A stretch of DNA of 64,000 nucleotides, from contig NZ_JACHEX010000003.1 of the NCBI RefSeq assembly GCF_014201655.1, forward strand, positions 186,001 through 250,000, read 5' to 3'. The stretch comes from Thermosipho japonicus (GTDB lineage: Bacteria > Thermotogota > Thermotogae > Thermotogales > Fervidobacteriaceae). Numbering within the stretch: the stretch's first letter is position 1; each line of letters begins with the position of its first letter. The notes beneath the pieces were generated by a model that was not told the origin of the DNA, did not search any database, and saw nothing but the letters and a program-made list of their open reading frames with translations. This document shows, one piece after another, positions 1 through 64,000 of the stretch. The translations under genes and the position numbers were made by a program.

Positions 1-2100
1 TTGATTTTCTTTTATCTTTTTCTTTGTATCTTTAACTTCTTTTAATATATCTTCTAGCATCTGAGCTTCCTTTTCAAATTTTTTATACAAGTCAAAATCT
101 TTTCTTAACTTATCCATCTCTTTTTGTTTTTCTTCTATAGAGTTCATTGTACTTTCCATATCTTTCTCAATATCATTATACTTTACCAGAACTTTTCCAA
201 CTTGCGCTAATTCCTTTGAAGTTTTCTCAAAACTTTCGTTAAATAACGATATTTTTTCATTTATGCCCTTTAACTTTTCATCTTCATCTCCAATTTCTTT
301 TAAATATTTTTCATGTTCTTTTTCAAGGCTGTTTTTTCTCTCTTTTGTGATTGAAATTTGCTTTACTAAGGATAAATTTTTTTCTTCATACTCTTTCTTT
401 ATTTTTTCCATATCTTCATAGTTTTGAGTTTTAAGAATATTTTCTATACTCTTTATACTTTCCTTTTCTCTTTCAATTTCCTCAAGCTTTAAATTTATAT
501 TAGAAAGCTGAATTTCTTTTTCTTTTATATTTTTTTCTAATTCTTCCTTTTCTTTTTTGAAAATTCTTAACTTTTTTAGACTTTTTTCAAGCTCAGATAT
601 TTTCTCCTCTATTTTTCTCTTTTCAACAATATATACCTCAAATCCTCCTTTTTCTTTTACATTTTTACATTCTTCCTTCAATATCGGACACATTCCACTA
701 GATAATTCACGACTTACATTTTTTATATTTTCAAGTCTTGCACGCAAATTTGCAAGATCTTGTACTAATTGATCTTCATAGCTTATATTTTTCTCTAATT
801 CTTCTTTTCGTCGCATTAACCTTGAAATCTCATCTTCAAGCAACTTTCTATTAAAAGAAAGTTGCTCTTCCTCTGAAATTTTTATGTGTTTATGCTGTAA
901 TTCTACTTTGAGTTTCCCTAGCTCTTCATATTTTTTATTAAACTCCTCTATTTCTGCAGAAAGTTTAGATTGATCATCCAAAAGACTTTTCAAATATTCA
1001 TCTAACTTAAAAATCTCTTTTTTTAAATCACTAATTTTTTCATCCTTTTCAGCTATTCTTTTTTCAATTTCTACCTTTTTTTCTTTTAAACTACTAATTT
1101 TAGACTCTAATAAACTTTTATTTTTTTCTAATTCATTCCTTTTATCTTGAAGCGTTTCTTTCTCACGCTTTTTCTCTTGAAGTTCTTTTTGCTTGGCATT
1201 TAATCTTCTTACTTCTTTTTCAAGCTCTAAATACTTTTCATATCCTTTTTTTGTTTTTTCTACAATATCTTTAGCTTTAGTTGCATCCTCTAATCTTTTA
1301 TTTAAATCATCCAATTTGCTATTTAAATGTTCTTTTTCTTTTTCCAGCACTTGTAAGTCTTTTTTTATTCTGTTATAACTTTCTATTATATCCTCTAAGC
1401 TTTTTTGTCTTTTCCTTAGATTTTGTATTTCTGCTCTTAGGCTCTCTATCTCATTTTTAACTTCTTCTAAATTTTTTTCATGTGATTTTATTCTTTCCTC
1501 TAAATTAGCAAAATCTTCACTTTCAAGTTCTAACTTTATCTTTTCTAACTCAACCTTATTAACTTCTAAATCTTTTTCATAACTTTGCTGAACTTTCGAA
1601 AGTTTGTCAGATATCTCTCTATACACATCTGTTTCAAATAATCTATCAAATAGCTGCTTTCTCTCAGCAGGTGTTTTTGAAAAAATATCCGTAAGTTGAT
1701 TTTGGTAAGCATATATTACTTTATTAAACACCTCTTCGTTTATTCCAACAATGGTTTTAATGTATTCTGAAATATCTTCTTTCCCTTCATATTTCAAGCT
1801 TCCATCTTTTGAATAAAGACTTGATTTGCTTTGTCCTATACTTTTTTCCAAAACGTATTCTTTTCCATCGCTTCCAATAAATTCTACTTTTATTTGAGCT
1901 TTTTTACTTCCATCCTTTGAAATAATAGAATTTAACGTTCCACGTGGTGACTTTGAAAAAAATGCAACGCTCAACGCTTCAAATATTGAGCTTTTCCCCG
2001 TTCCATTTTTTCCAAGCAACAGGTTAATGCCTGGTTTAAATTCAAATTCTCTATCTTTATGCACCCTAAAATTTTTTAAACAAACCTTCTTAATTATCAT
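1..2100 (-). CDS. sbcC: Nuclease SbcCD ATPase subunit SbcC (Rad50-like), partial
   Basis: This is the ATPase/coiled-coil subunit of the SbcCD (Rad50-Mre11) double-strand-break processing complex. The frame is open from ATG at 2098-2100 to the window edge, so about 700 N-terminal residues are present and the C-terminal ATPase half is missing. A P-loop GKNGTGKSS lies at residues 30-38 and a Q-loop region (AYQNQ) near residue 132. After that the protein is a very long Lys/Glu-rich coiled coil. Where a Rad50 zinc hook (CxxC) is expected, the sequence reads CPILKEEC at residues 471-478, so the first pair of hook positions is C-P-I-L. The start overlaps the end of sbcD by 11 bases, which implies translational coupling. 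Identification is secure; the hook reading is direct observation. Confidence 0.93.
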   Translation of the reverse strand, partial: MIIKKVCLKNFRVHKDREFEFKPGINLLLGKNGTGKSSIFEALSVAFFSKSPRGTLNSIISKDGSKKAQIKVEFIGSDGKEYVLEKSIGQSKSSLYSKDGSLKYEGKEDISEYIKTIVGINEEVFNKVIYAYQNQLTDIFSKTPAERKQLFDRLFETDVYREISDKLSKVQQSYEKDLEVNKVELEKIKLELESEDFANLEERIKSHEKNLEEVKNEIESLRAEIQNLRKRQKSLEDIIESYNRIKKDLQVLEKEKEHLNSKLDDLNKRLEDATKAKDIVEKTKKGYEKYLELEKEVRRLNAKQKELQEKKREKETLQDKRNELEKNKSLLESKISSLKEKKVEIEKRIAEKDEKISDLKKEIFKLDEYLKSLLDDQSKLSAEIEEFNKKYEELGKLKVELQHKHIKISEEEQLSFNRKLLEDEISRLMRRKEELEKNISYEDQLVQDLANLRARLENIKNVSRELSSGMCPILKEECKNVKEKGGFEVYIVEKRKIEEKISELEKSLKKLRIFKKEKEELEKNIKEKEIQLSNINLKLEEIEREKESIKSIENILKTQNYEDMEKIKKEYEEKNLSLVKQISITKERKNSLEKEHEKYLKEIGDEDEKLKGINEKISLFNESFEKTSKELAQVGKVLVKYNDIEKDMESTMNSIEEKQKEMDKLRKDFDLYKKFEKEAQMLEDILKEVKDTKKKIKENQ

Positions 2101-3247
2101 CTTTTCCACCCTCAAGTAATTTGTTTAAAAATTCATCAAATATATCTATCAAATCCTCTTCTTTCTCAGTTTTCTTTAAAGTCGAGATAAGTTTTGATGT
2201 ATTATCTGCATTTTTTGAAAAAATATTTTCCCATGATTTAATAATCTGTTTTTCAATTTCTTCTTTGCTAAGATTTTTAAGTTGCTTGCTATTAAATACT
2301 TGACCTTCAAAAATCACCTTTACATTTACCTTTAATGCTCCCCTTGATAGTAATTCTCCTTCAATCCAACCAACATTAGGATATCTGCCTGATGAAGAAT
2401 TTATTTCAAGGTTTATTATCTCTCCTTTTTCAACATCCAAATTTGCCACAAAATCTTTGTAATTATCTATACTGATTCTATGTGTAGAAAGCTTTCTCTT
2501 TTTTGATGGATAAAAGGTGTATTCTCTTGAATCAGTATCAAAAATTATATAACCTTTCTGACCTTTTTCATTTAAATCCCAATATTCAGGAGCACCAGGT
2601 ATAAAAAAGTATGGATTTGTTGATGGGTATTTATAGAAGGAATGAAAATGACCTGCGGCAATATACAAAACTTTATTGGAAAAAGCATCAATGACTTCTT
2701 TTGTCACACACCCCGGAAGCAGAGTATCAGATAAATCATTAACAATCGCCGTGTGTACAATAACTATATTTTTTCCTTTATCTAAAGATTGAGACAAATC
2801 TTGCAATGCCTTCTCATTTAGATTAGATTGATATGAAATTCCAAAAAATTTTATTCCATCAATTTCTACTGGTATAAATTTAAACCTTTCATTTTCTACA
2901 AAACATTTTGGAAATATTGCAAGTTCTTTTTTTTCAAGATACCATATCCAAGACTCTTTGTATGTAGAAACCTGATCATGGTTTCCTTCGATAGCTAGAA
3001 CCTTAATTTTATTTTCCTTTAAAATATTTAAAAGTCTTTCTGCTTTATACAATGTTTCAGGAGAAATATCACTTTTATCAAACAAATCACCAGAGATAAT
3101 TACCACATCAACTTTGTTTTTTACTGCTTCATTAACTATATACTCTGCCGATTTAAAATAGTCTTCATACCTTTCATTAGAATACAAACCGATACCTCCA
3201 GCAGGTCTCCTGCCAAGGTGCCAATCAGATGTATGTAAAATTTTCAC
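2090..3247 (-). CDS. sbcD: Exonuclease SbcCD subunit D (Mre11-like)
   Basis: Manganese-dependent nuclease partner of SbcC, acting on DNA ends and hairpins. The five-motif calcineurin-like phosphoesterase fold is visible: DWHLG at residues 8-12, GDLFD at 53-57, GNHD at 88-91, VHT around 164-166 and GHFH at 199-202. The length of 385 residues is usual for bacterial SbcD. The C-terminal region, rich in Lys/Glu, is the likely SbcC-binding capping part. It is followed directly by sbcC (11-base overlap) and is preceded by a DUF47 gene 20 bases upstream, so it sits at the downstream end of the phosphate/amylase operon. Confidence 0.95.
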   Translation of the reverse strand: MKILHTSDWHLGRRPAGGIGLYSNERYEDYFKSAEYIVNEAVKNKVDVVIISGDLFDKSDISPETLYKAERLLNILKENKIKVLAIEGNHDQVSTYKESWIWYLEKKELAIFPKCFVENERFKFIPVEIDGIKFFGISYQSNLNEKALQDLSQSLDKGKNIVIVHTAIVNDLSDTLLPGCVTKEVIDAFSNKVLYIAAGHFHSFYKYPSTNPYFFIPGAPEYWDLNEKGQKGYIIFDTDSREYTFYPSKKRKLSTHRISIDNYKDFVANLDVEKGEIINLEINSSSGRYPNVGWIEGELLSRGALKVNVKVIFEGQVFNSKQLKNLSKEEIEKQIIKSWENIFSKNADNTSKLISTLKKTEKEEDLIDIFDEFLNKLLEGGKDDN

Positions 3248-3267
3248 AAAATCACCTCAAGCAAACC

Positions 3268-3906
3268 TTACACTTTTCTCTTATACAATATTATTTGAAT
3301 TCTATCAGAAACATCTTCAGATGTATCTGATATATCCGCTATCCTATGAACCAAATCTTTCAACTGAATTTTTTCTGCAAGAGGGATATCAAGTGAAAAG
3401 ATCTTTCTAATAGTACTTCTTTCTATCTCATCTGTTTCATGTTCAAACCTTTCTGTTTTTACAATCATCTGACTTGCCTTTTCAAAATCTTCGAACATTT
3501 CCTTTGCAGCTTCCTTTAAAGCTTTGTAAGTTTCAAGTGATTTTGATATTAAAGCTTTCAAGTTTTCATGTATTTCTTTTGGAATGATTAAATCTTGTAG
3601 ATCTATCTCATCTGCAACACTTTCTGCTTTATTTGCTATCCTATCAAGTGCTTCAATTGTTCCAAGAAGATCCCCTCTAAAATTTGGTAAAAATGCACCT
3701 GAATACATTTCAAGTTCTGCTTTTCTTCTTATTTGATCGGCTGCTGTCTCTGCTTTTCTTACTTCTTCTGCTAATTCCTTTTGTTTTTCTTTGTCTTTCG
3801 AACAAATAAGATCTTGGAGCTTTAGTATTGTATCTTCAACCGCATCAAGATGCTGTCTAAAAAGCTCTATAACTACCTGCTCTTTTTTTCCGAAAAAAAG
3901 GCTCAT
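3268..3906 (-). CDS. PhoU-like DUF47 protein (PiT accessory)
   Basis: A 212-residue, all-helical PhoU-like protein of the DUF47/TIGR00153 family. Members are usually encoded next to PiT permeases and are thought to modulate low-affinity phosphate uptake. The sequence shows the family's repeated acidic helices, for example around residues 85-105 (ALDRIANKAESVADEID), and a basic C-terminus. Thermotoga maritima carries a comparable PhoU-like/permease pair. Here the two PiT genes are upstream on the same strand, but a large amylase gene lies in between. No membrane segment is visible, so it is cytoplasmic. Family assignment is firm; the regulatory role is inference. Confidence 0.85.
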   Translation of the reverse strand: MSLFFGKKEQVVIELFRQHLDAVEDTILKLQDLICSKDKEKQKELAEEVRKAETAADQIRRKAELEMYSGAFLPNFRGDLLGTIEALDRIANKAESVADEIDLQDLIIPKEIHENLKALISKSLETYKALKEAAKEMFEDFEKASQMIVKTERFEHETDEIERSTIRKIFSLDIPLAEKIQLKDLVHRIADISDTSEDVSDRIQIILYKRKV

Positions 3907-3921
3907 ATATTTTCTCCTCCT

Positions 3922-6777
3922 TTACTTTACAAATATATAAATTTGCCGTGGATTTATCGTCCAATTTGTATTTTGTAAAATCATTTTATCTTTTTCTCCA
4001 AATTCATAGTTATCGCCATCAAAAAATGCATACCAAACCCATTTATATCCTTCAGGAATTTCGTATGTATTTGAATATGTTGGATCAAGGTTAATCAATA
4101 CAAGCACGTCTTGGAAGTTATACGATTTTTTCAAAACATACAAGTTTTTCCAATCCTTTTCAATCTTAGTATTCCCAAAAGCAAGTGCTGGGTACTCTTT
4201 TCTTAAATTGATAAATTCTTTAAAAAAGTTCAAAATAGAATATCCATTTTCTTGTTCTTCTACAGATACTCCATCATCTGGATCATCGTATATTGCTCCA
4301 TCTTCTCTTGCATTACCCTTTGAAATTCCTCTGTAGAATTTCTTTGTCCAGTAAGTCTGACCACTTCCTTTTTGATCCTTATACCATTGCATAGGCTCAC
4401 GCACAGGTATGTCCCACGGATATGAATGCCACTTCCATCCCCTAAGTCCTATTTCATCACCATAGTAAATAGTTGGCATACCCGTTAAAGAAAGTAGTAA
4501 AGCATTAACTAACAAATATTGTTTTGTGGCAGATATCACATCATTTTTATATTTTACATCCACAAGCTTAGACACAAACCTTACTAAATCGTGATTATCT
4601 ATAAATGGAAAATGATAAACATTTAGAAAATATGAAGAAGATAAAGAATCAACCCAGCTAATAGAATCTTTAAGTAAATTGTCTCGCCCTTCGTAATAAT
4701 CTCTTATATTGTACATAAAGCTAAAGTTAAAAACTGGCATAGGAGCAAACCTTGAAAGTATCTCTGGAGATCCTTCATATACTTCACTTACAATAACTGC
4801 ATCGTCACCTATTTTGCTTCTAATATAACTTTCTAACTTCTTTGAAAGTTCTGCAGATTTATCAATTCCATCATTCCAATCAAAACCATAGTAGTGTTTT
4901 GCTGCATCTAATCTAAATCCATCTACTCCCATGTCTATCCAAAAATCTATAATTTTTTTTACTTCTTCAATTACCCGAGGATTATCATAATTTAGATCCG
5001 GCATTGAAGAGCTAAATAAACCAAAGTACCAAACTTTTTGTCCTTTAGAATTAAACTTGTAATGCCAATGATTAGTATTTCTTGGTTTATCTAAACTCAT
5101 TATATAGTAGTCCCAATATGGAGAGTCTGTAGTATTTTCAAGAGCATCCAAAAACCATGGATGTGTGTCAGATGTGTGATTTAATACTAAATCCATAACA
5201 ATTTTTATTCCATTTTCATTGAGAACTTTTATCATATTATCAAGGTCTTGCAGCGTTCCATAGTCTGGCTCTACATCATAATAATCTTCAATGTCATATC
5301 CATGATACGATTTACTTTTATTAAATGGCAAAAGCCAGACTGTATCAACTCCAAGAGATTTTAAATAATCTACCTTTTCAGCAACTCCATTAAAGTCTCC
5401 TATTCCATCATTATCTGTGTCATAAAAAGATCGAATAAATAATAAATACATTGTCGATGAAGTAAAAGGGACATTCAAAGAAACCTTTTTTATATCATCT
5501 CTTGATAATTCACTAATCTCACTTTTAAACCCATTAGCAACTACCCTTACTCCTATTCTTTCAACGTTCCAAAATTGAAAACCTGCTAAATCAGTTGTAA
5601 AGAATCTTTCTGATATTTGACTGACTAATTCATAATTAGCGTTGTTTCTTTCTTTCTTTAAAATTTCAAATTTTACATTCGAATATTTATAATCCCAACT
5701 TAAACTCAATTTATTGGTATCAACATTGTAAACCGCATGTATCTCTTTTATATCTTCAATATTTATTAATCGAATATCTTTCTTTTCAAGTATACATAGG
5801 TTACTTTCTTTTCCATTAAAGTAAGCCTTTATTGCAACTCCACTAATATTATCGTAATCTTCTTTGGTAAGATTGACCGTATAACTTTTTTCATTTGTCT
5901 TTGCTAAAAATTCATAAATATACTCTTCCTCAGTAATTTGAATTTCTTTGTATATATAAAAACACGCATTATTAATTGAATAATCCCAATTTAGAGTAAG
6001 TTTACCATTAATTTTTTCTATAGTTCCTTTTAAATTTACTATAGGATCCGCTTCTGGAATTACAACTTTTACTTTAGGTTTATCGTCACCTTTATCAAAA
6101 TATACTCTAAACTTTATCATTTTTGTTTTTGCAGGAGCTAATTCTAAATTAAATTCACTTTCAAGACTTGGACTTTCTACTGAAAGATCACCATCTTTTA
6201 GCTTAAGTAAAATTTTAAACCTTATTATCCAAGTTGAAGGACAAACTTCTTTACTTACTTCCGTTAACATTTTAACTAAGTTTATATTCTTTTCTTCAAT
6301 GCGTTTTTCTGTTTCTTCTTGGTATATAATCTTTGCTGAAGTAATATTATATCTTTCAAAAATATCCGGATCAACTTCGATAATTGTATCAATTATTCCA
6401 CTTTTATAGAAAGTATCTATATAAATATTCGTATTTTCTTTGTCTATAAATTGATTTCTTTTTTCTCCTGAAAAGATCATTGTATCATTCTCATATCCTT
6501 CAACCTGGAACGTATAGGTTCCAGGCAAAAGTTCAATTTCAAAGAAAATGTTAGAAGTATCACTGCTTTCGAATAAGAATGATTCTTGGCTATTATTTTC
6601 TTTTACAACAAGAACAACTCTATTTAAATTATCAACAAAGTTACCATGTGATGGCATGTTTACATTTACCCTTACAAGAACTTTACCATTTAATTGAAAG
6701 TCAGCTGCACAACCTGATCCAAATATTGAAACAAAAATCATTAAAAAAAATATAAAAGTTAACTTTTTAACTTTCAT
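3922..6777 (-). CDS. Lipoprotein alpha-amylase family protein (GH13) with long N-terminal domains
   Basis: A 951-residue secreted lipoprotein. The N-terminus has a signal peptide ending in a lipobox (GSGC, Cys23), so it should be anchored at the cell surface or periplasmic side. Residues about 30-430 contain no catalytic motif and look like several beta-sandwich (FN3- or starch-binding-like) domains; two segments share the pattern 'L..NWDY / L.L.WDY'. The GH13 catalytic barrel begins near residue 436. Its conserved regions are visible: DLVLNH (I), GFRLDAAKH with nucleophile Asp near 624 (II), SEVYEG with acid/base Glu near 664 (III) and FIDNHD near 727 (IV). The DTDNDGIGDF segment after beta-1 is typical of calcium-binding alpha-amylases and alpha-glucosidases. 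Exact specificity cannot be told. It is inserted between the PiT and DUF47 genes. Confidence 0.9.
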   Translation of the reverse strand: MKVKKLTFIFFLMIFVSIFGSGCAADFQLNGKVLVRVNVNMPSHGNFVDNLNRVVLVVKENNSQESFLFESSDTSNIFFEIELLPGTYTFQVEGYENDTMIFSGEKRNQFIDKENTNIYIDTFYKSGIIDTIIEVDPDIFERYNITSAKIIYQEETEKRIEEKNINLVKMLTEVSKEVCPSTWIIRFKILLKLKDGDLSVESPSLESEFNLELAPAKTKMIKFRVYFDKGDDKPKVKVVIPEADPIVNLKGTIEKINGKLTLNWDYSINNACFYIYKEIQITEEEYIYEFLAKTNEKSYTVNLTKEDYDNISGVAIKAYFNGKESNLCILEKKDIRLINIEDIKEIHAVYNVDTNKLSLSWDYKYSNVKFEILKKERNNANYELVSQISERFFTTDLAGFQFWNVERIGVRVVANGFKSEISELSRDDIKKVSLNVPFTSSTMYLLFIRSFYDTDNDGIGDFNGVAEKVDYLKSLGVDTVWLLPFNKSKSYHGYDIEDYYDVEPDYGTLQDLDNMIKVLNENGIKIVMDLVLNHTSDTHPWFLDALENTTDSPYWDYYIMSLDKPRNTNHWHYKFNSKGQKVWYFGLFSSSMPDLNYDNPRVIEEVKKIIDFWIDMGVDGFRLDAAKHYYGFDWNDGIDKSAELSKKLESYIRSKIGDDAVIVSEVYEGSPEILSRFAPMPVFNFSFMYNIRDYYEGRDNLLKDSISWVDSLSSSYFLNVYHFPFIDNHDLVRFVSKLVDVKYKNDVISATKQYLLVNALLLSLTGMPTIYYGDEIGLRGWKWHSYPWDIPVREPMQWYKDQKGSGQTYWTKKFYRGISKGNAREDGAIYDDPDDGVSVEEQENGYSILNFFKEFINLRKEYPALAFGNTKIEKDWKNLYVLKKSYNFQDVLVLINLDPTYSNTYEIPEGYKWVWYAFFDGDNYEFGEKDKMILQNTNWTINPRQIYIFVK

Positions 6778-6817
6778 TTTTACTTACACCTCACCTACCA
6801 TGAAATTTCAATATTTT

Positions 6818-7768
6818 TTAAAACATCTTCACTATATAGTATATCAAAAATGTAATAGCTCCAGAAATAACAGGCGTGTTTACCCACGCACTTACTATTT
6901 TTAAGATAATTTTTTTACTTGAAAGTCTAGAACCTCTTGCATAACCTGCACCGATAACTGCCCCAACAATTGCCTGAGATGTAGAAACTGGAATTCCCAA
7001 AAGCGCATAAATCCAAACAGTGATCGACTCACCCAGTACAGCAATAGCAGAAGAATAATAATCAAGCTCAATTATTTGTGTACCAACAGTATACATCACC
7101 TTATAACTGTAGGTTAAAACTCCAAGTGCTATACTCACGCCTCCCAATAGCGCTGCGTTTTGTACACCAATTGTTTTAGCAAAAACACCAGTAATATTTG
7201 CAACATTATTTGCACCTAGAGAATATGAACCATATGCACCTATAACAAGAGTTCCGTAAAAAATTACCTTCTCTTTCACATAAATGGACTTTATCTTGTT
7301 AAAAGGTACCGCAAAAATTTTGTATGCCAAAAAGCTAAATATTATCCCACCAATAGGTGTACCTATCCAGGCTGCAAAAAGTTTTACAAGAACGCCCCAC
7401 TTTACATTCCCTTCTATTAAAGAAGTAACAATTAGTGATCCAACAATTGCTTGAGAAGAAGAAACTGGAACTCCAAGGTATGTCATGGTAGTCATAGTTA
7501 TTGCTGAAGCCAAAACAGAGATGGAGGCAAGCCCAATCTGACTTGATGAAATACTACTTATCGTCTCAATTCCTTTTGCACCATCAAGCATTGCCCCTAG
7601 AATGATAAATATCGCAGAAATAATTGTAGCAGTTCTATACTTAACTATCCTGTTACTTACAGCTGTTCCAAATATATTAGCTGCATCATTTGCACCAAGA
7701 GACCATCCGAAAAATATCGCTGGAAGGACGTACAAAAAAATAGCTACCACCCCCAAATAGAAGTGCAT
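6818..7768 (-). CDS. pit: Inorganic phosphate transporter, PiT family (copy 1)
   Basis: A low-affinity phosphate/cation symporter. The two inverted PiT signatures are present, GANDAANIFG near the N-terminus and GANNVANITG in the middle, and there are about ten hydrophobic helices. At 316 residues it is the short prokaryotic form. It is a tandem paralogue of the next upstream gene, with the same helix order and end. The start is uncertain: ATG at 7768 has no Shine-Dalgarno, whereas GGGGGTGG lies five bases before an in-frame ATT (7739-7741) and eleven before a TTG (7733-7735); the TTG position aligns with the TTG start of the paralogue. Confidence 0.9.
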   Translation of the reverse strand: MHFYLGVVAIFLYVLPAIFFGWSLGANDAANIFGTAVSNRIVKYRTATIISAIFIILGAMLDGAKGIETISSISSSQIGLASISVLASAITMTTMTYLGVPVSSSQAIVGSLIVTSLIEGNVKWGVLVKLFAAWIGTPIGGIIFSFLAYKIFAVPFNKIKSIYVKEKVIFYGTLVIGAYGSYSLGANNVANITGVFAKTIGVQNAALLGGVSIALGVLTYSYKVMYTVGTQIIELDYYSSAIAVLGESITVWIYALLGIPVSTSQAIVGAVIGAGYARGSRLSSKKIILKIVSAWVNTPVISGAITFLIYYIVKMF

Positions 7769-7800
7769 CTTTTTATACTACCACACGTCAATTATTTAAA

Positions 7801-8721
7801 TCAAAAAAAGATTTTTGAAAAATAATAAACAATAATTGTAAATAATCCTGAAAAAAGAGGTGTAGCTACCCATGTTGTAATAATTTGAAAAATAATCTTT
7901 TTGTTTGTTAGCTTTGAACCTCTTGCAAGGCCAGTCCCAATTACTGCTCCCACTATCGCTTGAGACACAGAAACCGGTATTCCGATAACAGAATAGATCC
8001 ATACGGTGATAGATTGGCCAAGGATAGAAATGGCAGAAGAAAAGTAATCAAGTTCTATAATTTTTTTACTGACTGTATACATTACTTTCTTATTACTAAA
8101 AAGTGCACCAACAGCCATGCTTAATCCTCCAACAAGAGCTGCCATCTTTATTCCTATTTGATTTGCAAATACTCCGGTAATATTTGCAACATTATTTGCA
8201 CCTAAAGCGTATGATCCATACGCACCAACTAATAACGTAGAAATTACTATTACTTTCTCCCTAACCCAAAAAGATCTTATCTTATTGAACGGCACAGAAA
8301 GTATTCTATAAAGTAAAAAGCCAAAAATAATTCCCCCAACAGGTGTGGTAACCCATGCAATAACTAATTTAATTAAAATTTTCCAATTAACATTGTTATT
8401 TAATATACCTACAGCTAATATCGCTCCAACAATTGCTTGAGAAGATGAAGATGGAATACCAATTTTTGAAAGAATTAGCATAGTTAAAGCCGCTGAAAAA
8501 ACAGATATTGCGGCAAAATAAAGTGACATGTTAGAAAAATTACTTATTGTTCTAATTCCTTTTTCTCCACCAATTAACGCTCCTAAAAACACACTCAATG
8601 CCGCTACTTTAGTAGCTATTTTATATCTTAAAACCCCATTTTCAACTGAGGGACCAAATATATTGGCAGAATCATTAGAACCAAGGAGTATACCAAAAAA
8701 CACTGAAAATATTACATACAA
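7801..8721 (-). CDS. pit: Inorganic phosphate transporter, PiT family (copy 2)
   Basis: Second PiT permease, 306 residues, with signature segments GSNDSANIFG near residue 14 and GANNVANITG in the middle. It starts at TTG (8719-8721) behind a GGGGTGG ribosome site. It is the first gene downstream of a good promoter at 8762-8790 and is followed after 32 bases by copy 1. The paralogues are collinear over their whole length and presumably arose by tandem duplication. They may differ in affinity or form a heteromer; the sequence does not decide this. Confidence 0.9.
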   Translation of the reverse strand: MYVIFSVFFGILLGSNDSANIFGPSVENGVLRYKIATKVAALSVFLGALIGGEKGIRTISNFSNMSLYFAAISVFSAALTMLILSKIGIPSSSSQAIVGAILAVGILNNNVNWKILIKLVIAWVTTPVGGIIFGFLLYRILSVPFNKIRSFWVREKVIVISTLLVGAYGSYALGANNVANITGVFANQIGIKMAALVGGLSMAVGALFSNKKVMYTVSKKIIELDYFSSAISILGQSITVWIYSVIGIPVSVSQAIVGAVIGTGLARGSKLTNKKIIFQIITTWVATPLFSGLFTIIVYYFSKIFF

Positions 8722-8761
8722 AAATCTCCACCCCTTTCAAAAAAATATTGATATATTATTA

Positions 8762-8790
8762 AGAATATTAAATTTTTCTAAATTTGTCAA
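8762..8790 (-). promoter_or_regulatory. Sigma-70-type promoter for the pit-amylase-DUF47-sbcDC operon
   Basis: On the minus strand TTGACA (8785-8790) and TATTCT (8762-8767) are separated by exactly 17 bases. It lies 41 bases upstream of the first PiT gene, and all downstream genes follow without an obvious terminator. Confidence 0.65.
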
Positions 8791-8816
8791 ATTTGGACAA
8801 AAAAGTTAAAATTAGC

Positions 8817-8849
8817 AAAAAAAATATCGGGGAGGAATCTCCCCGATAT
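8817..8849 (-). terminator. Intrinsic terminator of iorAB
   Basis: A perfect 11-bp stem (8824-8834 with 8839-8849, ATATCGGGGAG) and a 4-base loop are followed on the minus strand by a run of eight T. It sits 22 bases after the iorB stop codon. Confidence 0.88.
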
Positions 8850-8870
8850 CTTCACATATCTTCTATATAC

Positions 8871-9485
8871 TTACTTTAAAAGCTCTTGCGCAGTTTTAAT
8901 TCCCATATCAAAGGCTTTCATATTTAAATCAACTGCCTTTTTTGGAACACTAACCTTAATAACTTCTCTAATAGATTCAGGAGAAAGTGGAAAATCAGGA
9001 GTTTGAGTCAAAGCACCTATTAAAACAACATTTGTTGCTATTATATTTCCTGCATCTTTAGCTATACTTTCTGCATCAAAGCTTATATATTTTGCATTAA
9101 ATTTATTCTCTACTATATCTTTTATCTGTTCATGAGATGGATAATTTGCAAGTCCCATTGCAACCTGGACTGGTTGTATTGGTCTAGAATTTGTAAATAC
9201 AAGTCCTCCTTCTTTTAAATAATTTATGTATCTTAATGCTTCTACAGGTTCAAAAGAAAGGATAACATCTGCTTTTCCTTCAGGTACCATTGAACCGTAT
9301 ACATTCTCACCAAATCTAACATATGAAATAACACTACCAAATCTTTGACTCATACCATGGACTTCTCCAACTCTTACCTTGTATCCTTCGTTAAGAGCAG
9401 CCCATCCTAAAAGGTTTGCAGCAGTTAAAATTCCCTGGCCACCGACTCCAGTAATAACAATATTATATTCTTTAACTGCAACCAT
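8871..9485 (-). CDS. iorB: Indolepyruvate:ferredoxin oxidoreductase, beta subunit
   Basis: Gamma/beta-type subunit of a 2-oxoacid:ferredoxin oxidoreductase that oxidises aryl pyruvates (from aromatic amino-acid transamination) to aryl-acetyl-CoA, reducing ferredoxin. The 204 residues show the family's N-terminal GVGGQG motif near residues 13-18 and the conserved stretch around [12 protein letters not shown]. The start ATG overlaps the iorA stop by one base (TAATG), indicating coupling. Cytoplasmic. An intrinsic terminator follows directly. Confidence 0.93.
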
Positions 9486-11413
9486 TATTCCGCCTCCTTT
9501 ACCAATTCAAAAGCACCAAATGGACAAACTTGTGCACAGCTTCCACAACCCCAGCACATCGTTGGATCAATCTTTGCCTTGTTATTTTCTGCATCCCAGA
9601 AAATAGCTGGGCAACCAAATGTAGAAATACAAACCTTACATCCTGTACATTTATCTGTGTTTACTTTATACAGTGGCAATTTTTCTTTATTCCTCTTTGC
9701 CTTACCTACCCTGTAAAGTGCACAAACTTGTCTTGATACAACAACACTTACTCCTTCAACTTCAAGTGCTTTCTTTATAACTTCCGTCGTTTTCTTTATA
9801 TCATATGGATTAACAACTTCCACAAAATCAGCACCCATAGCTTTTACAACATCTTCAATTGGTATTCTCTTTCCAACACCATGTGGAGTATCACCTGTTC
9901 CAGGATTTGGTTGGTCTCCAGTCATTGCAGTTATCTCGTTGTCTACTACAACAACCAAAATATTTGATCTGTTGTATATAGCATTTGCAATTGCTGGAAG
10001 ACCTGTATGATAGAATGTAGAATCTCCTATTGTCGCAACTACAACTTGTTTCTTTTCATATGTCTCTTCATTTGTTGCGCCATTTAACGCCACACTTAAT
10101 CCATGTGCAACTCCAATCGAACCACCCATTGCAACTGTTGTATCAACAGCGTTTAATGGTGGAAGTACTCCAAGTGTATAACAACCTATATCACTTGGGA
10201 ATATTGCTTTCTTTCTTGTTGCTTTATTTATCGCAAAGAAAGAATTTCTATGTGGACATGCTGGACACAATGAAGGTGGTCTTGGAGGAAGAACACTACT
10301 AATTTCTTTATATTTTTCATCCAATTCTTCAAAGTTTATTGGAGTTTCAATACCCAAAAATTTCGAAATTGCAATAACTGCACGCTTTGTATCCATTTCA
10401 TATATTCTTGGGACAATATTTTTCCCATATATTGGTATATTTAATCCTTTATCATACGCCCACATCTTTATTTGTTCCTCAACTACAGGTTCAAGTTCTT
10501 CAACAATCAATACTTTTTCAAGTCCTTTTAAGAACTCCTCAACTAATTTATATGGAACTGGGAAAGGTGTTGCAAGCTTTAAAATCTTTACATCATCAAT
10601 ATTCAACCAAGAAAGTGCTTCTTTTACATATGCATATGAAAGTCCCGGTGCAATAATTCCAACCTTTCCGTTTCCTTCAATCTTGTTAAATGGACAATTT
10701 GCAAATTCTTCGCGTATTTTTTCGATATTTTCAAGAATTTTTGGATGGAAATTTCTAGAATGTGCAGGAATATCAACAAACCTTGTTGGATCTTTTTCAA
10801 AATTTCCATGTCTTCTTACTTTATTTACTATCTCATCCGGAAGTTCTCCTAAGACAACATCTCCTCTCATATGAGAAGATCTCGTTGTTGTTCTAAGAAT
10901 CACCATATGTTTGAACTTTTCACTAATCTCAAACGCATATTTTGTCAAGTCCTTTGCTTCTTGAACACTGCAAGGTTCAAGAACTGGAACATTAGCAAAT
11001 TTTCCAAAGACTCTTGTATCCTGCTCATTTTGAGATGACCACATACTTGGATCATCTGCGACCATAACAACAAATCCGCCTTCAACACCCATTCCAACGG
11101 CACTCATAAATGTATCTGCAGCAACGTTTAAACCAACGTGTTTCATAGCTGTCATGGATCTAAGACCACTCCATGCAGCAGAAAGGGCTGTTTCAAAAGC
11201 AACCTTTTCATTTGTAGAATACTCCATGTAAACTCCTGCGTCTTTTGCAACTGCCGCCATAGTGTCTGTAAGCTCAGAACTTGGAGTACCTGGATATGCT
11301 GCAAAAATTGCTATGTTTGCTTCAAGTGCACCTCTTGCAATAGCATGGTTTCCAAGAAGCAAAATCTTCTCTCCAGGCTTGTTAAGTAATACCATATCAG
11401 TAACTTTTGCCAT
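9485..11413 (-). CDS. iorA: Indolepyruvate:ferredoxin oxidoreductase, alpha subunit
   Basis: Large catalytic subunit, 642 residues from the preferred start. It has the pyruvate-oxidoreductase-like N-terminal domain (YPGTPSSE), a TPP-binding domain with [16 protein letters not shown] and VVDN motifs, and a C-terminal two-cluster ferredoxin domain (CTGCKVC and [12 protein letters not shown]) that carries two [4Fe-4S] clusters. I chose ATG at 11411-11413 because GGAGTGAT lies six bases upstream; the longer open frame to 11452 has no ribosome site. It is co-transcribed with iorB and serves peptide fermentation. Confidence 0.94.
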
Positions 11414-11683
11414 CTTATCACTCCCATACGTAAATTTTTTCATTACCCACATTTATAATTTTCCAATAAATAAGACAAAAACGCAAATATATTCAGAATA
11501 TAAATCAATCAATTTTTTAGGTATATATACGATTTTTTAAGAATACCAGTTTTTTTAACAAGTTTTGAAAAGAATTTAACACACAAATTTATAATAGTTT
11601 TAACAAGAATGGTATATTTTAAGAGTTATAATAAAGAGTGTGGTCTAGATTATTATATTTTGGTTGCTAGAGGGGGTAGACTC

Positions 11684-12958
11684 GTGGAAAAAATATTTGC
11701 AATATTAATAGTAGTAATCGCATACGGTTATATCATCTTTGGAAAAAAATATAAAGCTCCAATTGTATTTGGTCTTGCACTCATAGTTGCTGCTTTTAAA
11801 CTAGTAGAAGGTCTTGAACCAGAGAATATAAGCAGAGTAGTTGACTTTAACACCTTAGGACTTTTAGCTGGTATGACGGTGATTGTTGAATTTTTGAAAA
11901 AGACAGGCTTTTTCCAATTTCTTGCAATTAGAATTGTTAAAAAGGGCGGAAAGAGGTTCTTTTTAACAATTGTAGGATTGATGGCGCTGGTTGCACTTTC
12001 TTCTGCATTTTTAGATAATCTTGTAACAATCATCCTTATAGCCCCAATGATATTTTTAATTACCGATTCTCTTGGCCTTAACCCTATCCCATTTTTAATG
12101 CTAACCATAATAATAGATAATATAGGGGGTATGTCAACATTAATTGGAAGTCCTTTGAACCTAGTTCTTGGCTCGGTAAGTGGTTTAGGCTTTAATGATT
12201 TTATCAATAACATGTGGTTTATTACAATAATAAGCTTTTTAATATCCGTATTTATGTTTAAAAAATACACAAAAGTCGATAAGTCCGTTGAAGAAAAGTT
12301 AGAAAAGCTCTCTGGTATAGATGAAAGTAGAGCAATTACAGATAAAAAATCTTTAAAATTTACTCTAACTGTTTTCTTAATAGTCTTATCACTCTTTGGA
12401 CTTCATCAAGTAATTGAAATTGATCTTTCATTTGTTGCACTCCTAGGTGCAATAGCAGTTATGTTGTTCCACAGAAAACAATTTAACGATATAAGTAATG
12501 AAATTGATTGGGATACTCTATTCTTTTATGCCGGGTTATACATACTTTCCTTTACACTAGAAGAAGTTGGTATTACAAACTTACTTGCAGGTTTATTTAC
12601 TCCACTTTTAAACCACCAATTTTTATCAATCTTTGTAATATTCTTATTTGTTTCAATCTCAATTCCATGGCTCAGTGCTGTTCCAGGAACATTGATCATA
12701 GCACCTGTTATTAAACTTCTTGTAGCTTCAGGTTTTTCACCAGCATTTTGGTGGGTATATGCAATAAGTGCAAATCTTGCTACAAATTTAACCCCACTTG
12801 GTGCTGTTCAAAATATCGTTGGAGTAAATCTTTTATCAAAGCAAATTGGAAGAAACTTTTCATTTGGAGAATACATGAAATGGGCTTTTAAACCTTATTT
12901 TGTTACTTCATTAGTAGGATTTCTATACATATTACTTAGAATCTACATTGGAGGTTAA
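11684..12958 (+). CDS. ArsB/NhaD-like ion transporter (SLC13/IT superfamily)
   Basis: Integral membrane transporter, 424 residues, with 10-12 hydrophobic helices. The conserved IT-superfamily segments are visible: FLDNLVTI and, after a re-entrant region, IIIDNIGGMSTLIGSP, and in the second half NLATNLTPLGAVQN. These resemble ArsB, NhaD and the human P protein, so the substrate may be sodium, arsenite or an organic anion; it cannot be fixed from sequence. I start at GTG 11684 because GAGGGGGT lies directly upstream; the open frame extends 25 codons further without a ribosome site. It lies 2 bases before yqeH. Confidence 0.85.
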   Translation: MEKIFAILIVVIAYGYIIFGKKYKAPIVFGLALIVAAFKLVEGLEPENISRVVDFNTLGLLAGMTVIVEFLKKTGFFQFLAIRIVKKGGKRFFLTIVGLMALVALSSAFLDNLVTIILIAPMIFLITDSLGLNPIPFLMLTIIIDNIGGMSTLIGSPLNLVLGSVSGLGFNDFINNMWFITIISFLISVFMFKKYTKVDKSVEEKLEKLSGIDESRAITDKKSLKFTLTVFLIVLSLFGLHQVIEIDLSFVALLGAIAVMLFHRKQFNDISNEIDWDTLFFYAGLYILSFTLEEVGITNLLAGLFTPLLNHQFLSIFVIFLFVSISIPWLSAVPGTLIIAPVIKLLVASGFSPAFWWVYAISANLATNLTPLGAVQNIVGVNLLSKQIGRNFSFGEYMKWAFKPYFVTSLVGFLYILLRIYIGG

Positions 12959-12960
12959 GT

Positions 12961-14037
12961 ATGAAATGTAGAGGTTGTGGTGCAGAGCTTCAATACACAG
13001 ATCCAACAAAACCAGGATATATCCCAAAAGAGATTTTGGAAAATGAACCTGATCCATTATGTCAAAGGTGCTATAGAATAATCCACTATGGAAAATTAAC
13101 AGTACCTGTACAAGAAGAAATATTTTTACACCAAATCGATAAAGTTATTAAAAATTTTGAAAAAGTATTATACGTTATAGATATTACCGACTTTGAAGGC
13201 ACGTATAGAAATGAAATAATGGAGAAATTACAAGGAAAAGATGTGTATTTTGCCATAACAAAGTTCGACCTTCTTCCAAGATCACTCTCCGCTATTGAAG
13301 CTCAAGAGTGGCTAAAAAAAAGATTAAATACAACTTCTGAAAAAATCTTCCTCACAAGTAGTAAAAATGGGTTTGGTTTGAAAAAACTTGAAAAATTCTT
13401 TAAAGATTCAAAAAAAGACATTTTAATCGTAGGAGTAACCAACGTTGGAAAATCTTCTCTTCTTTCAGCTTTTACAAAGGAACATCCAACAATATCTCCA
13501 TTTCCTGGAACAACCCTTGGAATAGTAAAAAGGAAAGTTTTTAACACCTACATATACGACACTCCAGGAATTTTGACAAATGACAGAGTCATAGATCTTT
13601 TATCTCCTGAGTGTCAGGCCAAAATACTTAAAACAAATAATTTAACTAGAAAAACTTTTAAAATTGACCAGTCACGTGCCATCTTAGTTAGTGCTTTTTG
13701 CAAAATAGAGGTTGAATTTGATGGAGATAAAAAGCCGATTTTTCAAATATTTGCTCCTGAAAAAGTAACTTTTCATGAAACAAAGAGTGAAAGAGCAGAT
13801 CAATTGATCTACGAAAGAGCAGGAGATTTTTTGCTGCCACCATGTAAAAAAACTGATATGTCAAAATATAACTTTAAAACAGAAAGAATATTAGTCGATC
13901 AAGAACAAGAAATTTCAATAAATGGTTTGTGCTTTATCAACATAAAAAGAGGACCATTTGTAGCCAAAATTACCGTTCCAGAAAATATTAACGTTGCTTT
14001 GAGAAATAGATTACTAAAACCAAAAAGAGGAGGTTAA
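12961..14037 (+). CDS. yqeH: Ribosome biogenesis GTPase YqeH
   Basis: Circularly permuted GTPase needed for 30S subunit assembly in Bacillus. The N-terminal zinc finger is visible (C3, C6, C34, C37). The GTPase motifs occur in permuted order: G4 TKFD at 100-103, then G1 GVTNVGKSS at 158-166 and G3 DTPG at 200-203. The C-terminal domain contains the conserved basic strand typical of YqeH. At 358 residues the length is normal. It is sandwiched tightly between the transporter and pduL. Confidence 0.93.
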   Translation: MKCRGCGAELQYTDPTKPGYIPKEILENEPDPLCQRCYRIIHYGKLTVPVQEEIFLHQIDKVIKNFEKVLYVIDITDFEGTYRNEIMEKLQGKDVYFAITKFDLLPRSLSAIEAQEWLKKRLNTTSEKIFLTSSKNGFGLKKLEKFFKDSKKDILIVGVTNVGKSSLLSAFTKEHPTISPFPGTTLGIVKRKVFNTYIYDTPGILTNDRVIDLLSPECQAKILKTNNLTRKTFKIDQSRAILVSAFCKIEVEFDGDKKPIFQIFAPEKVTFHETKSERADQLIYERAGDFLLPPCKKTDMSKYNFKTERILVDQEQEISINGLCFINIKRGPFVAKITVPENINVALRNRLLKPKRGG

Positions 14038-14041
14038 AAAA

Positions 14042-14632
14042 ATGAAAATCAAAGAACCTGGAATCATCGCTGGTGTAAGTAACAGACACGTTCACCTTTC
14101 AAGAGAAGATGTAGAAATTCTTTTTGGAAAAGACTACCAACTTACTCCAATAAAAGATTTAGGTCAACCTGGTCAATTCGCCTGTCAAGAAACTGTTATC
14201 ATAGTTGGTCCAAAAGGTGCTATTGAAAAAGTAAGAGTTTTAGGTCCAGAAAGAAAAGAGACACAAATTGAAATATCCCTTACAGATGCATTTAAAATTG
14301 GGGTCAGACCTCCAGTAAGAGATTCAGGAGACCTTGATGGAACACCAGGAATAGTAATCGTTGGACCAAAAGGCAGTGTAATTAAAGATAAAGGTGTTAT
14401 TATAGCAAAAAGACATATTCACATGCACACTTCTGATGCTGAAAAATATGGCGTAAAAGATAAAGATATAGTAAAAGTTTTGGTCGAAAAAGAAGGCAGA
14501 AGGCTCATATTCGACGACGTTTTAATAAGAGTTAGCGAAAAATACGCACTTGAATTCCACGTTGACACAGACGAGGCTAATGCTGCACTTTTAAAGACTG
14601 GTGATCTTGTCTATATAATTGATGAAGAATAA
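14042..14632 (+). CDS. pduL: Phosphate propanoyltransferase/phosphotransacetylase PduL
   Basis: Converts acyl-CoA and phosphate to acyl phosphate; in an acetate-forming heterotroph it would act as the phosphotransacetylase before acetate kinase. The 196 residues contain the two half-repeats of the family and the zinc-binding histidines: SNRHVHLS (His16, His18) and RHIHMH (His125, His127, His129). There is no N-terminal encapsulation peptide and no microcompartment gene nearby, so this is the free cytoplasmic type. It has an AGGAGG ribosome site and is followed by a terminator. Confidence 0.92.
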   Translation: MKIKEPGIIAGVSNRHVHLSREDVEILFGKDYQLTPIKDLGQPGQFACQETVIIVGPKGAIEKVRVLGPERKETQIEISLTDAFKIGVRPPVRDSGDLDGTPGIVIVGPKGSVIKDKGVIIAKRHIHMHTSDAEKYGVKDKDIVKVLVEKEGRRLIFDDVLIRVSEKYALEFHVDTDEANAALLKTGDLVYIIDEE

Positions 14633-14649
14633 TTAAAAAAATAATCTAG

Positions 14650-14690
14650 AAAAATCCCCTTCTTTTTCTTAGGAGGGGATTTTTCTTGTT
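14650..14690 (+). terminator. Intrinsic terminator after pduL
   Basis: The arms AAAATCCCCT (14651-14660) and AGGGGATTTT (14674-14683) pair across a T-rich loop, and more T follows. It closes the transporter-yqeH-pduL unit. A TATAAT box at 14706-14711 lies just beyond and probably belongs to the next gene; no good -35 box is seen. Confidence 0.85.
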
Positions 14691-14753
14691 TTTAATTTAT
14701 CATGATATAATATTTTTGGATATTTCCAAAAAAAGATAAAGGAGGAGTTAAAG

Positions 14754-15575
14754 ATGAAAGAATACATTGAAAGAGTCAACAAAGCTGTAGAGTTTTTAAA
14801 AGAACACATTGACAATATCCCAAAAATTGCTATTATACTAGGTTCTGGTCTCCATGGAATTGCAGAAAGTATTGAAAGCCCAAAGAAATTTTCCTACAAA
14901 GAAATCCCAGGTTTTCCAGTTTCCACAGCACCAGGCCACAAAGGAGAATTAATTTTTGGAAAATTAAACGGAAAAGATGTAATGTTGATGAATGGAAGAT
15001 TCCATTACTATGAAGGCTACGATATGAAAACTGTTACGTTCCCAATTAGGGTAATGCAACTTCTTGGGGTTGAGATCTTAATTGTTACTAACGCAGCAGG
15101 TGGAATGAATCCAGAATTTGAAATTGGACATCCAATGTTCATTACCGATCATATCAATATGATGGGAGACAATCCTTTGATTGGACCTAACGTTGAAGAA
15201 TGGGGACCAAGATTTCCAGATATGTCAAATGCATACGATAAAGAATTAAGGCAAAAAGCAACAGAAATTGCAAAAAAGTTAAATATACCATTCTATGAAG
15301 GTGTTTACGTTGCAGTTTCCGGCCCAAACTTTGAAACGCCAGCAGAATTAAAAATGCTCAGATGGATGGGAGCAGATGCAGTAGGTATGTCGACAGTTCC
15401 TGAAGTAATAGTCGCAAATCATGGTGGTTTAAAAGTACTAGGAGTTTCTGCAATTACCGACAAAGCTGTTCACGATGATCTCAAACCACTTACTGCAGAA
15501 GAAGTACTAGAAGTTGCAAACAAGACAGGAGGAATGATCGTAAAAATAATCTCCGAGCTTATAAAAGAACTATAA
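14754..15575 (+). CDS. punA: Purine-nucleoside phosphorylase (trimeric PunA type)
   Basis: Phosphorolysis of inosine and guanosine to free base and ribose-1-phosphate in purine salvage. The 273 residues carry the PNP/MTAP class-II hallmarks: GSGLHG (phosphate loop, about 29-34), [17 protein letters not shown] and GPNFETPAE, and MSTVPEV in the base-binding part. The ribosome site is AGGAGG. It begins a plus-strand run with the chemoreceptor, fliR and flhB, although these may not be functionally linked. Confidence 0.93.
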
Positions 15576-15592
15576 GGAGGCATCAAAATAAA

Positions 15593-17890
15593 ATGTCTTT
15601 TAGGACAAAGATTTTGTTGTTTGCGATATTTTTGGTAACGATTCCAATGTTTTTGGTTACTTATGTCAATATATCAACTGTAAGTTCTCAATTAGACACT
15701 TTACAAGATGAAGTTAAAAATAATATAAACGAGAATGTTGTGAAAAGTTACGAAGATTATCTCCAAAAATTTCAAAATGAGATAATTGCACAATCAGAAG
15801 AATACACCAATGAACTTACAAAAACAGTCAAGGAGCAAGAACAACAAATTCAGAAAAAATTTGATGAAATATACTTAAAAACTCTTTCAACACAAGCCAA
15901 TTTTACATTTCAAACTGTAATTAATTTAATAAAACAAGAAAATGAACAACTTCTTACTGGTGCAAGAATTGCTGCTTCTTTAAAAGAGGTTGTAGATGCA
16001 GCAAATGAAAAAAATTTATCCATCACGGAAAGAAAAGCTCTTTTATTTCCCTTTATAGAAAAATATAATTTTGAATATGCAGGGCTTTGGACTATTGATG
16101 AAAAAAAACCAAGAATAAAAAGCAAGCTTTATACTGATTTTGATAACAAATATGTTGTAGAATATGCAAAGGTTTCTTCAACCTCTGCAAATATTTCATT
16201 CTACAAAAAACCTCCATATAAGGAAGAACTTTCAAAGATATTCAAAGAACTTTTAAATTCTAAATCCGTATTCTATCGAACCTTTATCTTCCCATACATA
16301 GATTCACTATACTCGATTGCTGTAGTTCCCGTTATGCACCCAGTACTTGGAAATACAATAAACGGCTTTGTGGTATTTGTAAATAAATTAGACAACAGCT
16401 TTTTAGATAATATTAAATCAATTTCAAATTCTGAAATCACCTTGTATGTGAATAACAAAGCACTTATTACTACTAAAGTAGGAAAAGATGGAAAAAGATT
16501 AACGGGACAACCACTTTCACAAAGTAAAAATGACATAATCGAAATTCTTGGAAAATCTTACTTTGCAAAAAAAGGTAGTTTTACTTACCTTGGTAAAAAA
16601 ATAGGTACCCTTGAAGTTGCAATTCCATTTGAAAAAATAGATACAAGATTTAACTTTCCAAAACCAAAACCATTTGTAATTCCTGAACTTGAAAAACCAA
16701 ATGTAAACATTAACTTAAAAATCAATAATAAAGCAATCGTTCAAAAATCTGTAATTCTTGCACTAATCATTCTTATTATTAGTATCATTCTAATAGTTGT
16801 AATCACCAAACAACTTCTTAAATCTTTAGAACATTCAAAAACTGTAATTGAAAAACTATCTGAAGGCAAATTTGTAAACATTGAAAGTGACAAAGCATCT
16901 GGAGAATTCAAAATAATCTTGGATTCTTTGAAAAAACTTTCTGAAACATTTAAAGACTTTGCTAAAAAGCTCCTTACAAGCTCAAACCAACTCGTATCAG
17001 AAGTTGACAATCTTGAAGAGCTAAATAATATCTTGCAAAAAACCTCTCAAGATGTCTCTGAGGCCGTAAAGCTATTTTCTAACAACACATCTATTATTTT
17101 AGACGACTTTGATGAAATGAAATCAAGCACAGACAATGCAAAAGATGTTATTAATCAAGTTGTAACTACTCTTGAAAATCTTGTTGATGAAATACTCGAA
17201 GCAGAAGAAAAAATTGATGAAAACCAAAAATTTGTCAGAGAATTCGATGAAAGTATCAAAAATTCTCTGGAAACTATCGAAAAATTCAATAGCTATATAA
17301 ACCAAACAATTGGACAATTTAACCAAGTAACCGAAGAAATCTCTAAAATTCAAAACGTTGCAAATCAAACCAACCTTCTTGCACTTAATGCGGCAATTGA
17401 AGCAGCACGGGCAGGAGAAGCTGGAAAAGGATTTGCAGTTGTTGCAGACGAGATAATGAAACTATCAGTCGAGATTAATGAAATCTCGAAAAAATTAATG
17501 AAAGATATGGAAAATTACACTGAAAATCTTGGGAGTTTAAATGCTGTATACGAAAATTCAAAGGAAAGCTTTAACGCTCTTTCAAAAACCAAAGAAGATT
17601 TCTCTGAAAGCTTTAAAATAATAACTCAACGTATTGAAAATCTTGTTGATACAACAAAGAATGTATCTTCTATTTTGGAACAAACAAAAGAGGTATTCAA
17701 CCATATGGTAGAAATTTCTTCAAGGTCTGCTCAAAATGTTGGACAAACTGTCGACAAAATGACTACAATTGAAGTAAAAATGAAAAAGCTAGAAGAATTT
17801 TCTAAAAAACTAAACAAGATGGTCAAAGACATAGATTCAGTCTCTGAAAGGCTTAAACAAATAGCTAAATGGTTTAAGATAGGAGATTAA
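15593..17890 (+). CDS. Methyl-accepting chemotaxis protein
   Basis: Transmembrane chemoreceptor, 765 residues. Membrane helix 1 is at about 5-25; an extracellular sensor of about 350 residues (Cache-like by size, starting with a long helical part) follows; membrane helix 2 is at about 385-405. The cytoplasmic part contains a short HAMP-like linker and the conserved signalling tip near residues 588-625 ([20 protein letters not shown]). The tip continues [10 protein letters not shown] rather than the usual [10 protein letters not shown]. No C-terminal NWETF-type tail is present. The GGAGG box is 12 bases from the ATG, which is long; an in-frame ATA lies at the better spacing. The ligand is unknown. 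It precedes fliR by six bases. Confidence 0.92.
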
Positions 17891-17896
17891 TAAATA

Positions 17897-18661
17897 ATGG
17901 AAATAATCGACTTTGTCGAAACACAATTTTTGAATTGGGCAATGCTCATTAGCAGATTAACTGGAATGTTCTTAATTACTCCCTTACTGTCAGCGGCATT
18001 CGTGCCAACGACAGTGAGGGCTTTTCTTGTTCTTGCACTCTCTTATATGTCACTACCACAGGTAGATACTATACCACTTGATACACCAGTTATCACTATC
18101 GTTCTTTCTCTTCTAAACAATTTCCTTATTGGCTTTGCCATAGGACTTCTTGCTTATTTTATATTTGGTGCATTTTCTATTGCAGGAGAGTTGTTAGGAA
18201 TCGAATCTGGTTTTGGTCTTGCTACCGCTATGGATCCTACAATGGAAGAAACTCCAATTGTTGGACAATTAATATTTCTTCTTTCATTGTTTGTTTTTAT
18301 ATCCCTAAATGGCCACATGGTTGTATATCAAGGGGTTGTAGATTCTATAAAAATTTTTCCTTTATACCTGGATAAACTAGATTTTTCCTTAGTAAAGTTT
18401 ATTGAAACAAAATTTATCGAAATGTTCTTTATTGCTTTAAAAATTGGGCTCCCGGTAATTGGATATATGTTTATAATAAACGTTCTACTTGGAATACTCT
18501 CAAGGCTTGTTCCACAGATGAACGTCTTTATGGTCGGAATTCCTCTAAAATCGCTTTTGGTATTCGTAATCTTTTTAGGGATGGTGCCGATATGGGCAGA
18601 GACTTCCGCAAAACTTCCTGTGCTTTTAGAGAAGGTAATTCAACAATTTCTCTCAGGATAG
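17897..18661 (+). CDS. fliR: Flagellar biosynthetic protein FliR
   Basis: Inner-membrane component of the flagellar type III export gate (FliPQR). It has 254 residues and about six hydrophobic helices, with the family features [10 protein letters not shown] and a central FGLATAMDP segment. It lies directly upstream of flhB, the usual order. Codons 29-42 (17981-18020) contain a very stable hairpin in the mRNA. The 3' end overlaps the flhB start. Confidence 0.93.
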
Positions 18662-19728
18662 ATCTACAATTATTTGCTGACCCTGATAAAACAGAAAAGG
18701 CAACGCCAAGAAGAAGACAAAAGGCAAGAGAAGAAGGACAAGTTCCGATATCCAGAGAGTTAACCTCTGGATTTACGTTTCTTGCTGCGGTACTTGGCTT
18801 TGCTTTCTTAGGTCGTGGAATTATAATTGGACTTCAATCTGCTGTTGCATTTTTTGCAAAACTGCCATCATATGATTCTTTAACTATACAAGATCTTGGC
18901 ATCTATACAATAGAAGCTTTCAAAGGTGTTATAATAGACCTTATTATTTTTGTTGCGCTTGTAATGATGACTGGAATTGTTACTGGAAGTCTTCAAACAA
19001 AATTTTTAATAACTTTTAAAAGCATTAAACTTGATTTTTCAAAGATAAACCCAATTAGCGGTCTTAAAAGAATGTTTTCCCTTAGATCACTTTTTGAACT
19101 TCTTAAATCCATTCTAAAACTAGTGATTGTTGGCTATGTTGGATACCTTGTCGTAAAATCAAATTGGAACAAGCTCCTTCTTGCAACAGATACAAGTGTA
19201 AGTGAAGGTGCACTTCTTATCTGGGACATCACATTTGAGCTTTTAATTAAATGTGGTATCGCACTATTTATTGTCTCAATTGCTGATTACTTTTTTTCAA
19301 GATATGAATATGAAAAAAATATAAGAATGACAAAGCAAGAAGTAAAGGAAGAATTTAAAGAAGTGGAAGGAAATCCTGAAATTAAAAGGAAGCAGCGTCA
19401 AATCATGATGCAATATTCTATGCATAGAATGATGCAGGAAGTACCTGAAGCTACCGTTGTAGTAACAAACCCAACACACTTTGCTGTTGCAATTAAGTAT
19501 GACTCAGATGAAATGGATGTTCCAATAGTTGTTGCAAAAGGTGCAGATAAACTCGCGCAAAAAATAAAGGAAATTGCAAGGAAAAACAACGTACCAATAT
19601 TAAGAAATCCACCACTTGCAAGGGAATTGTATTTTAGCGTAGAAATAGGTGATGAAATACCCCAAAAACTATACAGAGCTGTTGCAGAGGTTCTTGCATA
19701 CGTATACAGCTTAAAAGAGAGGTATTAG
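18646..19728 (+). CDS. flhB: Flagellar biosynthesis protein FlhB
   Basis: Export switch protein of the flagellar type III system: four membrane helices and a cytoplasmic domain that self-cleaves at NPTH, seen at about residues 275-278 ([12 protein letters not shown]). The N-terminal motif [18 protein letters not shown] is present. The start is unusual. The sequence [10 protein letters not shown] matches the first residues of other FlhB proteins (Bacillus FlhB begins M-K-L-R-V-D-L-Q), which places the start at ATT 18646; GAGAAGG lies upstream. The alternative is ATG 18592, which would add 18 residues and overlap fliR by 70 bases. The 3' end overlaps the convergent pilin-like gene by 18 bases. 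Confidence 0.9.
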
Positions 19729-20169
19729 TTTTCGTATTACCTTGTCAACAGGCTTTTTAGGAAGTATAAATTTTCCAATATAGCTTTTTATAAGAATATA
19801 ACCTTTGCCATCTTCAAATTCAATTTTTTCTTTAAAAGGACCAAAATAATTCCTACCATCACTTGCTTGTCTTTCAACAACACATTTTCCGTTATAATCC
19901 AAAATTTTGTATCTTACACTCTTAATAGCACCCGTCTTTATTCTTTCCTTAAAAGAAATACTCTGCGGTGAAATATATACAATTTCAGAAACGCCACGGG
20001 AATAAAAATCGTGCCTTATATAATTTACAATATAAAAGGCTTCAAGGCTTCTTAAATAGTCCCTTTTAATGGTAAAATACCAATTAAAAACAGAATTTAG
20101 CATCATACAACATGATGCTAAAACTATAACTGCTATTATTATTCCAACTAAAACCTCAGAAAAAGAAAT
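19711..20169 (-). CDS. Type IV pilin-like/pseudopilin protein with probable ATT start
   Basis: A 152-residue protein if read from ATT 20167-20169, five bases after AGGGGGG. The N-terminus [18 protein letters not shown] has the pilin pattern: Glu at position 5 followed by a hydrophobic helix. There is no canonical start codon between the nusB stop and the helix; the first ATG (20104-20106) would remove the helix. No Gly-processing site precedes it (the residue before is Asn), so a normal prepilin leader is not evident. The rest has beta-rich features and no recognised domain. It lies 21 bases after nusB and is the last gene of the long operon. Its identity as a pseudopilin is inference. Confidence 0.55.
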
Positions 20170-20190
20170 ATTTACCCCCCTATATTTTTC

Positions 20191-20619
20191 TTACATATCA
20201 AATTTTTCTTTAGGTGCTTCCCCCTTGGCTATTCTATCTAATACCCCATTAATGAATTTACCACTATTTTCAGTTCCATATGTCTTTCCAAGCTCTATCA
20301 TTTCATCTAAAGTAACTTCTATAGGAACATCTTCGACGTATAAAAGTTCATACGTTCCAAGTCTTAAAATGTTTCTATCCGTCACAGAAAGCCTATCTAA
20401 TGTCCAATTTTGAAGATACTTAGAAATAATTTCATCTAAAGATTCTATAGTTCTCTTAATCCCCTCTATATAACAATATGCTTGCTCTCTAAGCTTTTCA
20501 TCTTCTAGCGAACTTATATGCTGCTTTGCTATTTCAGTCAAATCTTCATCTTTTTGAAAGTCCCATTGAAAAAGTGTTTTAAAAACACTTTCGCGCATTT
20601 TATGACGCCTTTTTATCAA
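20191..20619 (-). CDS. nusB: Transcription antitermination factor NusB
   Basis: RNA-binding antitermination factor that binds boxA with NusE (S10) for rRNA transcription. The 142 residues are all-helical, with the family's start [18 protein letters not shown] and the later motifs [16 protein letters not shown] and [14 protein letters not shown]. It follows yqhY by no bases, as in many Firmicutes (yqhY-nusB). The open frame begins at TTG/ATG codons close together; the furthest is at 20619. Confidence 0.93.
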
Positions 20620-20955
20620 TTATTCTTCCTCCTCTGCTGGCTCTATTTTTTCAACTACATCAACTATAGAAACGTTAACTGCAGATACTTGAAGTTCCGT
20701 CATTCTTTGAATATTTTCTGAAATATTCTGCATAATTTTCTTTCCAAATTCAACTAAACTCTTTCCATATGGAGCCACGGTTTTAACACTTACTATTACG
20801 TTATCATCAGGTGTCCTTTCAATTTCAATATTTCTTTTTAACTTTTTTGCATCTTTATCATCTGCAGACAACTCAAGAACTTCTAAAAAACTTCTAAACG
20901 CTATTTCCTTTAAAACTTCATCACTAATATTTATACTTCCTTGTTCAAAATCCAT
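20620..20955 (-). CDS. Asp23/Gls24 family envelope-stress protein (YqhY-like)
   Basis: A 111-residue member of the Asp23/Gls24 (DUF322) family, recognised from ISDEVLKEIAFRSFLEV, an alternating beta strand VIVSVKTVAPYGKSLVE and the terminal VNVSIVDVVEK. These proteins sit between efp/accBC and nusB in many Firmicutes, and here the order efp-yqhY-nusB is kept. The function is not established; the B. subtilis homologue is linked to acetyl-CoA carboxylase control. Cytoplasmic. Confidence 0.85.
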   Translation of the reverse strand: MDFEQGSINISDEVLKEIAFRSFLEVLELSADDKDAKKLKRNIEIERTPDDNVIVSVKTVAPYGKSLVEFGKKIMQNISENIQRMTELQVSAVNVSIVDVVEKIEPAEEEE

Positions 20956-20971
20956 GGGCTCCCCCTCCTTT

Positions 20972-21529
20972 TTATGCCCTTTCTATGTACTCACCTGTTC
21001 TTGTATCTACCCTTACTTTTTGACCTTTCTCAACAAAGAATGGGACAGTTATCTTCAATCCTGTTTCCAAAACAGCAGGTTTTCCTCCACCAGAAACGGT
21101 ATCTCCTTTAAAACCTGGGTCTGTTTCTACAACTTCAAGAACAACGCTTGTTGGAAGTTGTATTCCAATAGGTTTACCTTCATGCATTATCAAATCCACT
21201 TCTGTATTTTCAACTAAATAATTTTTTTCTTCTTCTATATCACTTTCAGGAATACCATATTGTTCAAATGTCTCATTATCCATAAAGTAATAGCTTTCAC
21301 CATCGTTATATATATAGGAAGCTTTTCTAAATGTAATTTCCGCTTCTTCTACTTTTTCACCACTATTGAAATTCACTTCCCTTACAAGTCCTGTAGATAT
21401 ATTTTTAAGTTTTGTCCTAATTAAGCCTGATCCTCTTGCCCTAAAATGCTTGTTTACATCAATTACCCTGTAAATTTCACCTTCATATTTTATGTACATT
21501 CCCTTACTTAAAGAACCTACATCTACCAT
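20972..21529 (-). CDS. efp: Translation elongation factor P
   Basis: EF-P rescues ribosomes stalled on proline runs. The 185 residues comprise a KOW-like domain I and two OB domains ending in [12 protein letters not shown], a typical EF-P end. The start is ATG at 21527-21529, seven bases after AGGAGG; a TTG one codon upstream is less likely. At the domain-I tip, aligning with the modified Lys of the Bacillus and E. coli proteins, I read Arg32 (RARGSG), so it would not be beta-lysylated. Confidence 0.94.
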
Positions 21530-21540
21530 CAATACACCTC

Positions 21541-22914
21541 CTAATTAAAATATTTAATAGCAAGTAAAGTCATATCATCGTGCTGCGGTGCACCCTGAGA
21601 AAATCTAAAAACATCATTCTCAACGTTATATATTATTTCCTTTGCAGATAAAAGATAAACTTTTTTTAAAATCCTCTCAAGGCGTTCAAAATCATATTCT
21701 TCTCCACTTAAATTCCTTGCTTCAGGAATTCCATCCGTATATGCAAAAATTAAATCACCACTAGAAAGTTTAAATGTTTGAACCTCAAAATCCATATCTT
21801 CAAACATTCCAAGAGGAGTATTTGTAGATTTAACTTTAGATATGGAAGAAGAATTTACTATATAAAGTGGATCATGCCCAGCATTTATTACTTCAAGAAT
21901 ACCATCTCTTGATATCTTAAAAGAAACACATGTTACAAATCTATCCTCGCCTACATCTACAGAAACCATATTATTTAGACTATTAAACGTCCTTTTTAAA
22001 TCTCCATCAGTACTTTCTATCAAAGACTTAAAAGCACTTCTCATAGAAGACATAATTAAAGACGCAGGAAGACCTTTTCCAGATACATCAGCAACAATTC
22101 CAAATAAAAAATCATTTTTTACAAAGACATCAAAATAATCTCCTCCAACATGTATTGCTGGTGTGCTTTCACCAAAAGAATCAAAATTATCATCATGTGG
22201 AAACTTCTTTGGAAAGAAATTAAGTTGGATATTTCTTGCAATTTCTATCTGTTGGTTTAATCTTTCTCTTTCAATTTCTTCTTTCAATGCTATTTCTCTT
22301 TCAATACTCCCTGAAATCTGCTGAGCCGTAGATTCTACGATCTTTTTATCTCCCGCGGTAAAAATAGAACCACTTTCTTTTCCAACAAATAATAGATAAC
22401 CGGCCTTTTCATCAGATGCAGTTGAGATATATTTAAAAATTATACTTTCATTATTTAATTTTTCACATCTTTCTTTAATAACTGTCTCCGAGGAAAATTC
22501 ATCTACCTCCTCACTAACAAGCTGATTAATATTTTCTGGACATGTTCCAACTGTTTCCATAACCTTTCTCTCATAATTCAAAGAAATAATTCCACATTTA
22601 AATCCCATTGCCTTCTTCAATGTATAAAGTATAGGTTTTAAAATCTGCTTTGTCTCAATATTAGAAGCAATAATCTTACTAATTTCAAAAAGTGTAGAAA
22701 TTTCTTCATACAACCTCGTTATCTCTTCAAGTTGACTTTCTATTAAAATGGTTGAAGACTCAAGTTCTTGCTTGTAAGCTAAAATTTCTGCATTTATTTT
22801 TTCTATTTCCTCTTCAATTGCATTCAACAGTTTTTCTTCTGATTCATAAACTTTTGGTTCTTTACCAGAAATTCTGCACAGCATTTCATAAACATCTTGT
22901 AATCTTTTAATCAT
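21541..22914 (-). CDS. PP2C-type serine phosphatase with GAF domain (RsbU/SpoIIE-like)
   Basis: A 457-residue soluble protein. The N-terminal 80 residues form a coiled coil, residues about 85-215 look like a GAF domain, and the rest is a SpoIIE/PPM phosphatase. The metal-binding motifs are [16 protein letters not shown] and, near the end, [10 protein letters not shown] and HDDMT. Such proteins usually dephosphorylate an anti-sigma-factor antagonist in partner-switch systems. The gene overlaps the upstream response regulator, which is the likely input. The start at ATG 22912-22914 follows GAGGTTGAT; a TTG two codons upstream is also open. No STAS or HPK-like partner is in the window. Confidence 0.9.
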
Positions 22915-23275
22915 TTCCAATCAACCTCTTAACTTCCTCAATTAGTTGTGAAGGACTAAACGGTTTGGTGATTACCATCTTTGCCCCGAGAGATTTTGCA
23001 AGCCTTTCATCTTCGCTACCACCTTTTGCAGTTAAGATTATAACCGGGATATCCTTAATTGATTCATCTTGACCTTTTTCCTTTAAAACTCCAAAACCGT
23101 CAAGCCTTGGCATCATAATATCTAGAATTATCAAATCTGGCATTATTTCTTTCATTTTCTCAAGACCATCAACACCATCAACTGCTTCATGAACTTCAAA
23201 ACCGGCTTTCTTCAAATTAAAAGATGTAATCTTTCGCAGAACTTCAGAATCATCTACCACTAATATTTTTTTCAT
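22907..23275 (-). CDS. Single-domain response regulator (CheY-like)
   Basis: A 122-residue receiver domain with acidic pair D8-D9, phospho-acceptor Asp52 (LDIMMPR), Thr82 and Lys104. There is no output domain. It overlaps the PP2C phosphatase gene by eight bases, so the two probably act together as a split RsbU-type regulator. No histidine kinase gene is near. Confidence 0.93.
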
Positions 23276-23878
23276 TTAAGCACCCCTTTCAAAAAGAAAA
23301 GAAAGAGCATTATCTTGAATATAAGCTTCTTTTCTTAACGCAAGAAAAACTTTATCTGATAGAAGATATGGATTAAAAGTATTTTCCTTTCTAATAATAT
23401 AGTTTATCACAACATAATCCTTTTTTTCAAATTTTCTTACATTTTCAAGAACACCTAGGCTAATTTGACGTATCCCTCGTTTTGTTTTCTTTTCAATAAC
23501 TTTAGTTGTATCAAAATCAAAAGGTTTTTTTACAAAAACTAAAAATTCATATTTTTCTATCTTTGATAAATTTACAAAATTCTTAGTTACATTATCTATT
23601 TTCAAATGAAGTGGCTGAACCGCTGCAATTTCGTTATAAACAACTTGGGGATCATAGTCTTCTTCAAGATTTATATTTACGTAAAATGCAAGATCGATAA
23701 CACCTGTTGAAACCGGATCAATATATGAAAACTTAGGTTTTGGATGAAACCCTTCCGTAAAAGTTAATTTTAAATTTGTTCTTCTAAAAGTTCTCTCAAT
23801 CATAGTAATTGTATCAAGCCCTGCTACAAATCTATATGGACCTAGTTTTTTAAACCTTACAAGATAGCTATAACTCAT
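23276..23878 (-). CDS. DUF2344 (TIGR03936) radical-SAM-linked protein
   Basis: A 200-residue member of the DUF2344 family, recognised from YLVRFKKLGPYRFVAGLD and TEGFHPKPKFSY. In other bacteria it is fused or adjacent to a radical SAM protein (TIGR03960) and has no settled function. Here the usual partner is absent from the immediate neighbourhood; it sits between the propeller protein (4-base overlap) and the response regulator (adjacent). Confidence 0.85.
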   Translation of the reverse strand: MSYSYLVRFKKLGPYRFVAGLDTITMIERTFRRTNLKLTFTEGFHPKPKFSYIDPVSTGVIDLAFYVNINLEEDYDPQVVYNEIAAVQPLHLKIDNVTKNFVNLSKIEKYEFLVFVKKPFDFDTTKVIEKKTKRGIRQISLGVLENVRKFEKKDYVVINYIIRKENTFNPYLLSDKVFLALRKEAYIQDNALSFLFERGA

Positions 23879-24618
23879 TTACTTTTCTCCTTTTTTACCT
23901 GAAATACATAAATTTTTCCATCTTTCATATCCGGAACATACAAATATCCATCCTTATAATACAGATCTGAAGGCGATGAAAAACCATTCTTTTCAAGTAG
24001 TTTATTCCATTCTTTGTCATATACAACTACATTCTTGGAGTTGTAACCTGAAACAAAAAATAAATCATCAGCAAAAAAGATTCCATCTCCACCTTTAACA
24101 TCTGAAAGTGTAAAGCTTTCAACAACACCTTCTTTAGAACATTTATAAACCACTGCAGGATTTTCAAAAGAAATTACATACAAATATTTTCCGTCAGTTG
24201 TAATACCGTTTGGTCTTAAAATATTAAAGACAACATTTAATTTATCATTCTCTAAGATATAAACAGAGTTACCGTAAGTGTCAGTAACATAAATCTTTCC
24301 TTCATACATAGTAACATCATTTAAGTACCTTGGAAAAGTAGCAAAATAACTTTTGTATGTTTTACTACTTAGATCATATTTTATCAGCCTATCAAAATCA
24401 ACAATCCACAAATCTTTCCCATTTAAATAGAGTCCTCTTGGATCAACAAGAGACAAGATATACTCATTCTTTTCTTTTGATTGATAGAGAACATTTCCAT
24501 CTTTTACATGTAATTTCCCCATATTTGAAATAAAATATCCACCACTGTTATCTACAACAACACTTTCAGGTGCAAAAAGTCCCCAAATAGAAAAAATTAA
24601 ACTCAAAATAATTTTCAT
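23875..24618 (-). CDS. Exported beta-propeller (NHL/SMP30-like) protein
   Basis: A 247-residue protein with an N-terminal signal peptide (about 16 residues). It consists of repeated strands such as LYLNGKDLWIVD, IYVTDTYGNSVYI, LYVISFENPAVVY and LYVPDMKDGKIYV, the spacing of a six-bladed NHL-type propeller. No catalytic residues are evident. The start ATG has GGGGGG upstream. It sits after ompH and lptB, suggesting an envelope location, but its function is unknown. Confidence 0.75.
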   Translation of the reverse strand: MKIILSLIFSIWGLFAPESVVVDNSGGYFISNMGKLHVKDGNVLYQSKEKNEYILSLVDPRGLYLNGKDLWIVDFDRLIKYDLSSKTYKSYFATFPRYLNDVTMYEGKIYVTDTYGNSVYILENDKLNVVFNILRPNGITTDGKYLYVISFENPAVVYKCSKEGVVESFTLSDVKGGDGIFFADDLFFVSGYNSKNVVVYDKEWNKLLEKNGFSSPSDLYYKDGYLYVPDMKDGKIYVFQVKKEKSK

Positions 24619-24620
24619 AA

Positions 24621-25316
24621 CTACCCCCCCAAATAAACTTCTTTTACAGTTTCATCGTTTAAAACTTCTTCTGGCTGTCCACTTGCAATTATATCACCTT
24701 TGTGTATTACATATAATCTGTCAACAATATCTTTTAATGCATCCACACTGTGATCCGTTATAATTATACCAAGTCCTCGCTCTTTTAATGATATAACCAT
24801 CTTTTGAATTTCTTTAACCGTTTTTGGATCTATACCAACAAAAGGTTCATCAAGCAACAAAAACTTTGGAGAAAGGGTCATCATTCTTGCAAGTTCAAGT
24901 CGTCTTTTTTCACCGCCTGAAAGATAAAACGCATATTGTTCCTTTAACGAATCTATTCCAAATTCTTTTAATAGTTTTGGTATTTTTTTCACATCTTTAT
25001 CATGATATTCAATAACAAGTTTTAAATTATCTTCAACGGATAATTGTCTAAAAACTGATGTTTCTTGTTGAAGATACGTTATACCAAGTTTCGCCCTTTT
25101 ATGTATAGGAATTTTCGTAATATCTCTTTTACCTAAATAAATTTTTCCAGAGCTTGGGATAACAACACCAAGTATAATATTAAATAAAGTAGTCTTGCCG
25201 GAACCATTTGGCCCCAGCAAGCCTACCACTTCACCTGTTTTAACATTTAAATTTATACCATTTAAAACCTGTTTTCTACCGAATCTTTTTTTTACATCCT
25301 TACATACTATCTCCAT
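24621..25316 (-). CDS. lptB: ABC transporter ATP-binding protein LptB-like
   Basis: A 231-residue ABC ATPase with Walker A GPNGSGKTT (about 35-43), Q-loop in TYLQQET, signature LSGGEKRR, Walker B LLLDEPF and the switch His in IITDHSV. The whole pattern (HKRAKLGITYLQQE, VRDTLELVDRAYVIHKG-like end) matches LptB, the motor for lipopolysaccharide export. Thermotogales make an outer toga; whether it moves LPS is uncertain. Its neighbours ompH and the exported propeller fit an envelope-biogenesis role. Confidence 0.87.
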   Translation of the reverse strand: MEIVCKDVKKRFGRKQVLNGINLNVKTGEVVGLLGPNGSGKTTLFNIILGVVIPSSGKIYLGKRDITKIPIHKRAKLGITYLQQETSVFRQLSVEDNLKLVIEYHDKDVKKIPKLLKEFGIDSLKEQYAFYLSGGEKRRLELARMMTLSPKFLLLDEPFVGIDPKTVKEIQKMVISLKERGLGIIITDHSVDALKDIVDRLYVIHKGDIIASGQPEEVLNDETVKEVYLGG

Positions 25317-25324
25317 ATTACCTT

Positions 25325-25813
25325 TTATTGAGCCATACTTTTTAAATACTCAATAAATTGAGCGGTAATATCGTACTTTGAATTTCCATATGCCATCGTT
25401 TTGCTATTAAATACAAAATCATAACCCATTATCTCTGCATATTCTGCTATCTTTTGAAGTATTTCCTGCTCAAGCTCTGCAAACTTTTTCTGGTATTCGC
25501 TGTTTAACAAATCAGAGTATTGTTTTTGCTTTTGATTGTACTCTGCAATTTTTGCATTTATTAAATCCGCTGCTGTACCTTTTTCTTTCATATTGTTAAT
25601 CTCAGCTGCAAGTTCATTTAACTTTTTTTGATAAAATTGAACATCTTCCTGATACTTTGCCTGAAGGTCAATCCATTTATCGTATGATTGTAAAACCTTT
25701 GTAGAATCAATGTAGGCAAGTTTTGGACCTTGAGCGCTATCCCCTCCTGCAAACAAGAGTACAAATGATAAAAGAATAAAAGATGCTAAAACTACCATAC
25801 CAAGCTTCTTCAC
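25325..25813 (-). CDS. OmpH/Skp family outer-membrane chaperone
   Basis: A 162-residue exported protein: signal peptide to about residue 25, then LAYIDSTKVLQSYDKW, a long coiled coil (about 50-120) and a C-terminal strand VFNSKTMAYGN. This is the Skp (OmpH) pattern, a periplasmic holdase for beta-barrel proteins. I take GTG 25811-25813 as start because AGGAGGTG lies six bases before it; the open frame extends three codons further into that ribosome site. It lies between the helicase and lptB. Confidence 0.88.
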   Translation of the reverse strand: MKKLGMVVLASFILLSFVLLFAGGDSAQGPKLAYIDSTKVLQSYDKWIDLQAKYQEDVQFYQKKLNELAAEINNMKEKGTAADLINAKIAEYNQKQKQYSDLLNSEYQKKFAELEQEILQKIAEYAEIMGYDFVFNSKTMAYGNSKYDITAQFIEYLKSMAQ

Positions 25814-25825
25814 AAAATCCACCTC

Positions 25826-27376
25826 CTAGTTTCTCGCCCTTGCTTTTGACACTATTGATCTTCTTCCTCTCTTTTTAAAGACGGAAAGAATTATTTCAGC
25901 CTCTCTGTATGGAACGGTAATAAAGGAAAATTTATCCAATACCGTAATATCACTTATAACCTTACTTGATATCCCGGTATTTTTAACTATGTAATCAATC
26001 AACTGCTTTTTGTTAATTCCAGATTGCTTTCCAAGTGCAATAAATAATCTTACAACTTCTTCTTTCCTTGAGGAAATTTGAGAAATATTACTGTAACTTT
26101 CTGGGTTTAAAGATTTATAGCCCATACTAAGCAATGTTGCAACAACCTCTTCGGCAGGAAGTTCATTGAGGAGTTCTTTTGCAAGTTCATAATAAATATT
26201 ATGTTTTTTAGAATTATTTTCAACAACTTGTTTTTTTATCTTTTTCGCCTTTGTCTTTATAATCTGATCTACAGATGGGACTTTTCCTTCCTTTATCTTA
26301 GCATTAGAAAACTTCTTTATTCTAAACAATTGTCTGTATTCCCTTGGAGTTACAAAAGTTATCGCAACACCTTCTTTTCCGGCTCTTCCCGTTCTTCCTA
26401 TTCTGTGAACGTAATGTTCAGGATTTAAAGGAATTGAATAATTAATAACGTGTGTTAATCCTGTTATATCAATTCCACGTGCAGCAACATCGGTTGCAAC
26501 AAGAATATTTACCTTTTTTTCTCTGAATTTTTTTAATACTCTTTCCCTTTGATATTGAGAAAAATCTCCATGAAGTGCTTCTGCATCATATCCTCTTTCA
26601 ATTAATTTTGATGATACAGTATCAACCTCAACTTTTGTTCTGCAAAATACCATACCATAGAACTCTTCTTCCATGTCTATTATTCTACACAACGCCTCAA
26701 ATTTATCACTTTCTCTTAGTTCAATATAAATCTGTTCTGTTAAATTTGTTGTCAACTGCTTATCCTGAATCTTTATAACCTCATAATTTTTTATATACTT
26801 TTTTGCAAGATCAATTATTCTCTTTGGAATTGTTGCAGAAAACATCAAGAAAAATTTATCATCAGATGTACTTTTTAATATCTTTTCAACATCATCAATA
26901 AATCCCATATCAAGCATTTCATCTGCTTCATCTAAAATAAAATATTCCACTTTTGAAAGGTCTATTGTTCCCCTTTCAAGATGATCCAATATTCTTCCTG
27001 GGGTTCCAACGACAATATCTACACCTTTTCTCAAATGATCAATCTGTCTTTGAATAGATTGACCACCATATATTGGAAGAATTTTTAATTTCTTTCTCTT
27101 TAAAGAATTAATCTCTTCAGAAACCTGGAGTGCAAGTTCCCTTGTTGGTGTTAAAATAATCGCTTGAACATACCCCTTGTTTTCTAGTAGTTCAATTAAT
27201 GGTATTCCAAATGCTGCTGTCTTTCCTGTTCCAGTTTTTGCCTGTACTATTAAATTCTTCTCCTTTTTCAAGAGTATAGGTATTACCTTTTCCTGTACTG
27301 GCGTTGGACTTTCAAATCCTTTCTCATTGATTGCCCTTAACGTTTTTTCACTCAAGTTAAAATCTTCAAAATTCAC
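25826..27376 (-). CDS. DEAD-box RNA helicase (DeaD/CshA type)
   Basis: A 516-residue ATP-dependent RNA helicase. Motifs in order: Q-motif GFESPTPVQ, AKTGTGKT (I), PTRELA (Ia), TPGR (Ib), DEAD (II), SAT (III), ARGID (V) and HRIGRTGR (VI). The C-terminal 150 residues end in a DbpA-type RNA-binding fold and a basic tail, suggesting rRNA or mRNA unwinding. Start GTG 27376 has GGAGG upstream and overlaps the def stop by four bases. Confidence 0.94.
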   Translation of the reverse strand: MNFEDFNLSEKTLRAINEKGFESPTPVQEKVIPILLKKEKNLIVQAKTGTGKTAAFGIPLIELLENKGYVQAIILTPTRELALQVSEEINSLKRKKLKILPIYGGQSIQRQIDHLRKGVDIVVGTPGRILDHLERGTIDLSKVEYFILDEADEMLDMGFIDDVEKILKSTSDDKFFLMFSATIPKRIIDLAKKYIKNYEVIKIQDKQLTTNLTEQIYIELRESDKFEALCRIIDMEEEFYGMVFCRTKVEVDTVSSKLIERGYDAEALHGDFSQYQRERVLKKFREKKVNILVATDVAARGIDITGLTHVINYSIPLNPEHYVHRIGRTGRAGKEGVAITFVTPREYRQLFRIKKFSNAKIKEGKVPSVDQIIKTKAKKIKKQVVENNSKKHNIYYELAKELLNELPAEEVVATLLSMGYKSLNPESYSNISQISSRKEEVVRLFIALGKQSGINKKQLIDYIVKNTGISSKVISDITVLDKFSFITVPYREAEIILSVFKKRGRRSIVSKARARN

Positions 27377-27870
27377 TTTTTTTCCTCCATTCTCATCCTC
27401 ATTATTTTAGAAAGCTCAGTAGAAAGTCGTCTTTTTACGCTAGTTGGCAGATGATCAATAAAGAGTATTCCATCTAAATGGTCCCTTTCGTGTTGAACAA
27501 TCCTTGCACTATATCCCTCAAACAACTTTTCCTGAACTTTCCCATATTCATCTTGATATCTTAATTTTACCCATTTATACCTTTCAACATCTTCAAAAAT
27601 ACCTGGAAGACTTAAACAACCTTCTTCTCCAATTTCTTTTTCCTGAGAATGTTCTATTATCTCAGGATTTACAATAATTAGAGGACCACTGCCATCATCC
27701 ATTGCAAAAAATCTTAAAGAGATACCAACCTGTGGTGCCGCAAGTCCAACACCATCTTCAAGGTACATTGTCTTTAACAAGTCTTCCTTTATTTGTTGAA
27801 TATATTTAAAATCTTCCACTATTTTTGCCTTTTTTCTCAAGATTGGATCACCGTATAGTCTTATCTTCAT
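27373..27870 (-). CDS. def: Peptide deformylase
   Basis: Removes the N-formyl group from nascent proteins. The 165 residues show all three metalloprotease motifs: GVGLAAPQVG, EEGCLSLPG (metal Cys) and QHERDHLDG (HExxH). It overlaps surE by 23 bases and the helicase by four, so it is translationally coupled to both. Confidence 0.95.
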   Translation of the reverse strand: MKIRLYGDPILRKKAKIVEDFKYIQQIKEDLLKTMYLEDGVGLAAPQVGISLRFFAMDDGSGPLIIVNPEIIEHSQEKEIGEEGCLSLPGIFEDVERYKWVKLRYQDEYGKVQEKLFEGYSARIVQHERDHLDGILFIDHLPTSVKRRLSTELSKIMRMRMEEKK

Positions 27871-28615
27871 ACCTTTCCTCCAATCTTTTTAAATATTCTT
27901 CATTTGTTAAGAAAACACTTATTGGAGTCACTGAAACATAATTTTCAGCAATAGCCTTGTAATCAGCCTTTGGATCAGGATCATCTTCAATTATAGTTCC
28001 CATCATCCAATAGTAATTTCCTCCAGAAGGATCAACACGCTTTTCAAAGTAATCATCGTACATTCTCTTACTCTGTCGTGTCAACTTCCATCCCTTAATC
28101 TGATCATATGGAATTGAAGGTACATTTATATTAAGAGCGGTAAACCTTGGAATAGATCTTACATCAAATTCTTCAAGAAAATCTAGTATAAACTTTGCTG
28201 CTGTTTCATACATAGGATTTTCAAAGCTATAACTTGAAACTGCAATCGAAGGAACACCTGCTATAGCACCCTCAAGTGCTCCACTAACAGTTCCTGAATA
28301 CACAACATCAGTTCCTAAATTATTTCCCCTATTTATTCCACTTATTAGTAAATCAGGTTTTTCCCCAAGTACAACATCTATTCCCATTTTTACACAATCA
28401 GCTGGTGTTCCTGATACAGAATATATCTCAAAGTTTTCATTTATGTCTAACTTTCTAAGCCACAGAGGAAGTCTTAATGTAATTGCATGTCCAACTGCAC
28501 TTTGCTCAGTCTCTGGAGCAACAACTGTTACCTTGTATTTTCTACTTAGCGTTCTAGCAAGACATAGTATTCCATCAGCTGTTACACCATCATCGTTTGT
28601 TACCAAAATATTCAT
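27848..28615 (-). CDS. surE: 5'/3'-nucleotidase SurE
   Basis: Divalent-metal-dependent nucleoside monophosphate phosphatase. The 255 residues begin with the metal-binding NDDG motif (MNILVTNDDG) and contain APETEQSAVGHAIT, SGTPADCVK and SGINRGNNLGTDVVYSGTVSGA, all diagnostic. Thermotoga maritima SurE is a structural prototype. It is part of the minus-strand housekeeping operon. Confidence 0.95.
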   Translation of the reverse strand: MNILVTNDDGVTADGILCLARTLSRKYKVTVVAPETEQSAVGHAITLRLPLWLRKLDINENFEIYSVSGTPADCVKMGIDVVLGEKPDLLISGINRGNNLGTDVVYSGTVSGALEGAIAGVPSIAVSSYSFENPMYETAAKFILDFLEEFDVRSIPRFTALNINVPSIPYDQIKGWKLTRQSKRMYDDYFEKRVDPSGGNYYWMMGTIIEDDPDPKADYKAIAENYVSVTPISVFLTNEEYLKRLEERYEDKTIR

Positions 28616-28635
28616 ACACTTTCACCTCTTACTCC

Positions 28636-29100
28636 TTACTTATACAAATCAAGAATAAGTCCATTAATTTCCTCAACCTTTGCAGCATAATTGATTGTTC
28701 CGGCTTCACTTGAAATCAATTTCTCTGCAAGATTTTGAAGTTTTGAATCGATTTCTTCGACAATAACATGAAGACGCGGAGTATTAGTTGCATAATCCAT
28801 TTTTCCACCAAGCTTGTACATCTTTTTCTCAATAAGCTTCAAAAACTTTTTTATCTTTTCTTTGTATTTTCTTAAAGAATCTGGAGTTGGGGAACGAACA
28901 AAATCGTTCCCCGCCTCCAGAATGTCATTTACTATTCTTTCAAGTTCTTGGTTTATTTGTTCTTCTTCCACATCAAGTAAAACATCGAAAAAACCGGGGG
29001 TTTCACTGGAAAAACTGACTTTGTGTTTTCCTTTTAAACCTTTTTTCTTCTTTATGTTTTCATTTTTTATCTTAGGATCCCCGGTTGGTTCGATTCTCAT
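28636..29100 (-). CDS. yaaR: YaaR family protein (DUF327)
   Basis: A 154-residue, mostly helical, basic protein. The C-terminal half matches DUF327: LRKYKEKIKKFLKLI, a central YATNTPRLHVIVEEIDSKL and the end INYAAKVEEINGLILDLYK. Function unknown; in Firmicutes it is often next to tmk and holB. Here it follows mrp directly. Codons about 61-73 (28881-28920) form a strong hairpin in the mRNA. Confidence 0.82.
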   Translation of the reverse strand: MRIEPTGDPKIKNENIKKKKGLKGKHKVSFSSETPGFFDVLLDVEEEQINQELERIVNDILEAGNDFVRSPTPDSLRKYKEKIKKFLKLIEKKMYKLGGKMDYATNTPRLHVIVEEIDSKLQNLAEKLISSEAGTINYAAKVEEINGLILDLYK

Positions 29101-29913
29101 TTATTCCACCTCTACAGATTTTGCAACCTTTTCAGCAATCTTTCTAAATTCTTCTTCAACTTCACTCTCTCTCATATAAAGTGTAACCGGCTTTCCTTCA
29201 TCTGCAAGTTTTGCAGCCTTTGGATCAAGAGGAATTTGTCCTAAAAGCTCTACATTGTATTCTTCTGCAAGAATTCTTCCTCCGCCACTTCCAAATATTT
29301 CAATTTTTTCTCCGCATTTTGGGCACCTTACAAATGACATATTTTCGACTATACCAATTAATTTTTTGTTCATCGAATGTACAAAATCAATTGCCCTTCT
29401 TACATCATCAAGGGCTACTTTTTGAGGTGTGGTTACCATAACTACTCCATCTAGATCATCGAGTGTTTGGAATAAACTCAACGCTTCATCGCCTGTTCCA
29501 GGTGGTAAATCAAAAATTAAAAAGTCAAGTTCACCCCATTTTGTATCTCCCAAAAACTGCTTTATAGCAGAATGTTTGAGTGGACCTCTCCATATGACTG
29601 CTTTTCCGCTTTCAACAAGCATACCTATAGAAAGGGCCTTTAAATTAGGTAAAATTTCAGCAGGAACTATCTCTTCACCATCAACAGATGGGTTTTTTTC
29701 ACCAAGCATCCTTACTATGTTAGGACCGTGCATATCAAGGTCAAGAAGCCCTACCTTGTAACCGCTCTCTGCAAGTGCTGTTGCAAGGTTTACTGCAACT
29801 GTGGTCTTTCCAACTCCACCTTTTCCACTTAAAACTGCTATTTTGTGTTTTACATTTTTCATCTTTTCTTTAATTTTTGTGTTTTCATTATTCAAATTAA
29901 ACTGTGGCTGCAT
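29101..29913 (-). CDS. mrp: Mrp/NBP35 family iron-sulfur cluster carrier ATPase
   Basis: A 270-residue P-loop ATPase of the Mrp/ApbC group that holds and transfers [4Fe-4S] clusters. It has the deviant Walker [10 protein letters not shown] (about residues 31-39), DLDMHGPN, the switch [10 protein letters not shown] and the cluster-binding CPKCG. The N-terminus is short and lacks the FeS-assembly (DUF59) domain found in some members. It is the first gene of the long minus-strand operon; TATAAT on the minus strand at 29943-29948 is a possible -10 box. Confidence 0.92.
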
Positions 29914-30054
29914 TATCTCACCTCCATATTTCTTTTCATATCATTATAACACATATATATTAATGTTAATATGTATAAAAAATGAATTTTCTGTCAAGAA
30001 TTAGAATTAATCAGTATTTTGTGATAAACTAACTATGAAAGGGGGTGGAAAACT

Positions 30055-30486
30055 ATGAAAAAAAGTAATATTTTTAAATTTTTAAGTTACTTATTTTCGA
30101 TCGTTTCAACTTTTCCAGTGGCCATCCCTGTATTGCTAACAATAATTGTCTTATTAAACAAAGGTAAATTCTTATACGATTTTATGATGCCCGCAGAATT
30201 AATTTTATTTACAATCCTTGCTTCCTTAGGCATTATTACTTTGCAAATTATAGATAAAAAAGCATTCTTTGAGTACAAAAAGCTAGCTATATACCTTTCA
30301 CTATCTATTTCTAACTTCTTAGCTGCCAATATATATGCTTATCTTACCGGACTTGCCCACGAAGATGCAAAGTTAAACGGTATACATTTATTTTTCATAA
30401 CAATCTTTGTAATTTTGTGGCATCTTTTTGCTATATTAATTTCAATAGAATGTTTCAAACTAACAAAAAAAATCAGCACGAGGTGA
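30055..30486 (+). CDS. Small membrane protein of unknown function
   Basis: I do not recognise this 143-residue protein. It has four hydrophobic helices at about 10-32, 45-63, 74-98 and 108-132, with a basic start and end (KKSNIFK, KLTKKISTR). There are no catalytic or metal motifs. A clear ribosome site (AGGGGGTGG) precedes the ATG. It lies eight bases before the ABC-F gene, so the two are probably co-transcribed. Confidence 0.7.
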   Translation: MKKSNIFKFLSYLFSIVSTFPVAIPVLLTIIVLLNKGKFLYDFMMPAELILFTILASLGIITLQIIDKKAFFEYKKLAIYLSLSISNFLAANIYAYLTGLAHEDAKLNGIHLFFITIFVILWHLFAILISIECFKLTKKISTR

Positions 30487-30493
30487 TTTTGCT

Positions 30494-32236
30494 TTGATCA
30501 TTCTAAATAATCTCACAATTTCATTTCCAGGAAAAACTCTGTTGTCGGATGTTAATTTAAATATATCCGATAAGGAAAGGGTTGCACTAATTGGTAAAAA
30601 TGGTTCAGGAAAAACAACACTATTAAAGGCAATAGCTGGTATTTTTAACGACTACACAGGAAAGATAATCACTTCCGGTAAAATTTTGTATCTTGACCAA
30701 TTTAGAACATTTGACGAAAAAACTCCATACGAATACTATATGAAAGTAGCTAACACTCCAGAAAAAGAAAGACTAGTTAGAAGCATACTCAAGGGTTTGG
30801 GATTTGAAGAAGAAGATTGGTACAGAGATATCTCCACTTTTAGTGGTGGAGAGAGAACAAGGCTTCAAATTGGAAGGCTTTTCATTGAAGATGCAGACTT
30901 TATTCTACTAGACGAACCAACAAATTATCTTGATATTTTAGGAATAAGATTTCTTAAAAACCTCCTAAAAAACTTTAACGGAGGTTACATTATAATCTCA
31001 CACGATAGAAGTTTTTTAAGAGATACATGTGAAAGATTTTTAGAAATAAACAACGAAAAAATATGGGATTTTAAAATGAAATTTGACAATTACCTCGTCG
31101 AAAGAGAAAGACTTATACTCCACCAACAAAGAACAATGAAGAACAAGCAAAAGGAAATTGAAAGGTTAAAAAAGATAATTGAAAGATACAGAAAATGGGG
31201 AAGAGAAAAATTCATAAAACAAGCAAAAAGTAAAGAAAAAATGCTACAAAAGATGCTTGAAGAGCTTGAATCTGAAGTAACTTTCAACAAAGAAGAATTT
31301 GATAAAAAAATATCCCTTCCAACTCCTGAAATGCCAGGTCACGTAGTTTTAACCGTAAAACATTTAAAATTCTTGGATATCCTAAAAGATGTAAGCTTTA
31401 CAATCCATTCGGGAGATAAAATGGCTCTGCTTGGTAAAAACGGTTCTGGAAAAAGTACTATCCTAAGATTAATTAAAGGAGATAAAAATGGCTCAGGAAC
31501 AGTTGAATTTGGATACAATGTAAGAGTAGAATTTCTTGATCAATTTGTAGAAGAACTAGATGATGAAAGTACTGTGTTTGAAGAAATATCAAATGAAATG
31601 GAATTTGAACCAGATTATGTAATACGGGCGTACGCTGGAAGATTCGGTTTCAAGGGAGAAGAGGTATTTAAAGAAGTACACAACCTTAGTGGTGGTGAAA
31701 GACAAATCCTTGCACTTGCAAAGGTTCTCCTTAGAAAGCCAAATCTTTTAGTGCTTGATGAACCTACAAATCATATGGATCTAGACACGCTAGAGGCTCT
31801 CGAAAACGCTTTAAAAGAATTTAAAGGAAGCATTATACTTGTTTCGCACGATGAAGAGCTCATAAAGAACGTGTGTAACAAATTTTTTGTATTAGAAAAT
31901 GGAATACTAAAAGAAATATATGACCTTAGTGAATACGTTCCAACTGAAGAAAAAGAAAGAAAAAAGAAAGAAAATATAGAATTTGAAGAGAAAAAGAAAC
32001 TGAAGAACAAATTAAAAAGCCTAAAAGAACAATTGAAAAAGAAAAGAGAAGAAGAAGAAAAATTAATAAAAGAACTTGAAAGTGTTGAAGAAGAGCTCTT
32101 AAATGTTAATTCTGATTATGTAAAAGCAGAAAAGCTTGTAAATCAAAAAAATAAATTAGAAGAGAAGATATTTAATACAATGCATGAGATCGAAGAGTTT
32201 AAAAAACAAATCGAAGAACTTGAAAAAGCTCTATAA
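30494..32236 (+). CDS. ABC-F family ATPase (translation/antibiotic-resistance type)
   Basis: A 580-residue soluble protein with two ABC modules and no membrane part. Walker A GKNGSGKTT (about 36-44) and GKNGSGKST (about 315-323), signatures SGGERTR and SGGERQ, and Walker B LLDEPTN and VLDEPTN are all present, separated by a basic linker rich in Lys/Arg (about 205-270), the ribosome-binding P-site tip region. The C-terminal 100 residues form a highly charged coiled coil as in Uup. TTG 30494 with GAGGTGATT upstream is the start. It ends tail to tail with MATE, overlapping by six bases. Confidence 0.92.
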   Translation: MIILNNLTISFPGKTLLSDVNLNISDKERVALIGKNGSGKTTLLKAIAGIFNDYTGKIITSGKILYLDQFRTFDEKTPYEYYMKVANTPEKERLVRSILKGLGFEEEDWYRDISTFSGGERTRLQIGRLFIEDADFILLDEPTNYLDILGIRFLKNLLKNFNGGYIIISHDRSFLRDTCERFLEINNEKIWDFKMKFDNYLVERERLILHQQRTMKNKQKEIERLKKIIERYRKWGREKFIKQAKSKEKMLQKMLEELESEVTFNKEEFDKKISLPTPEMPGHVVLTVKHLKFLDILKDVSFTIHSGDKMALLGKNGSGKSTILRLIKGDKNGSGTVEFGYNVRVEFLDQFVEELDDESTVFEEISNEMEFEPDYVIRAYAGRFGFKGEEVFKEVHNLSGGERQILALAKVLLRKPNLLVLDEPTNHMDLDTLEALENALKEFKGSIILVSHDEELIKNVCNKFFVLENGILKEIYDLSEYVPTEEKERKKKENIEFEEKKKLKNKLKSLKEQLKKKREEEEKLIKELESVEEELLNVNSDYVKAEKLVNQKNKLEEKIFNTMHEIEEFKKQIEELEKAL

Positions 32237-33568
32237 CTTTTCAACAACATTTTTTACCCATTTTTTACTGTGATATCTCGAATAAAGAATAATTGCCTTT
32301 GTTATTTCATCGCTCATTGTAAAAAGATAAACAATTGGAAATGAAAATTTTAAAATAAGGCCTGAAAATGCAGCAAGAGGAACTCCAAGAAGCCATAATG
32401 TTCCTGCTTCGACCATAAAAGAGTATCTTGTATCACCACCTGCTCTTAAAAAACCAACAATGTTTAAACCATTAAAGACCTTGATTGGTATAAAGGCCAT
32501 GGAAATTGTTATAGTTACTCTAACAAGTATTTTTACTTCATCAGAAACATCAAAAAAGTTTACTATGTAGTAGGAAAGAATAACAGTTAAAGTACCAGAA
32601 ATAATTGCTACAATCTGTGAAAGCTTTATTACCTTTTTTGAAACATCAAAAGCTTCTTTGAATCTAGACGCACCAAGATAATTTCCAACAATAACGGATG
32701 CAGCTGATGCAATAGAAAATGTAAAGGAATATGCAAATCCTTCAATGGTTCCCATTATATTTCTTGCCGCTATCGTTTGAGTGCTCATATGAGCGTATAT
32801 AACAGAATACATTGTCATACCAAAAGACCAAGCAAATTCATTAGCAATTGTTGGTAATGTGTAATGGAAAAAGTTCTTTAAGAATTTCTTATCAATCATC
32901 TCAACATGTTTGAGTGTAAAAAAACCTGGAAGATTTTTTATCTTTATAATCAAAATTAAACTAGCAAGTCCAACTATCCTTGCGATAAGGGTTGCTATAG
33001 CTGCTCCTAAAATACCAAGTTTTGGAAAACCAAACTTTCCAAATATTAAACTATAATTTAAAAATACATTCGTTGATAATTCTACTATCGTTACATACAT
33101 AGGAATATGAGCCTTTTCTACACTTCTTAAAACAAAAGAAAAGACCATACTCAAAGCAAATATTGGAAAAGAAAAAGAGATAATTTTTAAATAAATAATT
33201 CCTTCCTTAATTACAAGTGGGTCAGGACTAAAAAACCTCATAACAATTTGTGGAAAGAAAAAAGAAAGAGTAAAAAATACCGCAGAAAAAAGTAAGGCAG
33301 TAGTGCTTGTTACTGCGGATGATTTTGCTATTCCATCTATATCTTTCTTCCCCCAAAATTGTGAAAAAAAGATGGAACCGCCTGATATAAGTCCGAATAA
33401 TATAAGATTGTATAGAAAGAAAAATTGATTTGAAAGTCCCACACTTGCAATTGCAACTTCACCAAGTTTTCCAATCATTAAGGTATCAACAAAATTGACA
33501 CCAGTAGATAAAAATTGTTGTAATGCAATGGGAAGTGCTATTGCAAATATTTTTTTATATATTCCCAT
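32231..33568 (-). CDS. MATE family efflux transporter
   Basis: A 445-residue inner-membrane exporter with twelve hydrophobic helices and the MATE pattern (IALPIALQQFL, GVNFVDTLMIG, NIMGTIEGFAYSF). MATE pumps exchange sodium or protons for cationic drugs or metabolites. The gene is read from a promoter that overlaps, back to back, the arsR promoter, and a TTAGT-N7-ACTAA palindrome covers its leader. This suggests control by the adjacent ArsR-type regulator. Confidence 0.92.
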   Translation of the reverse strand: MGIYKKIFAIALPIALQQFLSTGVNFVDTLMIGKLGEVAIASVGLSNQFFFLYNLILFGLISGGSIFFSQFWGKKDIDGIAKSSAVTSTTALLFSAVFFTLSFFFPQIVMRFFSPDPLVIKEGIIYLKIISFSFPIFALSMVFSFVLRSVEKAHIPMYVTIVELSTNVFLNYSLIFGKFGFPKLGILGAAIATLIARIVGLASLILIIKIKNLPGFFTLKHVEMIDKKFLKNFFHYTLPTIANEFAWSFGMTMYSVIYAHMSTQTIAARNIMGTIEGFAYSFTFSIASAASVIVGNYLGASRFKEAFDVSKKVIKLSQIVAIISGTLTVILSYYIVNFFDVSDEVKILVRVTITISMAFIPIKVFNGLNIVGFLRAGGDTRYSFMVEAGTLWLLGVPLAAFSGLILKFSFPIVYLFTMSDEITKAIILYSRYHSKKWVKNVVEKL

Positions 33569-33579
33569 ATAATTCCTCC

Positions 33580-33596
33580 TTAGTTAGGATTACTAA
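33580..33596 (-). promoter_or_regulatory. Candidate ArsR operator in the MATE leader
   Basis: TTAGT (33580-33584) and ACTAA (33592-33596) form an inverted repeat with a 7-base spacer. It lies between the MATE -10 box and its ribosome site. Related words occur in three nearby promoters. Confidence 0.45.
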
Positions 33597-33598
33597 TT

Positions 33599-33627
33599 AT
33601 TTTAACATATGTAAAAATAATTGACAA
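33599..33627 (-). promoter_or_regulatory. Promoter of the MATE gene
   Basis: Minus-strand TTGTCA (33622-33627) and TAAAAT (33599-33604) are 17 bases apart. The -35 box shares its bases with the -35 box of the divergent arsR promoter (33621-33626), so the two promoters must compete. Confidence 0.55.
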
Positions 33628-33650
33628 TATTAGTAAAAATTAGTTATAAT
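33621..33650 (+). promoter_or_regulatory. Promoter of arsR with direct TTAGT repeats
   Basis: TTGACA (33621-33626) and TATAAT (33645-33650) are 18 bases apart. Two TTAGT direct repeats at 33630-33634 and 33640-33644 lie inside the spacer, one helical turn apart, a plausible repressor site. Confidence 0.7.
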
Positions 33651-33682
33651 AAAAAAGAATTTACAAAAAAAGGAGTGGAAAA

Positions 33683-33946
33683 GTGGAAAAATTCGAAGAA
33701 GCTGCAAGCATTTTAAAGGCACTTGGACATCCAATTAGACTTAAGATATTATACCTACTAAGTGAAAAAGAACATTGTGTTTGTGAATTATTATCTAAAA
33801 TAAATACGAGCCAACCAAATCTTTCACAACATCTTTCTATCTTAAGAAATTTAAAATTAATCAAAGATGAAAGAAATGGAAACATGGTAATCTACAAATT
33901 GCAAGATAACGAGCTTGTCAAAGCTATTCTTAGCGCTTTAAAATAA
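33683..33946 (+). CDS. ArsR/SmtB family transcriptional regulator
   Basis: An 87-residue winged-helix repressor. The alpha-3 metal or thiol motif is present as CVC at residues 32-34 (HCVCELLSK), as in arsenic- and cadmium-sensing ArsR/CadC proteins; the recognition helix is NTSQPNLSQHLSILRNL. The start is GTG 33683 after AGGAGTGG. It is the first gene of a unit with the permease and mini-thioredoxin. The ligand may be As(III), another soft metal or a redox signal. Confidence 0.92.
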   Translation: MEKFEEAASILKALGHPIRLKILYLLSEKEHCVCELLSKINTSQPNLSQHLSILRNLKLIKDERNGNMVIYKLQDNELVKAILSALK

Positions 33947-33954
33947 TTTTTTTA

Positions 33955-33983
33955 TTGACAATATAAGCACTTTATTATATACT
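33955..33983 (+). promoter_or_regulatory. Promoter of the permease gene
   Basis: TTGACA (33955-33960) and TATACT (33978-33983) are separated by 17 bases. ACTAA (33981-33985) overlaps the -10 box, and the word ACTAATTATT is shared with the MATE leader. Confidence 0.65.
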
Positions 33984-34025
33984 AATTATTGAAATTACTG
34001 ACTATTATAGAAAGGATGATTTTTT

Positions 34026-35114
34026 GTGAAGGAGTTTGTGATTATTTTAACAATCTTTTTAACATTTTACTTTGTTCCATTTAATGCTTCTATCGTTCAA
34101 GATAGTATATTAAATGGATTTCAAATGCTGCAAGAATATGCAAGAGAGCATGTATTGCTTTGTCTTGTACCGGCATTTTTTATTGCTGGAACTATAAGTG
34201 TCATGCTCAAAAAAGATGCTGTACTAAAACTTTTAGGACCAACTGCAAAGAGAATTATTTCTTACCCCATTGCAGCAGTAAGTGGTGGAATACTTGCAGT
34301 ATGCTCTTGTACCATTCTTCCTCTTTTTGGAGGGATATATAAAAAAGGTGCAGGAATTGGACCAGCAACCACGTTTCTTTTTGCTGGACCTGCAATAAAT
34401 ATAGCCGCAATATTTTTGACAGCTAGAGTTCTTGGTTGGGATCTAGGTTTGGCAAGATTAATAGCAACTGTAACTGCTGCTATACTGATTGGTTTGATAA
34501 TGGAATTATTATTTCAAGAAAAAGGTGAAGGTGGTTTTATTACAACAGAGGAAAAAAGTGAAAATGGTCTAAAAGTACTTGTATTTTTCTTGCTACAACT
34601 TGCATTCTTAATAATTGGTGGATTAAAAATTAATCCAGCAGTTAAATATACAACAATGTTTGTCATATCAATTATTGTATTTTTAATGGCAGTATTTTCA
34701 TTTAAAAGAGATACTACAAAAAGCTGGCTTGAAGAATCTTGGGATTTTGCAAAAAAGATTTTACCTTATCTTTTTGTTGGGGTATTTTTAGCAGGAATAA
34801 TAACAAAACTTCTTCCTCAAGAAGTGGTTACAAAAATACTAGGAAGTAATGGAATACTTTCAAATCTTTTCGCATCAGTTATTGGAATGTTTATGTATTT
34901 TGCAACACTTACTGAAGTCCCAATTGTTCAGGCTTTAAGAGAACTTGGAATGGCAAAAGGACCAACACTTGCACTTCTTATGGCTGGAAATTCTTTGAGC
35001 CTTCCAAGCATGATCGTTATAACAAGACTTTTTGGAAAGAAAAAGGCATTTACATACTTTACCTTGGTTGTGATATTTTCAACAATATTTGGTTTAATAT
35101 ACGGAAGAATATGA
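34026..35114 (+). CDS. Permease of the DUF318/ArsP-like family
   Basis: A 362-residue integral membrane protein with about ten helices and the family segment VCSCTILPLFGGIYKKGAGIG near residue 95 followed by FAGPAINIAA; a related segment recurs in the second half (TEVPIVQALRELGMAKGPTLALL, then GNSLSLPSM). ArsP members export trivalent organoarsenicals, and the CSC pair may bind thiophilic ligand. Start GTG 34026. The neighbours (ArsR repressor, CPRC thioredoxin) support a role in metalloid or thiol stress, but the substrate is not proved. Confidence 0.87.
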   Translation: MKEFVIILTIFLTFYFVPFNASIVQDSILNGFQMLQEYAREHVLLCLVPAFFIAGTISVMLKKDAVLKLLGPTAKRIISYPIAAVSGGILAVCSCTILPLFGGIYKKGAGIGPATTFLFAGPAINIAAIFLTARVLGWDLGLARLIATVTAAILIGLIMELLFQEKGEGGFITTEEKSENGLKVLVFFLLQLAFLIIGGLKINPAVKYTTMFVISIIVFLMAVFSFKRDTTKSWLEESWDFAKKILPYLFVGVFLAGIITKLLPQEVVTKILGSNGILSNLFASVIGMFMYFATLTEVPIVQALRELGMAKGPTLALLMAGNSLSLPSMIVITRLFGKKKAFTYFTLVVIFSTIFGLIYGRI

Positions 35115-35128
35115 GGGGAGGGGAAAAT

Positions 35129-35365
35129 ATGGCAAAAAAGATTGAAATTTTAGGAAGTGGATGTCCAAGATGCAAACAAACCGAAAAAATAATGAAAATG
35201 GCAGTAGAAGAACTTAATATCGATGCAACTATTGAAAAAGTACAAGATATCAACGAGATTATCTCTCGCGGAGTTGCTGCAACACCCGCGGTTGCAATCG
35301 ATGGAAAAATAGTTATTTCCGGAAAAATTCCAAAACTTGAAGAAGCAAAAAAGCTTTTACAATAA
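35129..35365 (+). CDS. Mini-thioredoxin / redox-active disulfide protein 2
   Basis: A 78-residue thioredoxin-fold protein with active site CPRC at residues 12-15 and cis-Pro in the segment ATPAVAIDG. This family (thioredoxin_3, redox-active disulfide protein 2) is repeatedly found beside DUF318 permeases. I start at ATG 35129 because GGGGAGGGG precedes it; the open frame extends six codons upstream through that ribosome site. It may reduce the permease CSC or its substrate. A terminator follows. Confidence 0.9.
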   Translation: MAKKIEILGSGCPRCKQTEKIMKMAVEELNIDATIEKVQDINEIISRGVAATPAVAIDGKIVISGKIPKLEEAKKLLQ

Positions 35366-35375
35366 GGATAATTAG

Positions 35376-35412
35376 AAAAAATAAGAGGGGAAAAATTTCC
35401 CTCTTATTTTTT
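35376..35412 (+). terminator. Intrinsic terminator of the arsR-permease-thioredoxin unit
   Basis: A perfect 14-bp stem (35376-35389 with 35399-35412) whose A/T flanks include the final T run. The 9-base loop is AT-rich. Confidence 0.9.
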
Positions 35413-35414
35413 AC

Positions 35415-35443
35415 TTGACAAATTAGTATAAACTAAGTATAAT
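35415..35443 (+). promoter_or_regulatory. Consensus promoter of the CoADR-like gene with internal operator
   Basis: TTGACA (35415-35420), 17 bases, TATAAT (35438-35443): a perfect consensus. TTAGT-ATAA-ACTAA (35423-35436) fills the spacer as an inverted repeat, an ideal place for a repressor. Confidence 0.75.
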
Positions 35444-35497
35444 TATAGATGAAATCTAAAAGTTAAATTATTCTCAAATTAAGGAGGCTGAAAAAAT

Positions 35498-36832
35498 ATG
35501 AAAGTAATAGTTATAGGTTGTACACATGCTGGAACTGCGTTTACCGTAACTGCAAAAAAATTATATGGAGACAAAGCAGACATTACAATATATGAGAAAA
35601 ATGACACAATATCGTTTCTCTCATGTGGAATTGCACTCCACGTTGGTGGCGTGGTGAAAGACCCTGAAAAACTTTTCTATTCTTCTCCAAAACAATTATC
35701 AGAAATGGGAGCAAATCCAAAGATGAAACATGAAGTAATTGATATTAACACAAAGGAAAAATGGGTTCTTGTTAAGAATCTTGAAACCGGTGAGACTTTC
35801 AAAGATACTTACGACAAGTTATTGATATCTTCTGGTTCATGGCCAATCATTCCGAATATTCCCGGAATTGATCTTGAAGGAATTAAACTTTCAAAAAACT
35901 TTTACCACGCACAAGATATAATTAATCATTCAAAAAATGCTAAAAGAATTGCCGTTATTGGTGCAGGATATATTGGCGTTGAACTTGCTGAAGCTTTTAA
36001 AGAAAACGGAAAAGAAGTTATGCTCTTTGATATAAAAGATAGAATTCTATCAAGATACCTTGATAGAGAATTTACAGATATTTTAGAAACAGAATTAAAA
36101 AATAACGGTGTTGAACTTATCCTTGGAGAAAAAGTTGTAGAATTTAAAGGTGAAAACAACCATGTAAGTAAAATTATCACCGACAAAGGTGAATATAATG
36201 CAGATATGGTAGTGCTTGCAATAGGATTCAAGCCTAATACAGAACTTTTTAAAGGAAAAGTAGAAATGCTAGAAAACGGAGCAATTAAAGTCGACAAGTA
36301 TCTTCATACTTCTGAAAATGATTTATTTGCCGTAGGAGATAGTGCAGCTGTTTGGTTTACACCTACTAATTCATATGAGTATATTCCACTTGCAACAAAT
36401 GCTGTTAGGATGGGGACAATAGCTGCATACAATTTATTCGATGCTACGGTAGAATACAAGGGAACACAAGGAACTTCCGGTGTTAAAGTGTATTCATATA
36501 ACGTCTTTACTACTGGGTTAAGTCAACAGTTTGCAGAAGAAAGAAATTTAGATGTGAAAACTATATTTACAATAGAAAATAACAGACCAGAGTTTATGCC
36601 TGAGTATGAAAAAGTATACATAAAAATCGTATATGACGATAAAACTAAAAGAATCCTTGGCGGTCAGATAATGTCTAAAGCTAATGTAGCAGAAAGTATA
36701 AATACTCTTTCACTTGCTATTTCAAATAATATGACTTTAGTTGATATTGCATTTTCAGACTTTTTCTTCCAACCCCACTTTAACAAACCTTGGAACTTCT
36801 TAAATACTGTTGCATTAAAGGCTATTCAGTAA
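35498..36832 (+). CDS. CoA-disulfide reductase / NADH oxidase-like flavoprotein
   Basis: A 444-residue FAD- and NAD(P)H-dependent oxidoreductase of the single-cysteine group. The FAD Rossmann start is at the N-terminus, redox Cys43 lies in FLSCGIAL, the NAD-binding GAGYIGVELAEAF is near residue 152, and the second FAD motif is LFAVGDSA. Family members reduce CoA disulfide, polysulfide/elemental sulfur or oxygen (Nox). No C-terminal rhodanese is present. In an anaerobe a role in oxygen or thiol stress, or sulfur reduction, fits. It has its own consensus promoter and probably belongs to the neighbouring regulon. Confidence 0.9.
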   Translation: MKVIVIGCTHAGTAFTVTAKKLYGDKADITIYEKNDTISFLSCGIALHVGGVVKDPEKLFYSSPKQLSEMGANPKMKHEVIDINTKEKWVLVKNLETGETFKDTYDKLLISSGSWPIIPNIPGIDLEGIKLSKNFYHAQDIINHSKNAKRIAVIGAGYIGVELAEAFKENGKEVMLFDIKDRILSRYLDREFTDILETELKNNGVELILGEKVVEFKGENNHVSKIITDKGEYNADMVVLAIGFKPNTELFKGKVEMLENGAIKVDKYLHTSENDLFAVGDSAAVWFTPTNSYEYIPLATNAVRMGTIAAYNLFDATVEYKGTQGTSGVKVYSYNVFTTGLSQQFAEERNLDVKTIFTIENNRPEFMPEYEKVYIKIVYDDKTKRILGGQIMSKANVAESINTLSLAISNNMTLVDIAFSDFFFQPHFNKPWNFLNTVALKAIQ

Positions 36833-36852
36833 TTAAAAATTTATTTTCTAAG

Positions 36853-36878
36853 CTCCCCTGCCTTTTTAGGTAGGGGAG
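36853..36878. terminator. Bidirectional terminator between convergent genes
   Basis: Arms CTCCCCTGCC (36853-36862) and GGTAGGGGAG (36869-36878) pair with one G-T, flanked by A/T-rich sequence on both sides. It can serve the flavoprotein gene (plus) and the DMT gene (minus). Confidence 0.8.
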
Positions 36879-36886
36879 TTATTTAA

Positions 36887-37735
36887 TTATGCTTTCTTCA
36901 ATTCAACTTTTGATCTATTAATTAAAATATTTAATCTGTATATTGAAAAAATAACAATTATTATACCTATCCACTGTCTTGTTGTTATTACGTTTGGAAA
37001 GAATAACCTTGAAAGCAGCAATGAAGTAATTGGGTTTAAAGTCCTTACTATATTTGCAATTGAAAAACCTATTTTACTCAAACTCTTGTAGAAAAAATAT
37101 AATCCCAAAAATGAACCTATAAATGAAGCTATGGTCAGAAAAATAAAACCACGTAAGTTGAATGAAAGAGAGCTAGTTCCATATATAGAAAAATAAAGAA
37201 TGCTAATAACTAAGAAAGTTATAATATTATTTGCAAAAACTAAAAAATCTGCCTGAATCTTTGATAACTTTGCAACTGAATTACTGGTTGCAAAAAATAG
37301 AGCCGAACATATAGAAAATATACCACCAACAAGATTTAGATTCTCAACTTTATAAGAAGGCATAATAATTAAAATTATTCCAAAAATATTAATCGCTATC
37401 TGAAAAAATACACTCATAGAAATTTTTTCTTTGAATAAAAGGACAGAATATAGAGATGTAAAGATATAATATGACGTTCCAAGAACCATTGCTATACCAG
37501 GATCAAGCTTTGAAAGGCCTATAAACATAAAAAGTAATCCTACTGCATTAAACAACCCTACGAAAATAACATACACATTTATTTTCTGAAACTTTTTTAG
37601 AAAAAATAATGAAAAAATACCTGCTAACAACGAGTTGATTACTGTGGCAAACATTGGATCAAAGTCTCTTAATGCAAATTTGTTAAAAATAGCCGTACTA
37701 CCCATCAATACTGCTGAAAGAATTGCATAAATCAT
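36887..37735 (-). CDS. EamA/DMT family transporter
   Basis: A 282-residue membrane protein with ten hydrophobic helices arranged as two EamA repeats (IYAILSAVLMGSTAIFNKF and GGIFSICSALFFATSNSVAKL). DMT permeases export or import small metabolites; the substrate is unknown. It has a GAGGTGG ribosome site and follows the methyltransferase gene, 28 bases away, on the same strand. Confidence 0.88.
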   Translation of the reverse strand: MIYAILSAVLMGSTAIFNKFALRDFDPMFATVINSLLAGIFSLFFLKKFQKINVYVIFVGLFNAVGLLFMFIGLSKLDPGIAMVLGTSYYIFTSLYSVLLFKEKISMSVFFQIAINIFGIILIIMPSYKVENLNLVGGIFSICSALFFATSNSVAKLSKIQADFLVFANNIITFLVISILYFSIYGTSSLSFNLRGFIFLTIASFIGSFLGLYFFYKSLSKIGFSIANIVRTLNPITSLLLSRLFFPNVITTRQWIGIIIVIFSIYRLNILINRSKVELKKA

Positions 37736-37762
37736 TTTTCCACCTCAACTTTATTTTTCATG

Positions 37763-38425
37763 TTATTTTTTAGAATATGTATACAGATAAAATCCACAAT
37801 CATTTACAATCTTTTTTAAAAAAGTATCAAATGTTCTAATTACACGAAACTTAAAATTTTTCTTAACTCCAGGAACTATAATAAGATTGGTAATTTTATA
37901 CTTAATAACCGAAAATCCACTCTTTTTAATTATCTTCTCTAACTGTTTTGGAGTTAGCTCTTTTTGATAACCATAATCCCATTTTCCAAAAATTTGTTGA
38001 ATAATCCTATCAATAACTCCAAAAGATATTCTATTTGGAACCATTATCACCGCTATACCTCCTGGTTTCAAAATTCTATAAATTTCTTTTACAGATTTTT
38101 CTAAGTCTTCTTTTAATCTATAATGCTCAATAACTCCCAATGACAATACTAAATCACAATAATTATCTTCTATTGGTACATTTACTGCACTACCAAGCTT
38201 TAGTAACATTTGATTTCCAAACATTTTCCTTGCCTTATAAATTGCCTTTTCTGAAATATCTATACCAATAAGTTCTTTACTGTTTAAATCTCTCCCTACT
38301 AATTTTAAAATTCTTCCATCACCACAACCAATTTCGGCAATAGTTCCAACATTACTTATTTTAAATTCTCTCTTTATGTATTCTACTATCTGTTTAACTT
38401 TTAATCTTGAAACATAGTCTCTCAC
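37763..38425 (-). CDS. SAM-dependent methyltransferase (class I), 5' end out of frame
   Basis: A 220-residue class-I methyltransferase: motif I EIGCGDGRIL near residues 30-40, motif II IGIDIS, CDLVLSLGVIEHY and the post-motif LKPGGIAVIMVPN. The listed start GTG 38423-38425 has no ribosome site. Coding similarity clearly continues upstream in the same frame (FSKIWNKVWIGNNTYSDEK), but no start codon exists there. An ATG at 38500-38502 with a ribosome-site-like GGGATGAG would be in frame if the following G6 tract (38495-38500) had seven G. The gene may be frameshifted, phase-variable or affected by a sequencing error. Confidence 0.75.
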   Translation of the reverse strand: MRDYVSRLKVKQIVEYIKREFKISNVGTIAEIGCGDGRILKLVGRDLNSKELIGIDISEKAIYKARKMFGNQMLLKLGSAVNVPIEDNYCDLVLSLGVIEHYRLKEDLEKSVKEIYRILKPGGIAVIMVPNRISFGVIDRIIQQIFGKWDYGYQKELTPKQLEKIIKKSGFSVIKYKITNLIIVPGVKKNFKFRVIRTFDTFLKKIVNDCGFYLYTYSKK

Positions 38426-38513
38426 CTTTTCATCAGAATATGTATTATTACCTATCCAAACTTTATTCCAAATCTTACTAAAATTACCTTGATGCCCCCC
38501 ATTCTCTCATCCC

Positions 38514-38936
38514 TTAATCTTTTAACTTTTCAACATTTTTTGCATTTAAAAACTTTCCCAAATTATTTTCTATCAATTCACCTTTTACAATTAAAATGTC
38601 ACCAACACTATATTCTCCCTTATTTCCTCCGTGATATATTACTATCTTCATTTTTTCACCTGTATTTAATATTCTTCCTAAAACAATCGTAGGTGTATAT
38701 ATTGAATGGGTATTATCTATAATTTCAACTTTATAATTTACTGCTCCTAAATTCCTATAATCTATCGAAAATATCTTAGGAATGTCCTCAGTATTTTCAT
38801 ATGCAAAATGGCAACAAAATATTTTATTCCTAAAGTATGCTCTTAAAGGAGTTTTCTTTCCTCTATCAAAAACTTCCATACCCTTTTTAGATGATAAGCC
38901 TATAATCTTTTCAAATATTTCCATATTTCTTTTCAA
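38514..38936 (-). pseudogene. 3' part of a nucleotidyltransferase-like gene interrupted by TAA
   Basis: A 140-codon open frame without its own ribosome site (TTG 38934-38936; first ATG 38922-38924). Upstream it continues in the same frame through KSDIDVLFRFN to the TAA of the preceding gene. SDIDV is the Asp-x-Asp active-site segment of Pol-beta-type nucleotidyltransferases, and the G-S that should precede it lies at the end of the previous frame. I therefore read the two frames as one gene broken by a single stop. The rest of the protein is not recognised. Confidence 0.6.
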
Positions 38937-38969
38937 ATTAAATCTAAATAAAACATCTATATCACTCTT

Positions 38970-39410
38970 TTATTTTCTAAGTCCTACCTGATATGATCCA
39001 ACCATTCCTATTCCACTGTATTCCTCTTTTGAGACACCTAATAATTTTAAAAATTCTTCTAAATAGAAAAACTCTTGAGGATAATTTTTAGAAAATTTCT
39101 CAAACGTGTAAAATGGATCATAAAATTTTTCTATATTACTTTTATCAACCAACATTTTATGTTCAACAAAATACGCTTTTGTATGTTTTCTTCCCAATTT
39201 TTTAATATACTCTAACTGTTCTTCAAAGCTGCGCCAACTTCCATCTTTCTTACGTATTACTTTTACATATTTTCTCTTTTCTATCTCTACATCTCCATCA
39301 GGTTGTTGTATGTAAATGTAATTGCAAATCACTTTATTTTCAGGATGCCACCACCCCTCAACACTACATATATCCCCATCTTTCGTCATAAATAGTTGCA
39401 TATCAATCAT
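38970..39410 (-). CDS. 5' part of the interrupted nucleotidyltransferase-like gene
   Basis: A 146-residue protein beginning around residue 4 with QLFMTKDGDICSVEGWWHP and ending MVGSYQVGLRK-stop. It reads like a substrate-specific N-terminal part followed by the start of a Pol-beta-type nucleotidyltransferase domain. The TAA at 38970-38972 stands where one residue would join GSYQVGLRK to KSDIDV; a change of one base (GAA to TAA) would explain it. Readthrough would give a protein of roughly 300 residues. The start ATG has a purine-rich leader. Confidence 0.6.
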   Translation of the reverse strand: MIDMQLFMTKDGDICSVEGWWHPENKVICNYIYIQQPDGDVEIEKRKYVKVIRKKDGSWRSFEEQLEYIKKLGRKHTKAYFVEHKMLVDKSNIEKFYDPFYTFEKFSKNYPQEFFYLEEFLKLLGVSKEEYSGIGMVGSYQVGLRK

Positions 39411-40187
39411 ACATTCTCTCCCCTATTTTTCTTTCACTTAAAATGACACGTATATTATATATAACAATATATAAAATGTCAATATTAATTTAAATCTATT
39501 TAAAACAATGAATTTATTTCATTTCATCTTTTAAAAATATATGATAATTATCTTAAACATTTTTATTTCAAAAATAATTTGCATGCTACAAAATAATAAT
39601 AATTCAAAATATTTATTTTCCAAATTTTAGAAAATTAATATTTACTATATGTTAACTTTATTTTTTCAGGCCTATTAACACAAACAGAATGACTCAGGCC
39701 AAAATAAAAAAAATTAAAAAAAGGCTACACCTGTTAAAAAGAAAGTGTAGATCGACAATATTTGTTTAGTATCTCTTCTCTGCAAGAACTACTTAACAAA
39801 ATACTTAATACTGTCACAAGTCTAAAAAAACATTCGGAGCATACATTTAAAAAGGTTATATTCTAATTTTATTGATAGAAGAACAAAAATAAATAATCTA
39901 CCTTCTAGGTAAACGATTGAAAAGATTGTCAATAAAGAAAGTAAGAAACTAAAAAACTTTTTAACACATTTTTAGTTATTGTTAGCAGTTAGGTTAATAG
40001 AAAGAACAAAACAGCAATTAAGACGAATAGGATGAATAAGAAGAAGTTAGAAGGACAGATTGCATATATGTGCTAACAATTAGGAGAGCGTGAATTATAA
40101 ATAGGCAATGGATGAAACAGATAAATGATTAAAAGTATCGTATAAATTACATTATTTTTCACAGCTTTTTATTCCTCATTCCCAGTT
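39411..40187. other. 777-base gap with decayed sequence
   Basis: No gene with ribosome site and credible length is found on either strand. The left half is very AT-rich (promoter region of the interrupted gene). From 39691 it contains one decayed copy of the element described separately. A CAGGCC word at 39667-39672 and 39695-39700 may form part of an old terminator or repeat end. Confidence 0.5.
39691..39975 (+). repeat. Decayed element, left copy
   Basis: This stretch shares several blocks, in order and orientation, with 42288-42724: GACtCaGgCCAAA near the start, then GCTACAcCtGtTAAAA (39724-39739), then a coding-like block at 39916-39975 whose translation IEKIVNKESKKLKNF resembles IEKIIKSKKIKRLF in the other copy. 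Stops interrupt it. The family is not identified. Confidence 0.45.
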
Positions 40188-42197
40188 TTAACTTACATCT
40201 AAATTATCTTTTAAAATAATATTACTACTTGAAACCATTTCGGTAAAAACTCTAACTATCTCCGAATCAAATTGTTTTCCCGCATTCCGGGTAATCTCAT
40301 TAATTGCTTCTCTTATAGTCATCCTTTTTCTATATGGTCTATCTGTAGTCATTGCATCAAATGTATCTGCAACAGCCAAAATTCTTGCTTCAAGTAAAAT
40401 TTCTTCGCCTTTTAATCCATCTGGATATCCAGTTCCATCCCATCTTTCATGATGTTGTTTAACAATCAAAGGAATATTTCCCATATACTCTAAGTCCTTT
40501 AAAATTTCATAAGCTTTAACCGGATGTTGCTTTATTAGTTCAAATTGCTCTGCTGTTAACTTTGAAGGTTTATTTAATATTTCAGGTGGTATAAAAATTT
40601 TACCCATATCATGCATTATTCCCGCCCAATATATTTCTTTTATTCTATTTCTCTCTAGTCCCATTTTCTCAGCTATTTTTGAAGCATAGTATGCGACTCT
40701 TTCAGAATGACCTTTAGTATATGGATCATAAAATTCTACTATTTTAATTAGTGACATTATTAAATTTTTCAGGAATAACCCTTGAAGTTTAGCATGTTCT
40801 TTAATTGTTAGAAAGGCCGAGATAATTTTTGAAAAACTAGTGAGGATTTGAACATCGTTTGAATCAAAATTTTTGGAACTATTTTCTGGAATCTCAATTG
40901 AAATATTTCCAATTAATTTGTCATTAACTATTATTGGAGAAAAAATGGCCTGTTTAAATTTTTTAGATGCTTTTAAAAACTTTTCAAGTAAATCTTTAGG
41001 CATTTTATTCTTAATAAAGTTATATATCTGCTCATAATCAATGATATGTGTATCTTTTGTAAAAAGTAAATATTCTTTACTTATTTTTAACTGATTTAGA
41101 AAATCTAAAAGGTGCCCCCTTGCTGCTAGAAAATGTACATAATTGTTTTTTAATAACATCAAAGAACCATACCTTGCTTTAGGAATCAACTTAAAAGAAA
41201 GTTCAAAAACATTTTTGAGATATCCTTCTTGATCTTTTTCGGTTTTAATAACATCAGAAACAAGTAACAAAACTTCGTTTAGATTTGAATGTGCCTTTAC
41301 TAAATCTTTATAAAGCTTTCTTAATTTTTGGTTCTTGATCATAAGTTCATTTGTCCGAATCTGGACAATCCTTCTTAATTTCCGTAAAACAAGCAAAGAA
41401 ATAAAGATTAATGCTAGTAAAGCGGGAAGAACATAAAATAAGATAATTTTTACCCAAGTTGGTAAAAATCTTTTTGTAAAATATTTGTCATACAATTTCC
41501 AATATAAAGATTTAGGATTATCTTTTAATTTTAAAAGATATTTATCAATTGTTGAAATGATTAGAGTAAGGTTTGGGATATTTTTATTAAATGCTAATTT
41601 TAATTCAACATTACCAAAAACAAAAGGACTTTCAATATATGAATATTTTTCTGAATAAATTATAGAAGATAGTCTAGAAACAACCCCTGCATCAACCTTT
41701 TTATCATTTATTAATTTTAGTATTTCTTCGTAAGAATTAGTCCAAATAATTTTGAATTTCAAAGAAAAAGAATTTGATATTTCAAGAAATTTCAAAGCAT
41801 AAATATCATCTTTTACCAATGCAATTTTATAATTCGAAAGTTGATAAAGATCTTTAAGAGGATAATATGAAACAATAACACCCCAGTTTGAAAATACAGA
41901 AACATTGTTAAATTCAAACATTCTAGATCTTTCAGGAGTATATGCTATGGCCACTAAAGCATCAATTTCGCCAGATATTAACTTAGAATAAAGATTTGGC
42001 CAGCTACTATAAACGTATTGAATACTCCAATTTTCTTTCTTTGCTATGTAATTCAAAATATTTACATAAACTCCTTTTACTTTTCCATTTTCTTGATAAC
42101 AAAGTGGGTAATTATCATACACACCAATTTTTAAAGTAACATTCCCAAATGTTGATATAAAAGTAAGTAAAAGTATTAAAAAAAGTAATTTTTTCAT
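40188..42197 (-). CDS. Sensor HD-GYP protein: extracellular solute-binding domain, GAF, HD-GYP
   Basis: A 669-residue transmembrane c-di-GMP phosphodiesterase candidate. A signal peptide is followed by a type-3 periplasmic solute-binding domain (about 20-240: LKIGVYDNYPLCYQENGKVKG), a membrane helix (about 250-270), a coiled linker, a GAF-like domain (about 330-460) and an HD-GYP domain with HD residues near 528 (HDMGK) and the GYP motif near 586 (HHERWDGTGYP), plus HSERVAYYA near 497. The binding domain likely senses an amino acid or other small ligand. Ribosome site AGGGGATG. It is flanked on both sides by decayed copies of one element. Confidence 0.92.
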   Translation of the reverse strand: MKKLLFLILLLTFISTFGNVTLKIGVYDNYPLCYQENGKVKGVYVNILNYIAKKENWSIQYVYSSWPNLYSKLISGEIDALVAIAYTPERSRMFEFNNVSVFSNWGVIVSYYPLKDLYQLSNYKIALVKDDIYALKFLEISNSFSLKFKIIWTNSYEEILKLINDKKVDAGVVSRLSSIIYSEKYSYIESPFVFGNVELKLAFNKNIPNLTLIISTIDKYLLKLKDNPKSLYWKLYDKYFTKRFLPTWVKIILFYVLPALLALIFISLLVLRKLRRIVQIRTNELMIKNQKLRKLYKDLVKAHSNLNEVLLLVSDVIKTEKDQEGYLKNVFELSFKLIPKARYGSLMLLKNNYVHFLAARGHLLDFLNQLKISKEYLLFTKDTHIIDYEQIYNFIKNKMPKDLLEKFLKASKKFKQAIFSPIIVNDKLIGNISIEIPENSSKNFDSNDVQILTSFSKIISAFLTIKEHAKLQGLFLKNLIMSLIKIVEFYDPYTKGHSERVAYYASKIAEKMGLERNRIKEIYWAGIMHDMGKIFIPPEILNKPSKLTAEQFELIKQHPVKAYEILKDLEYMGNIPLIVKQHHERWDGTGYPDGLKGEEILLEARILAVADTFDAMTTDRPYRKRMTIREAINEITRNAGKQFDSEIVRVFTEMVSSSNIILKDNLDVS

Positions 42198-42287
42198 TAT
42201 ATCATCCCCTTTTGATTAATTTTCATAAAATAGTAACTAAAAAAAACAACACTATTATATAATATATATATAAAATACTAAAATCTA

Positions 42288-42724
42288 GACCCTGACCAAA
42301 GTAAAAAATAGATTAAATTAGAATATAAAAAAATGCTACATCCGCTAAAATTATCTTTGAAGCAAAAAATAACATAAAACAAGAAAACATAGCTTATATT
42401 ATTTGTCTTAATATATCTGAAGTTACTCAATAAATCTAAGACTACCACAACTAATAATATACCTTACTGTTCACATCTTTTCTATAATTTTAACTCTTAT
42501 GTATTTAACTAATATCCAATCATTACACTCTACATCTTAAATAAATAATCTTCTTTCTAAAAAAAACACACTATTGATTGAAAAGATTATTAAAAGTAAG
42601 AAAATAAAAAGACTTTTTGAAACACTGTTAATTACAGAGCTTAAAAACAAGAAAAAGAGATTTCATCTACTATAATGAAGCAAAGACAAAAGAATTATTA
42701 GACTTTGTAATAAGAAATATTTGA
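42288..42724 (+). pseudogene. Decayed element, right copy, with remnant of a coding sequence
   Basis: Related in order and orientation to 39691-39975. At 42577-42672 a frame reads IEKIIKSKKIKRLFETLLI..ELKNKKKRFHL and, after a one-base shift, continues YYNEAKTKELLDFVIRNI-stop (ending 42724). This is a frameshifted end of a basic protein, possibly a transposase, which I cannot name. The sequence upstream to 42288 holds no open frame. Confidence 0.45.
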
Positions 42725-43013
42725 GATAAGAAATAATAGAAAAGTAGAACATACTAATTTTTTATTAATCGAATGAATAGCTCTTTTATTATACAATATT
42801 ATATTGCGATATTAGATATTATTGGAAATTAAACTGTAGACACTTAAGAATTTATCAAAATATGATTTAATAGTTTTAGTAGGGCAAGAACTTTGTGGAA
42901 CCGTGCGCTGGTGTTGAACCTGAACTTCTATAAGTCGTGGTAATTATCTGAATTTATCCAAATAATACTTTTAACAGCACTTTTGTATACTGAATTTAAA
43001 GGAGGTGGATAGA
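42725..43013. other. Leader of the chemoreceptor gene with a GC-richer block
   Basis: Mostly AT-rich, with no gene. A distinct block at about 42880-42950 has higher GC than its surroundings and may be a further remnant. A TATACT box at about 42988-42993 lies before the ribosome site of the chemoreceptor. Confidence 0.35.
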
Positions 43014-45017
43014 ATGAAAACGCTTCGTGGAAAAATGTTAGTTTTCATTTTAATACCATCGATTGTAGCATTGATAGGAATGGGAATTATAATTTATTCT
43101 CAAGTAAAGTCAAGTTCTGTAAAAACTACAGAAAATGCAACTACTAAGTTACTATATAACACTGCTAAAACTTTTAGTGAACAAATTAATGGTCTTGTTG
43201 CACAAATAAAAACCTTTGCCGAACAAGATGATGTAATAAATGTATTGAAAACCGGTGATTGGCATGACCTTTTTGAAAGAAAATTAAAATCTCAAATCGC
43301 TGATAGGCCCTATCTTGATATGTTCTTTATTGCTTTCCCTGATGGTAATTCTATAACTACACTTGATGTCTCTGTCAATATTTCTGACAGAGATTACTTT
43401 AAAAAGATTATAGCTCAAGGTGAAGATATTGTTATTAGCGACGCTTTTGTATCTAAATTAACTAATCAAAATGTGTTTGTCATTGCTTCGGCAGTAAAAG
43501 ATGAAAATAATAAAACAATAGGCTTGTTTGGCGCTACAGTAAAGTTAAAATATTTTAATAAAATACTTGAAAGCCTTTTATTAACTAAATCAACAATTGC
43601 CTGGGCTAGTGATTCTTCGGGATTAATAATAGGTGATACAAGCCGGCAATATTTAATGAAAATGAACATAAAGGAAGCTTCAAAATGGGGACTTTCAGAA
43701 CTTGAAAAACAATCTTCAAAGATTCTTTCTGGGGTAGAAGGTTTCTTTAACGTTAAAGATTCTTCTGGTGAAAAACATTACACTTATTATACCCCTATAG
43801 AAGCTGTTAAAGGATGGGCTTTAGGTATTATGATTCCTGAAAAAGAATTAATGGAAGAAAGTAATAGACTATTGAAAATAATCCTAACATCTTTTGGTAT
43901 TTTTATTATTTTAGCAGTAATTTTAATTTTTAGATTAGCAACTATCATTTCCAAACCACTAAAAGTTTTCTCAGAAAAAGTACTTAAACTTGGAGAAGGT
44001 GATTTGACAATCGAATTTAGTGTTAACGGAAAAGACGAAATAGCGCAAATGGGGCGTGCACTTAATAATGTTGTTGAATCATTAAGAAAAGCAATAAGAA
44101 AAATTAATGAAGCATCAGTAGAAGTTAACGATTCATCAGAGAACTTATCGAGCACTGCTCAAGAATTAAGCGCATCATCGGAGGAAATGTCTTCGCAAAT
44201 GGAAGAAGTTAATAAAGCTGCACAAAATATATCAGCATCGATACAGGAAGTAACAAGTGGTGTTGAAGAAGTTGCTGCAGGTGCTCAAACAGTATCTAAA
44301 GCTGCCCAGCAAATTAGCGAAAGATCAAATCATGTAAGTTTGGCAGTGCAAGAAGGTGATTCAGCAATAAAGAAAATTGTTGAAATGATAAAACAAGCAA
44401 AAGAAAGAGGAGAACAAACTGCTAATATAGTTGACAATTTGAATGAACAAGCAAAGAATATAGGACAAATACTTGAAACAATCAATTCAATAGCAGAGCA
44501 AACAAACTTGCTTGCTTTAAATGCTGCTATAGAAGCAGCAAGAGCAGGTGAAGCAGGAAAAGGATTTGCAGTAGTTGCAGATGAAATAAGAAAACTTGCT
44601 GAAGAAAGTAAAGCAGCAACAAACCAAATAGAACAAATATTAGGAGATATAGGACAAGGTGCAATTAATGCAAATGAAGCAACTAAAGATGTCGTCAAGC
44701 TAGTTGAAAATATTAGTACACAATCAGAAACAGTAGTAAAACAATTTGATAAGATTACAGACGAAGTAACAAACATGTCAACAGAAATAGAAAGTTTAGC
44801 AGCAAGTTCCCAAGAACAGGGAGCAGCAGCACAAGAAATAAGCAGTGCAATGGATATGTCGTCTCAATCAATTTTAATGATAGCACAACAGATAGAAGAA
44901 ATGATGGAAGCTGTTAAATTACTCGCAAACGCAAGCCAAGATATAACTGCATCTTCTCAAGAATTAACTGCTTTAGCAAATAATCTAGTTGAACAGGTAA
45001 AAATGTTTAAAGTTTAA
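43014..45017 (+). CDS. Methyl-accepting chemotaxis protein (dCache type)
   Basis: A 667-residue chemoreceptor. Membrane helix 1 is at about 8-28, an extracellular dCache-like sensor at about 35-280 ([26 protein letters not shown]-like and [11 protein letters not shown] motifs), membrane helix 2 at about 285-308, then HAMP and a full signalling domain with tip near 495 ([20 protein letters not shown] followed by [10 protein letters not shown]). The dCache family commonly binds amino acids or amines. I start at ATG 43014, seven bases from AGGAGGTG; the GTG at 43005 lies inside the ribosome site. A terminator follows. Confidence 0.94.
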
Positions 45018-45036
45018 AAAAACGGAAATTGCAAAC

Positions 45037-45073
45037 AAAAACCCCATCCTAGATAACTAAGGATGGGGTTTTT
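45037..45073. terminator. Bidirectional terminator between the chemoreceptor and tsf
   Basis: A 14-bp stem, AAAAACCCCATCCT (45037-45050) with AGGATGGGGTTTTT (45060-45073), carries T runs on both strands and serves both convergent genes. Confidence 0.9.
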
Positions 45074-45128
45074 ACAATATTTAGATGAATATGTTAGTTA
45101 ATTTTCGAAAAATCATAATTAATTGAAT

Positions 45129-45719
45129 TTACTCACCAACTGTATATTTTACAAATCTTGAAACTCTGATGTTTTCTCCTATCTTTGCAATAGATTCTTT
45201 AATTAATTCTTCAACTGTCTTATCTTCATCAAATGCAAATTTTTGTTCATACAAACAATTTTCTTCAAAGAATTTGTTTAATTTTCCTTCTACAATTTTT
45301 TCTATAACATGTTCTGGTTTTCCAGAATCTTTTAATTGGTCCCTATAGATTTCTTTTTCTTTTTCAATAACTTCTTGTGGGACATCTTCTCTTCTTACCC
45401 ACCTTGGTGACATTGCTGCAATGTGCATTGCAATTTTGTTACCTAATTCTTGGAAGTCTTCTGTTCTTGCAACAAAATCTGTTTCACAATTTAATTCAAC
45501 TAAGACACCAATTCTTTTGTTAAAGTGAACGTAAGCTGCGATAATTCCATCACCAGTTTCTCTTGAAGCTTTTTTTGCTGCCTTTGCAATACCTTTCTTT
45601 CTTAAAATTTCAATAGCTTGTTCCATATCTCCATTTGCTTCTTCAAGTGCCTTTTTACAATCCATCATTCCAGCACCTGTTCTATCTCTTAATTCCTTAA
45701 CAAGTTTTGCATCAATCAT
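45129..45719 (-). CDS. tsf: Translation elongation factor Ts
   Basis: Nucleotide-exchange factor for EF-Tu. The 196 residues comprise the N-terminal UBA-like part ([20 protein letters not shown]), the [10 protein letters not shown] core and a short C-terminal helix; the protein is of the short form found in thermophiles. Its usual partner rpsB is not adjacent; instead it follows the PHP gene and pyrG on the minus strand. Confidence 0.95.
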
Positions 45720-45743
45720 ACTTTCTCCTCCTCCTCTTTATTT

Positions 45744-46460
45744 TTAGACAATTTTCTCCATATCCCATTTTCCATCATTTAATACCATTATATATTCAAA
45801 ACCCAAATCTTTCAAATTACCTAAAGTATCATAAATACCTCTTCCTACATCTTCCAATCTGTGAGCATCAGAACCTATTGTAACATATTTTCCACCAAGG
45901 TCTCTATAAAGCTTTAAAATATCATACGAAGGGTTTGGTTCACCGTATCTGTATATTGCAGAAGTATTAACTTCCAATATCTTTCCTTCCTTAATAATTT
46001 TCTTAAAAATTTCCGAGATCAATGGATATAACTTTTTTGAAAATGGCTCATTATTTTCTACAAATCTTCTTGGAAAATCAAGATGACCTAATACATGAAA
46101 ATCATTGATAACTTCGATTATATTATACAAATTCTTCAAATAATTTTCATACATCAATTGGATATCGCTATAGTCCTTATATGCATGGTATGATAATATA
46201 ACAAAATCAAATTCTTTTAAATCTATGTCAATTTTTGATTTACCATCCCATCCAAACTCTACTCCAACTAAAAGTCCATATTTTTTCATTGTTTCTTTAT
46301 AGCTTTCTATATCAAATTTAAAGTTATGATCCTTTTCAACTGCCTCGTAATGATCCGTAATTATAACCTTCAAATTCTTTTCCTTTGCATATTTTACAAT
46401 ATCTTCCACATTTGAATTTGAATCAGGAGAAAAATTACTGTGTATATGATAATCAATCAT
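45744..46460 (-). CDS. PHP domain phosphoesterase (histidinol-phosphatase-like)
   Basis: A 238-residue PHP hydrolase: metal-binding HIHSNFSPDS at residues 5-14, a second TDHYE at about 36-40 and GSDAHRLEDVG near the C-terminus. Related proteins are histidinol-phosphate phosphatases (HisK) or nucleases; no his gene is nearby, so the substrate is open. The start overlaps the end of pyrG by eight bases. Confidence 0.85.
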   Translation of the reverse strand: MIDYHIHSNFSPDSNSNVEDIVKYAKEKNLKVIITDHYEAVEKDHNFKFDIESYKETMKKYGLLVGVEFGWDGKSKIDIDLKEFDFVILSYHAYKDYSDIQLMYENYLKNLYNIIEVINDFHVLGHLDFPRRFVENNEPFSKKLYPLISEIFKKIIKEGKILEVNTSAIYRYGEPNPSYDILKLYRDLGGKYVTIGSDAHRLEDVGRGIYDTLGNLKDLGFEYIMVLNDGKWDMEKIV

Positions 46461-48033
46461 TTATTTTTCCTCCTGCAGCCTTTACTAACCACTTAAAAAT
46501 AGGGTGAGGCTTTCCAACCTTTGATTTATATTCTGGATGATATTGAATACCTACAAAGAATGGATGATCTTCAAGTTCAACTGCTTCAACAAAATCAGAT
46601 CTTGCAGATATTGTTAGTTTATAACCTTCTTCTCCTGGATTTTTAAATAGTTGAGGAAATGCTTCTGCATCAACTTCATAGCGGTGTCTGTGTCTTTCAT
46701 ACACAATCTCTTGACCATCATAAATTCTACTTAAAAGCGTTCCTTTCATAATTTGTGTCTTTTGAGCTCCTAGCCTCATTGTCCCACCAAGATTTAAAAC
46801 CTCTTTTTGTGATTCCATCATATTGACTACTGGGTATGGAGTATTCTCATCAAATTCTGTAGAATTTGCACCTTCTAATTTTCCAACATTTCTAGCAAAT
46901 TCTATTGCCATAAGCTGCATTCCAAGACATATTCCAAGAATCGGTTTTTTATTTTCCCTTGCATATTTTATTGCTTTTATCTTTCCTTCTATTCCTCTTC
47001 TACCAAATCCTCCTGGAATAATCAATGCATCAAAATCATCTAAATAGTTTTTGATTTGCTCATCTGTCATATCTTCAAGTTCTTGTGCGTCAATAACTAT
47101 AGGTTTTTGAGCACCTGAAAGATATATAGATTCAATTATACTTTTGTAAGCATCATCTGTACCAAGATATTTACCAACTATACCTATTTTCAAGAGTTCA
47201 AAAGACTTTGGATAACTCCAATTAAAACTATCATTTATATCAAGACCAAGCTCTTTAGCGATTAATTTGTGAAGGTTCAAAGAATGAAGCACATCTGGAA
47301 CTTCATATACATTAGATGCATCTGGAAGATTTATAACTCTATTTCTTGGAACTCCGCTAAACAAAGAAACCTTAAATAAACTATTTGCATCTATAGGCAT
47401 TTCCGTTCTAACTATAATAGTATCTGGATGGATACCTATCCTTCTTAGAAGCTGAACAGATTGTTGAGTTGGTTTTGTCTTAAACTCGTTTGTGGTTCTT
47501 AAATATGGAACGTAAGTTACATGCACAAAATGAAATTTTTCTCTTCCAATTTCAAAAGCAAGTTCTCTAACTGCTTCTAAAAAAACTTCTCCTTCTATAT
47601 CTCCAACAGTCCCGCCAATTTCAATTACAAGTAAATCCCCATCCATAGATTTAATTCTATCTTTTATCTCGGAGGTAACATGTGGAACTATTTGAACGGT
47701 TGAACCTAGATATTTTCCTTCTCTTTCTCTCTTTATTACAGAATAATATATCTGTCCAGCCGTTATATTATTTTTTCTTGAAACATTAATTCCAAGAAAT
47801 CTTTCGTAATGTCCAAGATCAAGATCTGCCTCATATCCATCGTCGGTTACAAAAACTTCCCCATGCTGGTTTGGGTTCATCGTTCCAGCATCGACATTTA
47901 AATATGGATCAATTTTTAGTATATTAACATTCACACCACTGTCTTTTAATATTCTTGCAAGAGATGCAGAAAATATACCTTTGCCAATTCCGCTTAATAC
48001 CCCACCTGTGACAACAATAAACCTTTGAGGCAT
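46453..48033 (-). CDS. pyrG: CTP synthase
   Basis: ATP- and glutamine-dependent conversion of UTP to CTP. The 526 residues contain the synthase domain (VTGGVLSGIGKG, DPYLNVDAGTMNP, ATP/UTP motifs) and a class-I glutamine amidotransferase domain with nucleophile Cys in GICLGMQ and the His-Glu pair in QYHPEY. The intergenic region upstream holds the divergent cinA promoter. Confidence 0.96.
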   Translation of the reverse strand: MPQRFIVVTGGVLSGIGKGIFSASLARILKDSGVNVNILKIDPYLNVDAGTMNPNQHGEVFVTDDGYEADLDLGHYERFLGINVSRKNNITAGQIYYSVIKREREGKYLGSTVQIVPHVTSEIKDRIKSMDGDLLVIEIGGTVGDIEGEVFLEAVRELAFEIGREKFHFVHVTYVPYLRTTNEFKTKPTQQSVQLLRRIGIHPDTIIVRTEMPIDANSLFKVSLFSGVPRNRVINLPDASNVYEVPDVLHSLNLHKLIAKELGLDINDSFNWSYPKSFELLKIGIVGKYLGTDDAYKSIIESIYLSGAQKPIVIDAQELEDMTDEQIKNYLDDFDALIIPGGFGRRGIEGKIKAIKYARENKKPILGICLGMQLMAIEFARNVGKLEGANSTEFDENTPYPVVNMMESQKEVLNLGGTMRLGAQKTQIMKGTLLSRIYDGQEIVYERHRHRYEVDAEAFPQLFKNPGEEGYKLTISARSDFVEAVELEDHPFFVGIQYHPEYKSKVGKPHPIFKWLVKAAGGKIND

Positions 48034-48093
48034 ATTATCCCTCCTTTTATTTAAATTTTACTATTTTTTGTTATAATTCGTGTTTCTTTAAAG

Positions 48094-48122
48094 TTACAGC
48101 TTCTATTTTTTTGTGGTATCAT
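48094..48122 (+). promoter_or_regulatory. Possible promoter of the cinA-lacI operon
   Basis: TTACAG (48094-48099), 17 bases, TATCAT (48117-48122). The -35 box is weak. It lies just upstream of the LacI-type operator, as expected for repression. Confidence 0.4.
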
Positions 48123-48125
48123 ATA

Positions 48126-48142
48126 TTTGGAAACGTTCCAAA
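48126..48142 (+). promoter_or_regulatory. LacI/cre-like operator upstream of cinA
   Basis: TTTGGAA-ACG-TTCCAAA, two perfect 7-base arms around a central CG, the shape recognised by LacI-family regulators. It lies right behind the -10 box and 13 bases before the cinA start. The operon's own LacI-family gene is the second gene, so autoregulation is likely. Confidence 0.65.
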
Positions 48143-48155
48143 AAGAGGTGAAATT

Positions 48156-49367
48156 ATGAAAACTGCATCAATAATAGCGATTGGTAATGAACTTGTCGAA
48201 GGGATCCTAGTAGACACAAATTCAAAATATATTTCAAAAAAGCTCTTAGAATACGGCTATAAAACAAAAATTATTAAAACTCTTCCAGATGATTTAGATT
48301 TGCTAGTAAAAGAAATAAAAGATTCTCTTGAAACAACCAACCTTGTTGTAACCACTGGAGGACTTGGACCAACGGAAGATGATCTAACACGTGAAGCTGT
48401 TTCAAAAGCTCTTGAAAAAAAACTTATTTTCGATGAAAATTTATCAAAAAAAATCATCGAAAAAGCCAAAAAATTTCATAGTTATGTACCGAAAATAGTA
48501 GAAAGACAAGCGATGGTAATTGAAGGTGCTACAGTTTTAGAAAATCCAGTTGGTACAGCGCCAGGAATGTTCTTAAAAACTTCCAAAAGCACAATTTTAA
48601 TACTTCCTGGGCCTCCTGTTGAAATGATACCAATATTTGAAGAGGCATTAAACCTCATCGAAAAAGAAAATAAAATTTACCAAAGAAGAATTAAAACCAT
48701 AAATATTCCAGAAGCAGTTCTTGTAGAAAAATACAAAGATATAATTTACAAGTATAAAGAGGTAAATGTTGCCACAATGGCAAGTCACACCAGCGGTGTA
48801 GAATTAAGATTTACAGGTGAAAAAGCACTTGTAGATGAAATAGTTAATATGTTAAGTGAAAAACTTAAAGACTATATTTATGCCTTTGATGATAAAACTA
48901 TTGAAGAAATCGTATTTGAAAAGCTGCTTTCAAAAAATAAAACCGTCTCATTTGCTGAATCATGTACTGGTGGACTTGTTTCTGCCAATTTTGTAAATCT
49001 TTCCGGAGTTTCAAAAGTTTTTAAAGGCTCAATTGTTGCATATTCTAATGAAGTAAAGCAACGAGTTTTAAATGTTAATTCTAAGACACTTGAGAAATTT
49101 GGAGCGGTAAGTAAAGAATGCGTAGAAGAAATGGCAAAAGGAGTAAGTAAATTATTAGACACAGACTACTCAGTTGCAGTATCAGGAATCGCTGGACCTA
49201 CAGGCGGTACAAAAGAAAAGCCAGTTGGTACAGTATGGATCTGTGCATATTCAAGGGAAAATGACATATTCATGACTGAAGGATTTTACTTTAAAGGAAA
49301 CAGACAAACAATTAGAAATCGCTCAACTTTACACGCATTTGATATGTTAAGGAGGATATTAAAATGA
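48156..49367 (+). CDS. cinA: Competence/damage-inducible protein CinA
   Basis: A 403-residue two-domain protein. The N-terminal MoCF-like part (IIAIGNELVEG, TTGGLGPTEDDLT, NPVGTAPGM) is associated with ADP-ribose/NMN-pyrophosphatase activity; the C-terminal PncC-like nicotinamide-nucleotide amidase domain has FAESCTGGL and GIAGPTGG. Start ATG 48156 follows GAGGTGAAATT; the frame is open 15 codons further without a ribosome site. It overlaps lacI by four bases (ATGA). Confidence 0.93.
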   Translation: MKTASIIAIGNELVEGILVDTNSKYISKKLLEYGYKTKIIKTLPDDLDLLVKEIKDSLETTNLVVTTGGLGPTEDDLTREAVSKALEKKLIFDENLSKKIIEKAKKFHSYVPKIVERQAMVIEGATVLENPVGTAPGMFLKTSKSTILILPGPPVEMIPIFEEALNLIEKENKIYQRRIKTINIPEAVLVEKYKDIIYKYKEVNVATMASHTSGVELRFTGEKALVDEIVNMLSEKLKDYIYAFDDKTIEEIVFEKLLSKNKTVSFAESCTGGLVSANFVNLSGVSKVFKGSIVAYSNEVKQRVLNVNSKTLEKFGAVSKECVEEMAKGVSKLLDTDYSVAVSGIAGPTGGTKEKPVGTVWICAYSRENDIFMTEGFYFKGNRQTIRNRSTLHAFDMLRRILK

Positions 49368-50347
49368 AAAAAAGAAGTGTTACCATAAAAGATGTTGCAA
49401 GAAAAGCTGGAGTTGGTGTGGGAACAGTCTCAAGAGTTATAAATAATAGTCCACACGTTAATCAAAGAACAAAAGAACATGTGCTAAAAGTAATACAAGA
49501 ACTTGGTTACATGCCAAACCCACATGCAAGAAGACTTTCAAGTGGACATACAAAAATAATTACAACAATATTTCCACAAATGGTTGGAGAATTTCACCAA
49601 CTACTACTTTCAGGTATAGATGAAATTTTTGAAAAAGAAGGATACACATCATTTGTCTATCCATTATATAGTGAAAATAGATACAAATTTGTAAGGGAAA
49701 GCTCGGATTTTGTTCTTGGAACCGATGGAGTTATTATAGATGCATTAAATGTTGATAGACTTCTCCAACAATATATACCAAAAAATGTTCCTGTTGTTTC
49801 TGTTGAATTTGATTCTGAAAAGTATGATTCTGTTATTATCGACAACTTTTACGGCGGTATGATAGCAGGTGATTACCTTTCAAATTTTGAAGGAGATATT
49901 TATGTAATTACACATAGAAGAAAGTCAAAACTAGAAAGTACCGTTTTCGAAGAAAGGGTTAATGGGTTTATCGAATCTATAGAAAAAAAGGGGAGAACTA
50001 TAGAAAAGATCTTTGAAATTGAACTAGATTGGCTAGAAGCTTTTAATGTGGCAAAAGAAATATTTACCCGCTCTAATAAGGTTATTATTTTTACTACAAC
50101 TGATTATTTTGCCTTTCCAGTAATAGAATTTACAAGAATAAAAGGTCTTGTTCCACAGAAAAATTTTCATTTGTGTGGTTTTGACAACCTTACACTTTCT
50201 AATATCTTAAATATTACTACTATAAAACAACCAATAGTTGAAATGGGAAAAAGTGCAGGGGAATTACTTTTAAGAAGAATTAAAGGTTTTACAAGAAAAA
50301 AACAAACCGTTGCATTTAAGCCCGAGATAATAATAAGAGAAACATAG
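49364..50347 (+). CDS. LacI family transcriptional regulator
   Basis: A 327-residue repressor: N-terminal helix-turn-helix VTIKDVARKAGVGVGTVSRVIN, hinge helix NPHARRLSSG and a periplasmic-binding-protein-type effector domain. The ligand is not known. It probably binds the palindrome at 48126-48142 before cinA and so its own operon; no sugar gene is adjacent. Confidence 0.92.
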   Translation: MKKRSVTIKDVARKAGVGVGTVSRVINNSPHVNQRTKEHVLKVIQELGYMPNPHARRLSSGHTKIITTIFPQMVGEFHQLLLSGIDEIFEKEGYTSFVYPLYSENRYKFVRESSDFVLGTDGVIIDALNVDRLLQQYIPKNVPVVSVEFDSEKYDSVIIDNFYGGMIAGDYLSNFEGDIYVITHRRKSKLESTVFEERVNGFIESIEKKGRTIEKIFEIELDWLEAFNVAKEIFTRSNKVIIFTTTDYFAFPVIEFTRIKGLVPQKNFHLCGFDNLTLSNILNITTIKQPIVEMGKSAGELLLRRIKGFTRKKQTVAFKPEIIIRET

Positions 50348-50368
50348 TAAATAGAAAAGGAGGATTAT

Positions 50369-51010
50369 ATGAAAAAGGGAGATTTTATATGGTTAGGAGT
50401 ATTTTCACTAATAGTTTTTCTGCTCGTCTTTAAACCAACACATCAAGCTTATATTGTATTAAACAGAACACATCCATACCTTATGGGATTTTTAAAGGTT
50501 TCCATACTTGCAACTATGGGTGAACTCCTTTCAATAAGGCTTCAACAGGGAAAATATTTAAAACCATATGGTCTATTTTACAGATTCCTGGTATGGGGTT
50601 TTCTAGGTATGTGTTTTGTTCTTGTATTTGAACTTTTTGCAAGTGGAACAGATGCAGTAATGAAAAAAGGGCTTTTGCCTGGAAATAATAAAATTCTCCA
50701 CGCATTTTTCACAAGTACACTAATGAATCTAATTTTTGCACCGACATTTATGGCATTTCACAGAATCACCGATACGTATATAGACCTTGGAAAGGGAAAA
50801 ATCGCTAATATTTTTTCAATTAAATTTTCAAGTGTAGTAGACAAAATAGACTGGCAAAAATTTTTTGGATTTGTTATCTTAAAAACCATACCATTTTTCT
50901 GGATTCCAGCACATACTATAACTTTCCTTCTTCCACCTGAATATCGCGTTTTAACAGCTGCAATGCTATCAATAGTACTTGGAGTATTGCTTTCACTTAG
51001 AAAGGGGTAA
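50369..51010 (+). CDS. Conserved membrane protein of unknown function
   Basis: A 213-residue integral membrane protein with five or six hydrophobic helices (about 7-24, 38-56, 72-92, 110-128, 165-200). Segments GFLKVSILATMGELLSIRL and FAPTFMAFHRITDTYI are distinctive and look like the Mpv17/PMP22 pattern, but I am not sure. No metal or catalytic motif. It has an AGGAGG ribosome site and lies 21 bases after lacI. Confidence 0.7.
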   Translation: MKKGDFIWLGVFSLIVFLLVFKPTHQAYIVLNRTHPYLMGFLKVSILATMGELLSIRLQQGKYLKPYGLFYRFLVWGFLGMCFVLVFELFASGTDAVMKKGLLPGNNKILHAFFTSTLMNLIFAPTFMAFHRITDTYIDLGKGKIANIFSIKFSSVVDKIDWQKFFGFVILKTIPFFWIPAHTITFLLPPEYRVLTAAMLSIVLGVLLSLRKG

Positions 51011-51013
51011 AAA

Positions 51014-51460
51014 ATGCTAAAACTTCCACCAATGAAGTTTGTAGAATACATAAATGCACCAAAAAATAAAGTTTGGAAAGTTTTTGTAAATGAAAATGGT
51101 TGGGATCCATGGTTTACTGATGGTATGAAAATGGAAGTTAAAGATGGTGGAAAGATCTTCTTTAGATGGAAAAGACTTACCAATGGTGAAGTTGTAACGG
51201 ACAATGGATATATTGTTGAAATAATCCCCGAAAAACTTTGGGAATTTTGGTGGTATGAATACGAAGACGGATTTAGAAGCAAGGTTACTATGAAATTTCA
51301 AGAAAGTGTAGATGGTGGAACATACATAACGATAATAGATCATACATTGGTAAAAAATACCGATGAGCTTGAAATTAGATACGGATGTGCTTTTGGTTGG
51401 GGTCAAATGTTAACTCTTGCAAGGGCTTATATTGAAAAAGGTTTAATACTCATTGGTTAA
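51014..51460 (+). CDS. SRPBCC/AHSA1-like lipid-binding fold protein
   Basis: A 148-residue protein starting with KFVEYINAPKNKVWKVFVNENG and the WDPWFTDGMKMEV segment, typical of START/AHSA1 (SRPBCC) domains that hold a small hydrophobic ligand in a barrel-helix cavity. No enzyme function can be assigned. It begins three bases after the membrane protein and ends the cinA-lacI unit. Confidence 0.82.
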   Translation: MLKLPPMKFVEYINAPKNKVWKVFVNENGWDPWFTDGMKMEVKDGGKIFFRWKRLTNGEVVTDNGYIVEIIPEKLWEFWWYEYEDGFRSKVTMKFQESVDGGTYITIIDHTLVKNTDELEIRYGCAFGWGQMLTLARAYIEKGLILIG

Positions 51461-51827
51461 AAACTTGGAAAGTTATATTACTACATATTGGTGTTTGGAA
51501 AATAAATTACACTATATATAGTTTTTCTTACCAGCGGTAAGAAATTTTACTTACAGAAATGATAATTTCTTACCGCATAATTTAAAACGCAATTGAATCG
51601 ATTACAATATTTAAGCCAATGTATAACTTCTTACCATTAAAAGTACTGAAAAAACTATACTTTTAAAACTTCTTTCCAGGCGGTGGTTAATTTTCTTTCA
51701 AAAATTTGGAAAGTTACAAATCAAATATTCATGCCAAATTAATGCAATTTTTTCAAGATAACTTTCCACTTTTTCAGTATATACTATTATTACTACTAAA
51801 AAAATAATAAAAGAAAGGAATGAAAGA
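51461..51827. repeat. 367-base repeat-rich intergenic element (MITE-like candidate)
   Basis: No gene is found. A 10-base terminal inverted repeat GGAAAGTTAT (51467-51476) / ATAACTTTCC (51758-51767) nearly spans the gap, with a third copy GGAAAGTTA at 51708-51716. A perfect hairpin TTTCTTACC-AGC-GGTAAGAAA sits at 51524-51544, and TTTCTTACC recurs at 51566-51574 and TTCTTACC at 51628-51635. A TATACT box at 51780-51785 may start the helicase operon. Confidence 0.5.
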
Positions 51828-53726
51828 ATGATAGATTTTAAAGCTGAACTTGACGAAGAACAATATGAAGCGGTCGTAAACTCAAAAGGAAAAACACTTG
51901 TAATTGCAGGACCAGGAAGTGGAAAAACAAGGGTGATAACATATAAAATAGCCCATTTAATATCTTCCGGTGTAAAACCTTCTGAAATACTACTTGTTAC
52001 ATTTACAAAAGCAGCGGCAAAAGAAATGCTACAGAGAGCAAAACTTGTTTCACGATCTACACTTGAGGGAATCACTGCAGGAACATTTCACCATATATGT
52101 AACTCATTTCTAAGAAAATATGGAACAATAATAGGATTAAAGCCAAACTTTACAATACTAGACAGTGAAGATGCAAAAGATGTAATGGAAAGTGCAAGAA
52201 GTCAAATAATTCCAAAATCTGAAAGCAAAACCGTTCCAAACGCAAAGCAGTTATTAATCATAAACTCATACATGAATAATACTCTATGTTCTCTAAGAGA
52301 AGCTATTGCAAAATACAATCCAAGATACCTAGAACAAGAAAAATTAATAGAACAGATCCTAATAAAATATCAACAAGAGAAAATGCAGCAAAATTCAGTT
52401 GATTATGATGACCTTCTAATAAACACATTACAAATACTTTCCACAAACAAAGCAATTAGATTAAAAGAATCAAGTAGATATAAATGGATACTTGTTGATG
52501 AATTTCAAGACACTAACATAGTTCAATTCCAAATTGTAAACTTACTTTCAGAAGTACATAAAAACCTCATGGTTGTTGGAGATGATGCACAAAGTATATA
52601 CTCATTTAGAGGCGCACGTTTTGAAAATGTACTTGATTTTCAAAAAGAGGCAAAAATCTTCAAGATTCAAACCAACTATAGAAGTTCACAAGAGATAGTA
52701 AACCTTATAAATGAAATGCTTCCAAAAAACTCCATACACAAAACGTTGCGCGCAACAAGAAGTACAGGAGTAAAACCATTTTTAGTACAGGTGTTTGATC
52801 ACTACGACGAAGCCGATTTTGTGGCAAATGAAATACTCAACTACAACAAACAAGGAGTTTCTCTAAACGATATAGCAGTACTTTATAGAGCTCATTCACA
52901 TTCACTTGAACTTCAACTTGAACTATCAAAACATGGTATACCATTCAAATTGTATTCCGGTTTAAGATTTACGGAAACAGCACATGTAAAAGATTGTCTT
53001 GCATTCTTAAAAGTTTCCGTAAATTATGAAGAAAAAATATCCTGGATAAGATTACTAAAACTTGCAAAAGGAATAGGGAAAATAAAATCAAACAATATTT
53101 CTGAAAAACTTACATCTAAAGGACTAGATGCATTCAACGAGATCAAAGAAAAAAGTTCTGACTTTAACAAAATAAAAGAAATTATATTAAAATCACAGGA
53201 AATTAAGAATCCAGGGGAAAGAATTAAAATTTTCTTTGAAAAATTTTACGAGGAAAAGATGGAAGAAATATTTGACGATGCAAGGGATAGAAAAGAAGAC
53301 ATTGTAAGACTAATAGAGATGGCTTCATTCTATGAAACACCTGAAAACTTTCTATCTGATATACTTGTAAGTGAAAATTATGAAATAGCACAGGAAGGTA
53401 AATCTGACAAGGAAACCGAAAAAGTAACTTTAACAACCGTACACCAAGCTAAAGGTCTTGAATGGAAGGTAGTATTCATTTTAAGTGTAAACCCAGGAGA
53501 TTTTCCACACATAATGAGTTTACGAGATGGAGCATTAGATGAAGAAGAAAGATTGTTCTATGTTGCAATTACTCGTGCAAAGGATTTTCTATATATAATC
53601 TACAGCGCTGGGGGCTCCTCAAGGATTTTTTACGGAAATGATTACATTATTAAACGTGGTAAAAGCTTTATTGATGATATTCCATTTCATCTTGTTGAAC
53701 ATTTAGAATACGGAGTTGGAAAATGA
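51828..53726 (+). CDS. UvrD/PcrA-like superfamily 1 DNA helicase
   Basis: A 632-residue 3'-5' helicase. Motifs: Q region LDEEQYEAVV, Walker A GPGSGKT (about 28-34), TFTKAAAKEM, DEFQDTN, GDDAQSIYSFRGA, TNYRSS, VTLTTVHQAKGLEW and AITRAKD. It lacks a long C-terminal extension and is shorter than classic PcrA (about 720). It is the first gene of a long plus-strand operon that ends in mutL, consistent with a repair role. The DUF72 gene overlaps its stop. Confidence 0.94.
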   Translation: MIDFKAELDEEQYEAVVNSKGKTLVIAGPGSGKTRVITYKIAHLISSGVKPSEILLVTFTKAAAKEMLQRAKLVSRSTLEGITAGTFHHICNSFLRKYGTIIGLKPNFTILDSEDAKDVMESARSQIIPKSESKTVPNAKQLLIINSYMNNTLCSLREAIAKYNPRYLEQEKLIEQILIKYQQEKMQQNSVDYDDLLINTLQILSTNKAIRLKESSRYKWILVDEFQDTNIVQFQIVNLLSEVHKNLMVVGDDAQSIYSFRGARFENVLDFQKEAKIFKIQTNYRSSQEIVNLINEMLPKNSIHKTLRATRSTGVKPFLVQVFDHYDEADFVANEILNYNKQGVSLNDIAVLYRAHSHSLELQLELSKHGIPFKLYSGLRFTETAHVKDCLAFLKVSVNYEEKISWIRLLKLAKGIGKIKSNNISEKLTSKGLDAFNEIKEKSSDFNKIKEIILKSQEIKNPGERIKIFFEKFYEEKMEEIFDDARDRKEDIVRLIEMASFYETPENFLSDILVSENYEIAQEGKSDKETEKVTLTTVHQAKGLEWKVVFILSVNPGDFPHIMSLRDGALDEEERLFYVAITRAKDFLYIIYSAGGSSRIFYGNDYIIKRGKSFIDDIPFHLVEHLEYGVGK

Positions 53727-54472
53727 TATACGTTGGTACTAGCGGGTTTCAGTTCGACGATTGGGTTGGTAAAGTCTATGATCCAAACATAAAGAAAAAT
53801 GAAATGCTAAAATATTACATAGGAAAATATAAATTTAACACTGTGGAGTTAAATTACACTTACTACAAGATGCCTGGATTTAGGACGATAGTATCACTGC
53901 TAAGAAATACTCCGCGTAATTTCTACTTTTCAATAAAGTTATACGGAAAAATTACGCATGAACATGATCTTTCATATGTTGATAAATTCTTAGATGCTAC
54001 TAGTCCAATGGTTGAAGAAAAACGACTTATTGGATACCTTGCACAGTTTCCTTTTTCTTTTAAAAGAACCGATGAAAACGAAAGATTTCTCTATAAAATT
54101 TTAAAAAAGTTCAATAATCTGTTTGTTGAATTACGTCATATTTCTTGGATTAATTTTGATACAGATGATTTTGAAATAGTTACCATTGATCAACCACCAC
54201 TAAAAGATTTCTTGCCATTTGTTATAAAAGCAAAAGAAAGGTTGTATGTAAGACTCCATGGAAGAAATAAAAAGTGGTTTGAAGAAGATGCAAAAAAAAG
54301 GTATAATTACAAATATTCAAGACAAGAGCTTGTTAAAATATACAAAGATATAAAAGACTTTAAAGGTCCAAAATATGTATACTTTAACAACTGCTATGAG
54401 GGAAAAGCCCTTTTAGATGCTTTAGAATTTAGAGAGATTTCAGGTGGTGAAATACTTGAATTTTTCAAATGA
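53723..54472 (+). CDS. DUF72 family protein
   Basis: A 249-residue TIM-barrel-like DUF72 protein (IYVGTSGFQFDDWVGKVYD, FNTVELNYTYY and YVRLHGRNKKW motifs). The family is common in bacteria and archaea but its activity is not settled. ATG overlaps the helicase stop by four bases. Confidence 0.9.
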   Translation: MIYVGTSGFQFDDWVGKVYDPNIKKNEMLKYYIGKYKFNTVELNYTYYKMPGFRTIVSLLRNTPRNFYFSIKLYGKITHEHDLSYVDKFLDATSPMVEEKRLIGYLAQFPFSFKRTDENERFLYKILKKFNNLFVELRHISWINFDTDDFEIVTIDQPPLKDFLPFVIKAKERLYVRLHGRNKKWFEEDAKKRYNYKYSRQELVKIYKDIKDFKGPKYVYFNNCYEGKALLDALEFREISGGEILEFFK

Positions 54473-54500
54473 ACATTCAAATAAAAGGGAAGGTCAAATA

Positions 54501-55073
54501 GTGTGGAATGATGAGAGAAATTTTATAAAAGCTTTAAAAAGAGGAGAAGAATGGGCTTATAGAAGACTGTATAGAGAGTATGCTCCAAAAATTGGTGCAT
54601 TTGCAAGAAGTTATTTTGGAACGGATGATGTAGATGATGTTATTCAAGAAGTGATGCTGAGAATATACAAAGGTATTAAAAAGTTTAAAGGAGATTCGTC
54701 TCTTTCAACTTGGATATATAGAATCACTGTAAATGTATGTAATACACTCTATGAAAAATACAAAAAGAAAAATGAAAAAACTTTCAGTGTTGAAAATAAC
54801 AACAGCGAAGATGATATGGAAATAGATATTCCAGATAAAGAAACAGATGTCCAAAAAGAAGTTACTCAGGAAATTTTATATGAAAAGATACTAAATGCAC
54901 TTGGAAAATTATCTGAAAAAGAAAGGGTATTAATTAGGATGAGAGATATTGATGGACTTTCTTACTCAGAAATTGCAGAGATTCTAGGAATACCGGAAGG
55001 AACGGTGAAAAGTAGATTACACAACGCAAGAGAAAAGTTTAAAAAGATACTTGAGGAGGAAGGTATAGCATGA
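54501..55073 (+). CDS. ECF-type RNA polymerase sigma factor
   Basis: A 190-residue group-4 sigma factor. Region 2 reads YRRLYREYAPKIGAFARSYFG..DVDDVIQEVMLR; region 4 contains LSYSEIAEILGIPEGTVKSRLHNARE. An acidic linker lies between. I start at GTG 54501 (AAGG seven bases before); the open frame begins 19 codons earlier, inside DUF72. It overlaps the next gene, a one-helix membrane protein, by four bases, the usual sigma/anti-sigma arrangement. Target promoters are unknown. Confidence 0.9.
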   Translation: MWNDERNFIKALKRGEEWAYRRLYREYAPKIGAFARSYFGTDDVDDVIQEVMLRIYKGIKKFKGDSSLSTWIYRITVNVCNTLYEKYKKKNEKTFSVENNNSEDDMEIDIPDKETDVQKEVTQEILYEKILNALGKLSEKERVLIRMRDIDGLSYSEIAEILGIPEGTVKSRLHNAREKFKKILEEEGIA

Positions 55074-55375
55074 ACGAGGAAAAGTACAAAGAAATAATAT
55101 CTATTGTTAAAATTGAGACCATGTATAAACCAGGTGATTTACTTGAAGATAGGATAATAAAAAATATTAAAAGGCAAAGGTTTTTTAGCAAGTTGAAAAA
55201 GTCATCTATATTTTTGATCATAGTTGCTGGTGTAGTAACAATTTCATTTTTCACATTTGATATTAAAAAACCTCAGAATCAACTTTATACGTATGAACAG
55301 CAACAAAGCCAAGATTATGTAGTAAAAGATTTTGAGCTAATTTTAAATATAAGCCTTGTGAGTGATGGTTTATAA
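55070..55375 (+). CDS. Single-helix membrane protein, possible anti-sigma factor
   Basis: A 101-residue protein with a charged cytoplasmic N-terminus (about 1-42), one membrane helix (about 43-62) and a short outer tail. I do not see a zinc-binding HxxxCxxC motif. Its position directly after the sigma factor (ATGA overlap) suggests an anti-sigma role, but this is inference from order only. Confidence 0.6.
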   Translation: MNEEKYKEIISIVKIETMYKPGDLLEDRIIKNIKRQRFFSKLKKSSIFLIIVAGVVTISFFTFDIKKPQNQLYTYEQQQSQDYVVKDFELILNISLVSDGL

Positions 55376-55386
55376 GAGGTGAAATT

Positions 55387-56106
55387 GTGAGAAAATTATA
55401 TTCTTTTTCTTTTCTGCTATTTGTTTCTTTTATTTTTGCTATCAGTTATCATGCTCTAAGAATTACCTTTGAATATAACGAGGACAAATTACAGATGGTT
55501 AGATACGAAGAGGTTTATTACAGGGACGGAGATAAAATAGTTTTTGTAAAGGTCCCAAAAAAGGTTGTTTGGGTAAAACTTGGTGAGCGTTATTACATTG
55601 GAGAAGGAACAACTTTAAAACTTTCTCCTCCTATCAAGGATTTAGAAGATATTTTTTATCAGTACCTTTCATACCACAAAATATCTGATGACTTTGATGG
55701 AGAGATTACAATTTCAGAAAAAACTTTTAATATAAAAGCAGAAAAAAGAAATGGATTTATAACAAAAATAGTGAGAAAATTTCATTCAGTTTTGACTGAA
55801 ATGCAATATATTTATCTTCCAGATAACAAAACATTTGAAGATGTTTTGTCAAGATTTAAGTTTATAGATAAAAGTGATTTTCCAATGAAAATTTATAATA
55901 TTTTGAACCTATTTTTGTGGTTTGATGCAAAAATATCGGGAAATGATCTTGAAATTTTTGCAATAGATAAAGAAGGTTTGGAAGTAGAACTCACCTTATC
56001 AAAAGAAAAAGGTACCTACAAAATTGATAATTTTTATTTGACAGTTAAAAAGTCTAGCGAAAAAACTAGAAAGGAAATCGAAAATGAAATCCGCGATAAT
56101 AATTGA
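55387..56106 (+). CDS. Exported protein of unknown function
   Basis: A 239-residue protein with a signal peptide (about 1-20) and a beta-rich mature part with no recognised motif. It resembles RseB/LolA-type lipid-binding proteins only in size and position after an anti-sigma candidate. Start GTG 55387 after AGAGGTGAAATT. It overlaps the radical SAM gene by 23 bases. Confidence 0.6.
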   Translation: MRKLYSFSFLLFVSFIFAISYHALRITFEYNEDKLQMVRYEEVYYRDGDKIVFVKVPKKVVWVKLGERYYIGEGTTLKLSPPIKDLEDIFYQYLSYHKISDDFDGEITISEKTFNIKAEKRNGFITKIVRKFHSVLTEMQYIYLPDNKTFEDVLSRFKFIDKSDFPMKIYNILNLFLWFDAKISGNDLEIFAIDKEGLEVELTLSKEKGTYKIDNFYLTVKKSSEKTRKEIENEIRDNN

Positions 56107-57640
56107 TGGATATGTTGATGAACCCGCTGTTTTAGGAGTGCCACCATATCTGAGTACATATGCCCGCTATATAGCGGGCACGTTAATTTTTAAAGGTTTT
56201 GAAGTTAAATATACCACCATTGATGAAGTTAGAAAGAAAAATTTATTTTCTTCATTTAATAATTTTGATGTAATGGTGATTTTGTCTTCGATAACTGTTC
56301 CAGGAAAATACATAGGTGGAACTCCTATTAGCATTGATGAGATAAAAAAGATATTTTCATCTAACAAAAAGCCATTTAGAATTCTTACCGGTGCAACTGT
56401 TAATTTTATAAATGATCCAGACGAAGTATACGCAGATGATCTGGCTATTGATTTTTTAAAATATGCATTTGAAAAAGTTGACTATGAGATAATAAGAAAT
56501 GTATCTCTTCTTGGGGCGGAAATAGTAAAAATGCACCCACGTTTTCCAGATATTATTTGTGAAATAGAAGTTTCACTTGGCTGTGAAAGAAAAACTTATT
56601 GTACATTTTGCAGTGAACCTATTTTGCATCCAAAATTTATTTCAAGACCTGTAAAAGACATTATTGACGAGATTGAGAAACTTTACAAAAATGGTGTAAA
56701 AGCTTTTAGGCTTGGAAGAAGTGCAAATATACTTGCATATGGATTTGATAAAAATTCAAACAAACTTAATGTTTCATTAATAAAAGAGTTGTACAATGGT
56801 ATAAGAAATGTAGCACCAAAATTAGAAGTTTTGCATACTGATAATGCAAACCCTGCTTTTATTGCACAACACTTTCCAGATAGTGCAAAAGCGATAGAAA
56901 TAATTGTCGAAAATAATACAGAAGGAGACATTTTTTCTTTTGGAGTTGAAAGTTTTGATGAAGTTGTTAGAAAAAAGAACAACATTCAGGGAACAGTGGA
57001 AGATATAGATTTTGCGATAAAGTTAGTAAATGAAATAGGTGGAATTAGAATAAATGGTATTCCAAAGCTTCTTCCAGGATTAAACTTTATATTTGGTCTT
57101 GCCGGAGAGACAAAAAAATCATATGAAATTCTATACCAAAAACTAAAGTATTACCTAGAAAATAATATCCTTTTGAGGCGTATAAATTTAAGACAGCTTA
57201 TGATTGTACCCAATACACCTTTGTGGTATTACAATCAGAGAAAAAGATTAAAAGTTAATAAGGCATTATTTAAACACTATAAATATCTTATTAGAAATGA
57301 AATAGATAAGGAAATGATAAAAAAAGTATTTCCTAAAGGTTCGATAGTTAAGGGAGTTATACCCGAGTTTGTGGAAGGAAATATAACTTTTGGAAGGCCA
57401 CTTGGAACCTATCCGATTTTAGTTGGAGTTATTGGAAAATTTGATAAAAAATCTGACATATATATTGTTGATCATGGCATGCGCTCTATAACAGGTATTG
57501 TTCTTGGAAAAAAAGTAGCTGAATATAGTATTGGCGAACTTGCAAAGATTCCTGGAATTTCTAAAAGTAAAGCTGAGAAGTTAAAGAAAAAGTATCCATC
57601 TATTGCCTTAAATGAAATTTTGGAGGTGGATTTAGATTAA
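56084..57640 (+). CDS. Radical SAM protein with C-terminal helix-hairpin-helix
   Basis: A 518-residue radical SAM protein. The N-terminal 150 residues resemble a cobalamin-binding-like domain without the DxHxxG motif. The cluster site is C167-x5-C173-x2-C176 (GCERKTYCTFC), longer than the canonical CX3CX2C. The radical SAM barrel follows, then a TRAM-like segment and a C-terminal helix-hairpin-helix (LAKIPGISKSKAEKLKKKYPSI) that suggests nucleic acid contact. The substrate is unknown. A 20-base perfect palindrome lies at 56161-56180 near the 5' end. Confidence 0.87.
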   Translation: MKSAIIIDGYVDEPAVLGVPPYLSTYARYIAGTLIFKGFEVKYTTIDEVRKKNLFSSFNNFDVMVILSSITVPGKYIGGTPISIDEIKKIFSSNKKPFRILTGATVNFINDPDEVYADDLAIDFLKYAFEKVDYEIIRNVSLLGAEIVKMHPRFPDIICEIEVSLGCERKTYCTFCSEPILHPKFISRPVKDIIDEIEKLYKNGVKAFRLGRSANILAYGFDKNSNKLNVSLIKELYNGIRNVAPKLEVLHTDNANPAFIAQHFPDSAKAIEIIVENNTEGDIFSFGVESFDEVVRKKNNIQGTVEDIDFAIKLVNEIGGIRINGIPKLLPGLNFIFGLAGETKKSYEILYQKLKYYLENNILLRRINLRQLMIVPNTPLWYYNQRKRLKVNKALFKHYKYLIRNEIDKEMIKKVFPKGSIVKGVIPEFVEGNITFGRPLGTYPILVGVIGKFDKKSDIYIVDHGMRSITGIVLGKKVAEYSIGELAKIPGISKSKAEKLKKKYPSIALNEILEVDLD

Positions 57641-58607
57641 AAAATTTCTTTCTAACTATTTCGATCTTATTACTTCAAAAATAGTTCTTGAAACTACTGT
57701 TGAAGTTTTGAAAGAAAATAAAATTGAATCTTTTTTTGAAAAATTAATGATAAAGACACGTCCTCACCTAAAATTTGATGGATGGTCAGTTATTGAATAT
57801 GACGAAATTAACGGACCTTCTTTTATTTCTTTGTCAAGAAAATACGGAAAATATGATTTAGAAAGTATAGAAAGAAAAATTGCAAACTCACAAAGTACGC
57901 TTTTTGATACGGTTTTAAAGACTCGCAATTGGAAGTATATAGCAGATCCATTAAAATTAAACATTTGGATGCCAGGTTCGAGAATACGTTCATGGATAGG
58001 TGTCCCTCTAATGTTTGATAACGAAGTTTTTGGAGTATTAAATATAGATTATTTTAAGCCAAAGAGGTTAACTTTCAAAGATAAATTATTCTTAAACAGC
58101 TTTCAAAAAAATTTTGCTATATACGCCTCTAACTTTAAAGAACTTAAATCACTGTTTTTGCAAAAATACATTGATCATCTTACAGGATTAAAAAATAGAC
58201 ATTTTATTGAAGAATATTTTGAAAAGAACAATAGAGATAGAATTGCTATAATTTTTTGTGATTTAAATAAGTTTAAAGCGGTAAACGATACATACGGACA
58301 TAGAATAGGTGACGAAGTAATAAAGATAGTAGCACGAAGGCTTAGAAATATATTAAAATCAACGGATGAAGTTGTAAGGTACGGTGGAGACGAATTCATA
58401 GTTTTAACAAAAAACATCGAAAATGTGGAAACTATTAAATTACGTATTAAAAATGCTATTAAAAAATATGATATAATTATTGAAGGAAAGAAAATAAAGC
58501 TTGGTATATCATGCGGGCATGCAATTTATCCGGATGAAAGTACGGACTTTTGGGAGATAATGCACCTTGCTGATCTAAGGATGTATTCAGAAAAGGGAGA
58601 AAGATAA
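57636..58607 (+). CDS. GAF-GGDEF diguanylate cyclase with probable ATT start
   Basis: A GGDEF protein of 323 residues if read from ATT 57636-57638. That codon lies seven bases after GGAGGTG and directly after an in-frame TAG, and overlaps the radical SAM stop (ATTAA). The other candidate, TTG 57708, has no ribosome site and removes 24 residues that read well as protein. A GAF-like domain (about 30-165) precedes the GGDEF domain with an intact active site (RYGGDEF, about residues 247-252) and metal motif FCDLNKFKAVND. No RxxD inhibitory site precedes it (KSTD). Cytoplasmic. Confidence 0.85.
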   Translation: MKKFLSNYFDLITSKIVLETTVEVLKENKIESFFEKLMIKTRPHLKFDGWSVIEYDEINGPSFISLSRKYGKYDLESIERKIANSQSTLFDTVLKTRNWKYIADPLKLNIWMPGSRIRSWIGVPLMFDNEVFGVLNIDYFKPKRLTFKDKLFLNSFQKNFAIYASNFKELKSLFLQKYIDHLTGLKNRHFIEEYFEKNNRDRIAIIFCDLNKFKAVNDTYGHRIGDEVIKIVARRLRNILKSTDEVVRYGGDEFIVLTKNIENVETIKLRIKNAIKKYDIIIEGKKIKLGISCGHAIYPDESTDFWEIMHLADLRMYSEKGER

Positions 58608-58608
58608 T

Positions 58609-59847
58609 GTGAAAATACTTTTCAATTTAATAAACTTGATTCCAAATTTTGGAATCCATTCCCTTCAGGTTGCGTTTTTGGCATCTGAAATTGCTAAAAG
58701 TCTTAATCTAGATCCAAAAAAAGCCTTTCTTTCAGGATATCTACATGATATTGGCGTTCTTATTCCACATGAAAACTTTGTTTTAGATGATATTAATGCA
58801 ACATACCTAATAAACCATGATATTCCAAGCGGAAATGAATTAACCAGGATGCATACGGTTATAGGCAGTTTTATTGTTAATCAATTTGAATTTTTAAGAG
58901 ATATCTCTGAAATTATTTTAAAGCATCATGCACTTCCAAAATTTTTAGATGAAAAATCTGAAAATGATATTTATGCTAATATACTTTCTATTTCTGAGGA
59001 GATATCAAAGTATCATTTTATAAATGAGGATATAGATTATGATGACTTATTCTTTCCAATTTTATCAATAAAAAATAGATTTTTTGATTTTATATTTAAA
59101 GCAACGATTGATATATTAAGACGTGAGTTTTTGATATGGGTTTTAGATGATATTAAACATGGAATAATAAATAGAAAAATGTTGCTAGATTATTTGCTTG
59201 GAGATGATTTAAGGCTAAAAAATGAAAATTTGGTTGATGAAGGTATTCTTGTTTCGTTCATTGTTGATGCAAAGAGTAAATTTACAAAGGATCATTCATG
59301 GCGTGTTGCAACAGTTGCAAGGGATATGGCAAAAACGGCAAAACTTGACCAAGATAAATTGTTTATAGCAGGTCTTTATCATGATGTAGGAAAAATAACT
59401 ACTCCTTTTAAGATTTTAGAAAAAAAGGGAAAATTAACTGATGATGAGATAAGAATAATGAAAAAGCATGTTTATTATTCCTATATTGTTTTGAATGATT
59501 ATAAAGATGAACCGTGGTTTTATCCTGCTGTAAGGCATCAAGAAAGAATTGATGGTAGTGGTTATCCGTTTAAATTAAAAGGAAACGAGATGAGCTTTGA
59601 AGACAAGATTTTACAAGTTGCAGATTATTTTTCAGCACTTTTAGAGGATAGGCCATATCGAGAAGGATTTGAAAAAGAAAAGGCATTTGAAATAACCTAT
59701 GATACAGCTAAAAAAGGAATATTAGATATGCAAGCAGTAGAAGTTCTCAATGAGACATTGAAGAAAGAAGTAGATTATAGAAATATATCTTATATTTCCA
59801 AGATTCAAGAAAATATCGATCTATTTGTAAATGGTTTATTACAATAA
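58609..59847 (+). CDS. Tandem HD domain protein with HD-GYP C-terminus
   Basis: A 412-residue cytoplasmic protein carrying two HD domains. The first (about 17-130) has HSLQVAFLASEI and LHDIGVL; the second (about 220-400) has FTKDHSWRVATVA, YHDVGKI and the HD-GYP signature HQERIDGSGYP with DYFSALLEDRPYRE. It may hydrolyse c-di-GMP and pairs with the GGDEF gene immediately upstream (2-base spacing). Start GTG 58609. Confidence 0.85.
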   Translation: MKILFNLINLIPNFGIHSLQVAFLASEIAKSLNLDPKKAFLSGYLHDIGVLIPHENFVLDDINATYLINHDIPSGNELTRMHTVIGSFIVNQFEFLRDISEIILKHHALPKFLDEKSENDIYANILSISEEISKYHFINEDIDYDDLFFPILSIKNRFFDFIFKATIDILRREFLIWVLDDIKHGIINRKMLLDYLLGDDLRLKNENLVDEGILVSFIVDAKSKFTKDHSWRVATVARDMAKTAKLDQDKLFIAGLYHDVGKITTPFKILEKKGKLTDDEIRIMKKHVYYSYIVLNDYKDEPWFYPAVRHQERIDGSGYPFKLKGNEMSFEDKILQVADYFSALLEDRPYREGFEKEKAFEITYDTAKKGILDMQAVEVLNETLKKEVDYRNISYISKIQENIDLFVNGLLQ

Positions 59848-59864
59848 ACCTAAGGAGTGTATTT

Positions 59865-60335
59865 ATGAGGTTTCTAGTGATTTCTGACCTTCATATTCCA
59901 ACCAGAAACTTTCAAATTCATCCAAAAATTGTGGAAATTGCAAAAGAATGTGATGGTATTTTTGCGTTGGGAGATTTTGTGGATCTCAATACTGTTTTAC
60001 TTCTGCAAAGTTTGAATAGAAATTTCCATGGTGTATTTGGAAATATGGATGAATACGATGTGAGAGATTATCTACCTGCTCAAAAGGTTGTAAAAATTGG
60101 AAAATTTACGATAGGTTTGACCCATGGAAGCGGTTCTCACATAAGAATTCCAGAAAGGATTGTAAATTGGTTCGATAAAGATGTGAATGTTATATTATAT
60201 GGGCATAGTCATGTACCTGATGATAGAGTATACCGTGGAAAGCGTTTCATAAATCCAGGGACAGCTATGGAAACATACGGTATAATGGAAATAAATGGTG
60301 ATACACTAAAATTTGAAGTATTCAAGGAGGAGTAG
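59865..60335 (+). CDS. YfcE/MJ0936-type phosphodiesterase
   Basis: A 156-residue calcineurin-like phosphoesterase with SDLHIPTRN (about 7-15), GDFVD, GNMDE, THGSG and YGHSHVPD metal-binding motifs. The family cleaves cyclic nucleotides or other phosphodiesters; the natural substrate is unknown. A clear AGGAG site precedes the ATG, and mgtA follows after two bases. Confidence 0.9.
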   Translation: MRFLVISDLHIPTRNFQIHPKIVEIAKECDGIFALGDFVDLNTVLLLQSLNRNFHGVFGNMDEYDVRDYLPAQKVVKIGKFTIGLTHGSGSHIRIPERIVNWFDKDVNVILYGHSHVPDDRVYRGKRFINPGTAMETYGIMEINGDTLKFEVFKEE

Positions 60336-60337
60336 AG

Positions 60338-61705
60338 ATGGTAGGTTACGAAATTTATATCCGCTCTTTTTATGATTATAACAACGATGGAACAGGTGAC
60401 TTTAAAGGCCTTTCTAATGCTGTTTCTTATCTCAAAGATTTGGGTGTTGATCTTGTCTGGATAATGCCTCATTTTAAAGCTCCAAGTTACCATGGATATG
60501 ATATCATAGATTTCTTTGATACAACACCTTCATATGGAACGATTGAAGACTTTAAAGAAATGGTTGAAAAACTTCACGAGGCTGGAATAAAAATTGCAAT
60601 TGATCTTCCTTTAAATCACGTATCATCGAGGCATCCATGGTTTAAAGCTGCCGTTTCTGGTGATAAAGAATATGAAGATTTCTTTTTATGGGCAGATGAT
60701 GGAGTAGACTTAAATGAGAAAAGGCCTTGGGATAATGAAGTTATCTGGCATCCATATAACGGTAGATGGTATTATGGTGTTTTTGGGGGTTCATCTCCAG
60801 ACTTAAATTATGAAAACGAAAAAGTTGTTGAAAAAGCACTTGAAATAGTTGAATTTTGGCTAAATATGGGTATAGATGGGTTTAGATTCGATGCTGCAAA
60901 ACATATTTATGATTACGATCTTCAACAAAAGAAATTTAATTACAATCATGAAAAAAATATCCAATTTTGGAAAAAGGTTATGGATAAGGCAAGAAGTATA
61001 AAGAGTGATGTTTTTGCAGTAACTGAGGTGTGGGATGCACCTGAAATAGTTGCTGAATATGCAAAAACAATTGGATGCTCCTTTAATTTTTATTTTACAG
61101 AAGCATTGAGAGAATCAATTAACAATGGAAATACCTATAAAATATGGGATTGTTTTTCAAGAACATTGACCGATGATAGAGGACTTTACATTCCTTCAAA
61201 TTTTTCCAGTAACCATGATATGACAAGGCTTGCTTCAAGTCTTCAATCTGAAGAACAAAGAAAGGTATTTTTTGCAATGCTCCTTACAACGCCAGGTATT
61301 CCATTTATTTTCTATGGTGATGAGCTTGGAATGAAGGGAGTGTATGATCCTTACTTTACTGAGAGTGTGATTGAGCCATTCCCTTGGTATTCTTCATTAT
61401 CTGGCGATGGTCAAACCCTTTGGAAATCTATAGGTTATAACCATGCATTTACTGGTATTTCTGTTGAAGAACAATCTCAAAGAGAAGACAGTCTGTTAAA
61501 TACTGTAAAAAGATGGATAAGGTTTAGAAAAGAGAATGAGTGGATGACAAATTCGTGGATTGTTGATTTGAGAACAAGTGAATTTGTAGTTGGTTATACA
61601 GTAACAAATGGAGAAAAATCACTTAGAATATATCATAATATTTCTGGACATAAAGAGGAATTTGAGGGAATAAAGTTAAAACCGTTTGAATCGAAGGTGT
61701 TATAG
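60338..61705 (+). CDS. mgtA: 4-alpha-glucanotransferase (GH13, MgtA-like)
   Basis: A 455-residue GH13 enzyme that matches the recalled Thermotoga maritima MgtA along its length (VGYEIYIRSFYDYNNDGTGDF, FRFDAAKH, FTGISVEEQ, RFRKENEW). It disproportionates maltodextrins by transferring maltosyl or longer units. Catalytic residues: Asp near 186 (FRFDAAKH), Glu near 230 (VTEVWD), Asp near 293 (SNHDM). No signal peptide, so it acts in the cytoplasm. It lies between the phosphodiesterase and mutL. Confidence 0.9.
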   Translation: MVGYEIYIRSFYDYNNDGTGDFKGLSNAVSYLKDLGVDLVWIMPHFKAPSYHGYDIIDFFDTTPSYGTIEDFKEMVEKLHEAGIKIAIDLPLNHVSSRHPWFKAAVSGDKEYEDFFLWADDGVDLNEKRPWDNEVIWHPYNGRWYYGVFGGSSPDLNYENEKVVEKALEIVEFWLNMGIDGFRFDAAKHIYDYDLQQKKFNYNHEKNIQFWKKVMDKARSIKSDVFAVTEVWDAPEIVAEYAKTIGCSFNFYFTEALRESINNGNTYKIWDCFSRTLTDDRGLYIPSNFSSNHDMTRLASSLQSEEQRKVFFAMLLTTPGIPFIFYGDELGMKGVYDPYFTESVIEPFPWYSSLSGDGQTLWKSIGYNHAFTGISVEEQSQREDSLLNTVKRWIRFRKENEWMTNSWIVDLRTSEFVVGYTVTNGEKSLRIYHNISGHKEEFEGIKLKPFESKVL

Positions 61706-61706
61706 A

Positions 61707-63413
61707 ATGGGAAAGATAAAGAAACTTCCCGAGCAAGTAATTGGAAAGATTGCAGCTGGAGAAGTAGTTGCAGGACCTTATTCAGTAGTAAAAGAACTTG
61801 TTGAAAATTCACTTGATGCAGGTGCTACAAAAGTTGAGATAGAGATAAAAAGCGGTGGAAAAAGTTATATAAAAGTGAAAGATAACGGAGAAGGTATGGA
61901 ACGTGAAGACCTTCTCCTTTCTGTATATGAACATACAACAAGTAAGATAAATGATTTTGATGATATATATAACTTATCTTCCTTTGGATTTAGAGGAGAA
62001 GCTCTCGCATCAATTGCAAAGGTAAGTAGAATAGTTATTACTTCAAATAATGGAAGTGAGTCTCATAGACTTGAGGCAATAGGTGGAAAGATTAAATCAA
62101 TTAGTGAATATCCACTTGTTGATAAAGGAACAATAGTAGAGGTATACGATTTATTTTTTAATGTTCCTGCAAGACGTAAATTTTTGAAATCTGATACCAC
62201 AGAAAAAAGGTATGTAGTAGAATACGTAGAAAAATTTTTACTTTCAAATCCAAATGTTGAATTCATTTTTAAGGTAGATAATGAGATTGTTTACAATGCA
62301 GGTGCTTCAAATCTTGAAGAAAGATTCAGGCTTATATTTCCAGAGGTTAAGGAGTATACGTTAATAAACGGAAAGTATGTTGAAGGAATAATTTCATCTC
62401 CTAATTATCATAGAAAAAATAGGACAGGACAGATCTTTTTTGTACAAAAAAGATTTGTTATGGATAAAATGCTCTATTACATTTTTGAAAATGGATATGG
62501 TGAAGCACTTGTTGATCATCCATACGGTGTTTTATTTATTAACGTACCATCAAAACTGGTTGATGTTAATGTTCATCCACAAAAATTGGAGGTAAAATTT
62601 TCAAATCCAAATATTATATATTCAGATATAACAAGAACGGTAAGAGAGGCATTAAAAAAATTTGTTTCAAAACAAATATTTGTTAAGCCTATAAATGAGA
62701 AACTAACAAAATCAGAGGTTAGTAATTTTGAGACAAAAAATGTGAGTTTTTCTAATGACAGTTTTCAAGATAAATTCAATAGTGTGTTTAAAGAAAATAT
62801 AAATAGTGTAGATTATTCTAAAAATATGTTATTTGATATATCAGAAAAGAATTTAGAAGTAAAAAAGGATGTAGTCATTTTAAAAAAGAGGTATGTTTTA
62901 TTTGAAATGGAAGATGGAATATATATAATGGATTTTCATGCAGCCCACGAAAGGGTTATTTACGAGCAAATCTTGGAAAAATTAAAAGTAGGGATTGAAA
63001 AGGTTGATTTAATTATTCCTATCGAAATAAGAGTTGGAAAAAGTTTAAAGCAAATTGTTATAGAAAAACTTGATGAACTTAAAGAAAATGGTTTTGAAAT
63101 AAAAGTTGAAGAAGAATCAATCAAAATTACATCAATACCATCGTTTTTAAAACCCTCCGAAGTTGAAGATGTGTTTAAGGAAATTATAGATGAATATAGA
63201 ATACCTTCGATGGGAACAAAAAATATGAAGCATATAATAGCTGATAAAGCATGTAAGTCTGCTGTTAGAACAGGGTATGATATTAGTGAGGATGAGGCAA
63301 AAAAGCTAATTGAAGAAGTTTTTAAAAGAAATTTGACAACTTGTCCACATGGAAGGCCTTTGTTTTTAAAGCTTACCTTTAATGAGATTGATAAATATTT
63401 TGATAGAACGTAA
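61707..63413 (+). CDS. mutL: DNA mismatch repair protein MutL
   Basis: A 568-residue MutL. The N-terminal GHKL ATPase has KIAAGEVV, ELVENSLDAGA, DNGEGM and GFRGEALASI; the C-terminal dimer/endonuclease domain has DFHAAHER (DQHA-like) and CPHGRP, so it is an incising type. Start ATG 61707 is chosen with AAGGTG upstream, after the mgtA stop; the frame opens seven codons earlier. It is the last gene of the operon, before a strong terminator. Confidence 0.95.
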   Translation: MGKIKKLPEQVIGKIAAGEVVAGPYSVVKELVENSLDAGATKVEIEIKSGGKSYIKVKDNGEGMEREDLLLSVYEHTTSKINDFDDIYNLSSFGFRGEALASIAKVSRIVITSNNGSESHRLEAIGGKIKSISEYPLVDKGTIVEVYDLFFNVPARRKFLKSDTTEKRYVVEYVEKFLLSNPNVEFIFKVDNEIVYNAGASNLEERFRLIFPEVKEYTLINGKYVEGIISSPNYHRKNRTGQIFFVQKRFVMDKMLYYIFENGYGEALVDHPYGVLFINVPSKLVDVNVHPQKLEVKFSNPNIIYSDITRTVREALKKFVSKQIFVKPINEKLTKSEVSNFETKNVSFSNDSFQDKFNSVFKENINSVDYSKNMLFDISEKNLEVKKDVVILKKRYVLFEMEDGIYIMDFHAAHERVIYEQILEKLKVGIEKVDLIIPIEIRVGKSLKQIVIEKLDELKENGFEIKVEEESIKITSIPSFLKPSEVEDVFKEIIDEYRIPSMGTKNMKHIIADKACKSAVRTGYDISEDEAKKLIEEVFKRNLTTCPHGRPLFLKLTFNEIDKYFDRT

Positions 63414-63446
63414 AAAAAATGGCTCGGTTTTCCGAGCCATTTTTTA
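63412..63446. terminator. Bidirectional terminator between mutL and the chemoreceptor
   Basis: A perfect 9-bp stem ATGGCTCGG/CCGAGCCAT (63419-63427 with 63432-63440) is flanked by A8 on one side and T6 on the other. It serves both convergent genes. Confidence 0.9.
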
Positions 63447-63449
63447 CAT

Positions 63450-64000
63450 TTATATTTTAATTTCATTGAAGTTATCTTGTATAGTCTGTATAAGGTTTAT
63501 GGTCTTTCTTACATTTTCAAATACTGATCCTAGTTCATCCAAGAACTTTTGAATTGTTGCACTAATTTCTTCTGCAGTTGCAGAACTTTCTTCAGATATT
63601 GCAAGGAGATTTTGTATACTTGTTGTTATATTTTCGAGTTTTTCTGTTTCAGAGTTTAAAGTTGAAACAAGAGTATTTAATTGAGAAGTAATATTGGAAA
63701 TAATTTCACTCGATTCTTTACTTTTTTGCGCACTACTTTCAAGTTCAGATGATTGATTTTTAAGTTCTTCATATCCCTTTGTAACACTTAAACTTAATTG
63801 AGAGATACCATTTGAGACAGTTGATAAAAATTGAGAGATTTTAACAGCAGATTCTTTACTTTCTTCTGCAAGTTTTCTTATTTCATCGGCAACTACGGCA
63901 AAACCTTTTCCTGCTTCTCCACTTCTTGCAGCTTCTATTGCTGCATTAAGTGCAAGCAAATTAGTTTGTTCGGCTATATTCATAACGGTATTTGCAATTT
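63450..64000 (-). CDS. Methyl-accepting chemotaxis protein, C-terminal part (partial)
   Basis: The C-terminal 183 residues of a chemoreceptor; the frame is open past the window edge ([25 protein letters not shown]). The signalling tip, [20 protein letters not shown] and the descending helix are present. There is no CheR-docking pentapeptide at the end (terminates ...NEIKI). The sensor and membrane parts are outside the window. Confidence 0.93.

Follow-up and report, generated by a model that had tools for sequence, protein, structure and literature searches.

A conserved TTAG operator at suf and NADH oxidase promoters of a Thermotogota family, most likely read by an Rrf2-type protein rather than by ArsR

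Regulators of the Rrf2 family involved in iron–sulfur (Fe–S) metabolism (IscR, RisR of M. xanthus, IscR of T. potens) govern suf together with linked Fe–S and cysteine targets, and their sites lie over or beside the −10 hexamer; both features recur in the system described here. The genes for these regulators differ in place from the candidate considered below, which is located next to mnmA and not in suf, and the three loop cysteines of IscR, which ligate its cluster, contrast with two in the Rrf2 proteins of the present family. RisR, according to the accessible part of its description, represses suf and isc from sites over the promoter hexamers, and its operator is GAC-N7-GTC, as opposed to TTAG-N6-CTAA here (PMC9973013). 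A parallel to the Rrf2–mnmA neighborhood is offered by Clostridium perfringens, where, as the excerpted text has it, an Rrf2-iscS-iscU-trmU cluster is induced by cysteine limitation (PMC2940859). In Fervidobacterium islandicum grown on feather, sufB, sufC and cysteine synthase rise jointly, as stated in the available portion of PMC13157175.

Other described systems share single traits with this locus. CymR likewise counts cysE/cysK among its targets, but the target that recurs most constantly in the present system is suf; the candidate regulator scored 43.1 bits with the NCBIfam CymR model (cut-off 195), and CymR is described, in the accessible text of PMC9338935, as working without an Fe–S cluster. 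HcpR2 of Thermotogales (FNR family) resembles the present system in its 5-4-5 palindrome and its link to DUF438 and hcp; its box, GTAACnnnnGTTAC in the excerpted text of PMC1274295, differs from the operator and is present in the DUF438 promoter as an element of its own. The ArsR/SmtB arsenic and metal repressors are represented by a protein encoded in the window that shares the family domain and the CVC motif; the inverted repeat conserved in the permease promoter is distinct from the TTAGT/ACTAA element at issue. A probability of roughly 0.58 is assigned here to a joint reading, i.e., a TTAG operator regulon (suf, cys, prx, DUF438, Nox and probably MATE) read most likely by an Rrf2 protein, with ArsR standing apart.

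The window and its promoters

The window, i.e., the whole 64-kb stretch of DNA analysed (G000:C3:186001-250000), belongs to a genome of 1.92 Mb with 31% G+C (G000; other G numbers denote the compared genomes). The MATE, arsR and flavoprotein promoters listed below were assigned from the sequence.

32231-33568, minus strand: MATE gene, as placed in the window gene order
33599..33627, minus strand: MATE promoter (−35 TTGTCA 33627-33622, 17 bp, −10 TAAAAT 33604-33599)
33621-33626 and 33645-33650, plus strand: arsR promoter (TTGACA and TATAAT)
33683..33946, plus strand: ArsR/SmtB-family regulator with CVC motif (PF01022, HTH_5, 57.6 bits, cut-off 22; NF033788, 95.3 bits, cut-off 55)
33978-33983, plus strand: permease −10 TATACT, overlapped by ACTAA 33981-33985
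34026..35114, plus strand: ArsP_1 family permease (PF03773, 305.3 bits)
35129..35365, plus strand: small thioredoxin-like protein of the MTH895/ArsE family (TIGR00412, 99.8 bits)
35378..35410, plus strand: terminator-like hairpin between the thioredoxin gene and the flavoprotein unit (fold −16.6 kcal/mol, z −3.96)
35415..35443, plus strand: the flavoprotein's own consensus promoter (TTGACA 35415-35420, 17-bp spacer, TATAAT 35438-35443)
35498..36832, plus strand: flavoprotein gene of the NADH oxidase/CoA-disulfide reductase family (Nox/CoADR-like), from NCBIfam and PDB relatives

The −35 hexamers of the divergent MATE and arsR promoters overlap back to back (window 33599-33650), so the two promoters may interfere with each other; the MATE −10, seen as ATTTTA on the opposite strand, is invariant in 5/5 aligned genomes. 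The top NCBIfam model for the flavoprotein was H2O-forming NADH oxidase (479.6 bits, below the cut-off of 600), and its relatives in the PDB are NADH oxidases/peroxidases. The permease–thioredoxin–flavoprotein adjacency (window 34026-36832; L208, G001:C10) was encountered in G000 and G001 alone; where other relatives possess a Nox orthologue, it is sited away from arsR.

The operator at suf and flavoprotein promoters

An earlier note on this DNA had suggested that one repressor-type site is common to the four promoters of MATE, arsR, the permease and the flavoprotein, lying in each where a repressor would act, and that it is read by the ArsR protein encoded in their midst. The letters and positions of the motif are correct in all four: TTAGTTAGGATTACTAA occupies 33580-33596 in the MATE leader, TTAGTATAAACTAA lies at 35423-35436 in the flavoprotein promoter, TTAGT occurs at 33630 and 33640 inside the arsR promoter spacer, and ACTAA overlaps the permease −10. 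Matrix and comparative tests upheld both the common site and its repressor-suited placement (over, beside or just after the −10) for the flavoprotein and probably for MATE, and for neither arsR nor the permease. The first finding is thus half right: of the four promoters, one and probably a second carry a real operator, while the other two and the protein were wrongly assigned.

Searched genome-wide as first written, TTAGTN{4,7}ACTAA was not enriched (15 places vs. 24 in the reversed control), with 12 of the 15 places within ORFs and three in promoters (MATE, flavoprotein and the DUF438 gene), and TTAGT is rarer across the whole window than in shuffles (131 vs. 218). The reading in which all four sites are chance matches in AT-rich promoter DNA draws on this lack of enrichment and does hold for the arsR and permease parts; as an account of all four it is extremely improbable, given the conservation and matrix scores of the suf and Nox sites. 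At arsR, the direct repeats taken for an operator have lost their first TTAGT in G002, G003 and G014, and no spacing gives a strong match; the ACTAA of the permease is largely the end of its −10 and found no support in the matrix and comparative tests.

A redefined motif, AATTAGKN{4,5}CTAA, drawn up after three of its own sites had been seen, gave 14 strand matches in the own genome vs. 5 in the control. Six of its 12 places are intergenic (window intergenic fraction 5.8%), a figure that is partly circular because the pattern was modelled on the suf, Nox and DUF438 sites; once these are set aside, three of the nine remaining places are intergenic. The 18-bp string AATTAGTAWAAACTAAGT is fitted by the flavoprotein and DUF438 sites alike. 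With up to three mismatches it showed no excess (27 matches vs. 41 in the control), and only its best matches are informative; three have two mismatches, and one of these falls in front of sufC, downstream of the −10.

Comparison of sufC upstream sequences from 30 genomes revealed RTTAGK-N5-CTAA downstream of a −10-like hexamer in 19 of the 19 family genomes with a detected sufC (G000-G018), plus G025; G019, which is 60% complete, gave no sufC match. In the seven genomes of genus g7, the left half AATTAGG of the suf site is kept and the right half is degraded to CATAAG or CGTAAG, and G050, G060 and G056 display a left half-like string or nothing upstream of sufC. Nine further sufC regions (in three of which the start was not recovered) scored 11.9 bits in G023, 11.3 in G042 and 8.9 in G043 at suf, and less than 8 in the other six.

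The window was scanned with a matrix trained on 17 suf sites from relatives, to which neither G000 nor G001 contributed.

35421..35438, plus strand: operator AATTAGTATAAACTAAGT filling the flavoprotein promoter spacer (suf matrix 19.8 bits), conserved at Nox

The second-best match in the 64 kb reached 10.0 bits, and none of 40 simulated 64-kb windows attained the flavoprotein score (the highest was 17.7). Before Nox, the same matrix found sites of 12.2-21.9 bits, 63-115 bp upstream, in 10 of 11 relatives' regions (7-15 kb); G017 carries a further Nox copy, 46 bp upstream of which the matrix placed a separate site of 15.4 bits, and the Nox promoter of G001 carries the site of the window. By this matrix no Nox site was found in G002 or in G050 (another family), and that of G019 is weak (7.0). 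Since scores of 12–14 arise by chance about once per 64 kb, position bears much weight for the weaker Nox sites. The TTAGT-N4-ACTAA of the flavoprotein promoter is one copy of an operator, AATTAGK-N4-MCTAATT, that is conserved across this Thermotogota family.

Two other views of the Nox promoter were dropped. One was an early footprint reading that only ACTWAG beside the −10 is conserved; in G005, G013 and G017 the site covers the −10, some 9 bp farther downstream. The other was a PerR/Fur-like box, TTATACTWAGTATAA, which was not enriched (22 vs. 31 in the control).

The MATE leader and further targets

33580..33600, minus strand: probable variant operator TTAGG-ATT-ACTAA (spacer of 3 bases), lying downstream of the MATE −10 and ahead of the ribosome-binding site

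The letters of the TTAGT-N7-ACTAA described for MATE are present, but its N7 form is a misregister of this 3-base-spacer element. With an arms-only matrix, for which spacers of 0–8 were tried and spacer 3 was selected, the MATE element scored 20.8 bits and the next match in the window 8.4; the score was reached by none of 40 simulations (highest 19.9), and one simulation in a previous set of 12 gave 20.4. G001-G003 preserve the core GTTAGGATTACTAA, which is altered in G014; the flanks differ, and in G002 and G003 the variant scores only 9.5 bits. The element is probably a spacer variant of the suf/Nox operator, with moderate support. That it is unrelated to the suf operator, being either private to a MATE-specific regulator or a product of chance, is a sizeable though lesser possibility: the spacer was picked after nine had been tried, simulations came close to the score (one in 12 and one in 40), and the element is weak or altered in three relatives. 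Against it speak the lead of 12 bits that MATE has over any other match in the window, the layout of −10, site and ribosome-binding site, which is the same as at suf, and the core kept in four genomes.

The operator pattern with a −10 attached yielded 31 matches vs. 12 in the control across 45 genomes. Of these, 17 fall at suf and eight at cysE/cysK, at DUF438, at peroxiredoxin or in the MATE leader; another five hit unrelated genes or ORF interiors (off-target matches of this kind being L328, L329, L348 and L354), and one, in G019, is identical to the suf sites of G009 and G018. The MATE match of G000 counts as a site only, because the TATAAT it includes is not the MATE −10. The operator precedes cysE-cysK in G002, G003 and G010 and cysK-cysE in G017; it is found at peroxiredoxin in G003 (by the pattern) and in G000 and G001 (by the matrix), and at the DUF438-hemerythrin-PAS gene in G000, G001 and G014. 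The DUF438-hcp unit of G003 displayed no site. A protein-disulfide oxidoreductase was rejected as a target, its matches being weak (8.2 bits in G000, 7.4 in G014).

The DUF438 promoters also feature, upstream of the −10, a box GTAAC-N4-GTTAC (G014, L344) or GTAAT-N4-ATTAC (G000, L326), a match or near-match to the HcpR2 motif as given in the accessible part of PMC1274295, and two regulators may act on DUF438. Near the peroxiredoxin gene (L385:324-2278, G000:C6), cas1 and cas2 are followed by an ORF with repeated FQFLQGKVQT, which is probably a CRISPR array.

Candidate regulators and the place of ArsR

The operator precedes genes of Fe–S assembly, cysteine synthesis and peroxide defence, and thus probably belongs to an Fe–S/redox regulator rather than to ArsR. 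Judging from the regulon content, its likeliest reader is the single clear Rrf2-family protein of the genome, encoded beside mnmA.

G000:C4:39786-40172 (L269): Rrf2-family (IscR/CymR-like) candidate (PF02082, 99.1 bits, cut-off 30)

The gene is flanked by tRNA 2-thiouridylase domains (confirmed with Pfam) on one side and a 3D-domain gene on the other, and in 12 family genomes an Rrf2 gene stands before an MnmA-like gene. Rrf2 proteins above the Pfam cut-off are encoded in 20 of the 21 genomes searched (13/13 of the family, G000-G012, and 7/8 others). The candidate fell below the cut-offs of the subfamily models for the SUF regulator, RirA, IscR, NsrR and CymR (e.g., 52.0 bits vs. 207.55 for the IscR equivalog TIGR02010); its closest solved chain is 4cic, a BadM/Rrf2 regulator that we take to be the IscR of Thermincola potens. 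Alignment of the family's Rrf2 proteins showed two sensor-loop cysteines instead of three cluster ligands, and other ligands are possible. In 11 regions upstream of Rrf2 no site of at least 9 bits was found, hence there is no sign of autoregulation.

According to the preferred Rrf2 reading, a repressor on AATTAGK-N4-MCTAATT would occlude the −10 or start site, thereby co-controlling suf and, depending on the genome, cysE/cysK, peroxiredoxin, the DUF438-hemerythrin protein and Nox, to which the MATE pump would probably be joined through its 3-base-spaced variant, although such a change of spacing is unusual for one repressor. The Rrf2 protein would free these promoters upon a shortage of Fe–S clusters or cysteine or upon the arrival of oxygen.

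It is less likely, though quite conceivable, that the real operator is read by another factor, e.g., a MarR-type, Fur-type or Crp/FNR-type repressor. The genome encodes three Fur and six over-cut-off MarR proteins, the 5-4-5 spacing is like that of FNR-family boxes, Crp-family genes adjoin DUF438 in G003 and G014, and G023, with no Rrf2 above the cut-off, keeps its degenerate suf site; moreover, MarR- and TetR-type factors are also induced in F. islandicum, as reported in the accessible text of PMC13157175, which counts against an Rrf2 reader. Conversely, the FNR-type element of the DUF438 promoter is a separate HcpR2-like box (GTAAC-N4-GTTAC in G014; motif from the excerpted PMC1274295), the PerR-like box is not enriched, and the gene set suits Rrf2 regulators better.

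More tentatively, at odds somewhat short of even, the whole may constitute an undescribed Thermotogota regulon, in which one 18-bp operator and an Rrf2 protein with a two-cysteine loop unite Fe–S assembly, cysteine synthesis, a putative Fe–S-repair hemerythrin, peroxide removal and an oxygen-consuming NADH oxidase, with the MATE pump recruited in the genus of the window via the spacer variant. No paper listed by the literature searches describes this operator in its title or in the opening of its abstract. If true, such a regulon would show the coupling of oxygen removal to Fe–S and cysteine supply in anaerobic thermophiles, would provide an operator and a named candidate repressor open to testing, and would detach from an arsenic regulator an oxidative-stress promoter attributed to it on proximity alone.

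As for ArsR itself, its CVC motif is invariant across 16 aligned sequences; As(III)/Sb(III) sensing through CVC is known from other ArsR proteins and is putative for this one. Fourteen hand-aligned promoters at or just after arsR in relatives have ATATTMGAA-NN-TTCTKATAT in common, located in the permease promoter, downstream of arsR, in the clade of the window and in front of arsR in other genera.

33961..33980, plus strand: putative ArsR-type operator, drifted, within the spacer of the permease promoter (11.9 bits), at a position orthologous to the relatives' sites

This copy is the best match in the window, yet its score was reached by 12 of 20 simulations; the score is 18.1 in G001 and 20.7-26.0 in the relatives, whose sites trained the matrix. 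The strict consensus was not enriched across the own genome (28 vs. 42 control strand matches). From these alignments, ArsR would be expected to act separately, on its own site at the permease promoter.

The claim that the small CVC ArsR binds TTAGT/ACTAA in all four promoters and is released by As(III), Cd or similar is very improbable. It is favored by promoter positions within 1.9 kb of arsR and by the local density of half-sites: seven TTAGT/ACTAA in the 325 bp of the three gaps vs. about two expected (22 in 3465 bp over the window's 20 intergenic stretches of at least 30 bp, the three gaps included), the choice of gaps being post hoc. However, G004, whose suf and Nox sites are strong, gave no match to the window's ArsR at E<=1e-8, which makes ArsR an unlikely reader; in G006, G007, G009 and G015, where the suf site is also kept, the best ArsR matches are paralogues only 33-42% identical. 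In addition, the operator stands at unlinked suf, cys and prx genes, the arsR repeats are not conserved, and ArsR orthologues share a different site.

A second ArsR-type site of 16.9 bits was located at G000:C6:23659-23678 (L207:3659-3678), a short way in front of a ferredoxin-like gene, after which comes another ArsR-family gene, and a similar ferredoxin-like ORF directly follows the arsR orthologue in G012 and G043.
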